Below are positions 1-64,000 of a DNA stretch of 64,000 nucleotides, in pieces (the stretch's first letter is position 1; every line of letters starts with the position of its first letter). The stretch lies in the NCBI RefSeq assembly GCF_001708405.1, contig NZ_CP012418.1:434001-498000 (forward strand). The letters are read 5' to 3'. Position numbers and translations under genes: made by a program. The notes below the pieces were generated by a model, which had not been told where the DNA came from, made no database searches, and saw only the letters and a list, made by a program, of their open reading frames with translations. The stretch comes from Kangiella sediminilitoris (GTDB lineage Bacteria > Pseudomonadota > Gammaproteobacteria > Enterobacterales > Kangiellaceae).

Positions 1-874
1 CTGTAAATAGAGCGTAGACCGTACCGAAGCGAAGCAGTTTACGCGAGCCAAGTTTCTCAACCAGACGGCTATTGATTAAGTTGCTGGCTAAAAGGCTGAC
101 GACGTTAAGACCGAACAGTATACTGAAAAGGGTCTCACTGGCACCGAAATGTTCGATGTAGACATATGAGATGGACGTTAGGTAACAGAAAAAAGCGAAC
201 GTAGCAAACATGGCACTAAAAATATCAAGGCGTGCCGTTCGGTGAGTAAAAACGGTTTTGTAATTATGTGCAAACTCATGTAACCAGCGACGGTTTTTCT
301 TTGATGGCATACTGCTGGGGAGTTTCCACAACGATAAGCCCAGTATTATTAGGCTGTATATTGCGAGTACGACGAAAATTGTACGCCAGCTGGCGAAGTG
401 CAGTATGCCACTGCCAATGCTTGGAGCGATCATGGGGGCTACCATCATAATCATGCTGACGTAAGACAGTCCCTTTGCTGTATGTCTGCCGTACATATCC
501 CGGATTACGCCGGGAACGACAACCGTCGCACCGCTGCTAATGGCTGCCTGAAAAAAACGCATCGTTAAAAAACTTTCTATACTCTCAGCAAAGGCTAAGG
601 CTATAGAAAAAGCAGCAAATCCAATCAGTCCCATAATGACAACTTTTCGTCGACCAATTCGATCAGCCAAAGGGCCAAAAATCAGCATGCCGACAGCGTA
701 CCCGGCAAGGTAGATACTCAAAGAGTTTTGAACGGCGGTTGTAGTAGTTGATAAGTCTTCAGCAATAGTTGGCATCGCTGGCAGGTACATATCAATAGCC
801 AACGGGGATATGGCAACAATTGAGGCTAGAAGTGGCAACAGTCTTAAAGGATTTGGGTTGTGCGGGTGACTCAT
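1..874 (-). CDS. Bcr/CflA-family multidrug efflux MFS transporter (partial)
   Basis: Reading the minus strand from the ATG at 874 gives an uninterrupted frame of about 291 residues that leaves the window at base 1, so the C-terminus is missing. The N-terminus has the Bcr/CflA pattern: a first helix with PLAIDMYLPAMPTIAEDL, then the MFS loop motif GPLADRIGRRK and the IRDMYGR segment. The family is inner-membrane, proton-driven drug export with 12 helices and about 400 residues. Its ATG overlaps the plsY stop as ATGA, so it is probably translationally coupled to plsY. The substrate cannot be told from sequence. Confidence 0.85.
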   Translation of the reverse strand, partial: MSHPHNPNPLRLLPLLASIVAISPLAIDMYLPAMPTIAEDLSTTTTAVQNSLSIYLAGYAVGMLIFGPLADRIGRRKVVIMGLIGFAAFSIALAFAESIESFLTMRFFQAAISSGATVVVPGVIRDMYGRHTAKGLSYVSMIMMVAPMIAPSIGSGILHFASWRTIFVVLAIYSLIILGLSLWKLPSSMPSKKNRRWLHEFAHNYKTVFTHRTARLDIFSAMFATFAFFCYLTSISYVYIEHFGASETLFSILFGLNVVSLLASNLINSRLVEKLGSRKLLRFGTVYALFT

Positions 875-1485
875 TCAGTGCTCTTACGTTTAGAAAACTT
901 TTTGTCGGTAATTTTACTCTCAGTACCGTGCCATAGACTTTTGATATTTTTTCGATGACGCCACATCATGATCAGGAACATAGCAAATAACGGGAAGAAG
1001 TACTTATGATCCATGTAAAAGCCAAACGCTGCAACAGCAAAGCTGGATAGCAGTGATGCAAGAGATGAATAACGGGTAAAGAAAGCTGTTACAAGCCAGG
1101 TGACTATGCAGTAGGCTAACAGTAAAGGCGAGAGAGCGACCAGCGCGCCAAAGTAGGTTGCCATACCCTTTCCACCTTTAAAATTAAAGTACAGAGGATA
1201 AAGGTGACCTATAAAGGCCATGAAACCAATCCAGCCCAGGTTTCGATTATGCAGCTCAAGAGCGTAGCCTATCAAGATAGGGATGACTGCTTTGAGCATG
1301 TCACCGAGCAAAGTGAATAGCGCGGCCTTTTTACCGCCAAGACGAAGAACGTTTGTCGCGCCTGGGTTGTGAGACCCGAAGTCACGAGGATCGGGCAATT
1401 GCATGATACGACATACAATGACCGCACTGGATATAGAGCCAGTTAGGTAAGCTAAAATCCATAATCCAATGACTTCCCATTCCAT
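871..1485 (-). CDS. plsY: Glycerol-3-phosphate acyltransferase PlsY
   Basis: PlsY transfers an acyl group from acyl-phosphate to sn-glycerol 3-phosphate, the first acylation in phospholipid synthesis, at the inner membrane. The 204-residue protein is very hydrophobic and carries the PlsY motifs GSHNPGATN (near residue 37) and FKGGKGMAT (near residue 101), followed by the basic WRHRKN segment. An AAGGA Shine-Dalgarno lies 8 bases before the ATG. It diverges from folB, as in E. coli (ygiH/folB), and overlaps the downstream efflux gene by four bases. Confidence 0.95.
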   Translation of the reverse strand: MEWEVIGLWILAYLTGSISSAVIVCRIMQLPDPRDFGSHNPGATNVLRLGGKKAALFTLLGDMLKAVIPILIGYALELHNRNLGWIGFMAFIGHLYPLYFNFKGGKGMATYFGALVALSPLLLAYCIVTWLVTAFFTRYSSLASLLSSFAVAAFGFYMDHKYFFPLFAMFLIMMWRHRKNIKSLWHGTESKITDKKFSKRKSTE

Positions 1486-1731
1486 GAACGAATTCCTTAT
1501 CTCTCAGCGTTCTGACTTTGAGAAGGACACAGTAGCGCCATGGAATTAGCGCTGGTTAGTAATCGCGTATGTCGACTGTTGTTAACCATGTCATTATCTC
1601 TAAGTTTACAGATAGGCTGCTTCGCAGCTCTTGTGGAGTCTAGTGTATACAAAAAATTCGAGGATTGATAACAAATTGACAGGAATTTGATATTCTATCG
1701 GACTAACAACATGAATAAACAGAGAAAAGCC

Positions 1732-2088
1732 GTGGATATCGTTTTTATTGAAGATTTAAAGGTCGATACAGTGATTGGTATTTATGACTGGGAAAGGCAA
1801 ATTCGCCAGACCATTAGTATCGATTTGGAAATGGCGCATGATATTCGCCCAGCCGCTCAGGAAGATACTATTGATCAATGTCTGGACTATAAGTCGGTGG
1901 CTAAGCGTGTGATAAGCTTTGTAGAGGAGTCCGAGTTTCAGTTAGTGGAAACCCTGGCAGAAAAAATTGCTCACATTATTCGTAGTGAATTTGGAGTGCC
2001 TTGGTTAAAGCTCAAACTGAGTAAGCCTGGAGCAGTTCGGGGCTCAAAAAACGTCGGTGTTTTAATTGAGCGTGGTGAAAAAGCGTAA
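1732..2088 (+). CDS. folB: Dihydroneopterin aldolase FolB
   Basis: FolB cleaves 7,8-dihydroneopterin to 6-hydroxymethyl-dihydropterin and glycolaldehyde in folate synthesis. Family features seen are the start MDIVFIEDLKVDTVIGIYDWE, the central QCLDYKSVAKRV segment and the C-terminal KLSKPGAVRGSKNVGVLIERG block. I start it at GTG 1732, which gives 118 residues beginning like E. coli FolB (MDIVFI) with a purine-rich AGAGAAAAG just upstream. The in-frame ATG at 1711 would add seven residues and the TTG at 1687 fifteen; neither has a good ribosome site. It heads folB-folK-folM, so three pterin/folate genes are adjacent. Confidence 0.93.
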   Translation: MDIVFIEDLKVDTVIGIYDWERQIRQTISIDLEMAHDIRPAAQEDTIDQCLDYKSVAKRVISFVEESEFQLVETLAEKIAHIIRSEFGVPWLKLKLSKPGAVRGSKNVGVLIERGEKA

Positions 2089-2112
2089 CGGGCTCATTAA
2101 AAGGTTAGTTAT

Positions 2113-2613
2113 ATGCCTACCATTTATATCAGCATTGGCAGTAATCAGGACGCAGAGCGTCAGGTTCGGTATGGCCTGAAACAGTTGAGTTATTTCTTTT
2201 CTGACCTGCATGTCTCGCACGTATACGAGAGTGAAGCCGTTGGGTTTGAGGGGGACAACTTTCTCAACTTGGTTGCATCAGCTAGAACGCAAATGACCAT
2301 TTCTCAAGTCGACCACGCCTTCAAGCGAATTGAAAAGCAGGCTGGCCGGGTTCGCGGTGGTGAGAAATTCAGTAATCGGACTCTGGATATCGATTTGTTG
2401 CTGTATGACGATATTGTCTGTGAGAAGCCCATTCGTTTGCCACGGGATGAAGTGTTGTATCACGCATTTGTTTTGCAGCCTTTGGCGGAAATAGCGCCAA
2501 ATTTAGTGCATCCAGTTGAAGGTAAAACGTACGAGACGTTATGGCAGGCATTCCGTAAAAAAGAAGAGCAAAAATTGTGGGCGATCGATTTTGACTGGGG
2601 TAACGGGAATTAA
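2113..2613 (+). CDS. folK: 2-amino-4-hydroxy-6-hydroxymethyldihydropteridine diphosphokinase FolK
   Basis: FolK pyrophosphorylates 6-hydroxymethyl-7,8-dihydropterin with ATP, the step after FolB. The 166-residue protein begins with the usual IYISIGSNQ, has the YESEAVG substrate loop near residue 40 and the signature NRTLDIDLLLYDD near residues 88-100, whose aspartates bind magnesium. The following PRDEVLYHAFVLQPLAEIAP segment is also typical. It begins 24 bases after folB and ends two bases before the next gene, consistent with one transcript. The tail after about residue 135 is less conserved. Confidence 0.95.
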   Translation: MPTIYISIGSNQDAERQVRYGLKQLSYFFSDLHVSHVYESEAVGFEGDNFLNLVASARTQMTISQVDHAFKRIEKQAGRVRGGEKFSNRTLDIDLLLYDDIVCEKPIRLPRDEVLYHAFVLQPLAEIAPNLVHPVEGKTYETLWQAFRKKEEQKLWAIDFDWGNGN

Positions 2614-2614
2614 T

Positions 2615-3328
2615 ATGACAAGAAAAACAGCATTAGTGACGGGTGGTGCGATTCGTGTTGGTAAAGCAATTGCATTTTCTTTGGCTGAGCAGGGGTACGA
2701 TATCGCGCTGCATTATAACCATTCGTCGCAGGCAGCTGTGCAAACAGCAGAAGAGCTTAAAAAATACGGTGTAGAAGTTAAACTATATCAGGCCAATCTA
2801 ATCGACCCCGAGCATTGTCATGAACTGATTAATAGAGTATTCGCTGATAATCATTTATCGGTTCTGGTCAACAGTGCGGCGATTTTTCCAGAAGCCGACT
2901 CGATCATGGAGTCGCTTGGTGACTGGGACTCAATTATGGGATTGAACCTAAGAGCACCCTTATTACTGTCACAAGCTTTCGTTGAACATGCTCCTGTCTC
3001 AGCTCATATCATAAACATTCTCGATGCTCGAATTAATCACCCTGCAGGCGATCATATGGTTTATCGACTCTCTAAGTCAGGTCTATGGCATATGACAGAA
3101 TCTCTGGCCAGAGAGCTGGCACCGAACGTTCAGGTAAATGGTCTGGCACTAGGAGCAATCATGCCGCCACCGGGAGCGAGTCAGGACCATTTCGAGCGGA
3201 TGGCCGAGCATATCCCTCTGGCAAGAACGGGCTCTCCTAAAGCAATTGGCGATGCCGTTAAGTTTCTGGTTGGGCAGGACTTTATTACAGGTACTGTTTT
3301 ACCCATTGATGGTGGTGAATTTTTATAA
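2615..3328 (+). CDS. folM: Short-chain reductase, FolM/pteridine reductase-like
   Basis: This is a 238-residue Rossmann-fold short-chain reductase. The nucleotide-binding motif is TGGAIRVG near residue 9; the TGxxxRxG form is typical of pteridine reductases and FolM rather than classical TGxxxGxG dehydrogenases. The catalytic tyrosine and lysine appear as YRLSK. E. coli FolM reduces dihydromonapterin and weakly dihydrofolate, and the position directly after folB-folK supports a pterin substrate. The ATG at 2615, one base after the folK stop, fits the family; a frame reaching back to 2516 would only duplicate the folK tail. The exact pterin substrate is inferred. Confidence 0.85.
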   Translation: MTRKTALVTGGAIRVGKAIAFSLAEQGYDIALHYNHSSQAAVQTAEELKKYGVEVKLYQANLIDPEHCHELINRVFADNHLSVLVNSAAIFPEADSIMESLGDWDSIMGLNLRAPLLLSQAFVEHAPVSAHIINILDARINHPAGDHMVYRLSKSGLWHMTESLARELAPNVQVNGLALGAIMPPPGASQDHFERMAEHIPLARTGSPKAIGDAVKFLVGQDFITGTVLPIDGGEFL

Positions 3329-4551
3329 TGTCGATGGTGGATAATTACCGTTTTCCAGCTTTCTGTCGTGATAGAAGCTCTTATCAGCAACTGATAAAAA
3401 AGCAGTGCCAATTGTTAGACGTTCCGCAGCCCGAACCTTTTGCTATTGATACCAGCTTTGAGCTGTCACAGAAGATATCAGAACTCATCAGCTTAAAACA
3501 GGAAATCAGTTTCGCTGAGTTTGTACAGCAGGCACTCTATGCACCAGGACTGGGTTATTACAGTGCGGGAAGTTACAAGCTGGGGGCAGAAGGGGACTTT
3601 GTTACAGCTCCTGAAGTATCCACACTCTTTGGCAAAACTTTAGCTAAGAGTGTTGGTCAAGCTTTTGAGCACACTAAAGCAACAATCCTAGAGCTTGGTG
3701 CTGGTTCAGGGCGGCTGATGTGTGATCTTTTAATGCAGCTGGAAAAAGAAAATAAACTTCCCGATTCTTATTTCGTATTGGAAGTTTCAGCTGAACTGCG
3801 ACAACGGCAACAACTGCTCCTTCAGGAAGAACTTCCGCATTTAACCAGCAAAGTCGTGTGGCTAGATTCATTACCGGATAATTTTAATGGGGTTATTCTG
3901 GGTAACGAAGTCATTGATGCAATACCTTTTGAGCTGTTAATGAAAACAGAACAGGGGCTAGCTCAGGGATTCGTCAAACAGGATGACGAGGGTTTTTCGC
4001 TGGTTTTCAAACCGACCGACTTTAGTCGTGGCTGGCACAAGAATCATAGTGAACTTTGCTCTCAGTGGCCTGAAGGTTATCTAGCAGAGACCTCGGAGTT
4101 AAGAAGTGATTGGTTAAGGGCTATACTCGATTGCCTTGAGCAAGGCTGTATTTTGTTATTGGACTATGGCTATGAACAAGAAGAACTTTACTCTCCTTAT
4201 CGGCCACAGGGAACCTTACAGTGTTATTATCGCCAACGTAAACACTCGACACCAATGGCGTTGGTTGGTCTGCAGGATATTACTGCTTCGGTAAACTTTA
4301 CACGGCTGGCGGAAGCGGCAAAGGAGCAGGGGGCTGATGTTTTAGGGTTTACATCACAATCGTTGTTTTTAACGCTCAGTGGTATTGAGCAGTTTGTGGC
4401 TCAGGAGCAGGATTCTGGTACAATTACCACCTTCTCAGTAGCGCAACAGTTACAGACGCTGCTGATGCCAACTGAAATGGGCCAGAATATTAAGGTTCTC
4501 GGTCTATCTAAAAATTTTACAGGAATACTTACTGGTTTCAGAGCACTATGA
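3328..4551 (+). CDS. MidA/NDUFAF7-like SAM-dependent methyltransferase (COG1565)
   Basis: This 407-residue class I methyltransferase has the COG1565/NDUFAF7 layout: an N-terminal FAEFVQQALYAPGLGYY segment, then GDFVTAPEVSTLFGKTLA, the SAM-binding ILELGAGSGRLM, and GVILGNEVIDAIPFELL. In eukaryotes the family methylates an arginine of complex I subunit NDUFS2; its bacterial target is unknown. The start ATG overlaps the previous stop as TAATG, so it is co-translated with the folate genes. The neighbourhood gives no clear functional link beyond pterin metabolism. Family assignment is firm; function is not. Confidence 0.85.
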   Translation: MSMVDNYRFPAFCRDRSSYQQLIKKQCQLLDVPQPEPFAIDTSFELSQKISELISLKQEISFAEFVQQALYAPGLGYYSAGSYKLGAEGDFVTAPEVSTLFGKTLAKSVGQAFEHTKATILELGAGSGRLMCDLLMQLEKENKLPDSYFVLEVSAELRQRQQLLLQEELPHLTSKVVWLDSLPDNFNGVILGNEVIDAIPFELLMKTEQGLAQGFVKQDDEGFSLVFKPTDFSRGWHKNHSELCSQWPEGYLAETSELRSDWLRAILDCLEQGCILLLDYGYEQEELYSPYRPQGTLQCYYRQRKHSTPMALVGLQDITASVNFTRLAEAAKEQGADVLGFTSQSLFLTLSGIEQFVAQEQDSGTITTFSVAQQLQTLLMPTEMGQNIKVLGLSKNFTGILTGFRAL

Positions 4552-4805
4552 AAAAAGTTTTGCTTGCTTGTTTTATCACTTTATTTCCACCGCTGTCCTT
4601 TGCTGCGGCAGGGAAAGATGATAGTTGGTACTGGCTATTAGCTCTTGCAGTTGTGGTATCTGCGGGCCTATCCACCTTTTTGGTATGGAGAAGTAAGAAG
4701 CTTGATACTTTTACCTTGAAGGCTGTCGGCTTTGGTGCCTGGTTCTGGTTTATTATATTTATTGAAGTGATGTGTTATGGCTTTTATGTTGGCCTGACAA
4801 AATAG
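4548..4805 (+). CDS. Small membrane protein of unknown function
   Basis: The 85-residue protein starts with a signal-like segment (MKKVLLACFITLFPPLSFAAA) followed by two hydrophobic stretches, about residues 27-47 and 61-82, separated by a short basic RSKKLD loop. It overlaps the preceding methyltransferase gene by four bases (ATGA), a strong sign that it is a real, translationally coupled gene. No family is recognised. The C-terminal half is unusually rich in Phe and Trp (GFGAWFWFIIF). It may be an exported or inner-membrane accessory of the upstream enzyme, but that is only inference from coupling. Confidence 0.65.
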   Translation: MKKVLLACFITLFPPLSFAAAGKDDSWYWLLALAVVVSAGLSTFLVWRSKKLDTFTLKAVGFGAWFWFIIFIEVMCYGFYVGLTK

Positions 4806-4946
4806 TGAACCGTATACAACCTGCTACCCTCACAACATCTGCATATCTGGTACTGATATGAGATATGAAAAAGCAGTCGATTAAAAAATTAATATAACTA
4901 CCGTATAAGGCTTCAGCGCTACGGTTAACAATAAAACGAGAAAAAT

Positions 4947-5768
4947 ATGGATTGGTTACAGGCATTATTTTTAGCCCTGATTCAGGGCCTAACGGAATTC
5001 TTACCAATTTCTAGCTCAGCACACTTGATTCTGACATCAAAGGTTCTGGGCTGGCAAGATCAGGGGCTGGCATTTGATGTTGCTGTGCATGTCGGTACGC
5101 TAACAGCCGTGCTGGTGTATTTCCGAAGGGAAGTAGTTGAAATGATTACTGCCTGGTTCGGCTCTGTTTCTGGAAAGGGTTCAACACCTAATTCAAGGTT
5201 AGCCTGGGCGGTTATCTGGGGTACGATTCCGGTAGGGTTGTTTGGACTCTTTCTAGAAGCCTTTGATATTGTTGATACCTATTTGCGCTCAGTATCCGTT
5301 ATTGCAGCCACAACTATTGTATTTGGTTTATTACTGGCTTTTGCTGAAACTCAATACAACGGGAAAAAGAGAACCGAGTTTAAAAATGAGCATGAACTGC
5401 GTTGGAAGGATATTCTCGTCATTGGTGTTGCTCAGGCACTGGCTTTGATACCCGGCACTTCTCGTTCCGGCATTACCATGACCGCAGCGGCTATGTTGGG
5501 TTTTTCTCGAACGGCAGCAGCCCGTTATTCTTTCCTGTTATCCATACCGGCAATCCTGCTTCCAGGAGGGTTGAAAGGATATCAGCTAGTAGAAGAGGGA
5601 GCGAAATTTGATTGGAGCTTTTTGGTACTTGGCGTTATCGTTTCTGCCGTCAGCGCTTTTACCTGTATTCACTTTTTCCTAAAGTGGCTGGAAAAAATTG
5701 GTTTTATGCCATTCGTCTGGTATCGACTGATACTCGGAGTCGTTTTGCTGTTTTTTGTCTTCAGCTAA
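4947..5768 (+). CDS. uppP: Undecaprenyl-diphosphatase BacA/UppP
   Basis: UppP removes the terminal phosphate of undecaprenyl pyrophosphate at the inner membrane, recycling the lipid carrier for peptidoglycan and other envelope polymers; overexpression gives bacitracin resistance. The 273-residue multi-pass protein has both catalytic signatures: QGLTEFLPISSSAHLIL near residues 14-30 and PGTSRSGITM near residue 170. It is followed tail-to-tail, only nine bases away, by cca. The bacA-cca neighbourhood is conserved with E. coli. The 140 bases upstream probably carry its promoter, but I could not fix one. Confidence 0.96.
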   Translation: MDWLQALFLALIQGLTEFLPISSSAHLILTSKVLGWQDQGLAFDVAVHVGTLTAVLVYFRREVVEMITAWFGSVSGKGSTPNSRLAWAVIWGTIPVGLFGLFLEAFDIVDTYLRSVSVIAATTIVFGLLLAFAETQYNGKKRTEFKNEHELRWKDILVIGVAQALALIPGTSRSGITMTAAAMLGFSRTAAARYSFLLSIPAILLPGGLKGYQLVEEGAKFDWSFLVLGVIVSAVSAFTCIHFFLKWLEKIGFMPFVWYRLILGVVLLFFVFS

Positions 5769-5777
5769 GCATGGCTA

Positions 5778-7013
5778 TTAGTTTGCGGCCTTAATGGATT
5801 CCAGCGTTTCCTTTATTCGACTGATCCTCTCACGTTCTATTGCCTGTCCAAGTTTGGCACCTTCAAGGCCCTTATCCATTAAAGGTTTTGCATCAATGTT
5901 TTTTGAAGCTTCATAGCTTTGACGAAGGAGTTGAGCTTGGGGGTAGGGATCCTGCTCAAGCCCCAGGCGGCCATTAAAGTCCGCCTCACAGGCAATAATA
6001 AACTGTTCCAGAATGGTACCCTGTCTATAGGCGCCTATAGACTTTAAGACTTTATATACGGTCTTAGCCTTGAGCTCGAACATTTTATGGCTGTGCAGGT
6101 GGAATCGAGACACTTGTATTGCAAGGTTCTCGTAATCTTTGGGTGCCTTTATTCGTCGGCATAAAGATTTAATCAGAGGAACGCCTGACTCTTCATGCCC
6201 TCGATGCTGAGGCCACTGCTCTGAGGGAGTAACGCCTTTACCCAGATCATGCAATACCGCAGCAAAGCGAACCATAGGCTGCTCACTTTTTTTTGCTGCC
6301 TGTTCCAGCACCATCATGGTGTGAACACCGGTATCGATCTCAGGGTGCCACTTCTCGGGATTAGGGATACCCCATAAGCAATCCAATTCAGGAAAGATGA
6401 CTTTTAGGGCGCCACATTCTCTTAAAACTTCAAAGTATAGCTGGGGTGAGGGTGTGGATAATGCTTTATGAGTTTCTGTCCACACTCGCTCTGGAGTTAA
6501 ATATTCCATTTCACCTTGGTTGATAAGCTCTGTCATAAGGGCCAAAGTGTCCGGGGCAACCTCAAATCCCAGGTAATGAAATCTTGCCGCAAAGCGGGCC
6601 ACCCGAAGAACTCGCAATGGATCTTCGGCAAACGCGGGAGAAATATGCCGTAGTTTTTTTCGTTTTATATCGTCCTGTCCACCGAAAGGATCAATGATAC
6701 TGCCATCTTCCGACTGGGCCAGCGCGTTAATCGTTAAGTCGCGACGAATCAGGTCATCCTCAAGGGTTATATCCTTTGAGAACTCAACCTTAAAGCCTTT
6801 GTAACCTCGGCCAGATTTACGCTCAGTTCGAGCAAGGGCATACTCTTCCCCCGTATCAGGGTGCAAATAAACTGGAAAATCCCTTCCTACAGCTTTAAAA
6901 CCTTTTGCTTCTATCTCCTCAGGAGTCGCGCCCACAACCACATAATCTCGGTCTTTGACCGGCAAACCTAGAAGTTTATCGCGAACGGCGCCCCCAACAA
7001 GATATATTTGCAT
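5778..7013 (-). CDS. cca: CCA-adding tRNA nucleotidyltransferase with HD domain
   Basis: Cca builds and repairs the 3'-terminal CCA of tRNAs. The nucleotidyltransferase core shows GGAVRD at residues 7-12 and KDRDYVVVGATPEE, followed by RRDLTINALA and the RVLRVARFAARF segment. A C-terminal HD phosphohydrolase domain is present (VLHDLGKG near residue 254 and the RGHEESG region). At 411 residues it matches the E. coli-type multifunctional enzyme, whose HD domain has phosphatase and 2',3'-cyclic phosphodiesterase activity. It lies head-to-tail behind the DUF4124 gene with a three-base gap, so the two probably share a transcript. Confidence 0.96.
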   Translation of the reverse strand: MQIYLVGGAVRDKLLGLPVKDRDYVVVGATPEEIEAKGFKAVGRDFPVYLHPDTGEEYALARTERKSGRGYKGFKVEFSKDITLEDDLIRRDLTINALAQSEDGSIIDPFGGQDDIKRKKLRHISPAFAEDPLRVLRVARFAARFHYLGFEVAPDTLALMTELINQGEMEYLTPERVWTETHKALSTPSPQLYFEVLRECGALKVIFPELDCLWGIPNPEKWHPEIDTGVHTMMVLEQAAKKSEQPMVRFAAVLHDLGKGVTPSEQWPQHRGHEESGVPLIKSLCRRIKAPKDYENLAIQVSRFHLHSHKMFELKAKTVYKVLKSIGAYRQGTILEQFIIACEADFNGRLGLEQDPYPQAQLLRQSYEASKNIDAKPLMDKGLEGAKLGQAIERERISRIKETLESIKAAN

Positions 7014-7016
7014 AGA

Positions 7017-7469
7017 TTAACTACAAACCTGCGTATTTGGATTCTTTGCCATACAGTGTAGCAGGGTATTGAGCTTAGGATCAGCTTTACCACAGTTTTC
7101 AAGCGTGATTTGTTTTTTGAGCTGCTCCAGTTCGGTCAGTTTATCGGCAAACTGGACATCATTAATGGACTTATTTTCAAGCTGCTGTTCAATTTTTTTT
7201 CGGTGATTCTGGTAGCTGTTATTAAAATTATCCACTGCCTTTTGGCACTCAGAATCGGTTAGAGGATTGGTTTTAACGGGACGAGGCATATTAGTCACAT
7301 TCATATTATCCAGACTCTGCTCTGTGGCCTTAATATTTTTATTTTTTGGGGGCTTGTCTGAAAAATGGGTATTACCTTGCTCATCAACCCACTTGTAGAT
7401 TTTTGCATCAGCTGATGAAACAATGCTGGCTGCTAACAATAATAGAAATAAGCGACTTCCTTTAAACAT
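7017..7469 (-). CDS. Exported DUF4124-domain protein
   Basis: The 150-residue protein has an N-terminal signal peptide (MFKGSRLFLLLLAASIVSSADA) and directly after it the DUF4124 signature KIYKWVDEQGNTHFSDKPP. The rest is polar and charged, with a predicted helical stretch around residues 85-120 (KKIEQQLENKS region). Three cysteines lie outside the signal peptide (about residues 74, 126 and 138), plus one near the C-terminus. DUF4124 proteins are small periplasmic proteins of unknown role, common in Gammaproteobacteria. It is probably transcribed with cca. It diverges from gspA, with a shared upstream gap of about 100 bases. Confidence 0.8.
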   Translation of the reverse strand: MFKGSRLFLLLLAASIVSSADAKIYKWVDEQGNTHFSDKPPKNKNIKATEQSLDNMNVTNMPRPVKTNPLTDSECQKAVDNFNNSYQNHRKKIEQQLENKSINDVQFADKLTELEQLKKQITLENCGKADPKLNTLLHCMAKNPNTQVCS

Positions 7470-7567
7470 AAAAATTGCACCAATGAGGACTTTTGCTCTA
7501 TATTGTTCATAATATGCAAAGCGGATAAGTTAGACAATATCTGCTCAACAGGGTTGTGAGCTGCGTT

Positions 7568-9286
7568 ATGTATAACGATTTTTTTGGGTTTAAAAATACT
7601 CCTTTTACAATAGCACCAGATCCTCGCTTTTTATTCATGAGCGAGCGGCATAGGGATGCACTGGCACACCTATTATATGGTATTGGTTCTGGTGGTGGAT
7701 TTGTCATGCTGACCGGAGAAGTTGGGACTGGTAAGACTACAGTTTGCCGTTGTCTTCTTGAACAGCTCTCTGATAACGTCAGACTGGCATACATCCTTAA
7801 CCCTAAATTGAACGCCATTGAGTTGATGGCGACGATGTGTGATGAGCTAGGGATCGAATACCGGCCTGGAGAGAATAGCTTAAAAGCGTTTACTGACTTG
7901 CTCCGCGACTACTTGTTGAGCAATCATGCTCAGGGACTGAATACCGTTCTGATGATTGACGAGGCGCAAAATCTCAGTGTCGAAGTCATGGAGCAAATCC
8001 GGTTGCTGACAAACCTGGAAACCAATGAAAAAAAACTGCTTCAAATTATTTTAATTGGTCAGCCCGAATTGCAGGAGTTGCTTGCAAAAAAAGAGTTAAG
8101 GCAGCTGGCTCAACGTGTCACAGCACGATATCACCTAAAACCTCTTAATTTGAATGAAACATCTTCCTATATCGAGCATCGTTTGCGAGTTGCTGGCCTT
8201 CAACGATCACTGTTTAAACCGGCTGCAATTAAAGAAATACATAAAGCCAGCGGTGGTGTACCAAGACTGATCAATGTTATTTCTGACAGGGCTCTGCTTG
8301 GTGCATCCGTTGAAAAAATGAGCATGGTCACGGTTCCTGTTGTCAGGCGTGCCATTAAAGAAGTATTAGGTGAAGAAGAGCCTGAAAAACTACCAAAAGG
8401 GAAGGGGAGATACCTATGGTATGCCGTTGCAGGAGTATTACTACTGGCTATCGGTTATTATCTCATCGCTCCTTATTACTATTTGTTTCAAGACAAAGTG
8501 TCGTCACAAAACAAGCAGTCCATAACGCAAAACCAGGCGCAAATCTCGCAGGATAGTAGTCATGAGAATAATACAGAGCAAGTAGACAAAAACGCTCAAA
8601 GTATCTCGGAAAATGGAACCAGCAACTATCGATCCAATGGTGAAGTTGCTCAAGAGTTCTGGGGAGAACAAAGCTGGGACAGAACGGGGGTTACGTCTGC
8701 ACGTAACTTGTTTGCGCTTTGGGGTGTAACCTATTACCCATATCAATCAAGTAGACCTTGCGAGTATGCAGCAAATTATAATTTAAGCTGTGACTCTGGA
8801 ATGGCAGACTGGAATTACATTAAACAGCTAAATCGCCCAATAAACTTAAAGTTTGGTACAGAAACATCGGGTATCTTCTGGGGTACTTTGAAATCCATAG
8901 AGGGTGATAATTTTGTTCTTCAGTTTGGTAATAACGAAGTTCGAATGAAGCAAGCAGAGCTCAATCCATTATGGCTCGGGGAGTATCAGTTATTCTGGAA
9001 GATCCCGGACGGATTTGTGGAGCAGACTATGGTGGGAGACTCAGGCCCTGTTGTTAGATGGCTTACGGATGCAATTTATACCATAGACAATATTAATATA
9101 ACTCCGGCCGATCGTTTTAGTGCAGAGGTGAAGAACTGGTTATTGGGATTTCAACAGGCACATGGCCTGGTTGCAGATGGAATTTTGGGTAAGCACTCTG
9201 TAATTATGATTAATAATCAGGTTGTAGATAACATTCCCAAACTTATAGACTCTGAAACTGGTGGCAGCCAGCCAGGGGGACGTTAA
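7568..9286 (+). CDS. gspA: GspA/ExeA-type AAA+ ATPase with peptidoglycan-binding domain
   Basis: ExeA-family proteins pair with GspB to help place the type II secretion secretin in the outer membrane through the cell wall. From ATG 7568 the protein (572 residues) begins with MYNDFFGFKNTPFTIAPDPR, the family's usual start. It then has Walker A GEVGTGKTT at 50-58, Walker B TVLMIDEAQNLS near 117-128, one transmembrane helix around 282-305, a Gln/Asn/Ser-rich linker, and a C-terminal peptidoglycan-binding repeat (LLGFQQAHGLVADGILG). GTG 7556 would add four residues; I prefer 7568 because of family alignment and the GTGAG seven bases upstream. It overlaps gspB as TAATG. No other secretion genes are nearby. 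Confidence 0.88.
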   Translation: MYNDFFGFKNTPFTIAPDPRFLFMSERHRDALAHLLYGIGSGGGFVMLTGEVGTGKTTVCRCLLEQLSDNVRLAYILNPKLNAIELMATMCDELGIEYRPGENSLKAFTDLLRDYLLSNHAQGLNTVLMIDEAQNLSVEVMEQIRLLTNLETNEKKLLQIILIGQPELQELLAKKELRQLAQRVTARYHLKPLNLNETSSYIEHRLRVAGLQRSLFKPAAIKEIHKASGGVPRLINVISDRALLGASVEKMSMVTVPVVRRAIKEVLGEEEPEKLPKGKGRYLWYAVAGVLLLAIGYYLIAPYYYLFQDKVSSQNKQSITQNQAQISQDSSHENNTEQVDKNAQSISENGTSNYRSNGEVAQEFWGEQSWDRTGVTSARNLFALWGVTYYPYQSSRPCEYAANYNLSCDSGMADWNYIKQLNRPINLKFGTETSGIFWGTLKSIEGDNFVLQFGNNEVRMKQAELNPLWLGEYQLFWKIPDGFVEQTMVGDSGPVVRWLTDAIYTIDNINITPADRFSAEVKNWLLGFQQAHGLVADGILGKHSVIMINNQVVDNIPKLIDSETGGSQPGGR

Positions 9287-10005
9287 TGTCTTATATTCTT
9301 GATGCGTTAAAAAAAGATAAGAATAATAACTCCTCAAAGGAGCATGACAATATCCCAGACTTGTCCAGCGAGCATGCTATCTACGAGCTGGAAGAGGAGA
9401 AGCCTTTGTCACGCTGGTTATGGCCACTGGTAGTTATGGTACTGGTGCTAACCATTTTTGTGCTGCTTTTTATGTTGTTTAATCCTTCTTCACAGCAGTT
9501 TGCTCAGTACTTGAAACAGCAGCCGCTACAGCAGCAGAATGTAGACAATAGAGAAAGCAGTGAGAGCTTGTCAGAGAAAAATGAGGCGCTACCAGAAACA
9601 AAACTTGAGAACACAGAACAAGCTGTCGATAAAAACTCGATGGTAGTTTCTAAACCGTTAGAAGTTGCATCGCCGGTGGTTCAGCGAGTTGAGAAAAAAG
9701 TAGTGGCAAGACCGCCTGGCTCATCTTATTCATCACCTCCACGGTCAACACAAAATAAAGGCACAGCAAGCAGCAGTGGTTTAACCAAGGCTGATTTACC
9801 CTCACTGATCTACACTACTCATATCTACGCAACGTTACCCAAAGATCGTTTTGTCATGCTTAACGGTAGACCCTATGCCCAAGGCGATAGGATTGATGAT
9901 AACTTATATGTAAAAGAAATTTTGGAAAACGATCTGGTTGTGACTTATAAAGGCAAGGAGTTTGTTCTTCCAAGTCTTGAAGACGTTAATGTCAGCTCAC
10001 CTTAG
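9286..10005 (+). CDS. gspB: GspB/ExeB-type secretion accessory protein
   Basis: The 239-residue protein begins MSYILDALKKDKNN, the standard start of GspB proteins, followed by a single transmembrane helix around residues 44-65 (WPLVVMVLVLTIFVLLFML). A long low-complexity periplasmic linker rich in Gln, Ser and Glu follows, then the conserved C-terminal T2SSB domain from about 165 (DLPSLIYTTHIYATLPKDRF onward). This domain resembles the GspC homology region and supports envelope assembly of the secretin. It is translationally coupled to gspA. Its last four bases overlap the convergent rsmF gene, so no terminator separates them. Confidence 0.88.
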   Translation: MSYILDALKKDKNNNSSKEHDNIPDLSSEHAIYELEEEKPLSRWLWPLVVMVLVLTIFVLLFMLFNPSSQQFAQYLKQQPLQQQNVDNRESSESLSEKNEALPETKLENTEQAVDKNSMVVSKPLEVASPVVQRVEKKVVARPPGSSYSSPPRSTQNKGTASSSGLTKADLPSLIYTTHIYATLPKDRFVMLNGRPYAQGDRIDDNLYVKEILENDLVVTYKGKEFVLPSLEDVNVSSP

Positions 10006-11447
10006 GCGAACGCATTATCTCTAACAAGATCTCGTGGTAAAGAGTTTTTTAACCGGCTTCCCAGGTGTTTGACCAGACCCAAAGGGATATCCTGATATGT
10101 AACCAGGAATTCTTTGTGTTTCTGCTTGCTACTATTTTCCAGATAGATATCTTTTCCTCTGAGGTAGTCCTGCGCTTGTTCAGAAGTTAATTCAATCACT
10201 TGCCGACTAAAGAGTTGACCGAAGCAAATGGCAGCCTGGTGGTGGAGCTTGTAGCCCTGCTTAATAACTTCTGCCAGTTTAATACCGTAACGGTTGAGCT
10301 TCATTTTTTGAGCCAGCTCTTCACAACCCTTTGGTAGCAACCATATTTCCTGACCACGAGACTTACCTTCTTTCAGCCAGAGGCTATCTGCAAAATCAGC
10401 TATATCCCAGGCAAATAGGTTGGCATATTCAATAAATTGCTGGACCTGTTTTCGGCTCAGCGGCTGAAAGTTAAAAGGTTTTAATGATGACGATTTTAGA
10501 GATTCCATTGGAAGGACATCGGAACTTTTTTCAAAACAGGCGACAAAAAAGCCCTCACTATCAAAAATATTTGGATAGACCTGAAGATAACCTTCTTTTG
10601 TTAAAGCTGCTCCTGCTTGTTCAAATAAATTTTTAAGAGAGTATGGGGATGCTGACTCCGGATATTCTCTCAACAGGTGCTGGCAAACTTCCTGGTTTTC
10701 TTCTTTGGACAGGGTGCAGGTGGAGTAAACCAGTCGGCCTCCAGGCTTCAGTGCCTTGAACGCACTGACAATTAACTCTTTTTGTAGTGTCGCCATTGAA
10801 CGCACGTTATTGATATTCCAGTCAGCCAATGCCTGTTCATCTTTACGAACAGTCCCTTCTCCGCCGCAAGGAGCATCAAGTAGAATAGCATCAAAGAATT
10901 GTGGCGTTTGTACGCCAAAGGTTCTGCCGTCAGTATGCGTTAAACAGGTATTGCTGACACCACAGCGCTGGATATTGTAGTGGAGCCCTTTTAGCCTTGA
11001 AGAAGATAACTCGTTTGCGACAATTAATCCTTTGTTCCCTAAGGCTGCTGCTAACTGTGTCGTCTTAGAACCAGGAGCTGCCGCCATGTCCAATACGGAG
11101 ATGGGTTTATCCAGTTCCAGTTCATGTAGCAGCGCAACTACCGGTAGCATTGAGCTAGCTTCCTGGATATAAAACTGTCCCTGCAAGTGAGGTACCCAGT
11201 TTCCAAGATCATTAGTTTGAGCTGAGTCTTCCAGCCAGACGCCTTCTTCGCACCAAGGAATAGGGTTAAACCGATATCCCTGGCTTTCAAGCAGCTGTCG
11301 GAGGTGTTGAGGTGTGATTTTGAGCCGATTAGCGCGAATACTTTTACGTAATGGTTTCTGGCAGGACACCAGCAGATTATCAAGCTGCTCTCTATCCTGT
11401 AGCTGCTCGCTCATATGTTGTATAAAGTCTTCGGAAATTTTAGGCAT
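10002..11447 (-). CDS. rsmF: 16S rRNA (cytosine1407-C5)-methyltransferase RsmF
   Basis: RsmF methylates C1407 of 16S rRNA using SAM. The 481-residue length matches E. coli YebU/RsmF (about 479), and the C-terminal extension beyond the NSUN-type catalytic core is present, which separates it from RsmB. Seen motifs: SAM-binding VLDMAAAPGSKTTQLAA, motif IV DAILLDAPCGGEGTVRKD with one key cysteine, and motif VI YSTCTLSKEENQEV with the nucleophilic cysteine. It is transcribed alone; a strong hairpin at 11473-11497 sits just upstream and closes putA. It converges on gspB with a four-base overlap. Confidence 0.93.
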   Translation of the reverse strand: MPKISEDFIQHMSEQLQDREQLDNLLVSCQKPLRKSIRANRLKITPQHLRQLLESQGYRFNPIPWCEEGVWLEDSAQTNDLGNWVPHLQGQFYIQEASSMLPVVALLHELELDKPISVLDMAAAPGSKTTQLAAALGNKGLIVANELSSSRLKGLHYNIQRCGVSNTCLTHTDGRTFGVQTPQFFDAILLDAPCGGEGTVRKDEQALADWNINNVRSMATLQKELIVSAFKALKPGGRLVYSTCTLSKEENQEVCQHLLREYPESASPYSLKNLFEQAGAALTKEGYLQVYPNIFDSEGFFVACFEKSSDVLPMESLKSSSLKPFNFQPLSRKQVQQFIEYANLFAWDIADFADSLWLKEGKSRGQEIWLLPKGCEELAQKMKLNRYGIKLAEVIKQGYKLHHQAAICFGQLFSRQVIELTSEQAQDYLRGKDIYLENSSKQKHKEFLVTYQDIPLGLVKHLGSRLKNSLPRDLVRDNAFA

Positions 11448-11472
11448 GATTTATTTATGTGGCTGATACAGA

Positions 11473-11497
11473 AAAGGCACAGACGTGCTGTGCCTTT
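11473..11497 (-). terminator. Hairpin terminator of putA
   Basis: A perfect 10-bp stem (AAAGGCACAG / CTGTGCCTTT) closes a five-base loop. It lies between the putA stop at 11536 and the rsmF start at 11447. Read on the minus strand the stem ends in CCTTTT. The downstream T-run is short, so termination may be partial, but stem length and position support it. Confidence 0.75.
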
Positions 11498-11535
11498 CGC
11501 TGTTTATTTTAACACCCAGCTTATGAAAAGTCTTT

Positions 11536-14500
11536 TTATGAGTCCTGTTCCTGTTGCAGGAACTCAGGTGAAACATCTTCATCACCCAGTGATAACAATG
11601 AAGCGTTACCACCAATGGCTGCAGTGTTATTGGTACGTGTATGCTCAGTAGCAAAGCGATATAGGTAAAAAGGACCGCCTGCTTTTGGACCTGTGCCCGA
11701 CAGCCCCTGACCACCGAATGGTTGTACACCAACGGTTGCACCGATCATGTTACGGTTGATGTAGACGTTACCCACTCGGGCGCGTTTATCAATGTAAAGA
11801 GCCGTGGATTCGTTACGTGAGTGAACGCCAAGCGTCAGGCCAAAGCCGTAATTGTTAATCTGGTCAATGACTTTGTCTAAGTCTTTCGCTTTATAGCGCA
11901 CGATATGTACGATAGGGCCGAACCACTCTTGTTCCAAATCGTTGATATGGTTGATTTCGAATGCAACAGGAGAAAGGAAGCTACCATGTCCTTCCAACCC
12001 TTCTGGCATTGGTGTCTCGGCAATTAACTTACCGGCCGCTTTAAGTTCATCAATATGTTCCTGCAGCTCTTCGCGCGCCGCCATATCAATTACAGGGCCA
12101 ACATCTGTCGATAAATCGGTAGGATTGCCCAGGCGAAGTTCCTGCATTGCACCTGATAGAACTTCAATAATTTTGTCTGCGATTTCTTCCTGTAAATAAA
12201 GTACACGTAGCGCTGAACAACGCTGACCGGCACTGGTAAAGGCTGAGTGGATCACATCTTCAACTACCTGCTCTGGCAATGCCGAGCTGTCTACGATCAT
12301 GGCATTCTGACCACCTGTTTCAGCAATCAGTGGTGATAGCATGGCATCGCGAGAAGCCAAAGTGCGGTTAATCGTATGAGCTGTGCTGGTTGAACCGGTG
12401 AAGGCGACGCCGCCAATACGGTTGTCGGACAGAATAACTTTACCCAGGACTGAGCCTCGGATTGGTACAAACTGTAGCACGCTGGTTGGAATGCCTGCCT
12501 CATGCATCAATTGCACGGCGCGATATGCGACTAATGTGGTTTGATCTGCTGGTTTAGCGATAACGGTATTACCAGCAACCAATGCTGCCGCAACCTGACC
12601 GATGAAGATAGCCAGCGGGAAGTTCCATGGGCTAATGCAGGCAAAGACCCCGCGACCCTGCAGATATAAGTCATTACTTTCGCCCGTTGGACCTGGCAGG
12701 TGAATCTCATGGCCGAACTGGTTACGTGCGTTGTAGGCATAGTAGCGGCAGAAATCGATGGCCTCGCGAACCTCATCAATACCATCCTGAATGCTTTTTC
12801 CGCCGTCACGACTGCATAAAGCAATCAGTTCATGCTTATGGGACTCCAGTGTGTCAGCAACTTTATCCAGTAATGCTGAACGTTGCTGAACAGGAGTAAC
12901 ATCCCACCCAATAAAGTTCTGATGCGCCACATCCAACGCTTTAAGAGCTTGTTCTTCAGTTGCCTTATGAACTGTACCTACGGTATGGCTATGGTCGTAA
13001 GGACAAATCACTTGCTCTTCTTCACTGGTAAATTCTTGACCATCGATAATTGGCTTAGCGTGCCACTGGTTATCTAAGTAATGTTTGACCTGGTTCATAA
13101 ACGGCTCTGTCTCACTTTGAATATGTAAATTAGTACCACTCGAATTCAAACGCATCTCGCCAAAATCTTCATAAATATGTGGCGGTAATGGAATTCGATC
13201 ATTGTGTAAGGTTTCAAAACTCTTAAGCACAGTAGATGGGTGTTCAGCCAACTCCATAACAGGAGTCTTCTCATCAACTAACTGGTGCACGAATGATGTA
13301 TTAGCACCATTCTCAAGCAGTCGTCGGACTAAGTAGGGTAGCAGGTCCTTATGGTTACCTACTGGAGCATATATACGGCAATGAAGATCAGGATACTGGT
13401 TAAGTACCATATCATATAATGCTTCGCCCATTCCGTGCAGGCGTTGGAACTCAAAGTCTCGACTGGTGCCAGCCATATTCATGATGCTGAACACGGTTTG
13501 TGCGTTGTGGGTAGCAAACTGAGGGTAAAATTTACCATCAGCGTTTAGCAGGTAATTAGCGCAAGCTAAATAGGAAACGTCAGTACCACACTTACGAGTA
13601 AATACTGGGTAGCTGCTGTAACCACCTTGTTGCGACCATTTAATCTCTGAGTCCCAGTAAGCACCTTTAACCAGTCGCAGAGGAATTCTGCGGCCGTGTT
13701 TTTTGGATAAGGCATTAAGCCAGCCGAGAACCGGTAAGGCGCGCTTTGAGTAGGCTTGAACCACCATACCGAACCCTTCCCAATCATCACAGACTGTTGA
13801 GTCATAAACAGCTTCAAACACATCCAGCGATATCTCCAGACGGTCGGCTTCTTCAGCATCAATCGTAACTGCCACATCAAGATCTCGCGCCTGTTTTACC
13901 AGTTTACTGACAGTTCCCACCATCTCAGTCAGAATACGATCTCGCTGTCCTTCTTCATAACGTGGGTGAAGTGCGGAAAGTTTAATTGAAATACTGGGAG
14001 CTTCATTTCCTTCCTGAACTTTAACTGCACCAATTTCAGCGATGGCATTACTGTAAGCTTCATAGTAGCGCTGAGCGTCCTTAGCGGTATAAGCTGCTTC
14101 CCCAAGCATATCAAAAGAGTGGGTATAACCCTTCTGGACACTTTTAGCACCACGCTTCAGTGCTTCTTTGATTGTACGTCCTAAAACGAACTGACGGCCC
14201 ATGATGCGCATCGCCTGGTTCATTGCCTGTCTGATCACGGGCTCACCGAATTTAGCGATTAAACCACGCAACATGGTGTCGGGCTTACCGTCACCATCCT
14301 GATCAACATCAATGATTTTACCAGTTAGCATCAAGCCCCAGGTAGAGGCATTAACAAAATACGAGCTACTTTGCCCCGTATGCTTTTCCCAGTCAGCAGA
14401 TGTCAGTTTGTCACGAATCAGATCGTTGGCAACTTTTGCATCGGGAATACGTAGCAATGCCTCAGCCAGGCACATTAGAATAATGCCTTCTTTAGTGCTC

Positions 14501-14748
14501 AGACTGTATTGCTGAAGAAACGCTTCTACACCTTCTTTAGAGCGCTCATCCTGTCGAATGGCTTCGACCAGATCGCTGGCTTGGCGCGTGACTTTTTCAA
14601 TGGTGTCCTTATCAGGTGTGGCTAGCGCCAGCAGTTCATTCAGATAATCTGACTCGTCAACTGCATAATTTTGGGTGATCAACGTCTGCCACTGATCCAA
14701 GGGCAGGTCTTTGTAATTATCTGAAAATATTTGACTAGCTCGTAACAT
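11536..14748 (-). CDS. putA: Bifunctional proline dehydrogenase / glutamate-semialdehyde dehydrogenase PutA
   Basis: PutA oxidises proline to pyrroline-5-carboxylate with FAD, then to glutamate with NAD. The 1070-residue protein has the PRODH barrel (about 170-470; IDAEEADRLEIS, RLVKGAYWDSEIK, YAPVGNHKDLLPYLVRR) and the aldehyde dehydrogenase domain (about 540-1040), with ETGGQNAM and the catalytic cysteine in SAGQRCSALR near residue 844. E. coli PutA has about 1320 residues and begins with a ribbon-helix-helix repressor domain. Here the N-terminus starts near the PRODH arm, so the autoregulatory DNA-binding domain is absent. Membrane-associated catabolism is expected. A hairpin follows it at 11473-11497. 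Confidence 0.95.
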   Translation of the reverse strand: MLRASQIFSDNYKDLPLDQWQTLITQNYAVDESDYLNELLALATPDKDTIEKVTRQASDLVEAIRQDERSKEGVEAFLQQYSLSTKEGIILMCLAEALLRIPDAKVANDLIRDKLTSADWEKHTGQSSSYFVNASTWGLMLTGKIIDVDQDGDGKPDTMLRGLIAKFGEPVIRQAMNQAMRIMGRQFVLGRTIKEALKRGAKSVQKGYTHSFDMLGEAAYTAKDAQRYYEAYSNAIAEIGAVKVQEGNEAPSISIKLSALHPRYEEGQRDRILTEMVGTVSKLVKQARDLDVAVTIDAEEADRLEISLDVFEAVYDSTVCDDWEGFGMVVQAYSKRALPVLGWLNALSKKHGRRIPLRLVKGAYWDSEIKWSQQGGYSSYPVFTRKCGTDVSYLACANYLLNADGKFYPQFATHNAQTVFSIMNMAGTSRDFEFQRLHGMGEALYDMVLNQYPDLHCRIYAPVGNHKDLLPYLVRRLLENGANTSFVHQLVDEKTPVMELAEHPSTVLKSFETLHNDRIPLPPHIYEDFGEMRLNSSGTNLHIQSETEPFMNQVKHYLDNQWHAKPIIDGQEFTSEEEQVICPYDHSHTVGTVHKATEEQALKALDVAHQNFIGWDVTPVQQRSALLDKVADTLESHKHELIALCSRDGGKSIQDGIDEVREAIDFCRYYAYNARNQFGHEIHLPGPTGESNDLYLQGRGVFACISPWNFPLAIFIGQVAAALVAGNTVIAKPADQTTLVAYRAVQLMHEAGIPTSVLQFVPIRGSVLGKVILSDNRIGGVAFTGSTSTAHTINRTLASRDAMLSPLIAETGGQNAMIVDSSALPEQVVEDVIHSAFTSAGQRCSALRVLYLQEEIADKIIEVLSGAMQELRLGNPTDLSTDVGPVIDMAAREELQEHIDELKAAGKLIAETPMPEGLEGHGSFLSPVAFEINHINDLEQEWFGPIVHIVRYKAKDLDKVIDQINNYGFGLTLGVHSRNESTALYIDKRARVGNVYINRNMIGATVGVQPFGGQGLSGTGPKAGGPFYLYRFATEHTRTNNTAAIGGNASLLSLGDEDVSPEFLQQEQDS

Positions 14749-14782
14749 TCTTTTTAATACCTAAAACATATGCCTGTAAACC

Positions 14783-15391
14783 TTAACGCCAGCCGGAGCG
14801 ATGACGTTTCTTTTGGCTAAATCTTGAAAGAATCCAGCTTAAAAACATACCAAACAATAACACTATAGCGCCGGCATAGAAAACATCTTTATGGAAACGA
14901 TCTTTCTGTAGGGCGGCTTGTTGTCGAAGTGTGGCTGCTTCATTTTCTAACTGCGACACTTCCTGTTGAAGCTTATCGTTAAGCTGAATAACGTTACCTT
15001 TGTCAGCGATCTCTTGGGTGAGCTCTGCAACTTTCTGTTTTAACTGCTGATTTTCAGTTATAAGTTGTTGATACTTGGCCTGAACGGTGGGTTGAACAGT
15101 AATGTACTCTGAGCGAATCCAGCCAGAGTCGCCATTAGCCACTCTCACTTCAGAGCTTTCATTTGCGGTATCGCTTTGCAGGATGGTAATAGGGGTGCCC
15201 GCAGTAATTTTACCGATAACTCGGTAGCGGTTGGTTGGGCCACTTCTAAGTATCACGCCAAGATCGTCTGAAACGTAATACTGTGACTCAGAGTCTGGTG
15301 ATGGAGTGGACGCTTCATCGGCAGCAAACACAGCGCTGCTAAACAGTCCAGAAGTGAATAGGATAGCCCATATAGTCAGGATACGAAACAT
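14783..15391 (-). CDS. ygiM: YgiM-like SH3-domain membrane protein (TIGR04211)
   Basis: The 202-residue protein has a signal peptide (MFRILTIWAILFTSGLFSSAVFA), a bacterial SH3 domain around residues 35-100 (YYVSDDLGVILRSGPTNRY; GWIRSEYI), a coiled coil around 108-165 rich in Gln and Glu, and a C-terminal transmembrane helix (AGAIVLLFGMFLSWIL) with a basic tail. This is the TIGR04211/YgiM architecture of unknown function. I chose ATG 15391 because it starts the signal peptide and has AGGA eight bases upstream; a longer frame to 15481 would hide the signal peptide. In E. coli ygiM also sits between ygiF and cca. Confidence 0.85.
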   Translation of the reverse strand: MFRILTIWAILFTSGLFSSAVFAADEASTPSPDSESQYYVSDDLGVILRSGPTNRYRVIGKITAGTPITILQSDTANESSEVRVANGDSGWIRSEYITVQPTVQAKYQQLITENQQLKQKVAELTQEIADKGNVIQLNDKLQQEVSQLENEAATLRQQAALQKDRFHKDVFYAGAIVLLFGMFLSWILSRFSQKKRHRSGWR

Positions 15392-15514
15392 GTAAAATCC
15401 TGTAAAATTGAAACGGTTTAAGTGGGCAAGTATATAGTAGGTTTTTGAGGGGGGGAAGAGGTGATCGACTGATGCGACCACCTTTTCTTACAGGCTTTAG
15501 AACCAGTAGCTATA

Positions 15515-16792
15515 TTACTGGAAGATAGCCTTGAAAATATAGAAGAATATAATCGAAAGAATTGCGCCTGCAGGTAGGGTAACTACCCAGGAAACAAAGA
15601 TATTTCGAACAACACCAAGATTCAGTGCCGCAATACCACGGGCCATACCCACACCCAGTACCGCACCCACCAATGTTTGAGTGGTTGAGATTGGAAGACC
15701 TGCACCACTGGCAATAATTACCGTTGAAGCTGCTGCTAATTCAGCTGCGAAGCCTCGGCTTGGTGTTAAGTGAGTGATTTTCTGACCGATGGTTTTCATT
15801 ACGCGGCTACCAAGTACGATAAGACCGATAACGATACCGATAGCACCAACCAGAAGAATTCGTGGGTCTACGGCTGCTTTAGCGCCAATTTCACCACTGT
15901 TCTGGATTACGCTAACGACCGCTGCCAGAGGACCAATTGCGTTTGCAACGTCATTTGAGCCATGGGCAAAGGCCATACCACAGGCGGTAACAATCATTAA
16001 TACTGCGAAAACCTTCTCAACACTGGCGAACTGGTACTCTTTGTTTTCTTTTTTATCAACCTTGATACGGCTGATAAAGATGGCACCAATAACGGCAATA
16101 AGTAGGCCGACACCAGCTGCAATCAGATAAACTTCGACTAGGCTTAGCTCGATGCTCTTGTCTTTAAACAAGTGCTTGAGTCCTTTAAGGATCGTTACCA
16201 GAGCAATAACGAAACCAGCCAGGAACATATAGAAAGGCACATAGCGTTTTGCTTTTTCGAATGGATCCGAAGCGTTAAGAATCAATTTTTGTACGCTAAG
16301 AACTATCAGGAATGCAATGACGCCCGCTAGAACTGGTGTGATGATCCAGCTACCAACGATTGAACCAACTTTACCCCAGTTAACTGCCTGAGTAGTCACA
16401 CCAACGGCTGCGAAACCAACAATAGCACCAACGATAGAGTGAGTCGTAGACACGGGCCAGCCCAGTCGTGACGCTATCAGAAGCCATATGCCGGCAGCCA
16501 AAAGGGCGGCCATCATACCATAGACCAATAGCTCAGGCTGTCCAGTAAAGTAATTGGCATCGATCATGCCTTTACGAATGGTTTTTGTGACTTCGCCACC
16601 CGCAAGGTAAGCACCGGCGAACTCAAAAATAGCTGCAACGATAATAGCCTGCTTCAGTGTCAGTGCCTTTGCACCAACTGATGTACCCATTGCGTTTGCA
16701 ACGTCGTTTGCACCAATACCGAATGCCATTAGAAAGCCGAAAGCGACTGCGATCCAGATTATGGTGTCTGCGTTCTGTAATAAAAAATCCAA
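15515..16792 (-). CDS. pit: Inorganic phosphate transporter, Pit family
   Basis: This 425-residue membrane protein has the duplicated Pit signature: GIGANDVANAMGTSVGAKAL near residue 26 and AFAHGSNDVANAIGPLAAV near residue 276. A second paired element is also present (GWPVSTTHSIVGAIVGFA and GLPISTTQTLVGAVLGVGMA). Pit proteins import phosphate, usually as a metal-phosphate complex, with protons or sodium. It lies 31 bases downstream of a DUF47/PhoU-like gene, the standard partner and probable regulator of low-affinity Pit transporters. No Pho box was recognised upstream of the pair. Confidence 0.93.
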   Translation of the reverse strand: MDFLLQNADTIIWIAVAFGFLMAFGIGANDVANAMGTSVGAKALTLKQAIIVAAIFEFAGAYLAGGEVTKTIRKGMIDANYFTGQPELLVYGMMAALLAAGIWLLIASRLGWPVSTTHSIVGAIVGFAAVGVTTQAVNWGKVGSIVGSWIITPVLAGVIAFLIVLSVQKLILNASDPFEKAKRYVPFYMFLAGFVIALVTILKGLKHLFKDKSIELSLVEVYLIAAGVGLLIAVIGAIFISRIKVDKKENKEYQFASVEKVFAVLMIVTACGMAFAHGSNDVANAIGPLAAVVSVIQNSGEIGAKAAVDPRILLVGAIGIVIGLIVLGSRVMKTIGQKITHLTPSRGFAAELAAASTVIIASGAGLPISTTQTLVGAVLGVGMARGIAALNLGVVRNIFVSWVVTLPAGAILSIIFFYIFKAIFQ

Positions 16793-16823
16793 AAGTTCCC
16801 CCTACGATGAACTCGTGTATCAA

Positions 16824-17498
16824 TTAACGTGCAATAGTCATTTCAAGGCGAGAGCCAACGCTTTGTGCGCTGTCCGCTAAATCGCCGATGTAACGTATAA
16901 CCTTATACATGAACATCACCGCGACAGGTGGTAGTTCTTCTTCCTGCTCGAAAATTTTGAACAGTAAAGCTCGCTGTAGGTCATCTGTATCGTTCTCAAT
17001 GAGGTCAAGCTGTTCAATAAGCTCTTCAACCAGTGCTGCTTCACGACCACGGAAACCGGTAGCAAGCAGCTCGTCAAGCTCATTGATAGCCTTGTAAGCC
17101 TGCTTAGAGGCGTCTATGGAGCGTTGCAGTAATCCTAGAAGGTCTGCGTGTACATTTTCAGGAAATTCCATTTTTCGAGCGAAGACAACACCCGCAATAT
17201 CTCGAGAGATATTGGCGATTTTGTCTTGCTTGCTCAGTAGAGATAGCAGGTCTGTTCTTGCTACTGGCAAGAAAAGTCCCTTTGGTAGGTGCATACGAAG
17301 GTCATGCTTTAGATCATCAGCGTCGTTTTCTAGCTGGCGAATATTATCTTTGATTTTTTCGGCTTCCTGCCAGTCTTTGGCGATCGTCGCTTTGAAGAAC
17401 GGTATAAGCTGTTTAGCACACTCGTGTACTTTGCCCATATGGTCCTGCATTGGACGGATCGGTGATGACGCAAACATATCGAGTATCGAATTGGCCAT
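16824..17498 (-). CDS. DUF47/TIGR00153 PhoU-like phosphate transport accessory
   Basis: The 224-residue, mostly helical protein begins MANSILDMFASSPIRPMQDHMGKV and continues with the charged DUF47 helices (QLENDADDLKHDLRMHLPKGLFLPVARTDLL and the EQLDLIENDTDDLQRALL repeat). The paired END(A/T)DDL motifs resemble the metal-binding repeats of PhoU. TIGR00153 proteins occur directly upstream of Pit genes and are thought to control phosphate uptake. The two genes here are 31 bases apart on the same strand and almost certainly co-transcribed. Cytosolic location is inferred from lack of a signal or membrane segment. Confidence 0.9.
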   Translation of the reverse strand: MANSILDMFASSPIRPMQDHMGKVHECAKQLIPFFKATIAKDWQEAEKIKDNIRQLENDADDLKHDLRMHLPKGLFLPVARTDLLSLLSKQDKIANISRDIAGVVFARKMEFPENVHADLLGLLQRSIDASKQAYKAINELDELLATGFRGREAALVEELIEQLDLIENDTDDLQRALLFKIFEQEEELPPVAVMFMYKVIRYIGDLADSAQSVGSRLEMTIAR

Positions 17499-17657
17499 AT
17501 CTACCCCAGAACGGTTAAAAATGAATGAATTTTAGGGCAATATTATAGTTTAGATGAGCCGTGCTGGCTACAACTACCGTTTAAGGTATATCCAGAAATT
17601 ATTAGTGGATGAAAGAGGTGGAAGCGGAAGGTGCCTGTTATGCAACCTAATTAGAGT

Positions 17658-17686
17658 TTGGCAATAAACTTTTCGCACTGTAAACT
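17658..17686 (+). promoter_or_regulatory. Candidate sigma-70 promoter for ygiF
   Basis: TTGGCA (17658-17663), a 17-base spacer and TAAACT (17681-17686) match five of six and four of six consensus positions. It lies 36 bases before the ygiF ATG, which leaves room for a short leader. Seen in sequence only. Confidence 0.5.
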
Positions 17687-17721
17687 GAAGAAATGAGTTT
17701 GCTATAAAGCAAGTAAAAACA

Positions 17722-19251
17722 ATGTCGATCGAAATAGAATTAAAGCTATCAGCAAGCACCGAGACAATTCAGCTGGTCAAGCGATGGTTAGCGGAAATGG
17801 GAGCCTCAGAAGGAAGTTCCGCTGAACTTGAGTGGGAGCAGAAATATCTCCATAACACCTATTATGATACAAAAAATCACCGTCTAAGAGCGACTAATAT
17901 TGGTTTACGTGTTCGCAAGGATGGCGATCGCTTTATTCAATCCGTGAAATCCGCTGGGCGTGTAGTAGGCGGATTGTATCAGCGTAATGAAGCTGAGAAC
18001 GACTTGCCGGATGATGAGCTACAGCTTGACCTGGTAACGGAACCCTACCTGATGATTCTGCTGGAAGAGGCAGAGGAAGAAGACGGACCATTGGCGCCCA
18101 TCTTCAGCACTAATTTTTATCGAGATGTTGCCATCATAAATGTTGATGGGGCTGTTATCGAGGCTGCACTGGATCAGGGGCAGATTAGTTGTGTGGAGGG
18201 CATAGATGAAAAGCCAAGAGATCTGTGTGAGGTTGAGCTTGAGCTAAAGGAAGGCGAAGATGCGAGTATTTTATTCGAACTTGGAGAGAAGCTGATCGGT
18301 GAATTTGGCCTGGTATTGGATAGCGAGAGCAAGGCCGAACGTGGCTATCGAATGTGTCGTTCTGCTCCAGAGCATACGAAACGACTCGATCTGGTGAACC
18401 TGACCTCTAAAACTTCGGCAGAAGGTGCTTTTGAAAGTATTGCTCACAAAGGACTGGGGCATTGGCAGCATTATATTAAAAGAATTAAGCGTGAGCCGAG
18501 TATTGAAGCCGTGCTACAGCTCAATAGAGCCCTGATGTTTATGCAGACCATGTATTCGGTTTTCGCTGCAGTTATTCCAAGACATAGTTTGATTCACTTG
18601 CGTCGTGACTGGCGTGAAATAACACAGAGGTTTTCTAAGCTCTACACCATTGCAGAAGAAATTAACTGGTTGAAAAGCAGTAAGCTGTATGGTTTTCATT
18701 ATGCTGAACTGGCGACACTGGAAGAGGGGCTTGAAAAGTCTTTTATAGAAGAGCATAAGCACTTTGTAGAGTATCTGAATACGCCATCCTATAATCTGAA
18801 GCTTCTAACCTTTTCTCGATGGCTTTATATGAAAGAGTGGCGCGAAGCCTTGAGTGATAGCGAGCAGAAAAAAATTCTTAAAAAAGAAGTATTTCCATAT
18901 GCAATCAAGCAATTGCAGCACCTACTGAGAGACTTGAAACGTCATTTGTCGGATAAGGTCACTCTCAGTAAAAAAGAATATATTCACTATCTTCCTAAAA
19001 TGTTACGAACGCTGGATATTGGCTTATTTTTTGGAAGCTTATTCGATGATCGCGCGCGTAGAGATTATCGACGAGGCTGGGCCGATATAGTGGCTAATAT
19101 TCAACTATTGCAACAGCTGGTGTATTTAGAAAAGGCACTGGAAGCTGAAGGGGTTGAAGACCCATTGTTGGAAGAGACGGAAACAGAAACCTTGGTCGTG
19201 CTAAAGGGCATGCGTGAAGAAGCGTTAGCGCGTAATCCGTACTGGAATTAG
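17722..19251 (+). CDS. ygiF: CYTH-CHAD protein, YgiF-like inorganic triphosphatase
   Basis: The 509-residue protein starts with the CYTH signature ExExK (MSIEIELKL, residues 4-8). The CYTH barrel continues to about residue 205 (YYDTKNHRLRATNIGLRVRKDGDRF; CEVELELKEGED). A helical CHAD domain fills roughly residues 220-500, with paired basic and histidine motifs (HYIKRIKREPS; HLRRDWREI; LRDLKRHLSDK) that bind polyphosphate in this family. E. coli YgiF hydrolyses inorganic triphosphate and its gene adjoins glnE. Here an M48/LemA pair lies between ygiF and glnE. A candidate promoter lies at 17658-17686. Confidence 0.9.
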   Translation: MSIEIELKLSASTETIQLVKRWLAEMGASEGSSAELEWEQKYLHNTYYDTKNHRLRATNIGLRVRKDGDRFIQSVKSAGRVVGGLYQRNEAENDLPDDELQLDLVTEPYLMILLEEAEEEDGPLAPIFSTNFYRDVAIINVDGAVIEAALDQGQISCVEGIDEKPRDLCEVELELKEGEDASILFELGEKLIGEFGLVLDSESKAERGYRMCRSAPEHTKRLDLVNLTSKTSAEGAFESIAHKGLGHWQHYIKRIKREPSIEAVLQLNRALMFMQTMYSVFAAVIPRHSLIHLRRDWREITQRFSKLYTIAEEINWLKSSKLYGFHYAELATLEEGLEKSFIEEHKHFVEYLNTPSYNLKLLTFSRWLYMKEWREALSDSEQKKILKKEVFPYAIKQLQHLLRDLKRHLSDKVTLSKKEYIHYLPKMLRTLDIGLFFGSLFDDRARRDYRRGWADIVANIQLLQQLVYLEKALEAEGVEDPLLEETETETLVVLKGMREEALARNPYWN

Positions 19252-19261
19252 GCGGTAATTA

Positions 19262-19276
19262 GCGGGCGGTGCCCGC
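19262..19276 (+). terminator. Short GC-rich hairpin between convergent ygiF and M48 genes
   Basis: GCGGGC and GCCCGC form a six-bp stem with a GGT loop, 11 bases after the ygiF stop and just before the 3' end of the convergent M48 gene. The trailing run is only ATTT, so it may be a weak terminator. Confidence 0.45.
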
Positions 19277-19278
19277 AT

Positions 19279-21243
19279 TTAAGCTTTGTTTAGATGTTTA
19301 TTTGCTGACTCAATCGCCTCTTTTTGACTTTCTTCAATAATCGGTGGAATAGGGCAGTCGAGACATTCCGCAATCGCTCTAAGTAGCTCTAGTTCCTGAT
19401 GTCGAATCACTCCATCCTGTTTGATTGCTTCTTCAAGCCCATTAAGCAGAGGTTTTTTCAGCATAGGGGACAGGCGACGTAATTTGTTCAACGCCTGATG
19501 GAACTGTTCTGCGTTAAAATCTTTTTCCAGAAGTTCGCGTTCGCTCGAAATCATACCATCAAAGACCTGACGGAATACGGCCTTTTTATTTTCCATTTCT
19601 TGGCCGCTTGAGTGAATAACGGTTGATAGTAATACCTGTAACTCTTCATCAACTTTATTAAAGCGGGTGATGGATTTGCTGCCTTGCTGCTCTCTTCCGA
19701 TTAAATTTTTGTGGATGAGACAGTAAAGAACATACTCGAAAGGACTGACGTGCTGATCCTGATGAATCAATTTTCTGAGTAATCTGAAAAATTGCTGGCT
19801 CTCGGCTTTTGACAGTCTGCGTAAGCTGGGCATCGCCAAATCGAGAATAGCGAGACGGAGTTGGCGCTGATCTCTGGTGATCGAACTGGCAAGCTCCAAT
19901 ATTTTATCGCTACTTTGTTCGCCATATACCTGTGATATTGAGTCCAGAGAGTTCTGTTCAACCTGTCCGTGATCACTCAGAAGTAAAGCGAACACCAGGT
20001 TTATGGCGCTGTTACTTGAGTGAGAGCCGTGAGCAGCATTTTTAATTAGATCTGGAAGAGCCAGTAGTAAGGCACCTGCTGCGTGCATGTGCAAATTAGT
20101 CGGCTTGCCAATGGTGTCTGCTAACCCTCCAATATCAAATACGCCATTTTTGTTATTACTGGAAGCTTCTTCTTTCGGCGCTGTCGCCTGCTCCTTCTTG
20201 CGTTGCTGTTCTTCTATAAATTGTGTTTCCATGTTTTCCCATCCAGGCATAATAGCTTCCAGACGGTTTTCAATCGGCGGATGTGTGGCCAGACTGTTAA
20301 AGCTCAGCTTGATAGGTTCTGAAATACACATGTGGCTAGTTTCTTCAGCATGCGAGTTGCTGAGCAACGAGCCCTGATGTTTTATTTTGATAAAAGCCCC
20401 GGCTAGACCTTCGTTATCTCTGGAGTATTGAACGGCTGAAGCATCGGCCAGATATTCACGCTGTCGGGAGATAGCCGCCTTGATTAATCGACCGAAAAAC
20501 AGTCCGATTGATCCTATTGCGTAAATCGACACACCGATGAGGATTATGGCTACTACTATGCCGCCACTTTCCTTGCTGCTACGGGTCCTTCCTCCATAGC
20601 GAAAGGCCCGCATGATGAAGTAACCGGCCTGACCGAGAATTAATATGCCTGCGAGTATGCTGATCAGTCGAACATTAATCCGCATATCAGCATTAAAAAT
20701 ATGACTGAACTCATGAGCGACCACACCCTGGAGCTCCTGTCGAGAGAGTTGCTCCAAAGCCCCTCGAGTCACCACCATGACCGTATCAGCAGTCTCTATT
20801 CCAGCGACAAAAGCATTGATGGCATCTTCCTGATCCATGACATAAACGGTGGGTACAGCTGTGCCTGATGCAATAGACATTTCCTCAACTACGTTCAGTA
20901 GCTGTCTTTCCTGGAGGTCGTTTGTGTCAGGTAAAATTTCACGGGCATTAACCATCTGAGCTACGGATCTACCACCGCCCCTCAAGGTAATCCAACGGTA
21001 GAGGCTACCCAGGATTATTAGCGCAAGGGAGCCAAAAGTAATGATATAAAACCAGCTTTCGGTAAACCATTGGCTGAGAGGGATACCCTGGCCCTCGGCA
21101 TTGGAGCTGAAACCACTGAGATTGAACAATCCCCATAGCGCGAAGTTCAGTGCAACGACGATTAATATGACGGCACTCAGGAAGTAGAAAACAAGCAGCT
21201 TGGTTTTACGCCGAGCTGCTTCCTGATGTTCAAAGAAATCCAT
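19279..21243 (-). CDS. M48-family (HtpX-like) membrane metallopeptidase with C-terminal extension
   Basis: This 654-residue protein has two N-terminal transmembrane helices (about 17-42 and 65-85), the zinc motif HEFSH at residues 177-181 (VVAHEFSHIFNADMRIN), further helices at about 193-213 and 228-252, and the second M48 element REYLADASAVQYS. HtpX-type proteases degrade damaged inner-membrane proteins. Canonical HtpX has about 290 residues; the extra 300 here are soluble, with a helical region (LSKAESQQFFRLLRKLIHQD) that loosely recalls TerB-like domains, though I am unsure. It lies 22 bases downstream of lemA, a common partnership that suggests one membrane complex. Confidence 0.88.
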   Translation of the reverse strand: MDFFEHQEAARRKTKLLVFYFLSAVILIVVALNFALWGLFNLSGFSSNAEGQGIPLSQWFTESWFYIITFGSLALIILGSLYRWITLRGGGRSVAQMVNAREILPDTNDLQERQLLNVVEEMSIASGTAVPTVYVMDQEDAINAFVAGIETADTVMVVTRGALEQLSRQELQGVVAHEFSHIFNADMRINVRLISILAGILILGQAGYFIMRAFRYGGRTRSSKESGGIVVAIILIGVSIYAIGSIGLFFGRLIKAAISRQREYLADASAVQYSRDNEGLAGAFIKIKHQGSLLSNSHAEETSHMCISEPIKLSFNSLATHPPIENRLEAIMPGWENMETQFIEEQQRKKEQATAPKEEASSNNKNGVFDIGGLADTIGKPTNLHMHAAGALLLALPDLIKNAAHGSHSSNSAINLVFALLLSDHGQVEQNSLDSISQVYGEQSSDKILELASSITRDQRQLRLAILDLAMPSLRRLSKAESQQFFRLLRKLIHQDQHVSPFEYVLYCLIHKNLIGREQQGSKSITRFNKVDEELQVLLSTVIHSSGQEMENKKAVFRQVFDGMISSERELLEKDFNAEQFHQALNKLRRLSPMLKKPLLNGLEEAIKQDGVIRHQELELLRAIAECLDCPIPPIIEESQKEAIESANKHLNKA

Positions 21244-21265
21244 AGTTTATTGTGGCTACAAGATT

Positions 21266-21859
21266 TTAGTCGAAAGAGACTTTAACCGACTCGCGAACCT
21301 GCTCGTCTTCAACTTCAAATAACTCTGCTTCCACAAAGCCAAAAGGGTTAGCAATAAAGTTATTAGGAACCTGTTCTCGGTAGGTGTTGTATTGCATCAC
21401 GGCATCGTTATAGGCCTGGCGTGCAAAAGCAATTTTGTTCTCGGTGGTGCTCAGCTCTTCCATCAGCTGTTCCATGGTTTGATTCGCCTTGAGATCGGGA
21501 TAAGACTCGGATAGAGCGAACAGACGTCCTAACGCACCGGTTAACTGTCCTTCAGCCTGGTTTAGGTGCTTGATAGCATCTGGATCGTCAGGGTGGGCTG
21601 CTGCCTCCTGGTTGGCAGATACGGCACTGTTGCGCGCACTGATTACAGCTTCCAAAGTTTCTTTTTCATGCTTCATGTAACCTTTCGCAGTTTCGACCAG
21701 GTTAGGAATAAGATCGTAGCGACGGTTTAGTTGAACATCGATTTGTGCAAAGGCATTTTTGAAGCGGTTACGAAGTGTAACCAGTTTGTTGTAGATGCCG
21801 ATAAAAAACAGCACTAAAGCTACGATGATCACTAATGTGATGATGGTGCCCATACCCAT
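21266..21859 (-). CDS. lemA: LemA family membrane protein
   Basis: The 197-residue protein has one N-terminal transmembrane helix (IITLVIIVALVLFFIGIYNKL) and then the conserved LemA helical core: RFKNAFAQIDVQLNRRYDLI, PNLVETAKGYMKHEKETLE, and the later FARQAYNDAVMQYNTYREQ followed by PNNFIANPFGF. The function is not settled; LemA proteins are often encoded next to membrane metallopeptidases or TPM-domain proteins and may act as adaptors. Here it is the first gene of a pair with the M48 protease. The N-out topology with a cytosolic tail is not resolved by sequence. Confidence 0.92.
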   Translation of the reverse strand: MGMGTIITLVIIVALVLFFIGIYNKLVTLRNRFKNAFAQIDVQLNRRYDLIPNLVETAKGYMKHEKETLEAVISARNSAVSANQEAAAHPDDPDAIKHLNQAEGQLTGALGRLFALSESYPDLKANQTMEQLMEELSTTENKIAFARQAYNDAVMQYNTYREQVPNNFIANPFGFVEAELFEVEDEQVRESVKVSFD

Positions 21860-22063
21860 AACAACTGACTCCTTATAATAATTAGCTATTTAATCCTAGC
21901 AGTGTGCCATAATTTAAACTAGATTGATTTTGTAAACAACTGTAATTATCTGATTTTCAATAAGTTATAATGCCAAAAATGAATCGCCAGATTGAATTAT
22001 GAATGGTATCGACGTATGGTCGTACTGTTTGTTCCTTGAACATGTGATAAGCCTTGAAGCTCT

Positions 22064-24949
22064 ATGAAAAAGAATTTAAAAATACCAGCAAAATTAGAGA
22101 CTACCTCAGAACAACGTTTTTCTGAGTGGCAGCAAGCCGTATCGGATGACAGTTTATATGATGCTGTGCTGGTGACCTGGTTATTAACCGCCAGTGATTA
22201 TATATATCGGTGGGCCATTAAATATCCGCAGTGGCTGTTGGATGCGATAGAAGCAGTATCTATCGAGCAGGGATTGAGCAAGCTCCCGGAAGAGTTTGAA
22301 CTGTCACTCACAGAGTTTGATATGAAACAACGGCTTCGACAGAAGCGACATTATTGGTCAGTGATTATTGCGGTTCAGGATATTCTTGATCGAATAGATA
22401 TCAAATCTATTACCTTTTATCAGTCAACGTTAGCCGATATTTTAATTCAGGCCGCTTATCGGTGGTCTGAGCATCAGCTTCACCAGCAATATGGAGTTCC
22501 TAGAGGTAAAGGCGGTGCACAACAGGAACTTTTAATTCTGGCTATGGGGAAGCTGGGTGGACGTGAGTTGAACTTTTCGTCGGACATTGATTTAATTTTC
22601 ACCTTTCCAGAGGATGGAGAAACCGATCATGAGAGCCGACCCATTGAAAATCAAAAATTTTTCGTTCGTCTGGGCCAGAAGCTAATCAGTCTACTATCGG
22701 ATATCACTTATGATGGTTTTGTATATCGGGTAGATATGCGACTACGACCATACGGTCAGAGCGGCGCTTTGGTGGCAAACTTCAATGCATTGCAGGATTA
22801 CTATGTCGAGCAGGGCCGAGAATGGGAACGCTTCGCTATGATCAAGGCGCGCGTTTTGAACGGTCATGATGATAATCGAGCTGAGTTAGAAAGTATTATT
22901 CGTCCATTCAGTTATCGTCGATACATTGATTTCAGTGTGCTCGAATCCATTCGTCAGCTAAAACAGAAAATCGCAAGTGAGTTACTTCGTAAAGATACAC
23001 AAGGAAATATCAAGCTGGGTGATGGAGGTATCCGCGAACTGGAGTTTATCGTACAGTCGTTACAGCTCATCAGTGGCGGACGCTACCCGGTGTTGCAGAC
23101 AAAAAACTGGTGGAATAGTCTGGATGTGTTAAAGGTTAAAGAGCTGCTGCCTGTAAAAGAAAGTCACCATCTTAAAAAGGCTTATGAATTTTTGCGTGTG
23201 TTGGAAAATGCTCTTCAAATACATGATGAAAAGCAGACACAAGAATTACCCGTGGATAAGAACGTAAGAGCTCAGATCAGTATAATGATGGGAGCAACCA
23301 GCTGGGACGATTTAACTCAGGAGCTGGAGCAGCATCAAAGCAGGGTTGCACAATTCTTTAAAGGACTGTTTCACGACCCCCACGAAGAAGAAGGAATGGA
23401 TGCAGAATATGAAAAGCTGTCTAGCTGGATAGAAGGTGATGTAAAAGATGCTGATAAACAGGATTTGCTAGAGCAGTTTAAGATCACCGAAGATATGGTT
23501 GAGGATATAAAAAGTTTCCGCTCGGAATTTTCCGATCGAAAGATTGGTAGCCGGGGACTGACTCGACTGGATCAGTTATTGCCCCACCTTCTCATCGAGA
23601 CTGCTAGTCAGCCAGAGCCTAACATGACTTTGCAGCGCTGTACCGAGTTATTGAGAGGAATTGGTCGCCGTACAGCCTACTTTGAAATGCTTGCAGAAAA
23701 TTTGCCTGTGCTGGAATATCTGGTTCAGCTGGTTTCTCAGTCGCGTTGGCTTGCCAAGCAAATGTCGATCTATCCTTCTTTGCTTGATGAACTCTTATTT
23801 CCAAGTAATCTGGGAAAGCAGTTGAGCAAAGATGATCTGGCTAATCAGTTGAGACAGGCTCTAATTCGCATCGAGCTGGATGATATTGAGGAGCAGTTGA
23901 TAGCTCTCGGCGGGTTTAAACAAGCCAGCCAATTCAAAATCGCTGCGGGAGACTTGACTGGTCGCTTTGATATCAGTGCTGTTTCCCAGCAGTTAACTGA
24001 CTTGGCGGAAGTGATTGTTGACTATCTATTACAGTTAGCCTGGCGAGAAACAGTAGCGAAGTTTGGAGCCCCTCCTGGTTGTGAGGAGGGTTTTGCCTCA
24101 GGCTTTTTAGTCCTGGGCTATGGCAAGTTGGGCGGTGATGAGCTGGGGTATGGCTCTGATCTTGATTTGGTGTTTTTGTATCAGGGTGACCCTCAAACTC
24201 AGACCTCAGGAAGAGACAACAGCGGAGACAAGGCGCTTGAACTGCATCAGTTTTATACGCGGCTGGCACAAAGGTTAGTCCATTATCTCAGTACTAGAAC
24301 TCAGCAAGGTATCATGTATGAGGTAGACACTCGATTGCGTCCATCAGGCCGCTCTGGGATGCTGGTCAGTCATATCGATGCCTTCAAAAAATATCAGCAT
24401 AATGAAGCCTGGACCTGGGAACATCAGGCTCTGGTTCGAGCTCGTCCTGTAACAGGGGATGAACCTCTAAAGAATGAGTATATGCAATTGCGTGGAGATA
24501 TTTTGTCAAAATCTAAACCACCCCAGTCTGAGCATGATGACCTGGCGAAAGACGTGGTTAAGATGAGACAAAAAATGCGTAAGAATCTGGATAAGACTGA
24601 CAGTAAATTATGGGACATAAAACAAGGCTTGGGTGGCTTGGTTGATATTGAGTTCCTCGTACAGTACTGGGCTTTAAAACATTCGAGAGAACTGGTTAAT
24701 AAATTAAGCTCTTTTCATCAACTGCCGTTTAATAATGTTGACTGGTTACAACTTTTGGCAAAGTTTGGGTTTATTGATAATAAGAGCAGAGATCTGCTGG
24801 TTGACTGCTACCGTGTATTTCGCCAGATCAGTAATCATAATGCTTTACAGAATCAGCCATCGTTAATTGATAAAGCAGAACTCAACAGTGAAAGAGAACA
24901 GGTTTTGAATTTGTGGGATTCGACATTTGAAGCGGTCAATGTACAATGA
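22064..24949 (+). CDS. glnE: Glutamine synthetase adenylyltransferase/adenylyl-removing enzyme GlnE
   Basis: GlnE adenylylates glutamine synthetase when nitrogen is plentiful and removes AMP when it is scarce, under PII control. At 961 residues it is close to E. coli GlnE (946). Both nucleotidyltransferase domains are intact: the N-terminal deadenylylase has GKLGGRELNFSSDIDLIF (near 165-182) and the C-terminal adenylylase has GKLGGDELGYGSDLDLVF (near 686-703), each followed by a VD(M/T)RLRP motif. The linker between them holds the regulatory region. A perfect TATAAT at 21966-21971 may be its -10 but lacks a convincing -35. A small zinc protein gene follows after 27 bases. Confidence 0.97.
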   Translation: MKKNLKIPAKLETTSEQRFSEWQQAVSDDSLYDAVLVTWLLTASDYIYRWAIKYPQWLLDAIEAVSIEQGLSKLPEEFELSLTEFDMKQRLRQKRHYWSVIIAVQDILDRIDIKSITFYQSTLADILIQAAYRWSEHQLHQQYGVPRGKGGAQQELLILAMGKLGGRELNFSSDIDLIFTFPEDGETDHESRPIENQKFFVRLGQKLISLLSDITYDGFVYRVDMRLRPYGQSGALVANFNALQDYYVEQGREWERFAMIKARVLNGHDDNRAELESIIRPFSYRRYIDFSVLESIRQLKQKIASELLRKDTQGNIKLGDGGIRELEFIVQSLQLISGGRYPVLQTKNWWNSLDVLKVKELLPVKESHHLKKAYEFLRVLENALQIHDEKQTQELPVDKNVRAQISIMMGATSWDDLTQELEQHQSRVAQFFKGLFHDPHEEEGMDAEYEKLSSWIEGDVKDADKQDLLEQFKITEDMVEDIKSFRSEFSDRKIGSRGLTRLDQLLPHLLIETASQPEPNMTLQRCTELLRGIGRRTAYFEMLAENLPVLEYLVQLVSQSRWLAKQMSIYPSLLDELLFPSNLGKQLSKDDLANQLRQALIRIELDDIEEQLIALGGFKQASQFKIAAGDLTGRFDISAVSQQLTDLAEVIVDYLLQLAWRETVAKFGAPPGCEEGFASGFLVLGYGKLGGDELGYGSDLDLVFLYQGDPQTQTSGRDNSGDKALELHQFYTRLAQRLVHYLSTRTQQGIMYEVDTRLRPSGRSGMLVSHIDAFKKYQHNEAWTWEHQALVRARPVTGDEPLKNEYMQLRGDILSKSKPPQSEHDDLAKDVVKMRQKMRKNLDKTDSKLWDIKQGLGGLVDIEFLVQYWALKHSRELVNKLSSFHQLPFNNVDWLQLLAKFGFIDNKSRDLLVDCYRVFRQISNHNALQNQPSLIDKAELNSEREQVLNLWDSTFEAVNVQ

Positions 24950-24976
24950 ATTTAAAGACCTTAAAGGGAGCTGAAA

Positions 24977-25189
24977 GTGAGTGAAAAAATATCTAACCAG
25001 CAAGCGAATTCAAACCAGGCTGAGTCATCACCTCAGCAAAGGATTGAAGTTACTGCTGATGATCTTCCCATAAGTTGCCCTATGCCGGGGAAAACCTTAT
25101 GGAGTCAGCACCCAAGGGTATTTATCCCAGTAGAGAACGGTGAAGGCCACTGCCCATATTGTGGTAATCACTTTATTGTTAAATCCTAA
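24977..25189 (+). CDS. CHCC zinc-finger domain protein
   Basis: The 70-residue protein matches the zf-CHCC family in its C-terminal half: ISCPMPGKTLWSQHPRVFIP, then GHCPYCGNHF. The probable zinc ligands are the first Cys, the His of HPRVF and the two cysteines of CPYC. The family is related to the zinc subunit NDUFS6 of mitochondrial complex I, but the role of small bacterial members is unknown. The start is GTG at 24977 with a strong AAAGGGAG upstream. It lies between glnE and the aspartokinase gene, with gaps of 27 and about 18 bases, so a three-gene transcript is likely. Confidence 0.85.
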   Translation: MSEKISNQQANSNQAESSPQQRIEVTADDLPISCPMPGKTLWSQHPRVFIPVENGEGHCPYCGNHFIVKS

Positions 25190-25207
25190 AATCAACAAGT
25201 AGTGAGC

Positions 25208-26596
25208 ATGTCGAATAAAAATAATAACCCGGCCTGGGTCGTACTAAAGTTTGGAGGTTCCAGCGTTTCTAGCCTGGACGACTGGAATAACATCGGAAGC
25301 ATTGTATCTGAGTATCTTCAACAAGGCTTTAAAGTTGCCCTTGTGCACTCAGCATTTAAGAATATCACTAATCAGCTGGAAGCATTGGCTCAAACCGCAG
25401 TAAGTGGCCACTATCAGGAGCCACTGAATGAGTTAATCTCCTACCATTTAGACATGGCACAACAGATGGGGGTTGATGATACTTTGTTGACTCCATGGAT
25501 TGAATCGGTTCAGAGCGTCCTGCAAAATATTCATCAAAGTGGTGAACTGACATCACCGTTAAGAGCCAGACTGGTTGCTCATGGTGAGTTATTATCATCG
25601 ACGCTTGGCGCTGCCTTCTTGAGAAAATTGTTTAAAGACCATCAACGGGTTGAGTGGCTGGATGCCCGACAATTATTTGTTGCTGAAGATGAAGTTCATA
25701 ACAATATCAATGATCGTTTTTTGAACGCAGTTTGTCATCCTAGACCCGATGAGAAGCTCGCTAACCAATGGGCAGAACAATTTGATGTTGTGCTGACTCA
25801 GGGGTTTATCGCCAGCAATAAAAGTGGCGAAACGATTTTGCTGGGAAGAGAAGGGTCAGACACCTCCGCTTCCTATCTGGCAGCTTTGCTGGAAGCGGAA
25901 AAACTGGAAATATGGACCGACGTTGCGGGCATGTTCACAACGGATCCCAATAAATTGCCAGAAGCAAAAAAGATTCAACAGATCAATTATGACCAGGCGT
26001 TCGAGATGGCTGAAGCTGGCGCAAAAATATTGCATCCGCGTTGTCTCAGTACCGTAATGCCTTATAACATTCCAATTGAAATTAAGAGCACACATCAGCC
26101 CCAAGAATCAGGCACATTGATCAACAAAGATGACGGTGATTCAAAGTGGGTTAAAGCCATTGCACTGAAACAACAGGTGCCGGTCATGACCTTGCTGCTC
26201 GGGAGGCGTGGCCAACAACCAGAAACCTTACAGAAAGTTTTTGGAATTTTTAATGATTTTGCTTTGGGCTGTGAATTATTGGCGTCGACTAAGGAGTCTT
26301 TAGTCGTTGCTGTGGAAACCAGTAACAGTATTTACAGCAATGAAATCCTCAATGAATTGTCGGTTAAGTTAGCCGAAACTTGTCGAAGTGTTTTGTTGTC
26401 ACATAGCGCGATCATCACGCTGGTCGGTTGCCAGTCCAGCCAGGCGCTATGGCACATGATGCAGATTGATGCCGAGCTGCCTGAGCAGTGGCTATTACTG
26501 AGTCACACTTCAAGCGATCACCATTTATCTTTCCTGGTCAATGATGACGATGCGTTAGATATTTTGAAATTACTTCATGAGCATCTAATTCAATAA
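25208..26596 (+). CDS. lysC: Aspartate kinase
   Basis: Aspartokinase phosphorylates aspartate at the head of Lys, Thr and Met synthesis. The protein (462 residues from ATG 25208; GTG 25202 would add two) has KFGGSSV near residue 11, the nucleotide-binding LLGREGSDTSASYLAALL near 214, and WTDVAGMFTTDPNKLP and EMAEAGAKILHPRCL. A C-terminal regulatory region from about 305 looks like paired ACT domains. It is monofunctional: there is no homoserine dehydrogenase or DAP decarboxylase fusion, although the kinase half resembles my memory of the Xanthomonas LysC-LysA fusion. No lysine riboswitch fits the short upstream gap. The lysC symbol is tentative. Confidence 0.85.
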   Translation: MSNKNNNPAWVVLKFGGSSVSSLDDWNNIGSIVSEYLQQGFKVALVHSAFKNITNQLEALAQTAVSGHYQEPLNELISYHLDMAQQMGVDDTLLTPWIESVQSVLQNIHQSGELTSPLRARLVAHGELLSSTLGAAFLRKLFKDHQRVEWLDARQLFVAEDEVHNNINDRFLNAVCHPRPDEKLANQWAEQFDVVLTQGFIASNKSGETILLGREGSDTSASYLAALLEAEKLEIWTDVAGMFTTDPNKLPEAKKIQQINYDQAFEMAEAGAKILHPRCLSTVMPYNIPIEIKSTHQPQESGTLINKDDGDSKWVKAIALKQQVPVMTLLLGRRGQQPETLQKVFGIFNDFALGCELLASTKESLVVAVETSNSIYSNEILNELSVKLAETCRSVLLSHSAIITLVGCQSSQALWHMMQIDAELPEQWLLLSHTSSDHHLSFLVNDDDALDILKLLHEHLIQ

Positions 26597-26623
26597 TAGA
26601 TTCAAATGTCATGGTATGAGTAA

Positions 26624-26649
26624 AAAAAGGCGCTAAAAAGCGCCTTTTT
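26624..26649. terminator. Bidirectional terminator between lysC and nfuA
   Basis: A perfect 10-bp stem, AAAAAGGCGC and GCGCCTTTTT, encloses the loop TAAAAA. The flanking A and T runs give a U-tract on either strand, which suits the convergent genes that end at 26596 and 26674. Confidence 0.9.
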
Positions 26650-26673
26650 GATAAAAGTACTAGCAAGTAGTTC

Positions 26674-27252
26674 TTAGTAGTATGGATTCTCTCCAGCTGC
26701 GTGTTCGGTAACATCCTGAACACCGTTAACTTCTGGTACACGCTCTTTTAAGGTTTTCTCAATACCTTCTTTCAAAGTGACGTCGACCATGCCGCAACCT
26801 TGGCAACCACCGCCAAACTGCAGAACCGCAATACCCTTTTCGGTAAACTCCATCAATGCTACCTGACCGCCATGGTTGGCAAGCTCCGGATTAATTTCTG
26901 ACTCGAGGTAGTAGCGAATGCGATCAACTGCCGGCGCATCGTCATCAACTTTACGAGCTTTGGCGTTTGGCGCCTTCAACGTAAGCTGGCCACCTGTTTG
27001 TTCTTTCTGGTAGTCGATTTCGGCTTCTTCCAGGTATGGAGCACTATCTTCGTCTATAAATGCCGAAAATCCTTCAAACTCCAACTCGGTATCGTTTTCT
27101 TCAACGGCATCGGGCGGACAATAAGATACACCACACTCAGCGTGAGCGGTACCTGGATTGACTACAAACACGCGAATGCCGGTGTCTGGCTCTTCCTGCC
27201 CAGCCAATAGACGGCGGAAGTGTTCTTGTGCTGCGTCTGAAATACTAATCAT
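26674..27252 (-). CDS. nfuA: Fe-S biogenesis protein NfuA
   Basis: NfuA carries and delivers [4Fe-4S] clusters to apo-enzymes, including radical-SAM enzymes. The 192-residue protein has the E. coli-type arrangement: an N-terminal degenerate A-type domain (about 1-95; [19 protein letters not shown]) and a C-terminal Nfu domain (about 110-192) with the cluster-binding CxxC in [14 protein letters not shown]. It is a single gene flanked by a bidirectional terminator at its 3' side and a divergent M14 peptidase at its 5' side. BioB, an Fe-S enzyme, is encoded 12 kb away; any special link is only inference. Confidence 0.95.
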
Positions 27253-27330
27253 AAAAATAAAACCGTTTCTGTTCAGTTATCACTATTATAACTGATGTTA
27301 GGGCTTGCAGCGAAGTTTACAAGCCTTAGA

Positions 27331-29901
27331 ATGGAGAAAACGACGAAAAAACAATTGGCGATGACTTCAGTGAGCAGAAAACTATATTTTTTAATACTAT
27401 TAATAGGTTGCGTAACATATTCTCAAACAAATAAGGCCCAGGAGCCATCATTGGAGTATTACTTTAATCAATCGATTAAATTTTCCAATGATGCAACTAC
27501 TCCAAAATCGGTATTAGGACATCAGGTAGGTACCTGGCATGTGCGTCCTGATCAGTCTTTGGCTTATTTCAAAGCGCTATCGGAGAGCTCGGATAAAGTT
27601 GCTCTGAAAGAGATTGGTCGAACTCACGAAAACCGACCGTTAATTACTGCTTATATCTCAACTCCTGAGAATATTGCTCAACTGGAGTCAATTAAAGAAA
27701 AACGTCAGGATATTAACGGCTATGAAGGCCCTAACCTGGTGTGGCTTGGCTACTCTGTTCACGGCAATGAAGCCAGTGGTGCAAATGCAGCGATGCTAGT
27801 TGCCTATCGTTTAGCTGCTTCAGAAGAGCCCTGGATTCAACAGCTTCTGGAAAACACTATTATTATGATTGACCCGATGCTGAATCCAGATGGTCTGGAT
27901 CGTTTTGCAAACTGGGTTAATCGCTATAAAGGGAAGCAACTAAATAGCGACCCCGCCTCCATAGAGCATAATGAAGCCTGGCCGAGTGGGCGAACAAATC
28001 ATTATTGGTTTGATCTGAATAGAGACTGGTTATTGTTACAGCACCCAGAAAGTCAGGCACGAATCGAGCATTTTTATCAGTGGCGCCCCCATATTGTCGG
28101 TGATTTTCATGAAATGGGGACTAACTCGACCTATTTCTTTCAGCCGGGCGTTCCAAGTAGACAAAACCCTTTAACCTCAGAGGAAAACTTCGAGCTTACT
28201 GCTGAAATTTCTGAGTTTCATGCAAAGGCGCTGGATAAGTTGGGCTCCGCTTACTACAGCAAAGAAAGCTTTGATGATTTTTATTATGGCAAAGGTTCGA
28301 CTTTTCCTGATATTAATGGTGGTGTGGGAATTTTATTTGAGCAAGCCAGTTCCCGAGGTCATCTGCAAGACTCTGTCAATGGGCCTTTAAGCTTTCCTTT
28401 TGCCATTAGAAACCAGGTCGCTACATCGTTTTCTACACTGGAGGCATCCCTGAGACTTAAAGACAAACTACAACAGTATCAGAAAGACTTTTTTGTTCAG
28501 CAGGCTGACAAGGCAGATAATGATTCCCAAAAAGGGGTCATATTTACCTCAACTGATAAAGGCCGTTTACAGGAGTTCTTACGAATATTAAAAGGGCATC
28601 ATATTGAAGTTAACAGTGTTAAAAGTACTATTGAGATTGATGGTGTGGAATATCCTTCGGGCATGTCCTACGTAGTCAGTTTTGATCAACAACAATATGG
28701 TTTATTGAAATCAATGTTCGAGACGCGAACCAAGTTTAAGGACAATACCTTTTATGATGTTTCTGCCTGGACCTTGCCACTGGCTTTTAATGTCGAGTAC
28801 CAGCATCTAAGACGGGGAGAGCTGGAGGATGTTGAAGCAGGGGCTTTGAGCTTGCCAGAAGAAGGGCGCTGGATTGGTAGCCAAAATCCAACGGCTGTAG
28901 TCATTTCCTGGGATAACTTTAATGCGGCAAAAGGATTAACTCGAGTATTGAAGCAGGATATTAATGCGAAAGTCAGTACAGAGCCGTTTACAATTTCAGT
29001 GAAACAGGGCCCAGTGGAATTTAAGCCCGGTGCAATTGTTATCCAATTACCTGGAGGCGCTCAGGAAAAAGTAGAGACTATGTCGTTAGTCAAAGAAGCA
29101 TTTTTACCTGCAGGCGTTGATATCTACGGTGTTGATACGGGTTTAGCTCTGGATGGTATTGATCTGGGGAGCCCAAGTATTGACGCGATAAAAATGCCAC
29201 GTCCATTAATGCTGATCGGAGGCGAGGTTATGTCCTACGAAGCAGGTGAAATGTGGCATTTAATGGATACCCGCATGGAGCTACCTCTATCCATGCAGAA
29301 CACGACCTCCGTGAATTTCAATCAAATCGATGACTATACTCACCTAATCTTGGTTGATGGCATGTATGCGGACCTGAAACCTCAAGAGTTTCAGGCTTTA
29401 ACCGAATGGATTATGGAGGGCGGAACTCTGATTGTAACTAGAGCGGCAGTTGAATGGGCGACAAGAAACCGGCTGGTTCAGTTTGAAGTTGTTATACCTG
29501 AAGAGGATGAGCCAGAAAATCATGATTTCAGTCAGCGCGACGATGTCATTGCCGAAGGAATTATCGGTGGTGCAATTTATCAGGCCGAGCTTGATAACAG
29601 TCACCCTCTGGCTTACGGCTTAAGGTTGCCCCAGGTTCACTTTACAAAGTCCGGAACTCAGGTACTTAAGCCTGCAGAGATGGACTTTGTCACGGTCGCA
29701 AGTTACTCGAAGAAGCCTTTGGTCGCGGGCTATTCCTCAAAAGAGAACATTGAGCGCATAAAAAATACCCCAGCTGTCTTGGCTCAGCGCCTGGAACGTG
29801 GCAGTATCATATTGTTTAATGACAATCCTGTTTTTCGGGGATATTGGCTGGGTTCAGCCCGTTTAATGGTCAATAGTTTATTTTTTAGCACCGCTTTTTA
29901 G
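27331..29901 (+). CDS. Exported M14-family zinc carboxypeptidase-like protein
   Basis: This large protein (857 residues from ATG 27331) has a signal peptide after a short basic stretch (SRKLYFLILLIGCVTYSQTNKAQ) and an M14 peptidase domain: the zinc motif HGNEASGANAAML near residue 144, DPMLNPDGLDRFANWVN, and DFHEMGTNSTYFFQPG with the third ligand region. The C-terminal 350 residues (LILVDGMYADLKPQEF region) look like the class I amidotransferase-like fold often found in such proteins. A periplasmic or secreted peptidase is likely. The start is uncertain: 27295, 27331 and 27361 are all in frame and none has a clear ribosome site. It is followed by another exported metalloprotease. Confidence 0.85.
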   Translation: MEKTTKKQLAMTSVSRKLYFLILLIGCVTYSQTNKAQEPSLEYYFNQSIKFSNDATTPKSVLGHQVGTWHVRPDQSLAYFKALSESSDKVALKEIGRTHENRPLITAYISTPENIAQLESIKEKRQDINGYEGPNLVWLGYSVHGNEASGANAAMLVAYRLAASEEPWIQQLLENTIIMIDPMLNPDGLDRFANWVNRYKGKQLNSDPASIEHNEAWPSGRTNHYWFDLNRDWLLLQHPESQARIEHFYQWRPHIVGDFHEMGTNSTYFFQPGVPSRQNPLTSEENFELTAEISEFHAKALDKLGSAYYSKESFDDFYYGKGSTFPDINGGVGILFEQASSRGHLQDSVNGPLSFPFAIRNQVATSFSTLEASLRLKDKLQQYQKDFFVQQADKADNDSQKGVIFTSTDKGRLQEFLRILKGHHIEVNSVKSTIEIDGVEYPSGMSYVVSFDQQQYGLLKSMFETRTKFKDNTFYDVSAWTLPLAFNVEYQHLRRGELEDVEAGALSLPEEGRWIGSQNPTAVVISWDNFNAAKGLTRVLKQDINAKVSTEPFTISVKQGPVEFKPGAIVIQLPGGAQEKVETMSLVKEAFLPAGVDIYGVDTGLALDGIDLGSPSIDAIKMPRPLMLIGGEVMSYEAGEMWHLMDTRMELPLSMQNTTSVNFNQIDDYTHLILVDGMYADLKPQEFQALTEWIMEGGTLIVTRAAVEWATRNRLVQFEVVIPEEDEPENHDFSQRDDVIAEGIIGGAIYQAELDNSHPLAYGLRLPQVHFTKSGTQVLKPAEMDFVTVASYSKKPLVAGYSSKENIERIKNTPAVLAQRLERGSIILFNDNPVFRGYWLGSARLMVNSLFFSTAF

Positions 29902-29936
29902 AACGTTAATAATTAGTCATCAGTAGGGAATCGCTC

Positions 29937-32318
29937 ATGCTACGTGTAATTCAGTCCACTGTTATCACGCTAGTCTGCTTGGTTTGTGTGAGCGCCAATG
30001 CAGCTAGCTGGTCAGAAATTCGCAACCAGTCCAGCCGGGTAAATGGCTTTATGCCATATCAGGTCAGTAAGAGTCAGGGAAAAATTTGGCTGGAGGTTAA
30101 TGAGTTTAATCAGCCCTTCATCATGTATACGGGCTTGCCGTATGGTGTGGGGTCGAATGATATAGGGCTAGACCGCGGGCAGTTGGGTGAAAGCCGTTTA
30201 GTACAATTTGAGAAGTACGGTAACAAGATATTATTAAAACAGCTCAATACACGTTATCGTGCTGATAGTGATAATATGGCTGAGAAGTCTTCCGTGAAAG
30301 AGGCCTTCGCCAGTTCAGTTCTGTATGGCTTTAAAATTGAAGCACGTTCAGGCAAGCGACACTTAATTGATATCACCCCTTTTCTTATGCAGGACCTGCA
30401 CGGTATAAGCGAGAGGCTGGAAGTAACAAATCAGGGCTCCTTCAATGTAGACAGTTCTCGTTCTGCTGTATTGACAGATAATGCTAAGAACTTTCCAAAG
30501 AATACGGCCTTTGAATCATTATTAACATTTACTGGTAACAATCCTGGTGACTATGTAAAGCAGGTTGTACCCTCGCCGGGACTGATTACTATACAGCAGC
30601 AGGTTCAGTTTGTAGCATTACCTGATGGTGGGTACGAGCCTCGCCAGTTCCACCCTAAAAGTGGTTTCTTCGCATTAACCTTTGCCGATTACGCAACGCC
30701 TTTAACAGAGAGTATTGAACAAAAACTGATATACCGTCATCGAATTACCAGGGATGAAGAAGGCAATATCAAGCCGATAGTTTATTATCTCGATCCGGGA
30801 GCTCCTGAACCAGTCAAGACTGCTTTGTTGGAAGGAGCTCGCTGGTGGGCACAGGCGTTTGATGCAGTAGGTCTAGAGGGAGCTTATGAAGTAAAAGTAT
30901 TGCCGGAAGATGTAGATCCTCTGGATGTTCGCTATAACGTGATTCAGTGGGTACACCGCGCAACTCGTGGTTGGTCATACGGTATGGCTTTAGCCGACCC
31001 CAGAACAGGTGAAATTATAAAAGGGCATGTAACGCTCGGCTCGCTTAGAGTTCGTCAGGATCTACTAATCGCCAATGCCCTGACCGGTTCAGCAACCAAT
31101 GAGAATAAGCAGCAGAAAGCACTGGAAATGGCTTTAGCACGAATTCGCCAATTATCTGCCCATGAAGTAGGCCATACACTGGGTTTAGCTCATAATTTTG
31201 CTGCCAGCGTGAATAATCGTGCTTCAGTCATGGACTATCCTCATCCCTTTGTAACCTTGCAGGATGGCAAAATATCACTAGAACAGGCTTACGCCGAAGG
31301 AATTGGTCGCTGGGATATTGAAGCAGTTCGTTACGGCTATGCTGAGTTCCAACCTGAGGAGGAAGCTCAGGCACTACGCGATATTGTACGGAATACGACG
31401 GCCAAAGGTTTATTCTTTATTTCCGATCCGGATGCAAGACCACAAGGTGGCTCTCAGTCTGAAGGTCACCTGTGGGATAACGGGACTAACCCAGCTCACG
31501 AACTGAATCGTGTTCTTGAGATAAGACAGCATGCTCTTCAAAATTTTGGTATGGCTAACTTAAGTGATGGTCAACCTTTTTCGGAGTTGGCGGAAACGCT
31601 GGTTCCGCTTTATTTATTCCATCGCTATCAGGTGGAAGCGGCTGTTAAATGGCTTGGAGGGACACATTTCGAGTATAGCGTGAAGGGAGATAGTTATTAC
31701 CCTGTTCGCAGCGTAGATACGGAGCAGCAACTGGAAGCTCTGGAAGTGCTACTCAGAACATTGTCTGTGGAAACCTTGTTGCCGCCAGAGAGTATACTGA
31801 AAATGATTCCGCCTAAAGCCTATGGATATTCTAAAACTCGTGAGAGTTTCCCTAGTCAGACAGGCTCAACTCTTGATCCGATTGCTATGGCTGATGTTTC
31901 TGCACAGCATACATTGAAGTTAATGTTGCACCCAGAGCGATTGGCTCGTTTGTTACAGCAAAAAGCACGCGATCCTGAGCTCCTTGGCCTAGAAGATATG
32001 CTGTCAGAATTGCTTTCTGCTACCCTCAGAGCGACTGAAAGCGATGGTTTGGGAGGTCTTATTCAGCAGAGGGTCGACTACCTTACCGTGAAGCATATAT
32101 TAATTGCAGCATCTGATCCGGAAGCATCAGCTGAAGTACGTGCCCATCTGCACAGTGAAATAGGCAAGCTGGGTGGTTGGCTGACAACTCAGGCAAAACG
32201 TAACCCGGTTCGCTTCCTATGGCTTAAAGCACTGGTTGACAAATATCAGGCTGGTGATTTCAAAGTCGACTATGTGAAGCCTCTGGAAATTCCTCCAGGT
32301 TCACCCATTGGAAACTAA
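29937..32318 (+). CDS. Exported zinc metalloprotease, DUF5117/DUF4953 type
   Basis: The 793-residue protein has a signal peptide (STVITLVCLVCVSANAAS) and a metzincin-like zinc motif HEVGHTLGLAH, whose His and Glu fall near residues 409-419, followed by VMDYPHPFVT, which may form a Met-turn. The N-terminal part (VNGFMPYQVSKSQGKIWLEV) matches DUF5117 and the catalytic part DUF4953. Such proteins are abundant in marine peptide-degrading bacteria, but their substrates are unknown. It starts 35 bases after the M14 gene and is closed by a strong terminator at 32321-32346, so the two peptidases form a two-gene unit. Confidence 0.88.
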   Translation: MLRVIQSTVITLVCLVCVSANAASWSEIRNQSSRVNGFMPYQVSKSQGKIWLEVNEFNQPFIMYTGLPYGVGSNDIGLDRGQLGESRLVQFEKYGNKILLKQLNTRYRADSDNMAEKSSVKEAFASSVLYGFKIEARSGKRHLIDITPFLMQDLHGISERLEVTNQGSFNVDSSRSAVLTDNAKNFPKNTAFESLLTFTGNNPGDYVKQVVPSPGLITIQQQVQFVALPDGGYEPRQFHPKSGFFALTFADYATPLTESIEQKLIYRHRITRDEEGNIKPIVYYLDPGAPEPVKTALLEGARWWAQAFDAVGLEGAYEVKVLPEDVDPLDVRYNVIQWVHRATRGWSYGMALADPRTGEIIKGHVTLGSLRVRQDLLIANALTGSATNENKQQKALEMALARIRQLSAHEVGHTLGLAHNFAASVNNRASVMDYPHPFVTLQDGKISLEQAYAEGIGRWDIEAVRYGYAEFQPEEEAQALRDIVRNTTAKGLFFISDPDARPQGGSQSEGHLWDNGTNPAHELNRVLEIRQHALQNFGMANLSDGQPFSELAETLVPLYLFHRYQVEAAVKWLGGTHFEYSVKGDSYYPVRSVDTEQQLEALEVLLRTLSVETLLPPESILKMIPPKAYGYSKTRESFPSQTGSTLDPIAMADVSAQHTLKLMLHPERLARLLQQKARDPELLGLEDMLSELLSATLRATESDGLGGLIQQRVDYLTVKHILIAASDPEASAEVRAHLHSEIGKLGGWLTTQAKRNPVRFLWLKALVDKYQAGDFKVDYVKPLEIPPGSPIGN

Positions 32319-32320
32319 AT

Positions 32321-32346
32321 AAAAAGCCGCTTTTCAGCGGCTTTTT
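32321..32346 (+). terminator. Terminator of the metallopeptidase pair
   Basis: AAAAAGCCGC and GCGGCTTTTT form a perfect 10-bp stem with loop TTTTCA, extended by further T residues to 32349. It begins three bases after the DUF5117 stop codon. Confidence 0.92.
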
Positions 32347-32361
32347 TTTGGAGAGAAAAAG

Positions 32362-32435
32362 CTGATCTTAAGAGAGGGGTTTCGGACTAAGGGGAGTCTC
32401 GGGGTTGTAGATATAGCCGAAACTCTTAAGATCAG
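32362..32435 (-). terminator. Long two-part hairpin downstream of the His-rich gene
   Basis: Arms CTGATCTTAAGAG (32362-32374) and CTCTTAAGATCAG (32423-32435) pair perfectly over 13 bp. Inside them TTTCGG (32380-32385) pairs with CCGAAA (32417-32422), leaving a five-base AGGGG bulge and a 31-base apical loop. On the minus strand it lies 16 bases after the His-rich gene's stop and is followed by CTTTTTCTC, so it can act as that gene's terminator. The plus side is followed by seven T residues at 32443-32449. It is much longer than the other terminators here and could be part of a stable small RNA. Confidence 0.65.
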
Positions 32436-32451
32436 GAAATCGTTTTTTTGA

Positions 32452-32976
32452 TTACCACCCTAGTACAGATCCTAGAATGATGCCCACAGCCAGCGGCTCC
32501 CAATAACGGTGGTGGCAGTATCTGGTATGTACATGGTATCTGGGGTATGGGTGGTAATAACCTCCATAGTAGTACCAGTCCTGACCAAGATAATATACCG
32601 ATGTTGGGTAGGTTCTTGGGTGATAATGCTTGTAATAGCGATGTTTATACCGTGGACGGTGATGGTCGCGGTAACGGTCACGGTAGTGGTGACGATCACG
32701 GTCGCGATAACGTGCATGTGAGTCGTGTCGGCGACGATCACGATCGCGATAGCTATGTTTGTTACGATCATCGTGATCACGGTATTTTAGTTTGTTATCA
32801 TGACGCGCTTCTGAACGGCGATTATGACCACGTTTATCACCTCGGTCTCGAGCACTGTGCGAGTTATAGCTGGAGCCTCTATCAGCTCCCGGGCCTTTAT
32901 GCTCTTTAGCATCGACCACTGGGCTTAGTCCCAGCACCAGAGCCGCGGCTAAGGCTGAAATTAAAACTTTATTCAT
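32452..32976 (-). CDS. Secreted His/Arg/Tyr-rich protein of unknown function
   Basis: The 174-residue protein has a signal peptide (MNKVLISALAAALVLGLSPVVDAK), then about 100 very polar residues dominated by Arg, Asp, His and Tyr (repeats such as YRDRDRHHYRDRYRDHH). A Tyr/His-rich segment follows (YYLGQDWYYYGGYYHPYP), and it ends in a hydrophobic EPLAVGIILGSVLGW tail. It loosely resembles RcnB-like periplasmic proteins, but I do not recognise a family with confidence. The composition would suit binding of metal or polyanion. ATG 32976 has AGGAG six bases upstream, and a longer frame to 32997 is unneeded. A long hairpin follows the stop. Confidence 0.75.
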   Translation of the reverse strand: MNKVLISALAAALVLGLSPVVDAKEHKGPGADRGSSYNSHSARDRGDKRGHNRRSEARHDNKLKYRDHDDRNKHSYRDRDRRRHDSHARYRDRDRHHYRDRYRDHHRPRYKHRYYKHYHPRTYPTSVYYLGQDWYYYGGYYHPYPRYHVHTRYCHHRYWEPLAVGIILGSVLGW

Positions 32977-33125
32977 GGCTAACTCCTCGAAAAACACTAT
33001 AATACAGTGACGAGTAAGGGGCTTGCTTGTTACTATTGGCGTCTTTACTCATCGTTACCAGTAAATATACAGTGAGTAAACTGAATTCTTACTGAACATA
33101 TTAAAAATCGCTTAAGGACCTAACA

Positions 33126-33599
33126 TTGGATATACGAACCTGTACGATTGATGATTTAGAAAGCTTAGTACCAGCTTTTGATAAATACCGTCAGTTTTAC
33201 CGTCAGGAGTCACAACCTGAGCAGATAAGAGAGTTTCTCAAGTCTCTGATTGAACAAGAAAAATCAAAGATATTTTTATCCTATGAAAATGATGAGCTGA
33301 CAGGTTTTATTCAATTATATCCCTCTTTTTCTAGTATCGGTTTAGCGCCCATCTGGATTTTAAATGATTTTTTCATTTTTGGTGGCTCTGATAGGCGTAC
33401 TATTGCTAAAGGTTTGCTGGACGCGGCAAAAATGCTGTGCGATGCGAGTAAGGCCATTAGGCTTGAAGTCACGACGCGCAAGGAAAATCACCGGTTACAT
33501 AAGATCTATCGAGACTACGGTTTTGAAAAAGATTATAAGTACGATTACTATTTTTTGCGTTTATCGAAGGATATTCCAGCATCAAACATGCTGAAATAG
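33126..33599 (+). CDS. GNAT-family N-acetyltransferase
   Basis: The 157-residue protein has the GNAT pattern: an N-terminal MDIRTCTIDDLESLVPAFDKYRQFY helix region, a central beta-strand pair (GFIQLYPSFSS), the acetyl-CoA pyrophosphate-loop area (GSDRRTIAKGLLDAAK in place of the usual Q/RxxGxG/A), and the C-terminal LEVTTRKENHRLHKIYRDYGFEKD. The substrate is unknown. The start codon is TTG at 33126 with AAGGA seven bases upstream; no ATG gives a complete domain. It stands alone between the His-rich gene and an antiporter gene and is followed by a hairpin at 33628-33654. Confidence 0.85.
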   Translation: MDIRTCTIDDLESLVPAFDKYRQFYRQESQPEQIREFLKSLIEQEKSKIFLSYENDELTGFIQLYPSFSSIGLAPIWILNDFFIFGGSDRRTIAKGLLDAAKMLCDASKAIRLEVTTRKENHRLHKIYRDYGFEKDYKYDYYFLRLSKDIPASNMLK

Positions 33600-33627
33600 A
33601 CTTCTAAACATCCGAATGTTGTTTTTC

Positions 33628-33654
33628 AAGGGCAGTTCCGATATAGTTGCCCTT
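33628..33654 (+). terminator. Hairpin after the GNAT gene
   Basis: AAGGGCA and TGCCCTT form a seven-bp stem with a 13-base loop, 28 bases after the GNAT stop. There is no strong T-run after it, so it may be a weak terminator. Confidence 0.45.
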
Positions 33655-33756
33655 TGCGCTGATTTGTTCCGCTTGCGGGCGCTTTATAAGTACTGCTAAA
33701 GAGAGCTTTTCAAAAAGCACTTTCTGTCCGCGAGCTTGGTTAAACTAGGTAATGAC

Positions 33757-35139
33757 ATGACAGAAAAGACCATAACATCCGAAGATAAGACCAAAGCTAA
33801 CCCTGCCATTCGAGACCGGGATTTAAGCTTAAATGCAACGGGTGCTAAGCCTAGCTTTCTTCCTCTCATACCTCTGCTGGTATTTTTTGTTCTATTCCTT
33901 GGCACCGGGATTTATTACAGCTTGCAGGGGGTTGATATGGCATTTTATCAATTACCTGCCCCAATCGCGGTGTTACCGGCTATTGCCTTGTCTGTTTTAC
34001 TGGCTAAAGATTCTATCGAAAAAAGTATTGGCTATCTGCTGAAAGGTATGGGCGACAGCAATATTATTGCAATGTGCCTGATATACCTATTGGCTGGAGC
34101 ATTTGGGGCCTTGACCACACAAATTGGGGCCGTAGCTGCGGTAGTTAATCTATGTCTGGATATTATTCCTGCCTCATTTATTTTGCCGGGACTGTTCCTG
34201 ATAGCTGCTTTGGTTTCATTCTCTATGGGCACATCTATGGGCACGCTGGCAGCGTTGGCTCCTATCGGTGTAGGCTTAACTGAAAGTCTTCAGATCTCCC
34301 CAGCTTTAGTGGCCGGTATATTGCTGAGTGGAGCAATGTTTGGTGATAACTTATCAGTGATTTCTGATACTTCGATTGCTGCAATCCGCACTCAGGGTAC
34401 AACCGCCACGGACAAATTAAAGCAAAATGCACGTTGGGCGATCCCCGCAGCAGTAATTACTGTCATTTTATACAGTATTTTTGCGGGGCAGGGTGAAGCC
34501 GTTACTATTAAACCCTATGATTGGTATAACCTGATTCCTTACGCATTTATTCTTGGTTTGGCTTTGTTAGGCTGGAACGTGTTTGTGATTTTGACCATTG
34601 GAATATTGAGCGCTATAGCTATTGGATTACTTGGGCAAAGTTTTTCCGCAGAAACTGGTGTTGCTTCAACCATGTACCAGGGGTTCACAAGCATGCAAGA
34701 TATATTCCTTCTATCGATGCTTATAGGAGGATTGGGTGGCTTGATTAAGGCTCAGGGTGGTCTTGATTGGCTGGTGCATCATGTCAGTGACTTATTCAGT
34801 GTGGCTCGCTCCAAGCTCAGAGCAAAGCTTGCAATACTGAGCACGACCGCAATCACCAATCTTGCTGTGGCAAACAATACAGTCAGTATAATTTTGGCGG
34901 GGGATGTTACACATGAGCTGGCTCACAAAAATAAAGTAAAGCCAAAACAAAGTGCGAGCCTCGTTGATATTGGCGCCTGTAGTATTCAGGGTGTATTACC
35001 ATACGGTGCGCAGTGTCTGCTGCTGGGAACGAGCTTTTCGATTTCTCCATTGGCGCCTGGAGTATACGCCTGGTATTTGCCGATACTGCTGTTTATCACG
35101 CTGGTTGGGACCATTAAAGGCAAAGACCGTACAAATTAA
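33757..35139 (+). CDS. NhaC-type Na+/H+ antiporter family protein
   Basis: The 460-residue inner-membrane protein has about eleven hydrophobic segments and the NhaC-family features FSMGTSMGTLAALAPIGVGL and SGAMFGDNLSVISDTSIAA; the GDNLSxISDT motif is characteristic. It also has the late NLAVANNTVSIILAGDV element. Such proteins exchange protons for sodium, or sometimes for organic anion pairs as in the malate-lactate antiporter branch. I start it at ATG 33757 (AGGT seven bases upstream) rather than the in-frame TTG at 33736. It converges on a MATE gene with a four-base overlap. Confidence 0.88.
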   Translation: MTEKTITSEDKTKANPAIRDRDLSLNATGAKPSFLPLIPLLVFFVLFLGTGIYYSLQGVDMAFYQLPAPIAVLPAIALSVLLAKDSIEKSIGYLLKGMGDSNIIAMCLIYLLAGAFGALTTQIGAVAAVVNLCLDIIPASFILPGLFLIAALVSFSMGTSMGTLAALAPIGVGLTESLQISPALVAGILLSGAMFGDNLSVISDTSIAAIRTQGTTATDKLKQNARWAIPAAVITVILYSIFAGQGEAVTIKPYDWYNLIPYAFILGLALLGWNVFVILTIGILSAIAIGLLGQSFSAETGVASTMYQGFTSMQDIFLLSMLIGGLGGLIKAQGGLDWLVHHVSDLFSVARSKLRAKLAILSTTAITNLAVANNTVSIILAGDVTHELAHKNKVKPKQSASLVDIGACSIQGVLPYGAQCLLLGTSFSISPLAPGVYAWYLPILLFITLVGTIKGKDRTN

Positions 35140-36464
35140 TCGAACAGAATTCGACTCCAGCCACGTCTTTGCCAGAGCCAGATAAAGGCTCCTGTCTGCA
35201 GGACTCGATAGACTGCGTATGCAATCCATATAATGGTCAAGTTCTTATCCAGATACGGGCCTAGATACCAGGCCACAGGGAGGAATAGGACCCACTGTGA
35301 AATTATGGATACGTACAGTGTAGGCTTTGTAGAGCCTGCGCCATTTAGGGCGTTGAGGAAAATCAGGCCAATGGCATCGATAACAATAATTAGCGCAGAT
35401 AGTTTAAATGGCCAATGTGCTGCAGCCAGAGCTTCAGGTTCCTTGAGGAAGATCCCCATAATTTCATCGGTAAAGATAAAGAATAAAGCGCCTAAAGCTA
35501 ACGAGAAAATGATTCCCATCTTGACTACATCCCAACCCCAGCGGTAGGCATTGTGAGGATCTTGCTGTCCTAATGACCGACCAACCAAAGTTGCAGCACC
35601 TATTCCCAGAGCAATGCAGGGTAATATTGCCACCAGCATGACATTAGTTATAGCGTTGGCGGCAGCTAGTTGATGCGTTCCCACCTGACCAATAATCCAG
35701 AATAGTGCAGTAAAGCCACCAGCAAAAAATAATTGTTGTAGTGCTGAGGGGATAGATATCCTGAGTATAGAGCGTACTGTTGGGCAACTAGCAATGTGAG
35801 AAAGATAGCCGAAGTGCTTTGTGTGCTTGGTTGCTAAGAGGTGGTAGTAGACTGTGCCAAGCGCTACAGATATTGTGGTACCAATCCCAGCACCCGTAGT
35901 GCCTAATTCAGGCATACCAAAGTGTCCGAAGATGAGAGTATAGTTCAGAAAGATATTGATGGTATGCATGACCAGTAATGTGCGTAGATAATACTGGGTT
36001 TGATTAATAGCACTCCAGTAGCTACGGAAACTGAAATTAAGGCCAATGGCCAAAATACCCGCGAACCGTGCCTGCAGGTAAGGTATTCCCTCCTGTAACA
36101 GCTCAGGGTCATCGTTCAACAGGCTAAGAATCTGTGGGGCCAGGAAAAAAAGAATGATACTGGTTGGCAAGGCAAGTAGCGTAATAATTGCCAGCGCCGC
36201 GTTCATCGGATAGGCTGCTTCTGTGCTCCGTCCCTCTCCGATACGGCGAGAAACCATGGCCTGAACACCAGCTGCAAAGCCTGTAAAGAAGGCTACAGCC
36301 ATAAAGTTAATGAAGCCAGAAATTCCTATTGCTGCGATCGCTGCACTACCCTGTGTCCCAACCATAGCCGCATCCACCAGATTCAAAATATTCTGGGATA
36401 TCATGCCGCCTACTATGGGCAAGGATATTTCTAAAACCTGACGAGAGCGATCTTTATTCAGCAA
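35136..36464 (-). CDS. MATE-family efflux transporter
   Basis: The 442-residue protein has the twelve-helix MATE arrangement, starting MLNKDRSRQVLEISLPIVGGMISQ and with the repeated half-domain features VDAAMVGTQGSAAIAAIGIS in the first half and QLAAANAITNVMLVAILPCIALGIGAATLVGRSLGQ in the second. MATE proteins export cationic drugs or metabolites using sodium or proton gradients. The neighbour on the opposite strand is an NhaC-type sodium antiporter that overlaps it by four bases tail-to-tail; a shared role in sodium energetics is possible but unsupported. The substrate cannot be inferred. Confidence 0.9.
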   Translation of the reverse strand: MLNKDRSRQVLEISLPIVGGMISQNILNLVDAAMVGTQGSAAIAAIGISGFINFMAVAFFTGFAAGVQAMVSRRIGEGRSTEAAYPMNAALAIITLLALPTSIILFFLAPQILSLLNDDPELLQEGIPYLQARFAGILAIGLNFSFRSYWSAINQTQYYLRTLLVMHTINIFLNYTLIFGHFGMPELGTTGAGIGTTISVALGTVYYHLLATKHTKHFGYLSHIASCPTVRSILRISIPSALQQLFFAGGFTALFWIIGQVGTHQLAAANAITNVMLVAILPCIALGIGAATLVGRSLGQQDPHNAYRWGWDVVKMGIIFSLALGALFFIFTDEIMGIFLKEPEALAAAHWPFKLSALIIVIDAIGLIFLNALNGAGSTKPTLYVSIISQWVLFLPVAWYLGPYLDKNLTIIWIAYAVYRVLQTGAFIWLWQRRGWSRILFD

Positions 36465-36563
36465 ACTGAGCGCCTGTGGGATGTATTACAAGAATTGCCC
36501 GCATTGTATCAGTTATTGTGTGCGGGTGTAGTTTTTTACCGAGAATTACTTCTTCCCAGGGCA

Positions 36564-37235
36564 TTAAACAGTTGTCGGTAATCGCCAGTCGATGGGGGGG
36601 ATCTGCTGCTGTTTAAGGTAGTCATTGGTCTCGACAAAGTGGTTGCAACCAAAAAAGCCGCGGTGGGCAGAAAGTGGTGAAGGGTGCGGAGCTGTTAAAA
36701 CTAGGTGTCGGTTACGATCAACGGACTCGCCTTTTTTCTTGGCATGACTTCCCCACAATAAAAAGACCAGGTTCTCTCTATGCTGATTCAATATTTCAAC
36801 CACTTTATCAGTGAACTGCTCCCAACCGATTTTAGCATGCGAGTGGGCTTTACCCTGTTCCACGGTTAAGACCGTATTGAGAAGTAACACACCCTGATCG
36901 GCCCAGTGTTGTAGGTAACCATGTTGAGGTATTTGAAACCCATCAATTGAGTTGGCTAATTCTTTATAAATATTAGCCAGTGAGGGTGGTGTTTTGATAC
37001 CGGGTTGAACTGAAAAGCAGAGCCCATGAGCCTGGTTTGGACCATGGTAAGGATCCTGTCCTAAAATGACGACTTTAACCTGATCGAATTCAGTTGCCTT
37101 GAACGCATTAAAAACCTTATCTTTGGGGGGGTAGATCTGTTTACCACTGGCTCGCTCTTGAGCCAGAAAGTTAATAATGTCCAGAAAGTATGGTTGCTCT
37201 TTTTCTGAACCCAGGACGTCGCTCCAAGTAGTCAC
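36564..37235 (-). CDS. ung: Uracil-DNA glycosylase
   Basis: Ung excises uracil from DNA as the first step of base-excision repair. The 223-residue protein has the catalytic aspartate in [17 protein letters not shown] (Asp61), the [10 protein letters not shown] segment, [18 protein letters not shown], and the catalytic histidine motif [13 protein letters not shown] near residue 183, with the family's usual length. It is transcribed singly or with the upstream ZIP transporter gene, 63 bases before it on the same strand. The MATE gene, also on the minus strand, follows after about 100 bases. Confidence 0.97.
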
Positions 37236-37298
37236 AACAGTTTCTCGTGGAATGTTTGGCAGCTAGTCTAGCATTGTTATTGCAGTAATTTAACAATC

Positions 37299-38015
37299 TT
37301 AATGGCCGATAATTAATTGGCCCACCAGACCTAGCAAAAAGCCAGCTACCGCGCCTAATGGTGGAGCCCAATGGTTTTCCAGTTTTGCCTGTGGTGCTAT
37401 GTCCTGAAAGGTTAAATACAAAATACCGCCAGCAGCAAATATCATGATTGCACCAACCGCTGTGGACAGGTCGGCAAGCCAGTAATAACCGATCAATCCG
37501 GAAACAGGTCCTAGAAAAGCCATGAATAAAAAGGCAAGAATGATCGTTATGGGCTTATAGTGTGCTCTTTCTTTTAGTTCTCTGAAGGAATTAAACCCCT
37601 CGGGTAAATTTTGAAGGGCTATCAATCCCGCGAGAAGCATTCCGGCAGTTCCACCTTGAGCAAACGCGGCTCCTAATGCCAGAGCTTCTGGGATAAAGTC
37701 TGACAACATGGCGGCTAGCTGTCCCGCTGGACTATTCAGGTAGGCCAGCAAGCGATCCAGAGCCATAAATGCGATCCCTCCTAATGCAAAGTAAACCACC
37801 GTTTCCAGATTACTGAGCCTGGCACTTCCCTCCGGAACCAGAACCAGAGCGATAGCTGACAGTAGGGCTCCTCCGCCGAAGGCAATGACGCTATGGCGAA
37901 ACTCTTTTTCCAGCCAATGGGGGCGGATGCTTTCTATATTGGCAATAAAAGCACCCAGGGGCATGGTTAGCCCAGCAACTAAGGTTAATATGACTATCAG
38001 TAACCACTCACTCAT
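37299..38015 (-). CDS. ZIP-family metal transporter
   Basis: The 238-residue inner-membrane protein has about eight helices and ZIP features: AGLTMPLGAFIANIE early, then the key helix SDFIPEALALGAAFAQGG and the partner helix LIALQNLPEGFNSFREL. The motifs (P)EALALG and NLPEG contribute the metal-binding His/Glu-type positions of the binuclear centre. ZIP proteins import zinc or related divalent metals. The usual histidine of the HNxPEG motif is replaced (QNLPEG), a variation seen in some bacterial branches, so specificity is uncertain. It lies upstream of ung on the same strand. Confidence 0.85.
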   Translation of the reverse strand: MSEWLLIVILTLVAGLTMPLGAFIANIESIRPHWLEKEFRHSVIAFGGGALLSAIALVLVPEGSARLSNLETVVYFALGGIAFMALDRLLAYLNSPAGQLAAMLSDFIPEALALGAAFAQGGTAGMLLAGLIALQNLPEGFNSFRELKERAHYKPITIILAFLFMAFLGPVSGLIGYYWLADLSTAVGAIMIFAAGGILYLTFQDIAPQAKLENHWAPPLGAVAGFLLGLVGQLIIGH

Positions 38016-38118
38016 CTTATGCCTTTAATTGTTTTGCGTATTAATCATTCTTTACGGCTGGGCTCGTTGGATGATGAACCTCTGACTCATACTAGGCCAT
38101 AGCGACATTAAAGCAAGC

Positions 38119-38826
38119 TCAGGTTTTAGCCAAACACCATACATCAACTGATTGGACACCATGCTTAAGGCATAGTCTGGCGGCTTCACTAACAGTAGAG
38201 CCTGTGGTAACAACGTCATCAATCAGCGCTATCTTCCTGGGTAAAGGTTGTTGTAATTTGAAAGCATTTGTTAAGTTTTTTCTACGCTGCTTTTCGCTTA
38301 ATCCTACCTGGTGAGGTGTGTCCTTAACTCTTACCAGTGCTTTTTGACGGGGAATTTGTAGGGCTTTCTCCAGATGTTGAGCGATAAGCTCGGATTGGTT
38401 GAATCCCCTCGAATTCAGTCTTTTAGTATGTAATGGAATAGCGACAATGGCTTCCGGCAGTGAGGAAGTCGTGTAACTCGACTTGATCTGCTTCTGCAAC
38501 AGATGGGCGAGGCTCCGGGCATAATGTAGCTGATTATTAAACTTCAGCTCGCCCAGTGCCTTATCAACTGGAAATTGGTAGCGCGAAGCGGTGATAACAC
38601 GGTCAAAGGGAGGTGGTTTTTTTTGACACCGTCCACAATATGAATCAAGGTCGCTTTGTGTGTTTATCGGACTCGCGCATCGGTGGCAGCTGCTATCCTT
38701 AAGCGAAACAGCATCCTGGCAGGGATCACAGATACCCGTGGAGGTATGGGGCGAGCCGCAAAAAGAGCAATGGCTGAGAGCTAGCACCGCTTTTAGCGGT
38801 TTTGAGAGTTTATGAAAGAAGCTCAT
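38119..38826 (-). CDS. comF: ComF family phosphoribosyltransferase-like protein
   Basis: The 235-residue protein begins with an N-terminal zinc-ribbon-like region holding three CxxC pairs (CSFCG, CDPC, CHRC, then CGRC), followed by a PRTase fold: [26 protein letters not shown], then the PRPP-binding motif [20 protein letters not shown]. ComF helps bring single-stranded DNA through the inner membrane during natural transformation. The true start is ATG 38826; an upstream frame to 39024 would run into bioB. The ATG overlaps the BirA operator at 38826-38859, so biotin status may affect it. comF next to bioB is common in Gammaproteobacteria. Confidence 0.9.
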
Positions 38827-38859
38827 TGTAAACCTAAATTCCTTTTTCTTGGTTGACAG
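38826..38859. promoter_or_regulatory. BirA operator (bio box) between comF and bioB
   Basis: TTGTAAACC (38826-38834) and GGTTGACAG (38851-38859) flank a 16-base spacer. The E. coli bio operator is TTGTAAACC, 16 bases, GGTTTACAA, and even the first spacer bases agree (TAAAT). The right half-site differs at two positions, one of which creates a TTGACA hexamer. Biotinoyl-AMP-bound BirA would block transcription on both sides. The left arm directly abuts the comF start codon. Confidence 0.88.
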
Positions 38860-38880
38860 TGTATTCTTAGAAAGTAAACT
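38853..38880 (+). promoter_or_regulatory. bioB promoter inside the BirA operator
   Basis: A perfect -35 TTGACA (38853-38858) sits in the right operator half-site, with TAAACT (38875-38880) 16 bases later as the -10, matching four of six. Transcription would start near 38887, giving a leader of about 50 bases before the bioB ATG. Confidence 0.65.
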
Positions 38881-38935
38881 GCACGCTATTCCTGACATTG
38901 CGTGCAAAACAGTTACTATAAGGGTTAAAGAAAGA

Positions 38936-40021
38936 ATGAGCAATCTAGAAAAGCTAAATAGTGGAAAGGTCCGTAATGATTGGACTGTGGCAGAAATTGA
39001 GGCGGTATATAACCAGCCTTTCAATGACTTAATGTTCGCTGCTCAATCGGTTCACCGCCAACACTTTAACCCTAATGAAGTTCAAACCAGCACCCTGTTG
39101 AGCATCAAAACGGGCGCTTGCCCTGAAGATTGTGCCTACTGCCCTCAGTCAGGTCATTACAATACGGGGTTATCGAAAGAAAAGCTTATGGCGGTACAGG
39201 AAGTTGTTGAAAAAGCAAAGCAGGCAAAGAAAACGGGAGCAACACGTTTCTGTATGGGTGCTGCATGGCGTTCGCCGCGTGATAAAGATCTGGATGTGGT
39301 GTTGGAAATGGTTCGACAGGTTAAGGATCTGGGTCTGGAAACCTGCGTGACGTTAGGCATGTTGACTGATGAGCAGGCAGGAAAATTGGCTGAAGCTGGT
39401 CTGGACTACTACAACCATAACCTAGATACTTCGCCTGAATACTACGAGCAGATTATTACCACCCGTAGCTATGATAACCGCTTAGATACGCTTCAAAATG
39501 TTCGTGATGCAGGTATTAATGTCTGTAGTGGCGGTATCATTGGTATGGGTGAAAATACCAAAGATCGTTATGGGCTATTAAAAGAGCTAGCGAACATGCC
39601 AGAGCATCCGCAAAGTGTTCCAATTAATATGTTGGTCGCTGTACCGGGTACACCTTTAGGCGAAGTTGAAAAACTAGATGAATTCGACTTTATCCGCATG
39701 ATTGCAACAGCCCGAATTATCATGCCACAGTCATATGTCCGTTTATCGGCAGGGCGCGAAGATATGAATGAGCAGACACAGTCGCTATGTTTCCTGGCTG
39801 GAGCTAATTCTATTTTCTATGGCGAAAAACTATTAACAACAGCAAATCCAGAAGCGGAAGCTGATGCTATATTGTTTGAACGTTTAGGAATTAACCCTGA
39901 GAAACGTCACCATTCAGAAGATGAAATAGCAGCTGAAGCAGCAGAGTTTGCGGCGCAGGCAGCTGAAAAAGCTACAGCAAAGGGCAAGGCGCAGTTCTAC
40001 GACGCAACACAAGTTAAATAA
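38936..40021 (+). CDS. bioB: Biotin synthase BioB
   Basis: BioB inserts sulfur into dethiobiotin, the last step of biotin synthesis. The 361-residue radical-SAM enzyme has the cluster cysteines CPEDCAYC (Cys62, Cys66, Cys69), then [14 protein letters not shown] and [38 protein letters not shown], and RLSAGREDM, which carries the [2Fe-2S] arginine. ATG 38936 fits the family start; a longer frame to 38849 would cover the operator. It is the first gene of bioB-bioF-bioH-bioC, expected to be repressed by BirA. The C-terminal tail after about 330 is Ala/Glu-rich and probably disordered. Confidence 0.97.
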
Positions 40022-40074
40022 CCAGTTGTTAAGCTGTTTAGCCATCACAAGTCACCAGCCACTGGGTTTTCACT

Positions 40075-41235
40075 ATGTGGAATAAGCTTGAAAGCCGTTT
40101 AAAGCAGAGACAGGCGCAGGATTTAATCCGTCAGCGTCTAACCCTGGAAAGCGGACAAGATACTGAAGTCAGTGTTAATGCCACCCATTACGTCAACTTC
40201 AGCAGCAACGACTACCTTGGCCTAGCCAGCCATCCCAAGATGGCTGAGACTATGATTTCAGCGGTAAAACGTTACGGTCCTGGTAGCGGTGCTTCACATC
40301 TTGTGGTGGGTCACAGCAAAGAACATAATTTACTTGAAGAGGAGCTGGCTGAGTTCGTTGGAACTGAGAGAGCGGTTTTATTTTCTTCTGGCTTTATGGC
40401 TAATTATGGCGTATTGACCAGCCTGTTTGATAGGAAGGACCTGCTGGTTCAGGATAAGCTTAATCACGCATCATTGATTGATGGCGGGCGTGCCAGTGAA
40501 GCCAAAATGTTGCGCTATGCCCATAATGATTTGAACTCATTACAGAGACAGCTAAAACATCAGGTCGATACTAAAATTATTGTGACCGATGGTGTCTTCA
40601 GTATGGATGGTGACCTGGCTCCATTACCAGAAATTCTTTCCTTGGCCGAGAGCAGTCAGTCACAGTTGATGGTTGATGATGCCCATGGCTTTGGCGTTTT
40701 AGGTGAGTCTGGAAAAGGCTCCCTGGAGTATTTTGAGCTGGAGCAGGGACGGGTAGATATTTACATGGCAACATTGGGTAAAGCGATTGGAGGTTATGGA
40801 GCTTTTGTCGCTGGTAAAAGCACTCTTATTGAAGCCTTAATCCAGTTCGCACGTAGTTATATTTATACCACTGCCATACCGCCGGTAGTTGCGGCAGTAA
40901 ATCGTGAGGGTTTGAGACTGGTACAGAGTGAGCCGGAACTAAGGCAAAACCTTCAGGATAATATCCAATATTTCAAACAGTTGGCTGAGGAAGCAAGGCT
41001 ACCACTGATGCCATCCGATACAGCAATTCAGCCATTAATGGTAAAGAAAAGTGATGCTGCAATCCGCATCAGTCAGTCTCTAAGAGATAGAGGGTTGTTG
41101 GTTGTGGCTATCAGGCCGCCGACAGTTCCAGAAAATACAGCCAGGCTGCGTATCACGCTTACGGCGAATCATACCAAAGCTCACATTGAACAACTGATCG
41201 AAGCAATTAAAGATAATATTCAGGTTATACCATGA
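40075..41235 (+). CDS. bioF: 8-amino-7-oxononanoate synthase BioF
   Basis: BioF condenses pimeloyl-ACP (or -CoA) with alanine using PLP to give KAPA. The 386-residue alpha-oxoamine synthase shows FSSNDYLGLASHPKM, GPGSGASHLVVGHSKEH, the PLP-contacting DDAHGFGVLGESGKG, and the Schiff-base lysine in TLGKAIGGYGAFVAG near residue 237. The start MWNKLESRLKQRQAQDLIRQ aligns with family starts, although no clear Shine-Dalgarno precedes it. It lies 53 bases after bioB and overlaps bioH by four bases (ATGA), so the three downstream genes are translationally linked. Confidence 0.96.
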   Translation: MWNKLESRLKQRQAQDLIRQRLTLESGQDTEVSVNATHYVNFSSNDYLGLASHPKMAETMISAVKRYGPGSGASHLVVGHSKEHNLLEEELAEFVGTERAVLFSSGFMANYGVLTSLFDRKDLLVQDKLNHASLIDGGRASEAKMLRYAHNDLNSLQRQLKHQVDTKIIVTDGVFSMDGDLAPLPEILSLAESSQSQLMVDDAHGFGVLGESGKGSLEYFELEQGRVDIYMATLGKAIGGYGAFVAGKSTLIEALIQFARSYIYTTAIPPVVAAVNREGLRLVQSEPELRQNLQDNIQYFKQLAEEARLPLMPSDTAIQPLMVKKSDAAIRISQSLRDRGLLVVAIRPPTVPENTARLRITLTANHTKAHIEQLIEAIKDNIQVIP

Positions 41236-42008
41236 GTAAATTGAAGCCATATGTTGAAACTTTAGGAAAGGGTCCAGATCTCGTCTTGTTACACGGCTGG
41301 GGACTTCACTCGGGTATCTGGGAACTGGTTACTGAGCAGCTTGCAAAGGACTTTACCTTGCACATGATCGACTTACCGGGTTTTGGCCGTTCGCCACTAC
41401 CGGGTGGTCAATATGATCTTGATTTATTAACGGAGCAAGTATTAAAAGTAGCACCTGAGAAAGCAAACTATCTTGGCTGGTCGCTTGGCGGATTGGTTGC
41501 TACTCAAATTGCAATACAAAACCCTGGCAGAGTGGAGTCTTTGATTACTGTTTCCAGCTCCCCGCGTTTCGTTCAAAGCGAAGACTGGGAGCATGCTATG
41601 AAGCCTAACATTATGGACAGTTTCTGCCGTTATCTGGAAGAGGATTATCAAGGTACAATCATCCGCTTTTTGGCGATTCAGGCTATTGGCAGTGAAACTC
41701 AGAAAGCAGATATTAAGAGGCTGCGAGACACGGTTTTCTTACATGGGTTACCGGCAACAAAAGCACTACGAGAAGGGTTGGCACTACTTAACGATGTGGA
41801 TCTACGTCAAGATATAAAGCATATTCAGGTGCCATTCCTCAGACTGTATGGTCGACTTGACTCGTTGGTACCTGTTAAGGCAGCGGAAACTATTAAACAG
41901 CTTGTTCCCCAGAGTGAGCAGCATGTTTTCCCAAAAGCAAGCCACGCTCCATTTCTCTCCCACACGGACAGTTTTATTGAAAAAGTGAGTGAGTTTTTAA
42001 AAGCATGA
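41232..42008 (+). CDS. bioH: Pimeloyl-ACP methyl ester esterase BioH
   Basis: BioH removes the methyl group from pimeloyl-ACP methyl ester, ending the disguised fatty-acid elongation that BioC starts. The 258-residue alpha/beta hydrolase has the oxyanion segment LLHGWGLHSGIW, the nucleophile elbow GWSLGG (Ser84), a YGRLDSLVP acid-residue region and the catalytic His in KASHAPFLSH. In E. coli bioH is unlinked from the bio operon; here it lies between bioF and bioC, overlapping each by four bases (ATGA), as in many other Gammaproteobacteria. Confidence 0.95.
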   Translation: MSKLKPYVETLGKGPDLVLLHGWGLHSGIWELVTEQLAKDFTLHMIDLPGFGRSPLPGGQYDLDLLTEQVLKVAPEKANYLGWSLGGLVATQIAIQNPGRVESLITVSSSPRFVQSEDWEHAMKPNIMDSFCRYLEEDYQGTIIRFLAIQAIGSETQKADIKRLRDTVFLHGLPATKALREGLALLNDVDLRQDIKHIQVPFLRLYGRLDSLVPVKAAETIKQLVPQSEQHVFPKASHAPFLSHTDSFIEKVSEFLKA

Positions 42009-42856
42009 ACCAAATAACTCCCGGTGAAGTTGCCCGTTCATTCAGTAAAGCTGCAAAAACGTATGATGCAGCTGCATTCTTTCAGCGAATCGCTGGTGAG
42101 CGGCTGTATGAGAGACTGGATTATTTTAAGCTAGAGCCAAAGTCAATTGTGGATTTAGGCTGCGGGACGGGGGTTTTTACCAGAGAGCTTTCCCAGCGCT
42201 TTACACAGGCACAGGTTACTGGTGTCGATATTGCAGAGGGTATGATTCAGTGGTGCCAGCAACAGTCTTCTGCTGAGCGGTACCTCTGTGCTGATGCCAT
42301 GACTTTACCATTCCCTGATAACTCTGTTGATCTGATTTTCTCAAACTTGGCGATTCAATGGGTCAACGATTTATCTGCTCTTTTTCAAGAGCTGAATAGA
42401 GTTCTGCGACCGGATGGCTTGCTTCTATTCACCACACTGGGCCCGGATAGTCTAAAAGAGTTGAAGCAAAGTTTTGCTGAGGTGGACCACTATCAGCATG
42501 TTAATGATTTTATTGATATGCACCACGTTGGTGATGCCATGCTAAATTCTCAATTAAGTGATCCTGTAGTGGATGCTGAAGCAGTTGTCATTAGCTATGA
42601 CAAAGCTTTGGAGCTTATGCGGGACTTAAAAGATATTGGGGCCCACAATATTGATAGTCGACGCAACAGCGGGTTGATGGGGCCTAATAAATTAAAGGCA
42701 GTTGAAAAGGCATACCGGCAGTTTGCAATGAGTGACGGGAAATTACCCGCCACCTATGAACTCATTTATGGACATGCCTTTGGCACTGAAATGAAAAAAG
42801 TTACAGATTATCACGAGTATATTGTGGAGCTGGCTGAAGGTAAACGAGAGCCTTAG
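42005..42856 (+). CDS. bioC: Malonyl-ACP O-methyltransferase BioC
   Basis: BioC methylates malonyl-ACP so that it can prime two rounds of fatty-acid elongation to pimeloyl-ACP methyl ester. The 283-residue protein begins with the BioC-type VARSFSKAAKTYDAAAFFQR, followed by SAM motif I VDLGCGTGVFTREL, DIAEGMIQWC, motif II region ADAMTLPFPDNSVDLIFSNLAIQW and VLRPDGLLLFTTLG. The C-terminal half with NSGLMGPNK and TYELIYGHAFG is also diagnostic. It ends eight bases before a convergent coiled-coil gene that interrupts the cluster before bioD. Confidence 0.95.
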   Translation: MNQITPGEVARSFSKAAKTYDAAAFFQRIAGERLYERLDYFKLEPKSIVDLGCGTGVFTRELSQRFTQAQVTGVDIAEGMIQWCQQQSSAERYLCADAMTLPFPDNSVDLIFSNLAIQWVNDLSALFQELNRVLRPDGLLLFTTLGPDSLKELKQSFAEVDHYQHVNDFIDMHHVGDAMLNSQLSDPVVDAEAVVISYDKALELMRDLKDIGAHNIDSRRNSGLMGPNKLKAVEKAYRQFAMSDGKLPATYELIYGHAFGTEMKKVTDYHEYIVELAEGKREP

Positions 42857-42864
42857 TCTATAAA

Positions 42865-43578
42865 TTATCGAGTTTTATTTTCAAACTTCACTACTTTATC
42901 TTCCAGCTCTTTTTCTTTAGCTTTAAGAATATCTTTAACATTCTTCATTTGTGAGTCGTGCAGAAAATCTCGTAGCGTTTCAAATTCGGTTCTGTAGAAG
43001 TCACGCTCATCACGTAAGTTGTCAGTATTTTTACTCAAAGTCTGGTTTGCCGATATCAACCGTTTATGGCTCTTTTTAATATGCTCATAGTCAGATAAGT
43101 AGTTCTCCTTGAACTCTTCAATTTCATCTTTAGCTTCTTGACGAACATATTTGATTTTTTCTCGTTGCTGTTCTTTGAGCTCATAAATTTCCGACTCATA
43201 CTCCTGCTTTAAGTTAGTAATCGTTTGTAGAGCGTCCATATAGTTTTTATGAGCTTCTTCGTAACTATCCAGTGTCTCTTGATACTTTGAATTTAGCTCA
43301 CGGTGTTCACGAACGAGGGAAGTATTCCTATCTGACAGGCTGGTAAGTGAATCCTGAAGTTTTCTGTAATCTGACTCCAGTTCTTCAATTTTACCTTTCT
43401 TTTTTGCGATATTCTGAGTGTTCTCTTTGATGATGTTTTTCAATTCATCATTTTTGGACTCAAGCTGACGTACCAGCGCGTGTTTTAACGTAGCCATGAC
43501 TACTGCGGCCAGCAGCAGTACCAGTGCTATGACGCCAAGAACTAATGTGATAGTGTTGTCGCTTGTCAAATTCTCCAT
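42865..43578 (-). CDS. Membrane-anchored coiled-coil protein of unknown function
   Basis: The 237-residue protein has one N-terminal transmembrane helix (about residues 10-29, TLVLGVIALVLLLAAVVMAT) and then almost continuous heptad-like coiled coil to the end, very rich in Glu, Lys, Asp and Gln, with no Cys. It is not a recognised family. The start ATG 43578 is chosen because it begins just before the helix, with AAGAG nearby; the longer frame to 43638 would overlap the bioD leader. It lies on the opposite strand between bioC and bioD, splitting the biotin genes. A structural or tethering role is only inference. Confidence 0.7.
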   Translation of the reverse strand: MENLTSDNTITLVLGVIALVLLLAAVVMATLKHALVRQLESKNDELKNIIKENTQNIAKKKGKIEELESDYRKLQDSLTSLSDRNTSLVREHRELNSKYQETLDSYEEAHKNYMDALQTITNLKQEYESEIYELKEQQREKIKYVRQEAKDEIEEFKENYLSDYEHIKKSHKRLISANQTLSKNTDNLRDERDFYRTEFETLRDFLHDSQMKNVKDILKAKEKELEDKVVKFENKTR

Positions 43579-43667
43579 AAATACTCTTAAATTAATGGAT
43601 TGAAATGCTCTAGTTAGGCCATAGTATATAGAAATCACGCCGGTCTAATTGTGCGAGGTATAACAGA

Positions 43668-44354
43668 TTGAATAAAGGCCAAAGAAAATTTTTTGTAACG
43701 GGAACTGATACCGAAATTGGTAAGACTTTTATCAGTGCGGCACTACTCCGAGCATTAGCCCATAAAGGAAAGAAAGCGGCGGGATTGAAGCCCATAGCCT
43801 CCGATGCTCAGCCAGTACAGGGGATTATGAAAAATGAAGACGCGCTAGAACTCCAGAAGGCGGCTAGCATGTCCCTGAGTTATAGTGAGATCAATCCTTT
43901 TTGCTTTGAGCCGGCTATTGCGCCACATATAGCTGCAGATTTAGCAGGAACCTCCCTCAGTGTAGAACGATTGCAAAATAGTGTAATTATCCCTGATGAT
44001 GCAGAAACGGTTCTGATAGAAGGTGCCGGAGGGTGGCTTACACCGCTTAATAATCAAGAAACCTATGCTGACTGGGTCGAGCAGAGTGGTTTTGAAGTGA
44101 TTTTAGTGGTTGGTATGAAGCTGGGATGCTTAAATCACGCTATGTTGTCTGTTCGTGATATTGAGCGTCGGGGCTTAAAGCTTGCTGGTTGGGTGGCTAA
44201 TTTCCCAGTAGGAAAAATGAATATGGCGGAAGATAATGTGCAGTGGCTTAAGAGTAATATTGAAGCGCCTTGTCTGGGAATAGTGCCGCAACAAGACGCT
44301 TCACAGGACGCTGATAGTGTCAGTCAGCTACTGGACGTGAGTAGCCTTCTCTGA
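43668..44354 (+). CDS. bioD: Dethiobiotin synthetase BioD
   Basis: BioD closes the ureido ring of dethiobiotin from DAPA, CO2 and ATP. The 228-residue P-loop protein has FFVTGTDTEIGKTFISAALL (P-loop residues 12-20), GLKPIASDAQ, and the EGAGGWLTPLNNQETYADW substrate segment. The start is TTG at 43668 with GAGG nine bases upstream; no in-frame ATG precedes the P-loop. It is separated from bioBFHC by an opposite-strand gene, has its own 89-base upstream gap, and shows no BirA box there. Its 3' end overlaps the convergent lipoprotein gene by 27 bases. Confidence 0.94.
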   Translation: MNKGQRKFFVTGTDTEIGKTFISAALLRALAHKGKKAAGLKPIASDAQPVQGIMKNEDALELQKAASMSLSYSEINPFCFEPAIAPHIAADLAGTSLSVERLQNSVIIPDDAETVLIEGAGGWLTPLNNQETYADWVEQSGFEVILVVGMKLGCLNHAMLSVRDIERRGLKLAGWVANFPVGKMNMAEDNVQWLKSNIEAPCLGIVPQQDASQDADSVSQLLDVSSLL

Positions 44355-44738
44355 AGTAACGCACTGGTTGCGCACGCAACTGACATTGGGCTTAGGAGTG
44401 ATTACACAAATGCCCATAATTTGGTTCTCTTTATTATATTGGTCACGTAGCTTTTGGTAGCGGTTGCCAAGCTCTTGTAGTTTGGCAACATCGCTGCTGG
44501 TTTTGGAGTATGGCTGATAGCTTTCTGGGCCACCGCAGGGCTTGCTACCAACCGGCAGTAAATCACAGTCACTATTTCTGACACAGCCTTCTGTTTGCAA
44601 TGTCTGTTGTATTTGAGCGTATAAATCTTGGGCAACGGCTTCTGTATCGGGCTTATTGTTGCTGGCTTGAGAACAGGATTGTAATAAGCTAGCCACTACA
44701 AATAATAAGCCTGATATAAATATTCGGTTTTTAAACAT
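44328..44738 (-). CDS. Putative lipoprotein with conserved cysteines
   Basis: The 136-residue protein has a lipoprotein signal peptide ending in the lipobox LLQSC (Cys22). After it come six further cysteines in a regular pattern: CVRNSDC, LPVGSKPCGGPESYQPY, IMGICVI, and VSCVRNQC. This suggests three disulfides in a small periplasmic domain; GSKPCGGPESYQPYS is a recurrent motif of small bacterial lipoproteins of unknown role. ATG 44738 has AAGGAT seven bases upstream. Its last 27 bases overlap the convergent bioD 3' end. No enzyme activity can be inferred. Confidence 0.75.
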   Translation of the reverse strand: MFKNRIFISGLLFVVASLLQSCSQASNNKPDTEAVAQDLYAQIQQTLQTEGCVRNSDCDLLPVGSKPCGGPESYQPYSKTSSDVAKLQELGNRYQKLRDQYNKENQIMGICVITPKPNVSCVRNQCVTSEKATHVQ

Positions 44739-44826
44739 AATCGATCCTTCTTTAGCAGTTGTAACGATACTTTTAAATAGTCTAAAAGATCTAATTAACT
44801 AAACATAGTTTATTAGCAAATTCGTG

Positions 44827-45429
44827 TTATATCCTCTCCAGCTGTGACTGTATAAAAGCTTTAGCCTTATTAGCCGCCAAGGTCCAGGCTTGTTCGGTCG
44901 AAATATCCGAACGCTTTAATGTTTCAAAGCTGTGGTTTCCGTCTTCCAGCCATTCTATCTTAATGTTTTCGCTTAATTGATACTTTGAAACTTCTTGCGG
45001 TTTTCCAAAGGTATCTCGAGTGCCCTGTAAAATCAGGGTTGGGGTCTCTATAGAATGTAAATGTTCTGTCCGTGTTTTCTCTGGCTTACCGGGTGGATGA
45101 AAGGGATATCCCATGCATATAACCCCTTTAGTTTCAACTTCATCGGCAATCATGCTGGCAACTCGTCCACCCATAGATTTCCCGCCAATGAAAAAGTTTT
45201 TATTGGGTATTTTTGCAATTTCTTTTTTAAAGCTTTCGATTAGTCTGGGCATACGGTCAGGTGGTGACTTTTTTCCCGTCTGTTGGCGTCGTAACATGTA
45301 TGGGAAATCAAATGTTATAACTTCAATATTGTTGTCATCAATCGTCTGCTGCATAAATTGCATGAATTTTGACTGTGAATCAGCCCCTGCACCATGAGCC
45401 ATTATCAAGGTCGCTTGTCGTTGTTTCAT
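44827..45429 (-). CDS. Alpha/beta hydrolase, KANL3/Tex30-like
   Basis: The 200-residue protein has the short alpha/beta hydrolase form of the KANL3/Tex30 family: LIMAHGAGADSQSKFM (oxyanion region) near residue 8, ITFDFPYMLRRQQTGKKSPPDR, the nucleophile motif GGKSMGGRVAS near residue 81, LILQGTRDTFGKP with the probable acid Asp, and the catalytic His in WLEDGNHSFE. Substrates are unknown. ATG 45429 has AAAGG seven bases upstream. It is transcribed away from the divergent dam gene. Confidence 0.85.
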   Translation of the reverse strand: MKQRQATLIMAHGAGADSQSKFMQFMQQTIDDNNIEVITFDFPYMLRRQQTGKKSPPDRMPRLIESFKKEIAKIPNKNFFIGGKSMGGRVASMIADEVETKGVICMGYPFHPPGKPEKTRTEHLHSIETPTLILQGTRDTFGKPQEVSKYQLSENIKIEWLEDGNHSFETLKRSDISTEQAWTLAANKAKAFIQSQLERI

Positions 45430-45459
45430 TCGATACCTTTTAATTAATTTTTAATTTCG

Positions 45460-45488
45460 CTGTCATTAGAGATCGGTTTTGATACACT
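45460..45488 (+). promoter_or_regulatory. Candidate dam promoter with extended -10
   Basis: CTGTCA (45460-45465), 17 bases, then TACACT (45483-45488) preceded by TGA, which supplies an extended -10 TGn. It lies 45 bases before the dam ATG at 45533. Seen in sequence only. Confidence 0.4.
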
Positions 45489-45532
45489 AAAGCCAGTTTA
45501 TTCATCATAAAGCTTTGCTTGCGTTAAAAAAT

Positions 45533-46363
45533 ATGTCGATCATACAGCCCTTGAAGTATCAACGTCCTTTCCTTAAGTGGGCTGGAGGCAAGTTTAGACT
45601 ATTACCTAAGATTCTTCATCATTTACCCCAGGGTAAAAAGCTGATAGAGCCCTTTGTCGGCTCGGGTGTAGTTTTTCTCAATGCTGATTATGATCGCTAT
45701 CTCCTGGCCGATATAAATCCCGATCTGATTAATTTATTTAAAGATCTAAAGCGTGGAAAGGGGCGCTTTATTGATTACTGCTCTACTTTCTTTACGGAAG
45801 CTAATAATACCGAAAAAAAGTTTTATGAACTTCGAGAGCATTTCAATAAATTAAAACCGGGGGAGGAACGCTCGGCATTATTTTTATACTTTAATCGTCA
45901 CGGATATAATGGTCTTTGTCGATATAATCGTTCCGGGGGCTTCAACGTACCTTTCGGTCGTTATAAGAGGCCATACTTCCCTGAAAGTGAGCTGGAGTTT
46001 TTTGCGAAAAAATCCCAGCGTGCTGAGTTCCGTTGCCAAAGCTTTCGCGCTTCTTTCAATGGTTCACGTCAAGGCGATGTAATTTATTGTGATCCACCTT
46101 ATTTACCACAAAGCCTAACCGCTAACTTTACGGATTATACTAAGCAGGGCTTTAGTTACGACCAACAGGTTGAGCTGGGGTACTTAGCTGAAAGGGCACG
46201 TAAAAAAGGAGTCATAACAACTATTTCAAATCACGATACCATCGTAGCTCGTGATATCTATGAAAAAGCCGATAAAGTAACTTATTTTGATGTGCAGCGC
46301 TTTATTTCCTGTGACGGTAATAATCGTACAAAAGCAAAAGAGCTCTTAGCGATTTATGGCTGA
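45533..46363 (+). CDS. dam: DNA adenine methyltransferase Dam (GATC)
   Basis: The 276-residue protein is a class D12 N6-adenine methyltransferase: FLKWAGGKFRLLPKI at residues 13-27, the SAM-binding EPFVGSGVVFLN at 39-50, the substrate region GYNGLCRYNRSGGFNVPFG, and the catalytic DPPY at 187-190 within VIYCDPPYLPQSLTANFTDY. These match E. coli Dam, which methylates GATC for mismatch repair and replication timing. No restriction endonuclease gene is adjacent, so it is an orphan methylase. ATG 45533 is preferred over the in-frame TTG 45515, though neither has a clear ribosome site. It converges on a DUF2970 gene six bases away. Confidence 0.93.
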   Translation: MSIIQPLKYQRPFLKWAGGKFRLLPKILHHLPQGKKLIEPFVGSGVVFLNADYDRYLLADINPDLINLFKDLKRGKGRFIDYCSTFFTEANNTEKKFYELREHFNKLKPGEERSALFLYFNRHGYNGLCRYNRSGGFNVPFGRYKRPYFPESELEFFAKKSQRAEFRCQSFRASFNGSRQGDVIYCDPPYLPQSLTANFTDYTKQGFSYDQQVELGYLAERARKKGVITTISNHDTIVARDIYEKADKVTYFDVQRFISCDGNNRTKAKELLAIYG

Positions 46364-46369
46364 CTCAAA

Positions 46370-46657
46370 TTATGAGCCAGCATTTTCAAGGGCAGAGTTT
46401 ACGAAGTAAAGGATGGTTAGGATAAAGACCACAACGAAAATGATACCGCCAACAATGAACTGAACGGCATTACCCTGATCGAAGTCTTTCTCTCTCTGCT
46501 CCTCTGATTGAACACCAAACATTGCCCCGAGCACACTCTGTACAGTTGACCAGAAGCCAGTGCCTTGGTTTATTGATTTTTCTTTTGATGGATCTTTATG
46601 AGGTTGAGTCTCTTTTTCCAATGAGGATTCATTGGCTTTTGAATCTTCTTGAGTCAT
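46370..46657 (-). CDS. DUF2970 membrane protein
   Basis: The 95-residue protein has a charged N-terminal half and the DUF2970 core: FWSTVQSVLGAMFGVQSEEQREKDF, then one transmembrane helix (VQFIVGGIIFVVVFILTILYFV). DUF2970 proteins are small inner-membrane proteins of unknown function in Beta- and Gammaproteobacteria. It lies tail-to-tail with dam, with only six bases between stops, so transcription from either side may run into the other. Nothing in the context suggests a role. Confidence 0.8.
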   Translation of the reverse strand: MTQEDSKANESSLEKETQPHKDPSKEKSINQGTGFWSTVQSVLGAMFGVQSEEQREKDFDQGNAVQFIVGGIIFVVVFILTILYFVNSALENAGS

Positions 46658-46720
46658 TACCTAATGTCTCTTACCACTATGTTTTAGAGTTAACTAATAT
46701 ACCGCAGTAAGTAGAAAAAT

Positions 46721-47026
46721 TTAAGACTTTTCGAATAGTTCCAGAAATTGGATGAAGTGCAGGCTTGGCATATTGTGAGATTCAGTAAGCCAGGAATACC
46801 AGCTTGCAGATTTCTTCTCTGGGACGTTGTTACCTAGAGAGGCTGAAGCAGGCTCAAGTAGTTCGGGCTCGAGCGAAGTAATGATATGTAACTCGTCGCT
46901 GTTATAGTCAACGTAATTACCTTCAGAACAGATTTGCGCTTTTGCTAAGACATTAGAACCACCAACGATGCTCAGGGCAACGCCACCAGCTAACAATACT
47001 TTTTTCAAACTCTTAATAGACAACAT
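46721..47026 (-). CDS. Small exported protein of unknown function
   Basis: The 101-residue protein has a clear signal peptide (KSLKKVLLAGGVALSIVGGSNVLAKA) followed by an acidic region (DELHIITSLEPELLEPASA) and a hydrophobic/aromatic C-terminus (MPSLHFIQFLELFEK). A strong AAGGAG lies eight bases before ATG 47026, which supports it as a real gene. There is one cysteine after the signal peptide, not in a lipobox. No family is recognised. Neighbours are DUF2970 downstream and DAHP synthase upstream on the same strand. Confidence 0.65.
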   Translation of the reverse strand: MLSIKSLKKVLLAGGVALSIVGGSNVLAKAQICSEGNYVDYNSDELHIITSLEPELLEPASASLGNNVPEKKSASWYSWLTESHNMPSLHFIQFLELFEKS

Positions 47027-47125
47027 GGTTCGCTCCTTACCATATTTTACCTACACGCAAATTACCCCACACAAGAGGTATCTTCTGAATATACGCTAAT
47101 TTTAGCTAAAAGATCAAGGATTTCT

Positions 47126-48496
47126 TCAGGAGCTTTGCTTTTTTCTGGCTGCTGGCTGAGCTTTTTTTAGGCTCAAACTATCAATTAATTCAAAGGCTTG
47201 GCTTAAATTAAGTCGGGGGTCAACTAAGCTAGTATAAGCTTCACCCAATTCCTGGTGATGAACAGCGTAGCTGCTGCCTATGCACTCCATAACAGCTTCG
47301 CCAGTCATTTCAAGGTGCGCCGCGCCTAGGTGCGACCCCAGATCAGCGTGAATACTGAAAGCTTGTTGCAATTCCGATTGGATATGTTGAAAGTCTCTGG
47401 TTTTGTAGTTATTTGAACTTACCTGTGTATTGCCATGCATTGGATCACAACTCCAAAGTACCTTTAGATCTGCATCCTTAACAGCGCGAATAAGCTCTGG
47501 AAGTTTATGAGAAATTTTGTCATGCCCAAAACGTTGGATTAATGTTAGCCGTCCCTCTTCGTTTTCGGGGTTTAGCCATCGACACAGTTTAACCAGTTCT
47601 TTTGCCTCAACTGTAGGCCCTACTTTTATGGCAATTGGGTTAGCAATACCTCGTAGGTACTCCAGGTGAGCACTCTCACTCTGTACGGTTCGCATTCCGA
47701 CCCATGGGAAATGTGTGGATAAATTATACCAGCGACCATTGGAGCCAAGACGAGTTAAAGCCTGCTCATAGTGCAGGTGTAAGGCCTCATGACTGGTGTA
47801 AAACTCAGTCAGATTTTTGTGGGCGGCTTGTCGACCATTGAATTGATGAAATAACTGAAGGGCATCTCTAAAGTTGCGCAGGCTCTGATGCAACTCTTTG
47901 GTTTTAGCTAGGTCTTTAAGTGACGCAACTTCAGGCTCAAGATTAAAAAGCTCTTCAAGCTCACCTTCTAGCAGAGAGCGGATGTAGTTTAAAGTTAGAG
48001 ATGCGTAACTGTAGCCTTCCAGCATACGGGCAGGATCGGGGGTGCGAGCAGACTCGCTGAAGTGGACGTGGTTAACCAGATCTCCTCTATAGCTGGTCAA
48101 GGTTGTGTCACCCTGGGTTTCGGTCAATGCAGAACGCGGCTTGGCGTATTGACCTGCAATTCGTCCAATTCGTGAGACTGGCATGCGTAGTTTCTGGCTA
48201 ACTAGGAGGCTGAGACTTAGCAGGCTTCTGACTTTCTGTGAAATAGCTTCTGCATTACAGTCTTTGAATGACTCAGCGCAATCTCCACCTTGCAATATAA
48301 AGCGCTCGCCTCGCTGAGCTTCAGCGATTCGATTTTTCAGTGTGTCTACTTCAGATGATGATACCAGTGGTGGAAGTTGGCATAACTTCTCAGTAACCTG
48401 CGCTAATGCAGTTGGATCACCATATTTAATTTGTTGACTGACAGGCTTTGACTTCCAGCTATCGGGAGTCCAGTTGTCAGCGCCAGATTTAACCAT
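47126..48496 (-). CDS. Class II 3-deoxy-D-arabino-heptulosonate 7-phosphate synthase
   Basis: This enzyme condenses phosphoenolpyruvate with erythrose 4-phosphate, the first step of aromatic amino-acid synthesis. The 456-residue protein is of the class II (plant/Mycobacterium-like) type: FILQGGDCAESFKDCNA near residue 77, IAGQYAKPRSALTET, GDLVNHVHFSE, GMRTVQSESAHLEYLRGI, and WSCDPMHGNTQ. E. coli uses three unrelated class I enzymes. The class II form usually senses aromatic end products through a helical insertion, which I cannot map reliably. It is transcribed alone and diverges from radA across about 250 bases. Confidence 0.93.
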   Translation of the reverse strand: MVKSGADNWTPDSWKSKPVSQQIKYGDPTALAQVTEKLCQLPPLVSSSEVDTLKNRIAEAQRGERFILQGGDCAESFKDCNAEAISQKVRSLLSLSLLVSQKLRMPVSRIGRIAGQYAKPRSALTETQGDTTLTSYRGDLVNHVHFSESARTPDPARMLEGYSYASLTLNYIRSLLEGELEELFNLEPEVASLKDLAKTKELHQSLRNFRDALQLFHQFNGRQAAHKNLTEFYTSHEALHLHYEQALTRLGSNGRWYNLSTHFPWVGMRTVQSESAHLEYLRGIANPIAIKVGPTVEAKELVKLCRWLNPENEEGRLTLIQRFGHDKISHKLPELIRAVKDADLKVLWSCDPMHGNTQVSSNNYKTRDFQHIQSELQQAFSIHADLGSHLGAAHLEMTGEAVMECIGSSYAVHHQELGEAYTSLVDPRLNLSQAFELIDSLSLKKAQPAARKKQSS

Positions 48497-48747
48497 TCGA
48501 ATTTACAAATTTACTTCAATAAAGGCATTCTATCCCATAAGATAGACACGGGCAAAAAAGACTGTAATTAGAGAAAACAGGCTAAGTTTAGGCTGAATAA
48601 TTTTTGAATCTGTTAGAAAAGTTGAAATAACGCTAATCGAGGCAAAGCTCGGCGAAACTGAGGAGCTTATGAGTATATAAGTGAGTAGGTTGAGGCGAGT
48701 TTTAACAAAGGGTAGCGGAGAGTTCAGCTTTTCGGGAACATATTTAT

Positions 48748-50112
48748 ATGGCGAAAGTAAAAACAATCTATGTCTGCCAGGAGTGCGGTTCAGAAACGCC
48801 TCAGTGGGCGGGGCAATGCGGTCAATGTAAAGCTTGGAACTCATTGATTGAGCAGGCCAACATTAAGCAAAGCAAAGCGGAAAAAAGTTCGCGCTTTACA
48901 GGCTATGCAGGTGAGCAGAGTAAAGTCGTGAAAATGGATAAAGTGGATCTGTCCGAAGTGCCCAGAATGGGCTCAGGTCTTTCTGAGCTGGATCGGGTAT
49001 TGGGCGGTGGCTTGGTCCCTGGTTCTGTAGTCTTGATGGGTGGCGACCCTGGAATCGGCAAGTCCACCATCTTACTCCAAAGTTTATGCAAGATTAGTCA
49101 GGAAATGCCAGTGCTTTATGTAACTGGTGAGGAATCGATGCAGCAGGTAACCATGCGAGCGCAGCGCCTTGGACTGGAAACGGGTGACTTTTCACTTCTG
49201 ACTGAGACTCAAGTTGAGCAAATAACCACTCAGGCGCTGATGCAAAAGCCAAAAGTCATGGTGGTTGACTCAATTCAGACCATCTATACCGAAATGCTTC
49301 AATCTGCCCCTGGTGGTGTGGCACAGGTTCGTGAGAGTGCTGCACAGCTTGTTCGGTTTGCCAAACAGACTGGGACTACGCTATTCGTTGTTGGGCACGT
49401 CACTAAGGATGGTGCTTTAGCTGGACCACGAGTTCTAGAGCATATGGTTGATGCTGTGCTATATTTTGAAGGCGAGCGAGATGGTCGCCTTAGGCTATTA
49501 CGAGCGGTAAAAAACCGCTTTGGTGCGGTTAATGAGCTGGGTGTTTTCGCCATGACCGATGAGGGTTTAAAACAGGTAAAGAACCCTTCGGCAATATTTT
49601 TATCGAAATACACTGACCCAGTAGCCGGTAGTGCTATCGTCTCTACCTGGGAAGGCACCCGTCCCATGCTAGTAGAAATACAGGCCCTTGTTGATACTTC
49701 TCATGCGCCGCAGCCCAAGCGGGTAGCGGTGGGCCTAGATCATCAGCGGATTGCCATGTTGTTAGCGGTACTGAACCGCCATGGCGGGGTCGCTACCTTT
49801 GATCAGGATGTTTTTGCTAACGTCGTGGGCGGCGTCCGAGTGATGGAAACCAGCTCTGATCTGGCATTGATAGCAGCAATAATTTCCAGTTTACGCAATC
49901 GTCCTTTGGAAGAACATTTAGTCGTGTTTGGAGAAGTGGGGCTTGCTGGAGAAGTGCGCCCAGTTCCAAATGGGCAGGAGCGATTAAAAGAAGCCGTGAA
50001 GCATGGGTTTAAGAAAGCCATTGTGCCAAAAGGCAACCTACCTTCAAAAACTTTAGATGGCCTTGAAATTCATGGCGTTAGCCGTCTGCAGGAAATGATA
50101 AACTTACTGTAA
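48748..50112 (+). CDS. radA: DNA repair protein RadA
   Basis: RadA is a RecA-like, DnaB-type branch-migration ATPase used in recombination. The 454-residue protein has the N-terminal C4 zinc finger (Cys10, Cys13, Cys24, Cys27), Walker A GGDPGIGKST at 98-107, the family-specific KNRFG motif near residue 254, and a C-terminal Lon-like domain (about 290-454; VGGVRVMETSSDLALIAAIIS and GEVGLAGEVRPV). ATG 48748 gives the complete zinc finger. The upstream 250-base gap to the divergent DAHP synthase holds no feature I recognise. An MgtC-like gene follows after 21 bases. Confidence 0.96.
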   Translation: MAKVKTIYVCQECGSETPQWAGQCGQCKAWNSLIEQANIKQSKAEKSSRFTGYAGEQSKVVKMDKVDLSEVPRMGSGLSELDRVLGGGLVPGSVVLMGGDPGIGKSTILLQSLCKISQEMPVLYVTGEESMQQVTMRAQRLGLETGDFSLLTETQVEQITTQALMQKPKVMVVDSIQTIYTEMLQSAPGGVAQVRESAAQLVRFAKQTGTTLFVVGHVTKDGALAGPRVLEHMVDAVLYFEGERDGRLRLLRAVKNRFGAVNELGVFAMTDEGLKQVKNPSAIFLSKYTDPVAGSAIVSTWEGTRPMLVEIQALVDTSHAPQPKRVAVGLDHQRIAMLLAVLNRHGGVATFDQDVFANVVGGVRVMETSSDLALIAAIISSLRNRPLEEHLVVFGEVGLAGEVRPVPNGQERLKEAVKHGFKKAIVPKGNLPSKTLDGLEIHGVSRLQEMINLL

Positions 50113-50133
50113 TACTAAGATAGGGAGAGCGTT

Positions 50134-50583
50134 ATGTTTGATATCGACTGGAGCGTTATCTGGAATCATCTGATTACCATGATGGTTGCCTATTTGTTAG
50201 CTTTTCCTATTGCCTGGAACCGCGAGAGTAATGCCCGTAGTGCGGGTATAAGAACCTTCCCCTTGGTTAGTATAGCAGCTTGTAGTTTCGTTTTAGTTGG
50301 AATCGATATGTTCCCTGATGGAGCCTCTCAGGCTCGTGTTATTGGTGGTATTATTACGGGCATCGGATTTATTGGTGGAGGTGCCATTTTGAAGAATGGG
50401 GATAAGGTTACAGGTCTCGCAACAGCAGCAAGCCTCTGGGGAACGGCAGCAATAGGTATCGCTGTCGGTGCTCATCGCCTGGAAATAGCAGTTCTATTAG
50501 CCATAGTAACCTTTGTTACTTTACAGCTGGTTACAAAGGTTAAAGATAAAGTCCCGGAAGGGGAACAAAAAGAACACTCTTAA
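50134..50583 (+). CDS. MgtC/SapB family membrane protein
   Basis: The 149-residue protein has four or five hydrophobic helices and the N-terminal MgtC/SapB pattern: LAFPIAWNRESNARSAGIRTFPLVSIAACSF, then RVIGGIITGIGFIGGGAILK and TGLATAASLWGTAAIGIAVG. Salmonella MgtC supports survival in low magnesium and inhibits the F-type ATP synthase; this short form lacks MgtC's C-terminal soluble domain, so it belongs with the SapB-like proteins of unknown role. A good GGGAGAG precedes the ATG. It lies in a radA-MgtC-methyltransferase row with gaps of 21 and 5 bases. Confidence 0.85.
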   Translation: MFDIDWSVIWNHLITMMVAYLLAFPIAWNRESNARSAGIRTFPLVSIAACSFVLVGIDMFPDGASQARVIGGIITGIGFIGGGAILKNGDKVTGLATAASLWGTAAIGIAVGAHRLEIAVLLAIVTFVTLQLVTKVKDKVPEGEQKEHS

Positions 50584-50588
50584 AACTC

Positions 50589-51203
50589 ATGAATAAAACA
50601 CCAGACATACGGGCTTTTCGTCCAGAAAAGCTCTTTAAACCCCGTAATTTTATTAAGCCAGCTTTAAGTCAGAAGCAATACCTCGAGATCGGCGCAGGAA
50701 AAGGGATGCATGCTATGCAGTTTGCTGAGGCGAATCCTGACAAAGAGCTTATTGCCGTTGAGCGAACCAAGAATAAGTTTGACGTTTTCGCGCAGCGTGC
50801 GAAAGAATTAAAGCTCGATAATCTAACGCCTGTCCATGCTGATGCACTGCCTTATGTCGTACATGCGTTCCCCGCGAAAAGTTTAGATGGTGTATTTTTA
50901 CTGTATCCAAATCCGGAGCCCAAAAGCGCGGCTCAACGTTGGCTCAATATGCCTTTCTTTGAGTTTCTGCTGTCGCGGATGAAAGATGGCGCTTCGGTAG
51001 TATTGGCCTCTAATATAGAAAGCTATATTGACGAAGCCGAGCAACAGGCCAGAGAGTTGTGGCAGTTACCGGTTGAACGCAAGGTCATTCCTAAAACCAG
51101 TTCGCGGACCCACTTTGAAGTGAAGTACCTGCAACGAGGTGAGTTGTGTCAGGAGCTGGTGATAACTAAGCCTGAGGGATATCAGACTCGGTTTGACTAT
51201 TAA
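50589..51203 (+). CDS. TrmB-like SAM-dependent methyltransferase
   Basis: The 204-residue class I methyltransferase has SAM motif I YLEIGAGKGMHAMQFAEANP, then LIAVERTKNKF and VHADALPYV. It resembles TrmB (tRNA G46-N7 methyltransferase) in overall plan, but the TrmB signature FPDPWPKKRHxKRR is replaced by LYPNPEPKSAAQRWLN, and the C-terminal EVKYLQRGELCQELV differs. It is therefore probably a paralogue with another RNA or small-molecule substrate, and the genuine trmB would be elsewhere. The start follows the MgtC-like gene by five bases, implying translational coupling. Confidence 0.7.
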   Translation: MNKTPDIRAFRPEKLFKPRNFIKPALSQKQYLEIGAGKGMHAMQFAEANPDKELIAVERTKNKFDVFAQRAKELKLDNLTPVHADALPYVVHAFPAKSLDGVFLLYPNPEPKSAAQRWLNMPFFEFLLSRMKDGASVVLASNIESYIDEAEQQARELWQLPVERKVIPKTSSRTHFEVKYLQRGELCQELVITKPEGYQTRFDY

Positions 51204-51234
51204 CTAACCGCTGATTAGGTTAATTATTTCAGTA

Positions 51235-51612
51235 TTACTCGTCAGTCTCTGATTGCCTTTTTTCCCACAGTGCCTGTGACTCTTGCTGTATAGCATCTGG
51301 ATCACTGTTGTATAGAGTTAAAGTTGAGCGGAGGTGGAGCATGCTATCGATGTCTATTTCCTGACATTCGACACCATAGTCCTCACCTTTATGGTAGACA
51401 ATCTTCGCCTCCATAAAAACGGGTGGCGACAGTTCGTCAAATATCACTTGTAAGGTCAGTGGTTTAGTCTTGTCTAGATTGGCATCAGTTTTAAGGTGGG
51501 CGCCATTAAGTGAAATGTCCACAACTGTAGCCATATATTTTTGATTATTTTGTTCGATAAGGGCTTTAGCCGAAATATGGATTCGAGCAAAATGTCTGCG
51601 ATTAGTTTTAAT
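51235..51612 (-). CDS. PilZ domain protein with apparently non-canonical start
   Basis: The ATG at 51534 gives 99 residues that begin inside a PilZ domain (ATVVDISLNGAHLKT). The same frame continues upstream without a stop for 35 codons and encodes NRRHFARIHISAKALIEQ, which supplies the c-di-GMP-binding RxxxR motif that PilZ needs before its DxSxxG motif. That extension has no ATG, GTG or TTG before the in-frame TAG at 51640-51642. An ATT at 51612-51610, eight bases after GGGG, is the best possible start and would give 125 residues. The alternatives are an ATG-started, truncated PilZ or a sequence error upstream. Role: c-di-GMP effector, target unknown. Confidence 0.65.
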   Translation of the reverse strand: MKTNRRHFARIHISAKALIEQNNQKYMATVVDISLNGAHLKTDANLDKTKPLTLQVIFDELSPPVFMEAKIVYHKGEDYGVECQEIDIDSMLHLRSTLTLYNSDPDAIQQESQALWEKRQSETDE

Positions 51613-51694
51613 GGCTTTTACCCCGAAGTTACTCCCTAGCTAATGAGATTAGCAAAGAGGCTTGAGATTGTCGAAATTAATTATGATTTTGGTT

Positions 51695-51725
51695 CACTGA
51701 CTCACGATTTTCTCGTGAGCCAGTG
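51695..51725 (-). terminator. Hairpin after ettA
   Basis: CACTG-A-CTCACGA and TCGTGAG-C-CAGTG pair with one mismatch around a five-base loop, 12 bases beyond the ettA stop. There is no strong T-run on the minus strand, so termination efficiency is uncertain. Confidence 0.5.
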
Positions 51726-51736
51726 TAGTTAATCAT

Positions 51737-53407
51737 TTACGATTTTGAGATTTTGCGGTACTTGATGCGGTGTGGCTGATCGGCATCGGCACCTAGGCGC
51801 CGTTTACGATCGGCTTCATATTCTTGATAGTTACCTTCGAACCAGACGGTTTCACTGTCACCTTCAAATGCCAGAATATGAGTAGCAATACGGTCAAGGA
51901 ACCAACGGTCGTGCGAGATAACTACAGCACAGCCCGGGAAGGCCAATAGCGCATCTTCCAGTGCACGTAAGGTCTCAACATCCAAGTCGTTGGTTGGCTC
52001 ATCCAGTAGCAATACGTTGCCGCCACTCTTAAGCAGCTTAGCCAGATGAACACGGTTACGCTCACCTCCCGACAGGTCGCCGATGCGTTTCTGTTGATCC
52101 GACCCTTTGAAATTAAAGCGGCCAACGTAGGCGCGAGATGGCGTTTCATAGGTGCCAACGGTAATAATATCCAGGCCGTCTGAAATTTCTTCCCAGACCG
52201 TTTTATTGTCGTCCAGCGAGTCACGACTCTGATCGACGTATGCTAAATCAACGGTCTCACCGATTTGAAGCTCACCAGAATCCGGTTGCTCCTGGCCGGT
52301 AATCATTTTGAACATGGTCGACTTACCCGCACCATTCGGACCGATAACACCGACGATACCACCTTGTGGCAAGTTAAAGTTCAAGTCGTTATATAGCAGC
52401 TTATCGCCAAATGTTTTGGTTAAGCCTTTGGCGGTAATAACCTGAGTACCCAGGCGCGGACCCGGTGGGATATACAGTTCGCGAGTTTCGTTGCGTTGCT
52501 GGAACTCTTTGCTCGATAGTTCTTCAAAGCGTGACATACGCGCTTTCGATTTGGCCTGACGACCTTTGGAATTGGCACGAACCCATTCCAGCTCTTCTTT
52601 CATGGTTTTCTGGCGAGAGGCTTCCTGCTTTTCTTCGATTTCAAGACGCTTAGCCTTTTGCTCCAACCATGAAGAGTAGTTACCTTCCCATGGAATACCT
52701 TCACCGCGATCCAGCTCCAGAATCCAGCCTGCAGCATTATCCAGGAAATAACGGTCGTGGGTAATCGCAACCACAGTACCGTTATAATCAACCAGGAAGC
52801 GTTCCAGCCATGCCACTGACTCTGCATCCAGGTGGTTGGTCGGCTCATCCAGAAGCAACATATCAGGATGTTCAAGCAATAAGCGGCAAATCGCTACACG
52901 GCGACGTTCACCACCAGAGAGGTTCTCCACCTTGGCATCCCATGCTGGAAGGCGTAGGGCGTCAGCTGCGCGCTCAAGGGTATTTTCAAGATTGTGACCA
53001 TCAGTCGCTTGAATAATCGCTTCAAGCTCACCCTGGCGCTTCGATAGTGCGTCAAAGTCGGCGTTTTCGTCAGCATAGGCGGCATAGACCTGATCCAGTT
53101 CGGCCAATGCTTCTTTAACGTGAGCAACTGACTCTTCAACGATTTCACGAACGGTTTTACTTTCGTCTAGCTGAGGTTCCTGCGGCAAATAACCGATTTT
53201 GGTACCCGGTTGTGGGCGAGCTTCACCATCATGATCCTGGTCGACACCAGCCATAATGCGTAATAGCGTCGATTTACCGGCACCATTAAGACCCAGCACA
53301 CCAATTTTTGCGCCCGGGAAGAAGGATAGAGAGATATCTTTTAAAATAGTTTTGTTCGGGGGAACCACTTTGCTCACCCGATTCATGGTATAAATGTATT
53401 GAGCCAT
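51737..53407 (-). CDS. ettA: Energy-dependent translational throttle protein EttA
   Basis: EttA is an ABC-F ATPase that binds the ribosomal E site and gates entry into elongation according to ATP/ADP ratio. The 556-residue length equals E. coli EttA (555). Two ABC cassettes are complete: Walker [10 protein letters not shown] at 39-47 and GPNGAGKST in the second half, and signatures LSGGERRRV and LSGGERNRV. The arm insertion and the linker rich in Arg/Lys ([16 protein letters not shown]) are present. It is a single gene; the next gene on this strand is the PilZ gene, 125 bases beyond, past a hairpin. Confidence 0.95.
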
Positions 53408-53482
53408 TAAAAGAATACTTAATTAGTAACAATGTTGCCGGCATTTTACATTGCTTGCACGGTTGAAGCTACAGGAGAGAGC

Positions 53483-55120
53483 ATGAAACACTTGAGTTTA
53501 TGGGGATTAGGGCTGGTTTTGAGTTTGCTGGGAAGCGCTACACTGGCATGTGTTACTCCTCAAGAGTTATACGCTGCTTCAGATCAGAGAGATCCTGAGC
53601 ATGATGCTTTTAACAAGGCCCTGAGCTGTCAGACGATTTCTACAGATAATTTAGAGGTCGTGCTTATCGCTCTAGGTCGTATTGGTGGCGAAAAAGCAGC
53701 TACTCGAATACTGCCTTATTTGAACCATGAAAATGCGCAGATACGCGAAGCGGCAGCATTTGCATTGGGTATTACTGCGGTTCCCAGTATGAGTGAACAA
53801 CTGGTTAAAGCGCTGAAACAGGAAAAGCAATCAGCGGTTAAATACCGTATAGCTGTAGCCATTGGAAACCTGGGGCACACTGAAGCACAGCAAGTGCTTA
53901 CAACTATTATTAATCAGTCTGAGGATTCGCAGGAGATCCGTGGTGCGCTACAAGGTTTGGTTAACCTCTCTTCATTCCATAGCTCCAGGTTAGGTTCGTT
54001 TGAAAATCTGAGTTCCAGTCAGTTATATAAAGCACTTTGGCAACCGGCAACCCAGCTCGAAGCAAGTTACTTAATGGCGCGTCGAAACCTGATGGAAATG
54101 ACGCAGGTGGATCTTGCTCTAAAGCAGCTGGATGCCCTTGAGCCAAAGGCGCAGGCAAAAATGGTACGTGCTTTGGCTAATACTGAGCTGGAAAAAGTGC
54201 TTCCTATGTTGCTGACTCATGTGCAACACGAAAATATAGGTGTCCGCGTTAATGCCATTCGTGGACTGGCAAACTTCCCAAAAAATCCTGCAGCGAGGGC
54301 TGGGGCCTTAATTGCTCTGCAACAAAAAGATGTTGCTAGTCAGGTAACTGCTTTACAGACATTACATAATGACTGGCTGGAAAGTGACAACATCTATCAG
54401 ACAGTAAAACAAAAGTTGTCCAGCGATAACAGTTGGGTCCAGTCTGAAGCTCTGATGGTGTTGATTAGAGCTGACAAAGCGGATGGTAAAACAGCTCAAA
54501 AGTGGGTTAGTAGTTCTGATCCAAACTTGCAACGCGCGGCTATTGCCTACTTCAGTAAAATGAAAGACAAAAAAATCTTACAGGAGCTGGCAGAGAGTGA
54601 TAAAGCAATTATTGCTCGCGGTGCCCAGCAGGCACTAAGCCCTGAACAGGAAACTCCGGGTAAGCCAAGCCGAACACCTGATGAACTTCCGGAGCTGGAT
54701 GCAGTGGTGTTATTGCAGACTACACAAGGCCCGGTAACTATAAAATTATTCGCCGATACGCCATACACTTCTGCTAACTTCATGCGACTGGTTAATGATG
54801 GGTACTATGACAACACTTACTTCCACCGAGTGATCCCTGATTTTGTAGCTCAGGGTGGCAGCAAAAGTGGTGACGGCTCGGGTTCTGTCGGCTATAGCAT
54901 TCGAGAAGAGCTATCCTATCGATCTCACCTTCCAGGAACAGTAGGGATGGCGACCTTAGGTAAAGATACCGGGGGAGGCCAATTCTTTATCAACACAGGG
55001 GCAAACTTACACCTCGATAGTAATTACACCATTTTTGGTGAAGTCATAGACGGCATGGAGAACGCCATGAAACTGGAGCAGAATGATAAGGTGGTTTCTG
55101 CTGAAGTGGTTGATGATTAA
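53483..55120 (+). CDS. Exported HEAT-repeat protein with C-terminal cyclophilin-type peptidylprolyl isomerase
   Basis: The 545-residue protein has a signal peptide (MKHLSLWGLGLVLSLLGSATLA), then helical HEAT-like repeats to about residue 385 (REAAAFALGITAVPSM; KYRIAVAIGNLGHTEAQQ; VRVNAIRGLANFPKNP), and a cyclophilin domain from about 405 with YYDNTYFHRVIPDFVAQGG and GGGQFFINTGAN. It would fold proline-containing proteins in the periplasm, with the HEAT region as a scaffold. ATG 53483 has AGGAGAGA just upstream; the longer frame to 53432 would hide the signal peptide. It is a single gene, followed by 560 bases without any other gene. Confidence 0.88.
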   Translation: MKHLSLWGLGLVLSLLGSATLACVTPQELYAASDQRDPEHDAFNKALSCQTISTDNLEVVLIALGRIGGEKAATRILPYLNHENAQIREAAAFALGITAVPSMSEQLVKALKQEKQSAVKYRIAVAIGNLGHTEAQQVLTTIINQSEDSQEIRGALQGLVNLSSFHSSRLGSFENLSSSQLYKALWQPATQLEASYLMARRNLMEMTQVDLALKQLDALEPKAQAKMVRALANTELEKVLPMLLTHVQHENIGVRVNAIRGLANFPKNPAARAGALIALQQKDVASQVTALQTLHNDWLESDNIYQTVKQKLSSDNSWVQSEALMVLIRADKADGKTAQKWVSSSDPNLQRAAIAYFSKMKDKKILQELAESDKAIIARGAQQALSPEQETPGKPSRTPDELPELDAVVLLQTTQGPVTIKLFADTPYTSANFMRLVNDGYYDNTYFHRVIPDFVAQGGSKSGDGSGSVGYSIREELSYRSHLPGTVGMATLGKDTGGGQFFINTGANLHLDSNYTIFGEVIDGMENAMKLEQNDKVVSAEVVDD

Positions 55121-55151
55121 AGTTTTGTTTTAGTTTTTCGCCCCTCGTCGA

Positions 55152-55185
55152 GTTCCTTTCTCTTAAGTGTGTAAGAGAAAGGAAC
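55152..55185. repeat. Strong hairpin at the left end of the repeat
   Basis: GTTCCTTTCTCTTA and TAAGAGAAAGGAAC pair perfectly over 14 bp with loop AGTGTG, 31 bases after the HEAT/cyclophilin stop. It may also end that transcript, although no T-run follows. Confidence 0.75.
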
Positions 55186-55632
55186 CAAAGAGAAGCACAC
55201 CCCAATATTGAGGTCATTTAAAAGAATGACTCCCTGTGTCGCTCAAAAATATTAAACGCACCAGAGTTTACAGCACTTCCATGTACTGAAAACTCTTATC
55301 AAAATCATCCACGATTTTGATTGCTATATTTGAGAGCTTCACAGCTCAATATTAAGGGGATAACAGTGCTGGACTGTACTTCAGTGCAAAAAACATTACT
55401 GCCGCTACACGAGTATAAATGATAGTCTATTTCTTACTGTATCGAATACACTCTAAAATTTAGCACCAATAATCCCGTAAACATTAGCCGCAACGGTTCA
55501 AAATTATAGCGTAAATTGGGCAGGGATAGCTCAATTTAATCAAGACGAAACAGGATGTTTCGTTTGATGGCGCTTAATAATTTTTAATCGTAAGGGAAGC
55601 CTTCAGGCCTAATGTTTGGGGCGAGTTTTTTG

Positions 55633-55663
55633 GTTCATTTTTTTGCTCGTACAAAAAATGAAC
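55633..55663. repeat. Hairpin at the right end of the repeat
   Basis: GTTCATTTTTTTG and CAAAAAATGAAC pair over 12 bp with one unpaired T and loop CTCGTA. It is the counterpart of the left-end hairpin and lies 20 bases from the GNAT stop. Confidence 0.7.
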
Positions 55664-55683
55664 GTTAAAGATTTAGAGGTAAA

Positions 55684-56163
55684 TTACAAAAACATCTCCA
55701 TCACAATATCGCATCGACTGTAGTCAACCCGTGATTCATGGTTGGTGAACTCTTTAAAGCCGAGCTGCTGATACAGTTTCATCGCAGGTTTAAGCTTGCG
55801 GTTAGACTCAAGAAACAGTCGTTTGCAGCCGCGCTTTTTTGCTTCTTCAATAATGGCTTTGGCTAGGAACTTGCCGACACCAGAGCCTTGATAGCCTTCG
55901 AGCACGCCCATCTTGGATAGTTCGTATTCATCTTCCGTCCATTTTTTTAGAGCACAGGCTGCAATGATCTCCCCAGAGTCATTGTCACGGGCGAAAAGTA
56001 TTTCTCCCCCAGTATCGATGAGGTAACGTTTGGGATCGTTAAGAACTCGTTTATCTTCATCTTCGATGACAAAATACTTCTCGATCCAGGCCTGGTTTAT
56101 GACTTTAAAGTCTTCTGCCAGCTCAGGACTGAAACGCTCGATTGAGATTTTATTTTTGCTCAT
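55684..56163 (-). CDS. GNAT-family N-acetyltransferase
   Basis: The 159-residue protein is a typical single-domain GNAT: IERFSPELAEDFKVINQAWIEKYF at the start, the central strands GGEILFARDNDSGEIIAACAL, the acetyl-CoA loop MGVLEGYQGSGVGKFLAKAI (Q/RxxGxG/A form QGSGVG), and the C-terminal LFLESNRKLKPAMKLYQQLGFKEF. The substrate is unknown. It diverges from the TerC-family gene over about 75 bases. Its 3' side faces the intergenic repeat. Confidence 0.9.
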   Translation of the reverse strand: MSKNKISIERFSPELAEDFKVINQAWIEKYFVIEDEDKRVLNDPKRYLIDTGGEILFARDNDSGEIIAACALKKWTEDEYELSKMGVLEGYQGSGVGKFLAKAIIEEAKKRGCKRLFLESNRKLKPAMKLYQQLGFKEFTNHESRVDYSRCDIVMEMFL

Positions 56164-56238
56164 AGACTTGAAACTCGAAATGACAAGATGCTGTGCTAGA
56201 ATGGCTTCAGTTTAACCAATAAATAAAGAGAACAACAG

Positions 56239-57054
56239 ATGGAACTATTCACGATAGAAAACTTATTTACCCTCGGTATGTTGATCGTCTTACAGGCCGT
56301 TCTGGGTTTTGATAACTTGCTTTATATCTCATTAGAGTCTAAGCGAGCACCGCTGGAAAAACAAAAGAAAGTACGCTGGTTAGGCATTGGTCTGGCGGTA
56401 GTACTCAGAATTATTTTATTGTTCCTCATCGTTAAATTGATTGGTTATGTCAAAGACACGCTATTTACTATTCAATGGGAAGGCGTCATAACGGGGACTT
56501 TTAATTTAGAAAGCATCATTGTCCTGTTTGGTGGTATTTTTATCATGTACACCGCGGTAAAAGAGATTTGGCACATGATGGCGCTGGAGGTAGGAGATGG
56601 CAAAGATCGAAAGCCGCAGTCAGCTGGGAAAATTATATTCCTGATTGTATTAATGAACCTGGTTTTCTCGTTTGATTCGATTCTAAGTGCCATGGCCCTG
56701 ACCGATAATTTCTGGATTATGGCCATCGCTATCATTTTAAGTGGTATTGCGATGATCTGGTTAGCTGATACGGTCTCAGCATTCCTGCAAAAGAATCGCA
56801 TGTTCGAAGTGTTGGGTTTATTTATTTTGTTGGTGGTTGGCATCATGCTGCTGGCCGATGGCGGACATAAGTCTGAGTTACACTTCTTCGGCTATCCAAT
56901 CGAGCCTATGAACAAGGCAACTTTCTATTTCGTTATCGCGGTGATGGTATTGAGTGATATTGTACAGTCGAAGTATCAGAAGATTCTGATGAAGAAGAAA
57001 GAAGCTGCTGCCCGAGCCAAGTTAGAGCAGGAGGCTCAGGAAGAAATTCTTTGA
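56239..57054 (+). CDS. TerC-family integral membrane protein
   Basis: The 271-residue protein has about seven helices with the TerC motifs of paired acidic residues in membrane segments: LGFDNLLYISLESKRAP early and LVFSFDSILSAMALTDNFW later; the FDN and FDS aspartates are the probable metal-binding residues. TerC/YkoY proteins export manganese or insert calcium/manganese into secreted proteins. The C-terminal tail is charged and coiled-coil-like. AAAGAGAA precedes the ATG. The short upstream gap has no room for a yybP-ykoY riboswitch. A terminator follows at 57061-57085. Confidence 0.85.
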   Translation: MELFTIENLFTLGMLIVLQAVLGFDNLLYISLESKRAPLEKQKKVRWLGIGLAVVLRIILLFLIVKLIGYVKDTLFTIQWEGVITGTFNLESIIVLFGGIFIMYTAVKEIWHMMALEVGDGKDRKPQSAGKIIFLIVLMNLVFSFDSILSAMALTDNFWIMAIAIILSGIAMIWLADTVSAFLQKNRMFEVLGLFILLVVGIMLLADGGHKSELHFFGYPIEPMNKATFYFVIAVMVLSDIVQSKYQKILMKKKEAAARAKLEQEAQEEIL

Positions 57055-57060
57055 GAGAAA

Positions 57061-57085
57061 AAAGCCCGCCAACTGGCGGGCTTTT
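57061..57085. terminator. Bidirectional terminator between terC-family gene and uvrA
   Basis: AAAGCCCGCC and GGCGGGCTTT pair perfectly around an AACT loop, preceded by extra A residues and followed by TTATATTT. It serves the convergent genes ending at 57054 and 57107. Confidence 0.92.
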
Positions 57086-57106
57086 ATATTTAGAGGGATA
57101 TGGAGT

Positions 57107-59926
57107 TTAAAGCATCGGCTTTAAATATTTCCCGGTATAACTGCCTTTTTCTTTTGCGACATCTTCTGGCGTTCCTGTTGCGATAATCTTACCACCTTTG
57201 CTACCACCCTCTGGGCCAAGATCGACGATCCAGTCTGCGGTTTTAATTACATCAAGGTTGTGTTCGATGACCACCACTGTATTACCGTGATCGCGTAGAC
57301 GATGCAGCACTTTCAGAAGCTGATTGACGTCGTGGAAGTGTAGACCCGTCGTTGGCTCATCCAGGATATATAGCGTCTGCCCTGTATCACGTTTCGATAA
57401 TTCACGTGATAGTTTAACCCGTTGTGCCTCACCGCCTGATAACGTAGTAGCGGCCTGACCGAGTTTAATATACGACAGTCCAACATCCATCAGGGTTTGA
57501 AGTTTTCGAGCAACCGCTGGAATCGCGTCAAAGAACTCACGCGCGTCTTCAACCGTTAGCTCTAACACTTGGTGAATGTTTTTGCCTTTGTATAGGACTT
57601 CTAATGTTTCGCGGTTATAGCGTTTGCCTTTACACACATCACAGGCAACATAGACGTCAGGCAGGAAGTGCATTTCTACTTTGATTACACCATCACCCTG
57701 GCAGGCTTCGCAGCGTCCGCCCTTAACGTTAAAACTGAAACGTCCCGGTTTGTAACCCCGTGCTCGCGACTCCTGCGTACCGGAGAACAGCTCACGAATC
57801 GGCGTAAAGATACCGGTGTAAGTCGCTGGGTTTGAACGCGGCGTTCTACCTATGGGGCTCTGGTCGATATCGACCACTTTATCGATGTGTTCTAAGCCAT
57901 CGATAGAGTCGTAAGCCTTTGGCTGTAGACTCGATTTATTGATCTTACGTGCAACGATCGGATACAGCGTATCGTTAATTAAGGTCGATTTACCTGAGCC
58001 GGAAACACCTGTGATACAGGTTAGTAATCCAACCGGTAAATCCAGATTCACTTGATTCAGGTTGTTGCCGGTAGCACCTTTAACGGAAATAAACTTTTTG
58101 TTATCGGCTTTAGTGCGCTCGACAGGCACTTCAATTTTTAACTCGCCAGTTAAGTACTTAGCGGTAAGAGAATCTTTCTTTTTTAGAATATCTTTCAGCT
58201 CACCCGCAGCGACGACTTCACCGCCATGAACACCGGCACCTGGGCCAATATCCACGACGTAATCAGCAGCGCGAATAGCATCCTCATCATGCTCAACCAC
58301 GATAACGGTGTTACCCAGATCGCGAAGATGTTCCAGTGTTTTCAACAAGCGGTCATTATCTCGCTGATGCAAGCCAATGGATGGTTCATCCAGAATGTAC
58401 ATCACGCCTACCAGTCCTGCACCGATCTGGCTGGCGAGGCGAATACGCTGAGCTTCACCGCCCGATAATGTATCGGCGCTACGCTCCAGAGTAAGGTAGT
58501 CGAGACCAACATTAACCAGGAAGCCTAATCGTTCGCAAATCTCTTTCAGAACTTTGGCTGCAATTTCACCCTTTTGTCCCGGAAGGTCTAGTTTATTGAA
58601 GTAGGAGTGGCTGTCTTCAATCGACCAACGTGTGATTTCTGGAAGCGCTGTCCCTTCAATAAACACATTACGCGAGTTTTCATTGAGGCGAGTGCCATCA
58701 CAGCTGGAGCAACTCTGGGTTGTCATGTACTTCTGAAGTTCTTCACGAACAGCGCCAGACTCGGTCTCATGATAGCGACGCTGCATGTTGGGAATTATCC
58801 CCTCAAAACGGTGTTTGCGATGATAGCTGTCACCCCTGTCATTGCTGTATTCGAAGTTAACCTGCGTCGAGCCACTGCCATGTAAGATGACATCCTGGAT
58901 TTTCTTCGGCAGGCTGCTCCAGGGTGCTTCGATATCGAATTCATAATGTTTTGATAGCGATTTCAGCATATGGAAGTAGTAGACGTTACGGCGATCCCAG
59001 CCACGAATCGCACCGCCAGCCAACGAAATATCTTCATTGGTTATGATCTTCTCAGGATCAAAGAACTGATCGACACCCAAACCATCACAGGTAGGGCAGG
59101 CCCCTGCTGGATTGTTGAAGGAGAAAATACGAGGTTCCAGCTCCTGAATCGAGTGACCGCAGGTAGGACAGGCGTATTTTGCTGAGAACACCATTTCGGG
59201 TGCCTTTGGATCATCCATTGCCGCCACGCGAGCAATACCGTCAGCCAGTTCAAGCGCTGTCTCAAAAGATTCTGCCAGGCGTTGCTGTAGATCAGGCTTA
59301 ACCTTAAAGCGATCCACGATGACTTCAATGGTGTGCTTTTTGCGTAACTCCAATTCTGGAGGGTTGGCTAGCTCATGCACCTCACCATTAATTCGGGCAC
59401 GGACGAAACCTTTGGCCTGTAGCTCCTGCATCAGCTGGATGTGCTCACCTTTACGGTTTTTCACGACAGGTGCCAATAGCATCAATTTCTCGCCAGCTTC
59501 TCTTTCCAGGACGGCATCCACCATCTGACTGATGGTCTGTGCTTCCAGTGGTAACTGGTGCTCGGGACAGTGTGGTGTACCGACACGGGCAAACAACAGG
59601 CGCAGATAGTCATAAATTTCTGTTATGGTACCTACCGTTGATCGAGGGTTATGTGAGGTCGACTTCTGCTCTATTGATATTGCTGGAGATAACCCTTCGA
59701 TGTGCTCCACATCGGGCTTTTCCATTAACGACAAAAACTGACGAGCATAAGCAGACAAAGACTCAACATAACGACGTTGGCCTTCGGCATATAAAGTATC
59801 AAAGGCGAGTGAGGACTTACCAGAGCCTGATAAGCCAGTAATTACAATTAATTTATCTCGAGGTAATACGAGGTCTACGTTCTTTAAGTTATGGGTCTTA
59901 GCACCGCGGATGTCGATATTATCCAT
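57107..59926 (-). CDS. uvrA: Excinuclease ABC subunit A
   Basis: UvrA is the damage-sensing ATPase of nucleotide excision repair, acting with UvrB. The 939-residue protein has both ABC cassettes: Walker [10 protein letters not shown] at 31-39 and [13 protein letters not shown] in the second half, signatures [12 protein letters not shown] and [12 protein letters not shown], and both zinc fingers (CPTCGHS...CPTCDG and CEACQGDG...CDVCKG). AGGAG precedes ATG 59926. It diverges from yajR, with ssb beyond; uvrA, an MFS gene and ssb are linked in other Gammaproteobacteria, and uvrA-ssb are neighbours in E. coli. A degenerate SOS-box-like sequence lies at 59940-59955. Confidence 0.97.
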
Positions 59927-60140
59927 CTAGCTCCTGCCACTGTATGTTGTATCAATTGCGCCAATTATGACCAATTAAATGTGAATTAGGCGTCAGCCTG
60001 TCATTGGCTGCCGTTAATATAGTGATTTAGAAAATAAATTTGGTCTTTGCGCGATAAAATGCGAGAATCACAAACCGTTAACTATAGCGTGAAATGAGGC
60101 GTTCCGAAAAGCCTTTTACTGATTATTAGCGTATTCATTT

Positions 60141-61511
60141 ATGAAGTCCTCTTCCTTGACTAGTACAGAACGTCGATCTGCGGTTTCTCTCGCCAGTATT
60201 TTTGCTTTGCGCATGCTAGGGCTCTTTATGCTATTGCCTGTCATTCGGATATTAGGCGAGGATCTGGAAGGAGCAACGTTACCGCTATTAGGATTAGCCT
60301 TGGGTATTTATGGTCTGTCTCAGGCTATTCTGCAGCTTCCGTTGGGTGTGTTATCCGACAAGATTGGCCGTAAGCCAGTGATTTATGGTGGTTTGCTGAT
60401 ATTCATTGCAGGTAGTTTAGTCGCAGGGTTTTCTGAGTCGATCTGGGGGCTGATTGCCGGGCGTGCACTTCAAGGTGCAGGTGCAATTGCCAGTGCCGTA
60501 ATGGCCTTAGCGGCGGATCTAAGCCGACCACAGCAGCGCTCAAAAATGATGGCTATGATTGGTGCCAGTATCGGATTGGCATTTGCTATCTCACTGATTT
60601 TAGGCCCTTTGCTGGCTAACTGGCTGTCACTACAAGGACTGTTCTTTGTTATCGCAACACTGGCCTTTGTGGCCCTGGTCGTTGCCATGACCCTGGTTCC
60701 AAACGGGGAGCAAGCCAGCAAAGTCAGTTTAAACTTGAGTTTTGCTGAGCGTTGGCAACATGTTACGGCCAAGGGGCGTATATTTGTGTTGGCGCTTGCT
60801 GTGTTTGTTATTCACTGGTCATTAGTCGCTGTCTTTATGATAGTTCCTGAAAAACTAGAGATTAGCGGCTTCGAGCTAAGCCAGCACTCATGGATTTATT
60901 TAACTGTATTAGTCTTATCGATAGCCTTAATGGTTCCGATGATGCTGAGAGCCGAAAGAAAGAAAAAGCACCGTCAAATCATGCAGCTGGCTTTCTTTGT
61001 TATTGTATTAGCTTTGGCCAGTTTATTTACCGGGTTTACCCATATTGTATTCTGGCTGGTGGTGCTGACGTTATTCTTCGCAGGATTTAACCTGCTAGAG
61101 GCTAAACTGCCATCTACCGTTTCAAACTTGTTTGGGTCTCAATATCGGGGTACTGCTCTTGGTGTTTTTAGTACAAGCCAGTTTCTCGGGGCTTTTCTCG
61201 GAGGTAGCTTAACGGGTTATTTACTGCCAAAACTGGGTGTTGATGGTATCTTGTACCTCAATATAGGTTTGGCTGTTATTGCTGGATTGGCTTTATCGGC
61301 ACTGGGCAAACTGCCTGAAATTGAAAAAATTGTGATTCAGCTAAGCGATACTGATGAAAAGTCTGGGCAAAAAGCACAGATTTCTGCATTAAAAATGCCC
61401 GGAGTGATGGAAGCGGTTGCTAGTGGCACAGAGGGCAAGGTATATTTACAAGTTGATAAATCACGTATAAATCAAAAGGACTTGATGGCTCTAGGCCAAA
61501 TTGAAGGCTAG
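60141..61511 (+). CDS. yajR: YajR-like MFS transporter with C-terminal YAM domain
   Basis: The 456-residue protein (E. coli YajR 454) begins TERRSAVSLASIFALRMLGLFMLLPVI and has the MFS loop motif LSDKIGRKPVIYGG, the GRALQGAGAIASAVMALAADL segment and YRGTALGVFSTSQFLGAFLGG. After twelve helices it has a short soluble domain with a ferredoxin-like ending (MPGVMEAVASGTEGKVYLQVD), the YAM domain of YajR. The transported substrate is unknown. It lies between divergent uvrA and downstream ssb (36 bases), and it may share the ssb transcript. Confidence 0.9.
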   Translation: MKSSSLTSTERRSAVSLASIFALRMLGLFMLLPVIRILGEDLEGATLPLLGLALGIYGLSQAILQLPLGVLSDKIGRKPVIYGGLLIFIAGSLVAGFSESIWGLIAGRALQGAGAIASAVMALAADLSRPQQRSKMMAMIGASIGLAFAISLILGPLLANWLSLQGLFFVIATLAFVALVVAMTLVPNGEQASKVSLNLSFAERWQHVTAKGRIFVLALAVFVIHWSLVAVFMIVPEKLEISGFELSQHSWIYLTVLVLSIALMVPMMLRAERKKKHRQIMQLAFFVIVLALASLFTGFTHIVFWLVVLTLFFAGFNLLEAKLPSTVSNLFGSQYRGTALGVFSTSQFLGAFLGGSLTGYLLPKLGVDGILYLNIGLAVIAGLALSALGKLPEIEKIVIQLSDTDEKSGQKAQISALKMPGVMEAVASGTEGKVYLQVDKSRINQKDLMALGQIEG

Positions 61512-61547
61512 ACACAAGACAGAATTTATAAAGAATAGGAGTACTAC

Positions 61548-62030
61548 ATGGCCAGTCGTGGCGTTAATAAAGTTATATTAGTTGGTAATCTTGGTAAAGA
61601 TCCTGAGATCCGCTACACAGCGGATGGTCGTGCTATTGCGAATATCACGGTAGCGACCTCCGAGTCATGGAGAGATAAGAGTTCAGGGCAGCAGCAAGAA
61701 AAAACCGAATGGCACCGAGTGGTAATTTTCGGTAAATTGGCTGAAATTGCTGGAGAGTACTTACGTAAAGGTTCTCAGGTTTACTTCGAAGGTAAGCTGC
61801 AAACGCGTAAATGGCAGGACCAGTCAGGTCAAGACCGCTACACAACAGAGGTCGTGGTCGATATTAACGGGCAAATGCAGATGCTTGGCGGTCGTAGTGG
61901 CGGTGGTGGTGATACATCGTTTGGTGATAACAGTTCATTTGGTGGTCAGCAACAGAAGCCACAGAATCAACAGTCGCCACAACCAGCACCAGCAATGGAT
62001 GACGACTTTGATGATGACATTCCGTTCTAA
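61548..62030 (+). CDS. ssb: Single-stranded DNA-binding protein SSB
   Basis: SSB coats single-stranded DNA during replication, repair and recombination and recruits partners through its C-terminal tip. The 160-residue protein has the OB fold (1-112; [42 protein letters not shown]), a Gly/Gln/Pro-rich linker ([19 protein letters not shown]) and the acidic tip [11 protein letters not shown], so the interaction tail is intact. AGGAG precedes the ATG. It lies after yajR, with uvrA nearby on the other strand. Confidence 0.97.
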
Positions 62031-62091
62031 TGTCATAAACGCCTTATATAATTATTAAATACAATAAATTAGCTTAACCAAGGAGACAATA

Positions 62092-62799
62092 ATGAGCTAT
62101 CAAGATATTGAGCAACAAGATGTTGCCGTTAGCCGTGGTGGTTTAGGTGACCGCGCAAAATTTATTACGAAAACCTACAATCATTTGCTTGGCGCGATTT
62201 TTGCTTTTGTATTGATCAGTGTTTACTTCTACCAGTCAGGAATCTCAATGGCGATTGCCGAGTGGGTGTTCTCATTTGGTGCTGGCTGGATGGTTCTTCT
62301 AGGGGGCTTTATTGCCGCAAGTTGGGCTGCTACTCATTTAGCTCATACTTCTCAGTCAAAGGTTACTCAGTACTCGAGCCTGATAGGCTTTATTATTGCT
62401 GAAGCTATCATCTTTGCTCCTATGCTGTTGATTGCAGCGAATTATGCCAATGGAGTCATTAAGAGTGCGGCTACGGTAACCTTGGTGGGCTTCGCAATAT
62501 TAACCGCAATTGTTTTCTACACTCGCAAGGACTTCTCGTTCTTACGCGGTATTCTTATGTGGGCGGGTGGTCTAGCGCTATTGGCCATTGGTGCTGCATT
62601 CATTTTTGGCTTCCAGCTTGGGACCTGGTTCAGTGTCGGCATGATTGGTTTGGCTGGCGCAGCAATTTTGTATGATACTTCAAACGTTCTTCACCATTAC
62701 CCAGAAGATCGTTATGTTGGTGCTGCACTGCAGTTATTTGCCAGTGTCGCCATGATGTTCTGGTATGTTCTTCGTCTCTTTATGGCGAGTGAAGATTAA
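62092..62799 (+). CDS. Bax inhibitor-1/YccA family membrane protein
   Basis: The 235-residue protein has seven hydrophobic segments after a polar N-terminus (QDIEQQDVAVSRGGLGDRAKFI). Family features are KTYNHLLGAIFAFVLI, FIIAEAIIFAPMLLIA, and the C-terminal IGLAGAAILYDTSNVLHHYPEDRYVGAALQLFASVAMMFWYVLRLFM, containing the YDTxxV and acidic pore-gate pattern of Bax-inhibitor-1 channels. E. coli YccA modulates FtsH, and related proteins leak calcium or protons. A strong AAGGAG precedes the ATG and a strong terminator follows at 62812-62840. Confidence 0.9.
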   Translation: MSYQDIEQQDVAVSRGGLGDRAKFITKTYNHLLGAIFAFVLISVYFYQSGISMAIAEWVFSFGAGWMVLLGGFIAASWAATHLAHTSQSKVTQYSSLIGFIIAEAIIFAPMLLIAANYANGVIKSAATVTLVGFAILTAIVFYTRKDFSFLRGILMWAGGLALLAIGAAFIFGFQLGTWFSVGMIGLAGAAILYDTSNVLHHYPEDRYVGAALQLFASVAMMFWYVLRLFMASED

Positions 62800-62811
62800 T
62801 CGGATATCCGA

Positions 62812-62840
62812 AAAAAAAGCGGCGTTTAGCCGCTTTTTTT
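62812..62840. terminator. Bidirectional terminator between yccA-like and mscS-like genes
   Basis: AAAAAAAGCGGC and GCCGCTTTTTTT pair perfectly over 12 bp with loop GTTTA. A and T runs on the two sides support termination of both convergent genes. Confidence 0.94.
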
Positions 62841-62861
62841 ATGCGCAATTAACGAGCTAAA

Positions 62862-63947
62862 CTAGTCTTCGCCCTTGCCTTCCTTATTAAGCTCCGACTC
62901 TTCAATGACCAGCTTCTCTTTTAATAGCTCGATTTTTTCTTTAGCCTTGTCTTGCTTCACTTTAAGTTTATCCTTTTGCTCGCTATCGGATGTTTCTTTT
63001 ATTTGCTCTGCCATCTCCTCGACGGCTTCCTCAAGCTTTTCGACCTGTTGACGGGTTTGATCAACCTGTTCAGCTTTGTTGGCCTTATCAAAAATTACGG
63101 ACTCTGGTTCTTCCTTTTTAGCCTTTTTTGACCGGGATTTTTTAGATTTTCCTGCTTCTGGAATAAAAGTCTTCTCGTCAACCATCCGTTGATTTCTAAA
63201 AATGGGAGAAACTATTTCTATTCCAGCCTGATGTAGACTGTCTAGAACACAGGCGTTTAGTTTTGAGCGACTTGATAGGAGAGTATTGATATCTGTAGCC
63301 AGCCCGTGAATCTTATAGACGATGGCATGATCCAGCAATTTTTCGATGTATACAAAAGGTTTCTCTAGCTCGGCATTCTTTGCGGCTTCAAGAAGTAAAG
63401 GCTCAATGGTTTGATGTTCATTGTCATAGCCCAAAGATACTTCGGTGGATATAATTGTTCCATCACTGTGCATTACTGTAACCGGGTTGGTTGCCAAAAA
63501 CAGGTTAGGCAGGGTAATTAAATCCCTTTCGCGGTCCTGTAATTCGGTATGGAGTAAACCACGCCCCGATACTCGACCAAACATATCCTTGACTTCAATA
63601 AAGTCTCCTAGACGGAAGTTACGAACTGAACGAAGCCAAATCCCAGCCATGATATTACCTAAGAATGTAGCTGAGCTTAAAGCTATCGAAGCTGATAAAA
63701 CGATACCAATAAGACCGATAATTTGGTTCTTTAAACTATCTTTTATAGGTAGCACCAGTACGAATACAATGATCAGCAATAACATAAAAACAATATTCGT
63801 AAGCTGTCTCTGAAGCACTACATTAGTGTTTTTGTTTTTACTGAGAGTAAAGAATTTTTGCAGAAGCTGATAGGCGAAGAAGCCGATAACCAGAGTCGCA
63901 ACCGGCCAGAAAAGGCTGGTTAAATCAAAACCGAAAAAGTCTGACAT
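62862..63947 (-). CDS. MscS-family mechanosensitive channel
   Basis: The 361-residue protein has three N-terminal membrane segments (about 12-30, 52-70 and 76-102), the last being the pore helix with the Ala/Gly-rich GIVLSASIALSSATFLGNIMAGIW typical of MscS. The MscS beta domain follows (FRLGDFIEVKDMFGRVSGRGLLHTEL), then an alpha/beta cage region to about 250. The last 110 residues are a Lys/Glu-rich coiled coil (EQVDQTRQQVEKLEEAVEEM), longer than E. coli MscS (286 residues). It opens under hypo-osmotic stress to release solutes. AAGGAG lies ten bases before ATG 63947. Confidence 0.9.
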   Translation of the reverse strand: MSDFFGFDLTSLFWPVATLVIGFFAYQLLQKFFTLSKNKNTNVVLQRQLTNIVFMLLLIIVFVLVLPIKDSLKNQIIGLIGIVLSASIALSSATFLGNIMAGIWLRSVRNFRLGDFIEVKDMFGRVSGRGLLHTELQDRERDLITLPNLFLATNPVTVMHSDGTIISTEVSLGYDNEHQTIEPLLLEAAKNAELEKPFVYIEKLLDHAIVYKIHGLATDINTLLSSRSKLNACVLDSLHQAGIEIVSPIFRNQRMVDEKTFIPEAGKSKKSRSKKAKKEEPESVIFDKANKAEQVDQTRQQVEKLEEAVEEMAEQIKETSDSEQKDKLKVKQDKAKEKIELLKEKLVIEESELNKEGKGED

Positions 63948-64000
63948 AACGTGTGCTCCTTGTTATTTATTCTTATCATAATTGTTTATAACTCTTATGC

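Follow-up and report, generated by a model that had tools for sequence, protein, structure and literature searches.

A head-to-head pair of two copies, one of subtype A and one of subtype B, of a single dispersed intergenic RNA-structured repeat family was identified in the window, i.e. the whole analysed stretch of 64,000 nucleotides. The repeat unit comprises about 210-250 bp and its core is the Rfam motif RF01731 (TwoAYGGAY). Halves A and B are read outward from the centre on opposite strands (Table 1). The pair is located between two convergent genes, and the terminal hairpins of both halves point at the gene ends. Upstream lies a gene for a HEAT-repeat/cyclophilin-like protein (plus strand, end at 55120), downstream a gene for a GNAT-like acetyltransferase (55684-56163, minus strand), both named from reading of the sequence. 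The genome with this twin locus consists of a single contig of 2,496,140 bases. The intergenic repeat with TwoAYGGAY core, often arranged as A|B twin, probably represents a dispersed CsrA-decoy-like RNA element, as suggested by its conserved hairpin loops.

Table 1 Features of the twin locus (positions in the window)
Feature	Position	Strand	Remarks
Half A, complete A-type TwoAYGGAY unit	55135..55375	-	5' end near 55375 (approximate border); 3' end CTCGACGAGGGGCGAAAA at 55135-55152
Half A, structured core (CCCC..GGGGTG)	55198..55359	-	RF01731 match 55227-55351, 48.9 bits
Half A, hairpin H1	55298..55321	-	Loop GTGGAT (GGA)
Half A, hairpin H2	55263..55296	-	Loop ATGGAA (ANGGA)
Half A, CAGGGAGTC strand and third hairpin H3	55212..55238	-	
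Half A, ..TTGGGG block	55198-55212	-	
Half A, long terminal hairpin GGTTCCTTTCTCTTA..TAAGAGAAAGGAAC	55152..55186	-	No U-tract after it
Twin centre	55376..55456	.	Gap between cores 113 bp (55360-55472); no conserved promoter detected
Half B, B-type unit	55457..55664	+	5' border TTAGCACCAATAAT at 55460-55473
Half B, structured core	55473..55623	+	R1 model 64.6 bits, E 6e-12; RF01731 match 55465-55629, 34.6 bits
Half B, hairpin H1	55512..55538	+	Loop with GGGA
Half B, hairpin H2, AACAGGATGTT	55545..55563	+	Loop AGGAT
Half B, AAGGGA strand and third hairpin H3	55592..55609	+	
Half B, ..TTGGGG block	55609-55623	+	
Half B, long terminal hairpin GTTCATTTTTT..AAAAAATGAAC	55633..55663	+	

Half A passes the Rfam gathering cut-off of RF01731 (43 bits), half B alone falls below it. 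In both halves two adjacent GGA-loop hairpins (AYGGAY-type) are enclosed by a closed stem, which is the TwoAYGGAY arrangement. The covariance model R1, built from seven A-type copies only and with half B excluded, recovered half B with high significance (Table 1). Furthermore, the folding of both halves was better than that of dinucleotide shuffles (z -7.4 and z -4.0). The pairwise local alignment of half A with half B reached a score of 21, which was equalled by 66 of 500 shuffles. Hence, the kinship of the halves rests on structure and short motifs, and structure models are needed for its detection. The elements listed in the sequence-only reading, namely GGA-loop hairpins, a GCG(T/C)TTAATA plus T block, a ..TTGGGG block and TTTGGTTC running on into a long hairpin, were all confirmed together with their positions. 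Its interpretation of the halves as two old, diverged copies of one type of unit is borne out by the RF01731 matches and R1. As evidence to the contrary it had named the lack of a second copy combined with an alignment of the halves no better than shuffled sequence; since further copies exist, the interpretation is not refuted, although the alignment is indeed shuffle-like. It overlooked that the core is already an Rfam RNA motif and that selection acts at the RNA level.

Searches with either half separately or with RF01731 yielded about 16-17 copies in the own genome, in agreement with the earlier assumption of a dispersed intergenic repeat. With the joint covariance model R2, used for copy counts across six genomes of the genus Kangiella, 129 copies were detected (16 in the own genome and 36, 23, 13, 21 and 20 in the others). 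The gene context of the copies is convergent in 44, sense in 30, antisense in 35 and divergent in 19 cases. Because of this mixed orientation, a role as 3'-UTR in fixed orientation was rejected. Beyond the neighbours of the twins themselves, no neighbour gene shared across copies was found, and the neighbour proteins are unrelated. The former suggestion of fused 3' repeats of two adjacent genes is therefore not tenable: neighbours differ at every locus, gene orientation is mixed and A|B twins recur elsewhere.

In 5' to 3' direction the unit starts with a short border, ending with TTGCnCCAATAA in approximately half of the copies, followed by CCCC and a long closing stem. The inner stem carries H1 and H2 with their GGA loops; an AGGRA-like strand, a third hairpin, GGGGTG and the long terminal hairpin follow. 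CCCC and GGGG form the closing stem of the unit. The terminal hairpin, with median arms of 13 bp and a loop of 6 nt, is present in 118 of the 129 copies, and 70 copies show the 3' end CTCGC..GCGAAA. Beyond the unit ends conservation falls sharply. The 3' end motif was also detected in Pseudomonas, Methylophilus, Lysobacter and Psychromonas. In Pseudomonas and Psychromonas the TwoAYGGAY core lies upstream of it, thus the full unit is not peculiar to the genus Kangiella.

Several further repeats were observed in or beside the units. In Methylophilus and Methylotenera (L197, L220, L262) the terminal hairpin and a CTCGCCGAnnGGCGAAA end stand behind other palindromic intergenic repeats without clear TwoAYGGAY core; thus, different repeats seem to share the 3' end as a module. 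Many copies contain an insert of roughly 25-30 nt, GTGACCnnnGGAAATnCCnnnnGG, in GGA loops or in the loop of the terminal hairpin (e.g. G000:C1:2007183-2007368 and 1061775-1061980). This insert, often with GGA itself, resembles a nested mini-repeat targeting hairpin loops. Just past their 3' end, the units are often followed by another intergenic repeat, which contains palindromes like GGATTCCCGCCTTCGCGGGAATGAC or CCCGCGGTCAAGCCGCGGG (e.g. L003, L004, L060; sites in G006 and G019). In G126, a genome of a different family of the class, some terminal hairpins have the hairpin GCAGATTTTTGCTCCTGCAAAATCTGC inserted, along with GGCATGAAT repeats in tandem (L366:130-240, L361:130-245).

Selection on the RNA structure was examined with 113 copies. 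Base pairing was kept in 91.8% of the pair cells, and double compensatory changes were found for 50 of 59 pairs. Covariation (0.533) was far above that of shuffled (0.187) and slid controls. An independent set from two distant genera agreed with the main set (92.5% of cells pair). GU pairs exceeded AC mismatches by 305 to 39, or by 170 to 35 without two columns with GU consensus. As an AC on one strand corresponds to a GU on the other, the GU excess marks the strand which is read as functional RNA. The covariance-model search itself leans to GU over AC, hence orthologous pairs, which depend less on this lean, were compared directly; here 16 steps between Watson-Crick and GU pairs were counted versus 4 between Watson-Crick and AC. 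The GGA was kept in 105 of 106 simple H1 loops and in 100 of 101 simple H2 loops, with many stem positions varying freely. Thus, as in CsrB/RsmZ-type RNAs, ANGGA sites in hairpin loops are under selection (205 of 207 simple loops).

An ANGGA loop closed by a stem is the classic binding site of CsrA/RsmA. The Rfam clan CL00106 contains both RF01731 and CsrB (RF00018), and csrA was found in 20 of 20 genomes searched, twice in the own genome. From motif matches, TwoAYGGAY was previously proposed to bind CsrA (PMC4333381). According to the reading we favour, either half would be transcribed outward from the centre. The resulting RNA would form a closed domain, with two or three ANGGA sites presented in its hairpin loops and the stable 3' terminal hairpin as boundary. 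Most likely it would then bind CsrA (RsmA), a post-transcriptional regulator, as a platform or decoy comparable to a small CsrB, in addition to the canonical CsrB-like RNA which these genomes also appear to have. That canonical RNA may already perform the sponging of CsrA, which counts against a decoy role of the repeats. No enrichment of sigma-70-like promoter sites and no conserved promoter were detected upstream of the units; transcription may therefore start in neighbouring genes or at individual unconserved promoters. No U-tract follows the terminal hairpin, so that independent small-RNA genes are doubtful. With neither promoter nor terminator detected, the unit is not classified as a CsrB-type sRNA, only as an element probably working like one.

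The two csrA genes of the own genome are located close together (G000:C1:1322444-1322599 and 1322945-1323100), whereas most relatives have one. Furthermore, a CsrB-like candidate RNA was found in several genomes; within about 250 nt it has 12-15 GGA motifs, and its RF00018 scores are 32.7-35.6 bits at a cut-off of 71. It is located at L383:1501-1747 (G000:C1:1930507-1930753, plus strand) and also in L380, L381 and L382. Its distance from a TwoAYGGAY copy is about 1 kb in G000, and TwoAYGGAY copies are also nearby in G005, G007 and G001.

Copies are better conserved in place than the adjoining genes. For 22 orthologous copy pairs, the median identity of the element was 95.6% compared with 80.9% for the flanking kilobases. 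The 60 nt immediately outside the borders showed 69-79% identity (20 orthologous pairs usable for this finer comparison). Within one genome, the other copies mostly resemble an element less than its orthologs do, hence gene conversion is no ready explanation for the identity of the orthologs. At the same time, copies are present or absent at the same intergenic site among relatives, and one intergenic space may hold different, non-orthologous elements in either orientation in different species. At the locus of the window, relatives have B alone, A in opposite orientation, a truncated A or nothing. Thus, the family both turns over and is kept in place. Four genomes of the genus with csrA gave no copies with RF01731 alone, indicating that the elements are dispensable.

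Some of these results would fit a transposable, MITE-like DNA element, as the sequence-only reading had considered. Its hairpins would serve a transposase acting on DNA, the GGA loops would be incidental, and the element would spread between genes while being otherwise inert. The dispersed, patchy and multi-copy distribution fits this explanation: matches were found in 18 of 274 sampled gammaproteobacterial genomes, mostly several per genome. Presence or absence at the same site combined with sharp ends, repeated hits of the same intergenic regions in either orientation and the preference of convergent over divergent gene spaces (44 to 19) also agree with it. However, the asymmetry of GU and AC and the invariance of GGA point to selection on one RNA strand, and orthologs are better conserved than neighbouring genes. 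Neither a partner transposase nor a target duplication was found (Y1 and neighbour genes checked; the neighbour proteins are all unrelated). When empty sites were compared by joining the flanks at three sites, the gaps of the relatives measured 0-32 bp at two and 148-378 bp at the third; the difference exceeds the unit, and no duplication could be called. An inert MITE thus appears unlikely; of the earlier idea, the dispersed multi-copy nature stands, and membership among MITEs is unproven. Spread and RNA function are compatible and do not exclude each other. Tentatively, and with rather low confidence, TwoAYGGAY might, instead of being an ordinary riboregulator, form the core of a twin RNA element in head-to-head arrangement which spreads by itself and seeds genomes with CsrA-binding decoys. 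Its mobile copies would be captured by the CsrA circuit of the host or parasitise it, and total CsrA activity would scale with repeat load.

The twin layout is frequent. In the six genomes, nine pairs of copies within 600 bp were found, whereas by a rough estimate the copy number would predict about 0.7. Each of the nine is divergent, the 5' ends facing one another, and in the tight pairs A is joined to B in 8 of 8 cases. In G126, 11 divergent pairs account for 22 of 30 copies, and the aligned centres of these pairs (78-82 nt) have conserved edges; three further twins were found in G307. Tandem layouts occur in G034 and G023, thus the twin is common, not universal. The origin of solo copies as decayed twins was considered and rejected, because opposite-orientation elements at the same locus were heterotypic in 16 of 26 cases, which is not clearly above chance. 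A twin CsrB-like gene pair, in which one promoter in the centre drives two small-RNA genes in opposite directions, would explain why every close pair is divergent and heterotypic, and why the centre length of the eleven twins of G126 is nearly fixed. In Kangiella, however, most copies are solo and twin centres range from 25 to 113 nt with variable sequence; together with the results on promoters and the missing terminator U-run, this makes such a gene pair quite improbable.

Bidirectional transcription terminators or protectors of mRNA 3' ends between genes were regarded as a further explanation. Both halves of the window lie between convergent genes with their hairpins toward the gene ends, and a terminal hairpin is present in nearly all copies (118 of 129). 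This role is nevertheless very unlikely, since the U-tract is missing, sense and antisense placement are about equal (30 to 35) and the invariance of GGA would be left unexplained. REPINs are paired inverted palindromic units in intergenic space. A REP-like family had also been proposed from the sequence only. A REP/REPIN-type element moved by a RAYT (Y1) transposase would match the head-to-head pairs of intergenic palindromic repeats, but can practically be dismissed: the sequence is not REP-like, the units are many times longer than REPs, and the transposase (PF01797) does not track the copies. It is absent in most element-rich genomes (G000, G006, G007, G013, G018, G009, G001), and G016, which has it, gave no copies with RF01731.

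An orphan RNA motif with a guessed link to CsrA is the core of a dispersed intergenic repeat in the genus Kangiella with fixed anatomy and recurring heterotypic twins. If the loops bind CsrA, the repeats would take part in a global regulatory titration network, with the number of copies per genome as a measurable regulatory variable. The family offers a direct test of the long-standing question of what use intergenic hairpin repeats are to their hosts. In the open-access literature searched, neither the dispersed nature nor the full anatomy or the twin form of TwoAYGGAY was found, and nothing relevant was found for the sequence motifs of the repeat or for CsrA-binding repeats. Within this literature, the RNA family is known but little studied, and its full-length, dispersed twin form is apparently undescribed.

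With REPINs and their RAYT transposases, the family shares the intergenic location and the inverted pairing of palindromic units, but differs in unit length and sequence and in the absence of RAYT where copies abound. Like bacterial MITEs, e.g. the QMITEs of Coxiella (PMC5896051), the elements are short, dispersed, hairpin-rich, intergenic and present or absent between relatives. In contrast to these MITEs (PMC5896051), they have no known parent transposase or target duplication and show strong conservation at the RNA level and in place. CsrB/RsmZ-type decoys (RF00018 and relatives, clan CL00106) likewise carry ANGGA sites in hairpin loops in hosts with csrA. Unlike these decoys, the repeats have few sites per unit and many genomic copies, no promoter or terminator was seen, and the host apparently has a CsrB-like RNA of its own. 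The closest relation is that to TwoAYGGAY (RF01731) itself, described in gammaproteobacteria by Weinberg et al. 2010 (PMC2864571), with which the core with two GGA-loop hairpins is shared and whose gathering score is exceeded by half A. The Rfam label Cis-reg (upstream of genes) is not matched by the mixed gene orientation found here; as the original paper marked cis-regulation as "probably not" (PMC2864571), this label was not treated as defining. Whereas the RF01731 model covers the core only, the units described here add the CCCC/GGGG closing stem, H3, the terminal hairpin and the 3' CTCG..GCGAAA end. They also go beyond the Rfam description in occurring as tens of dispersed copies, often as A|B head-to-head twin.
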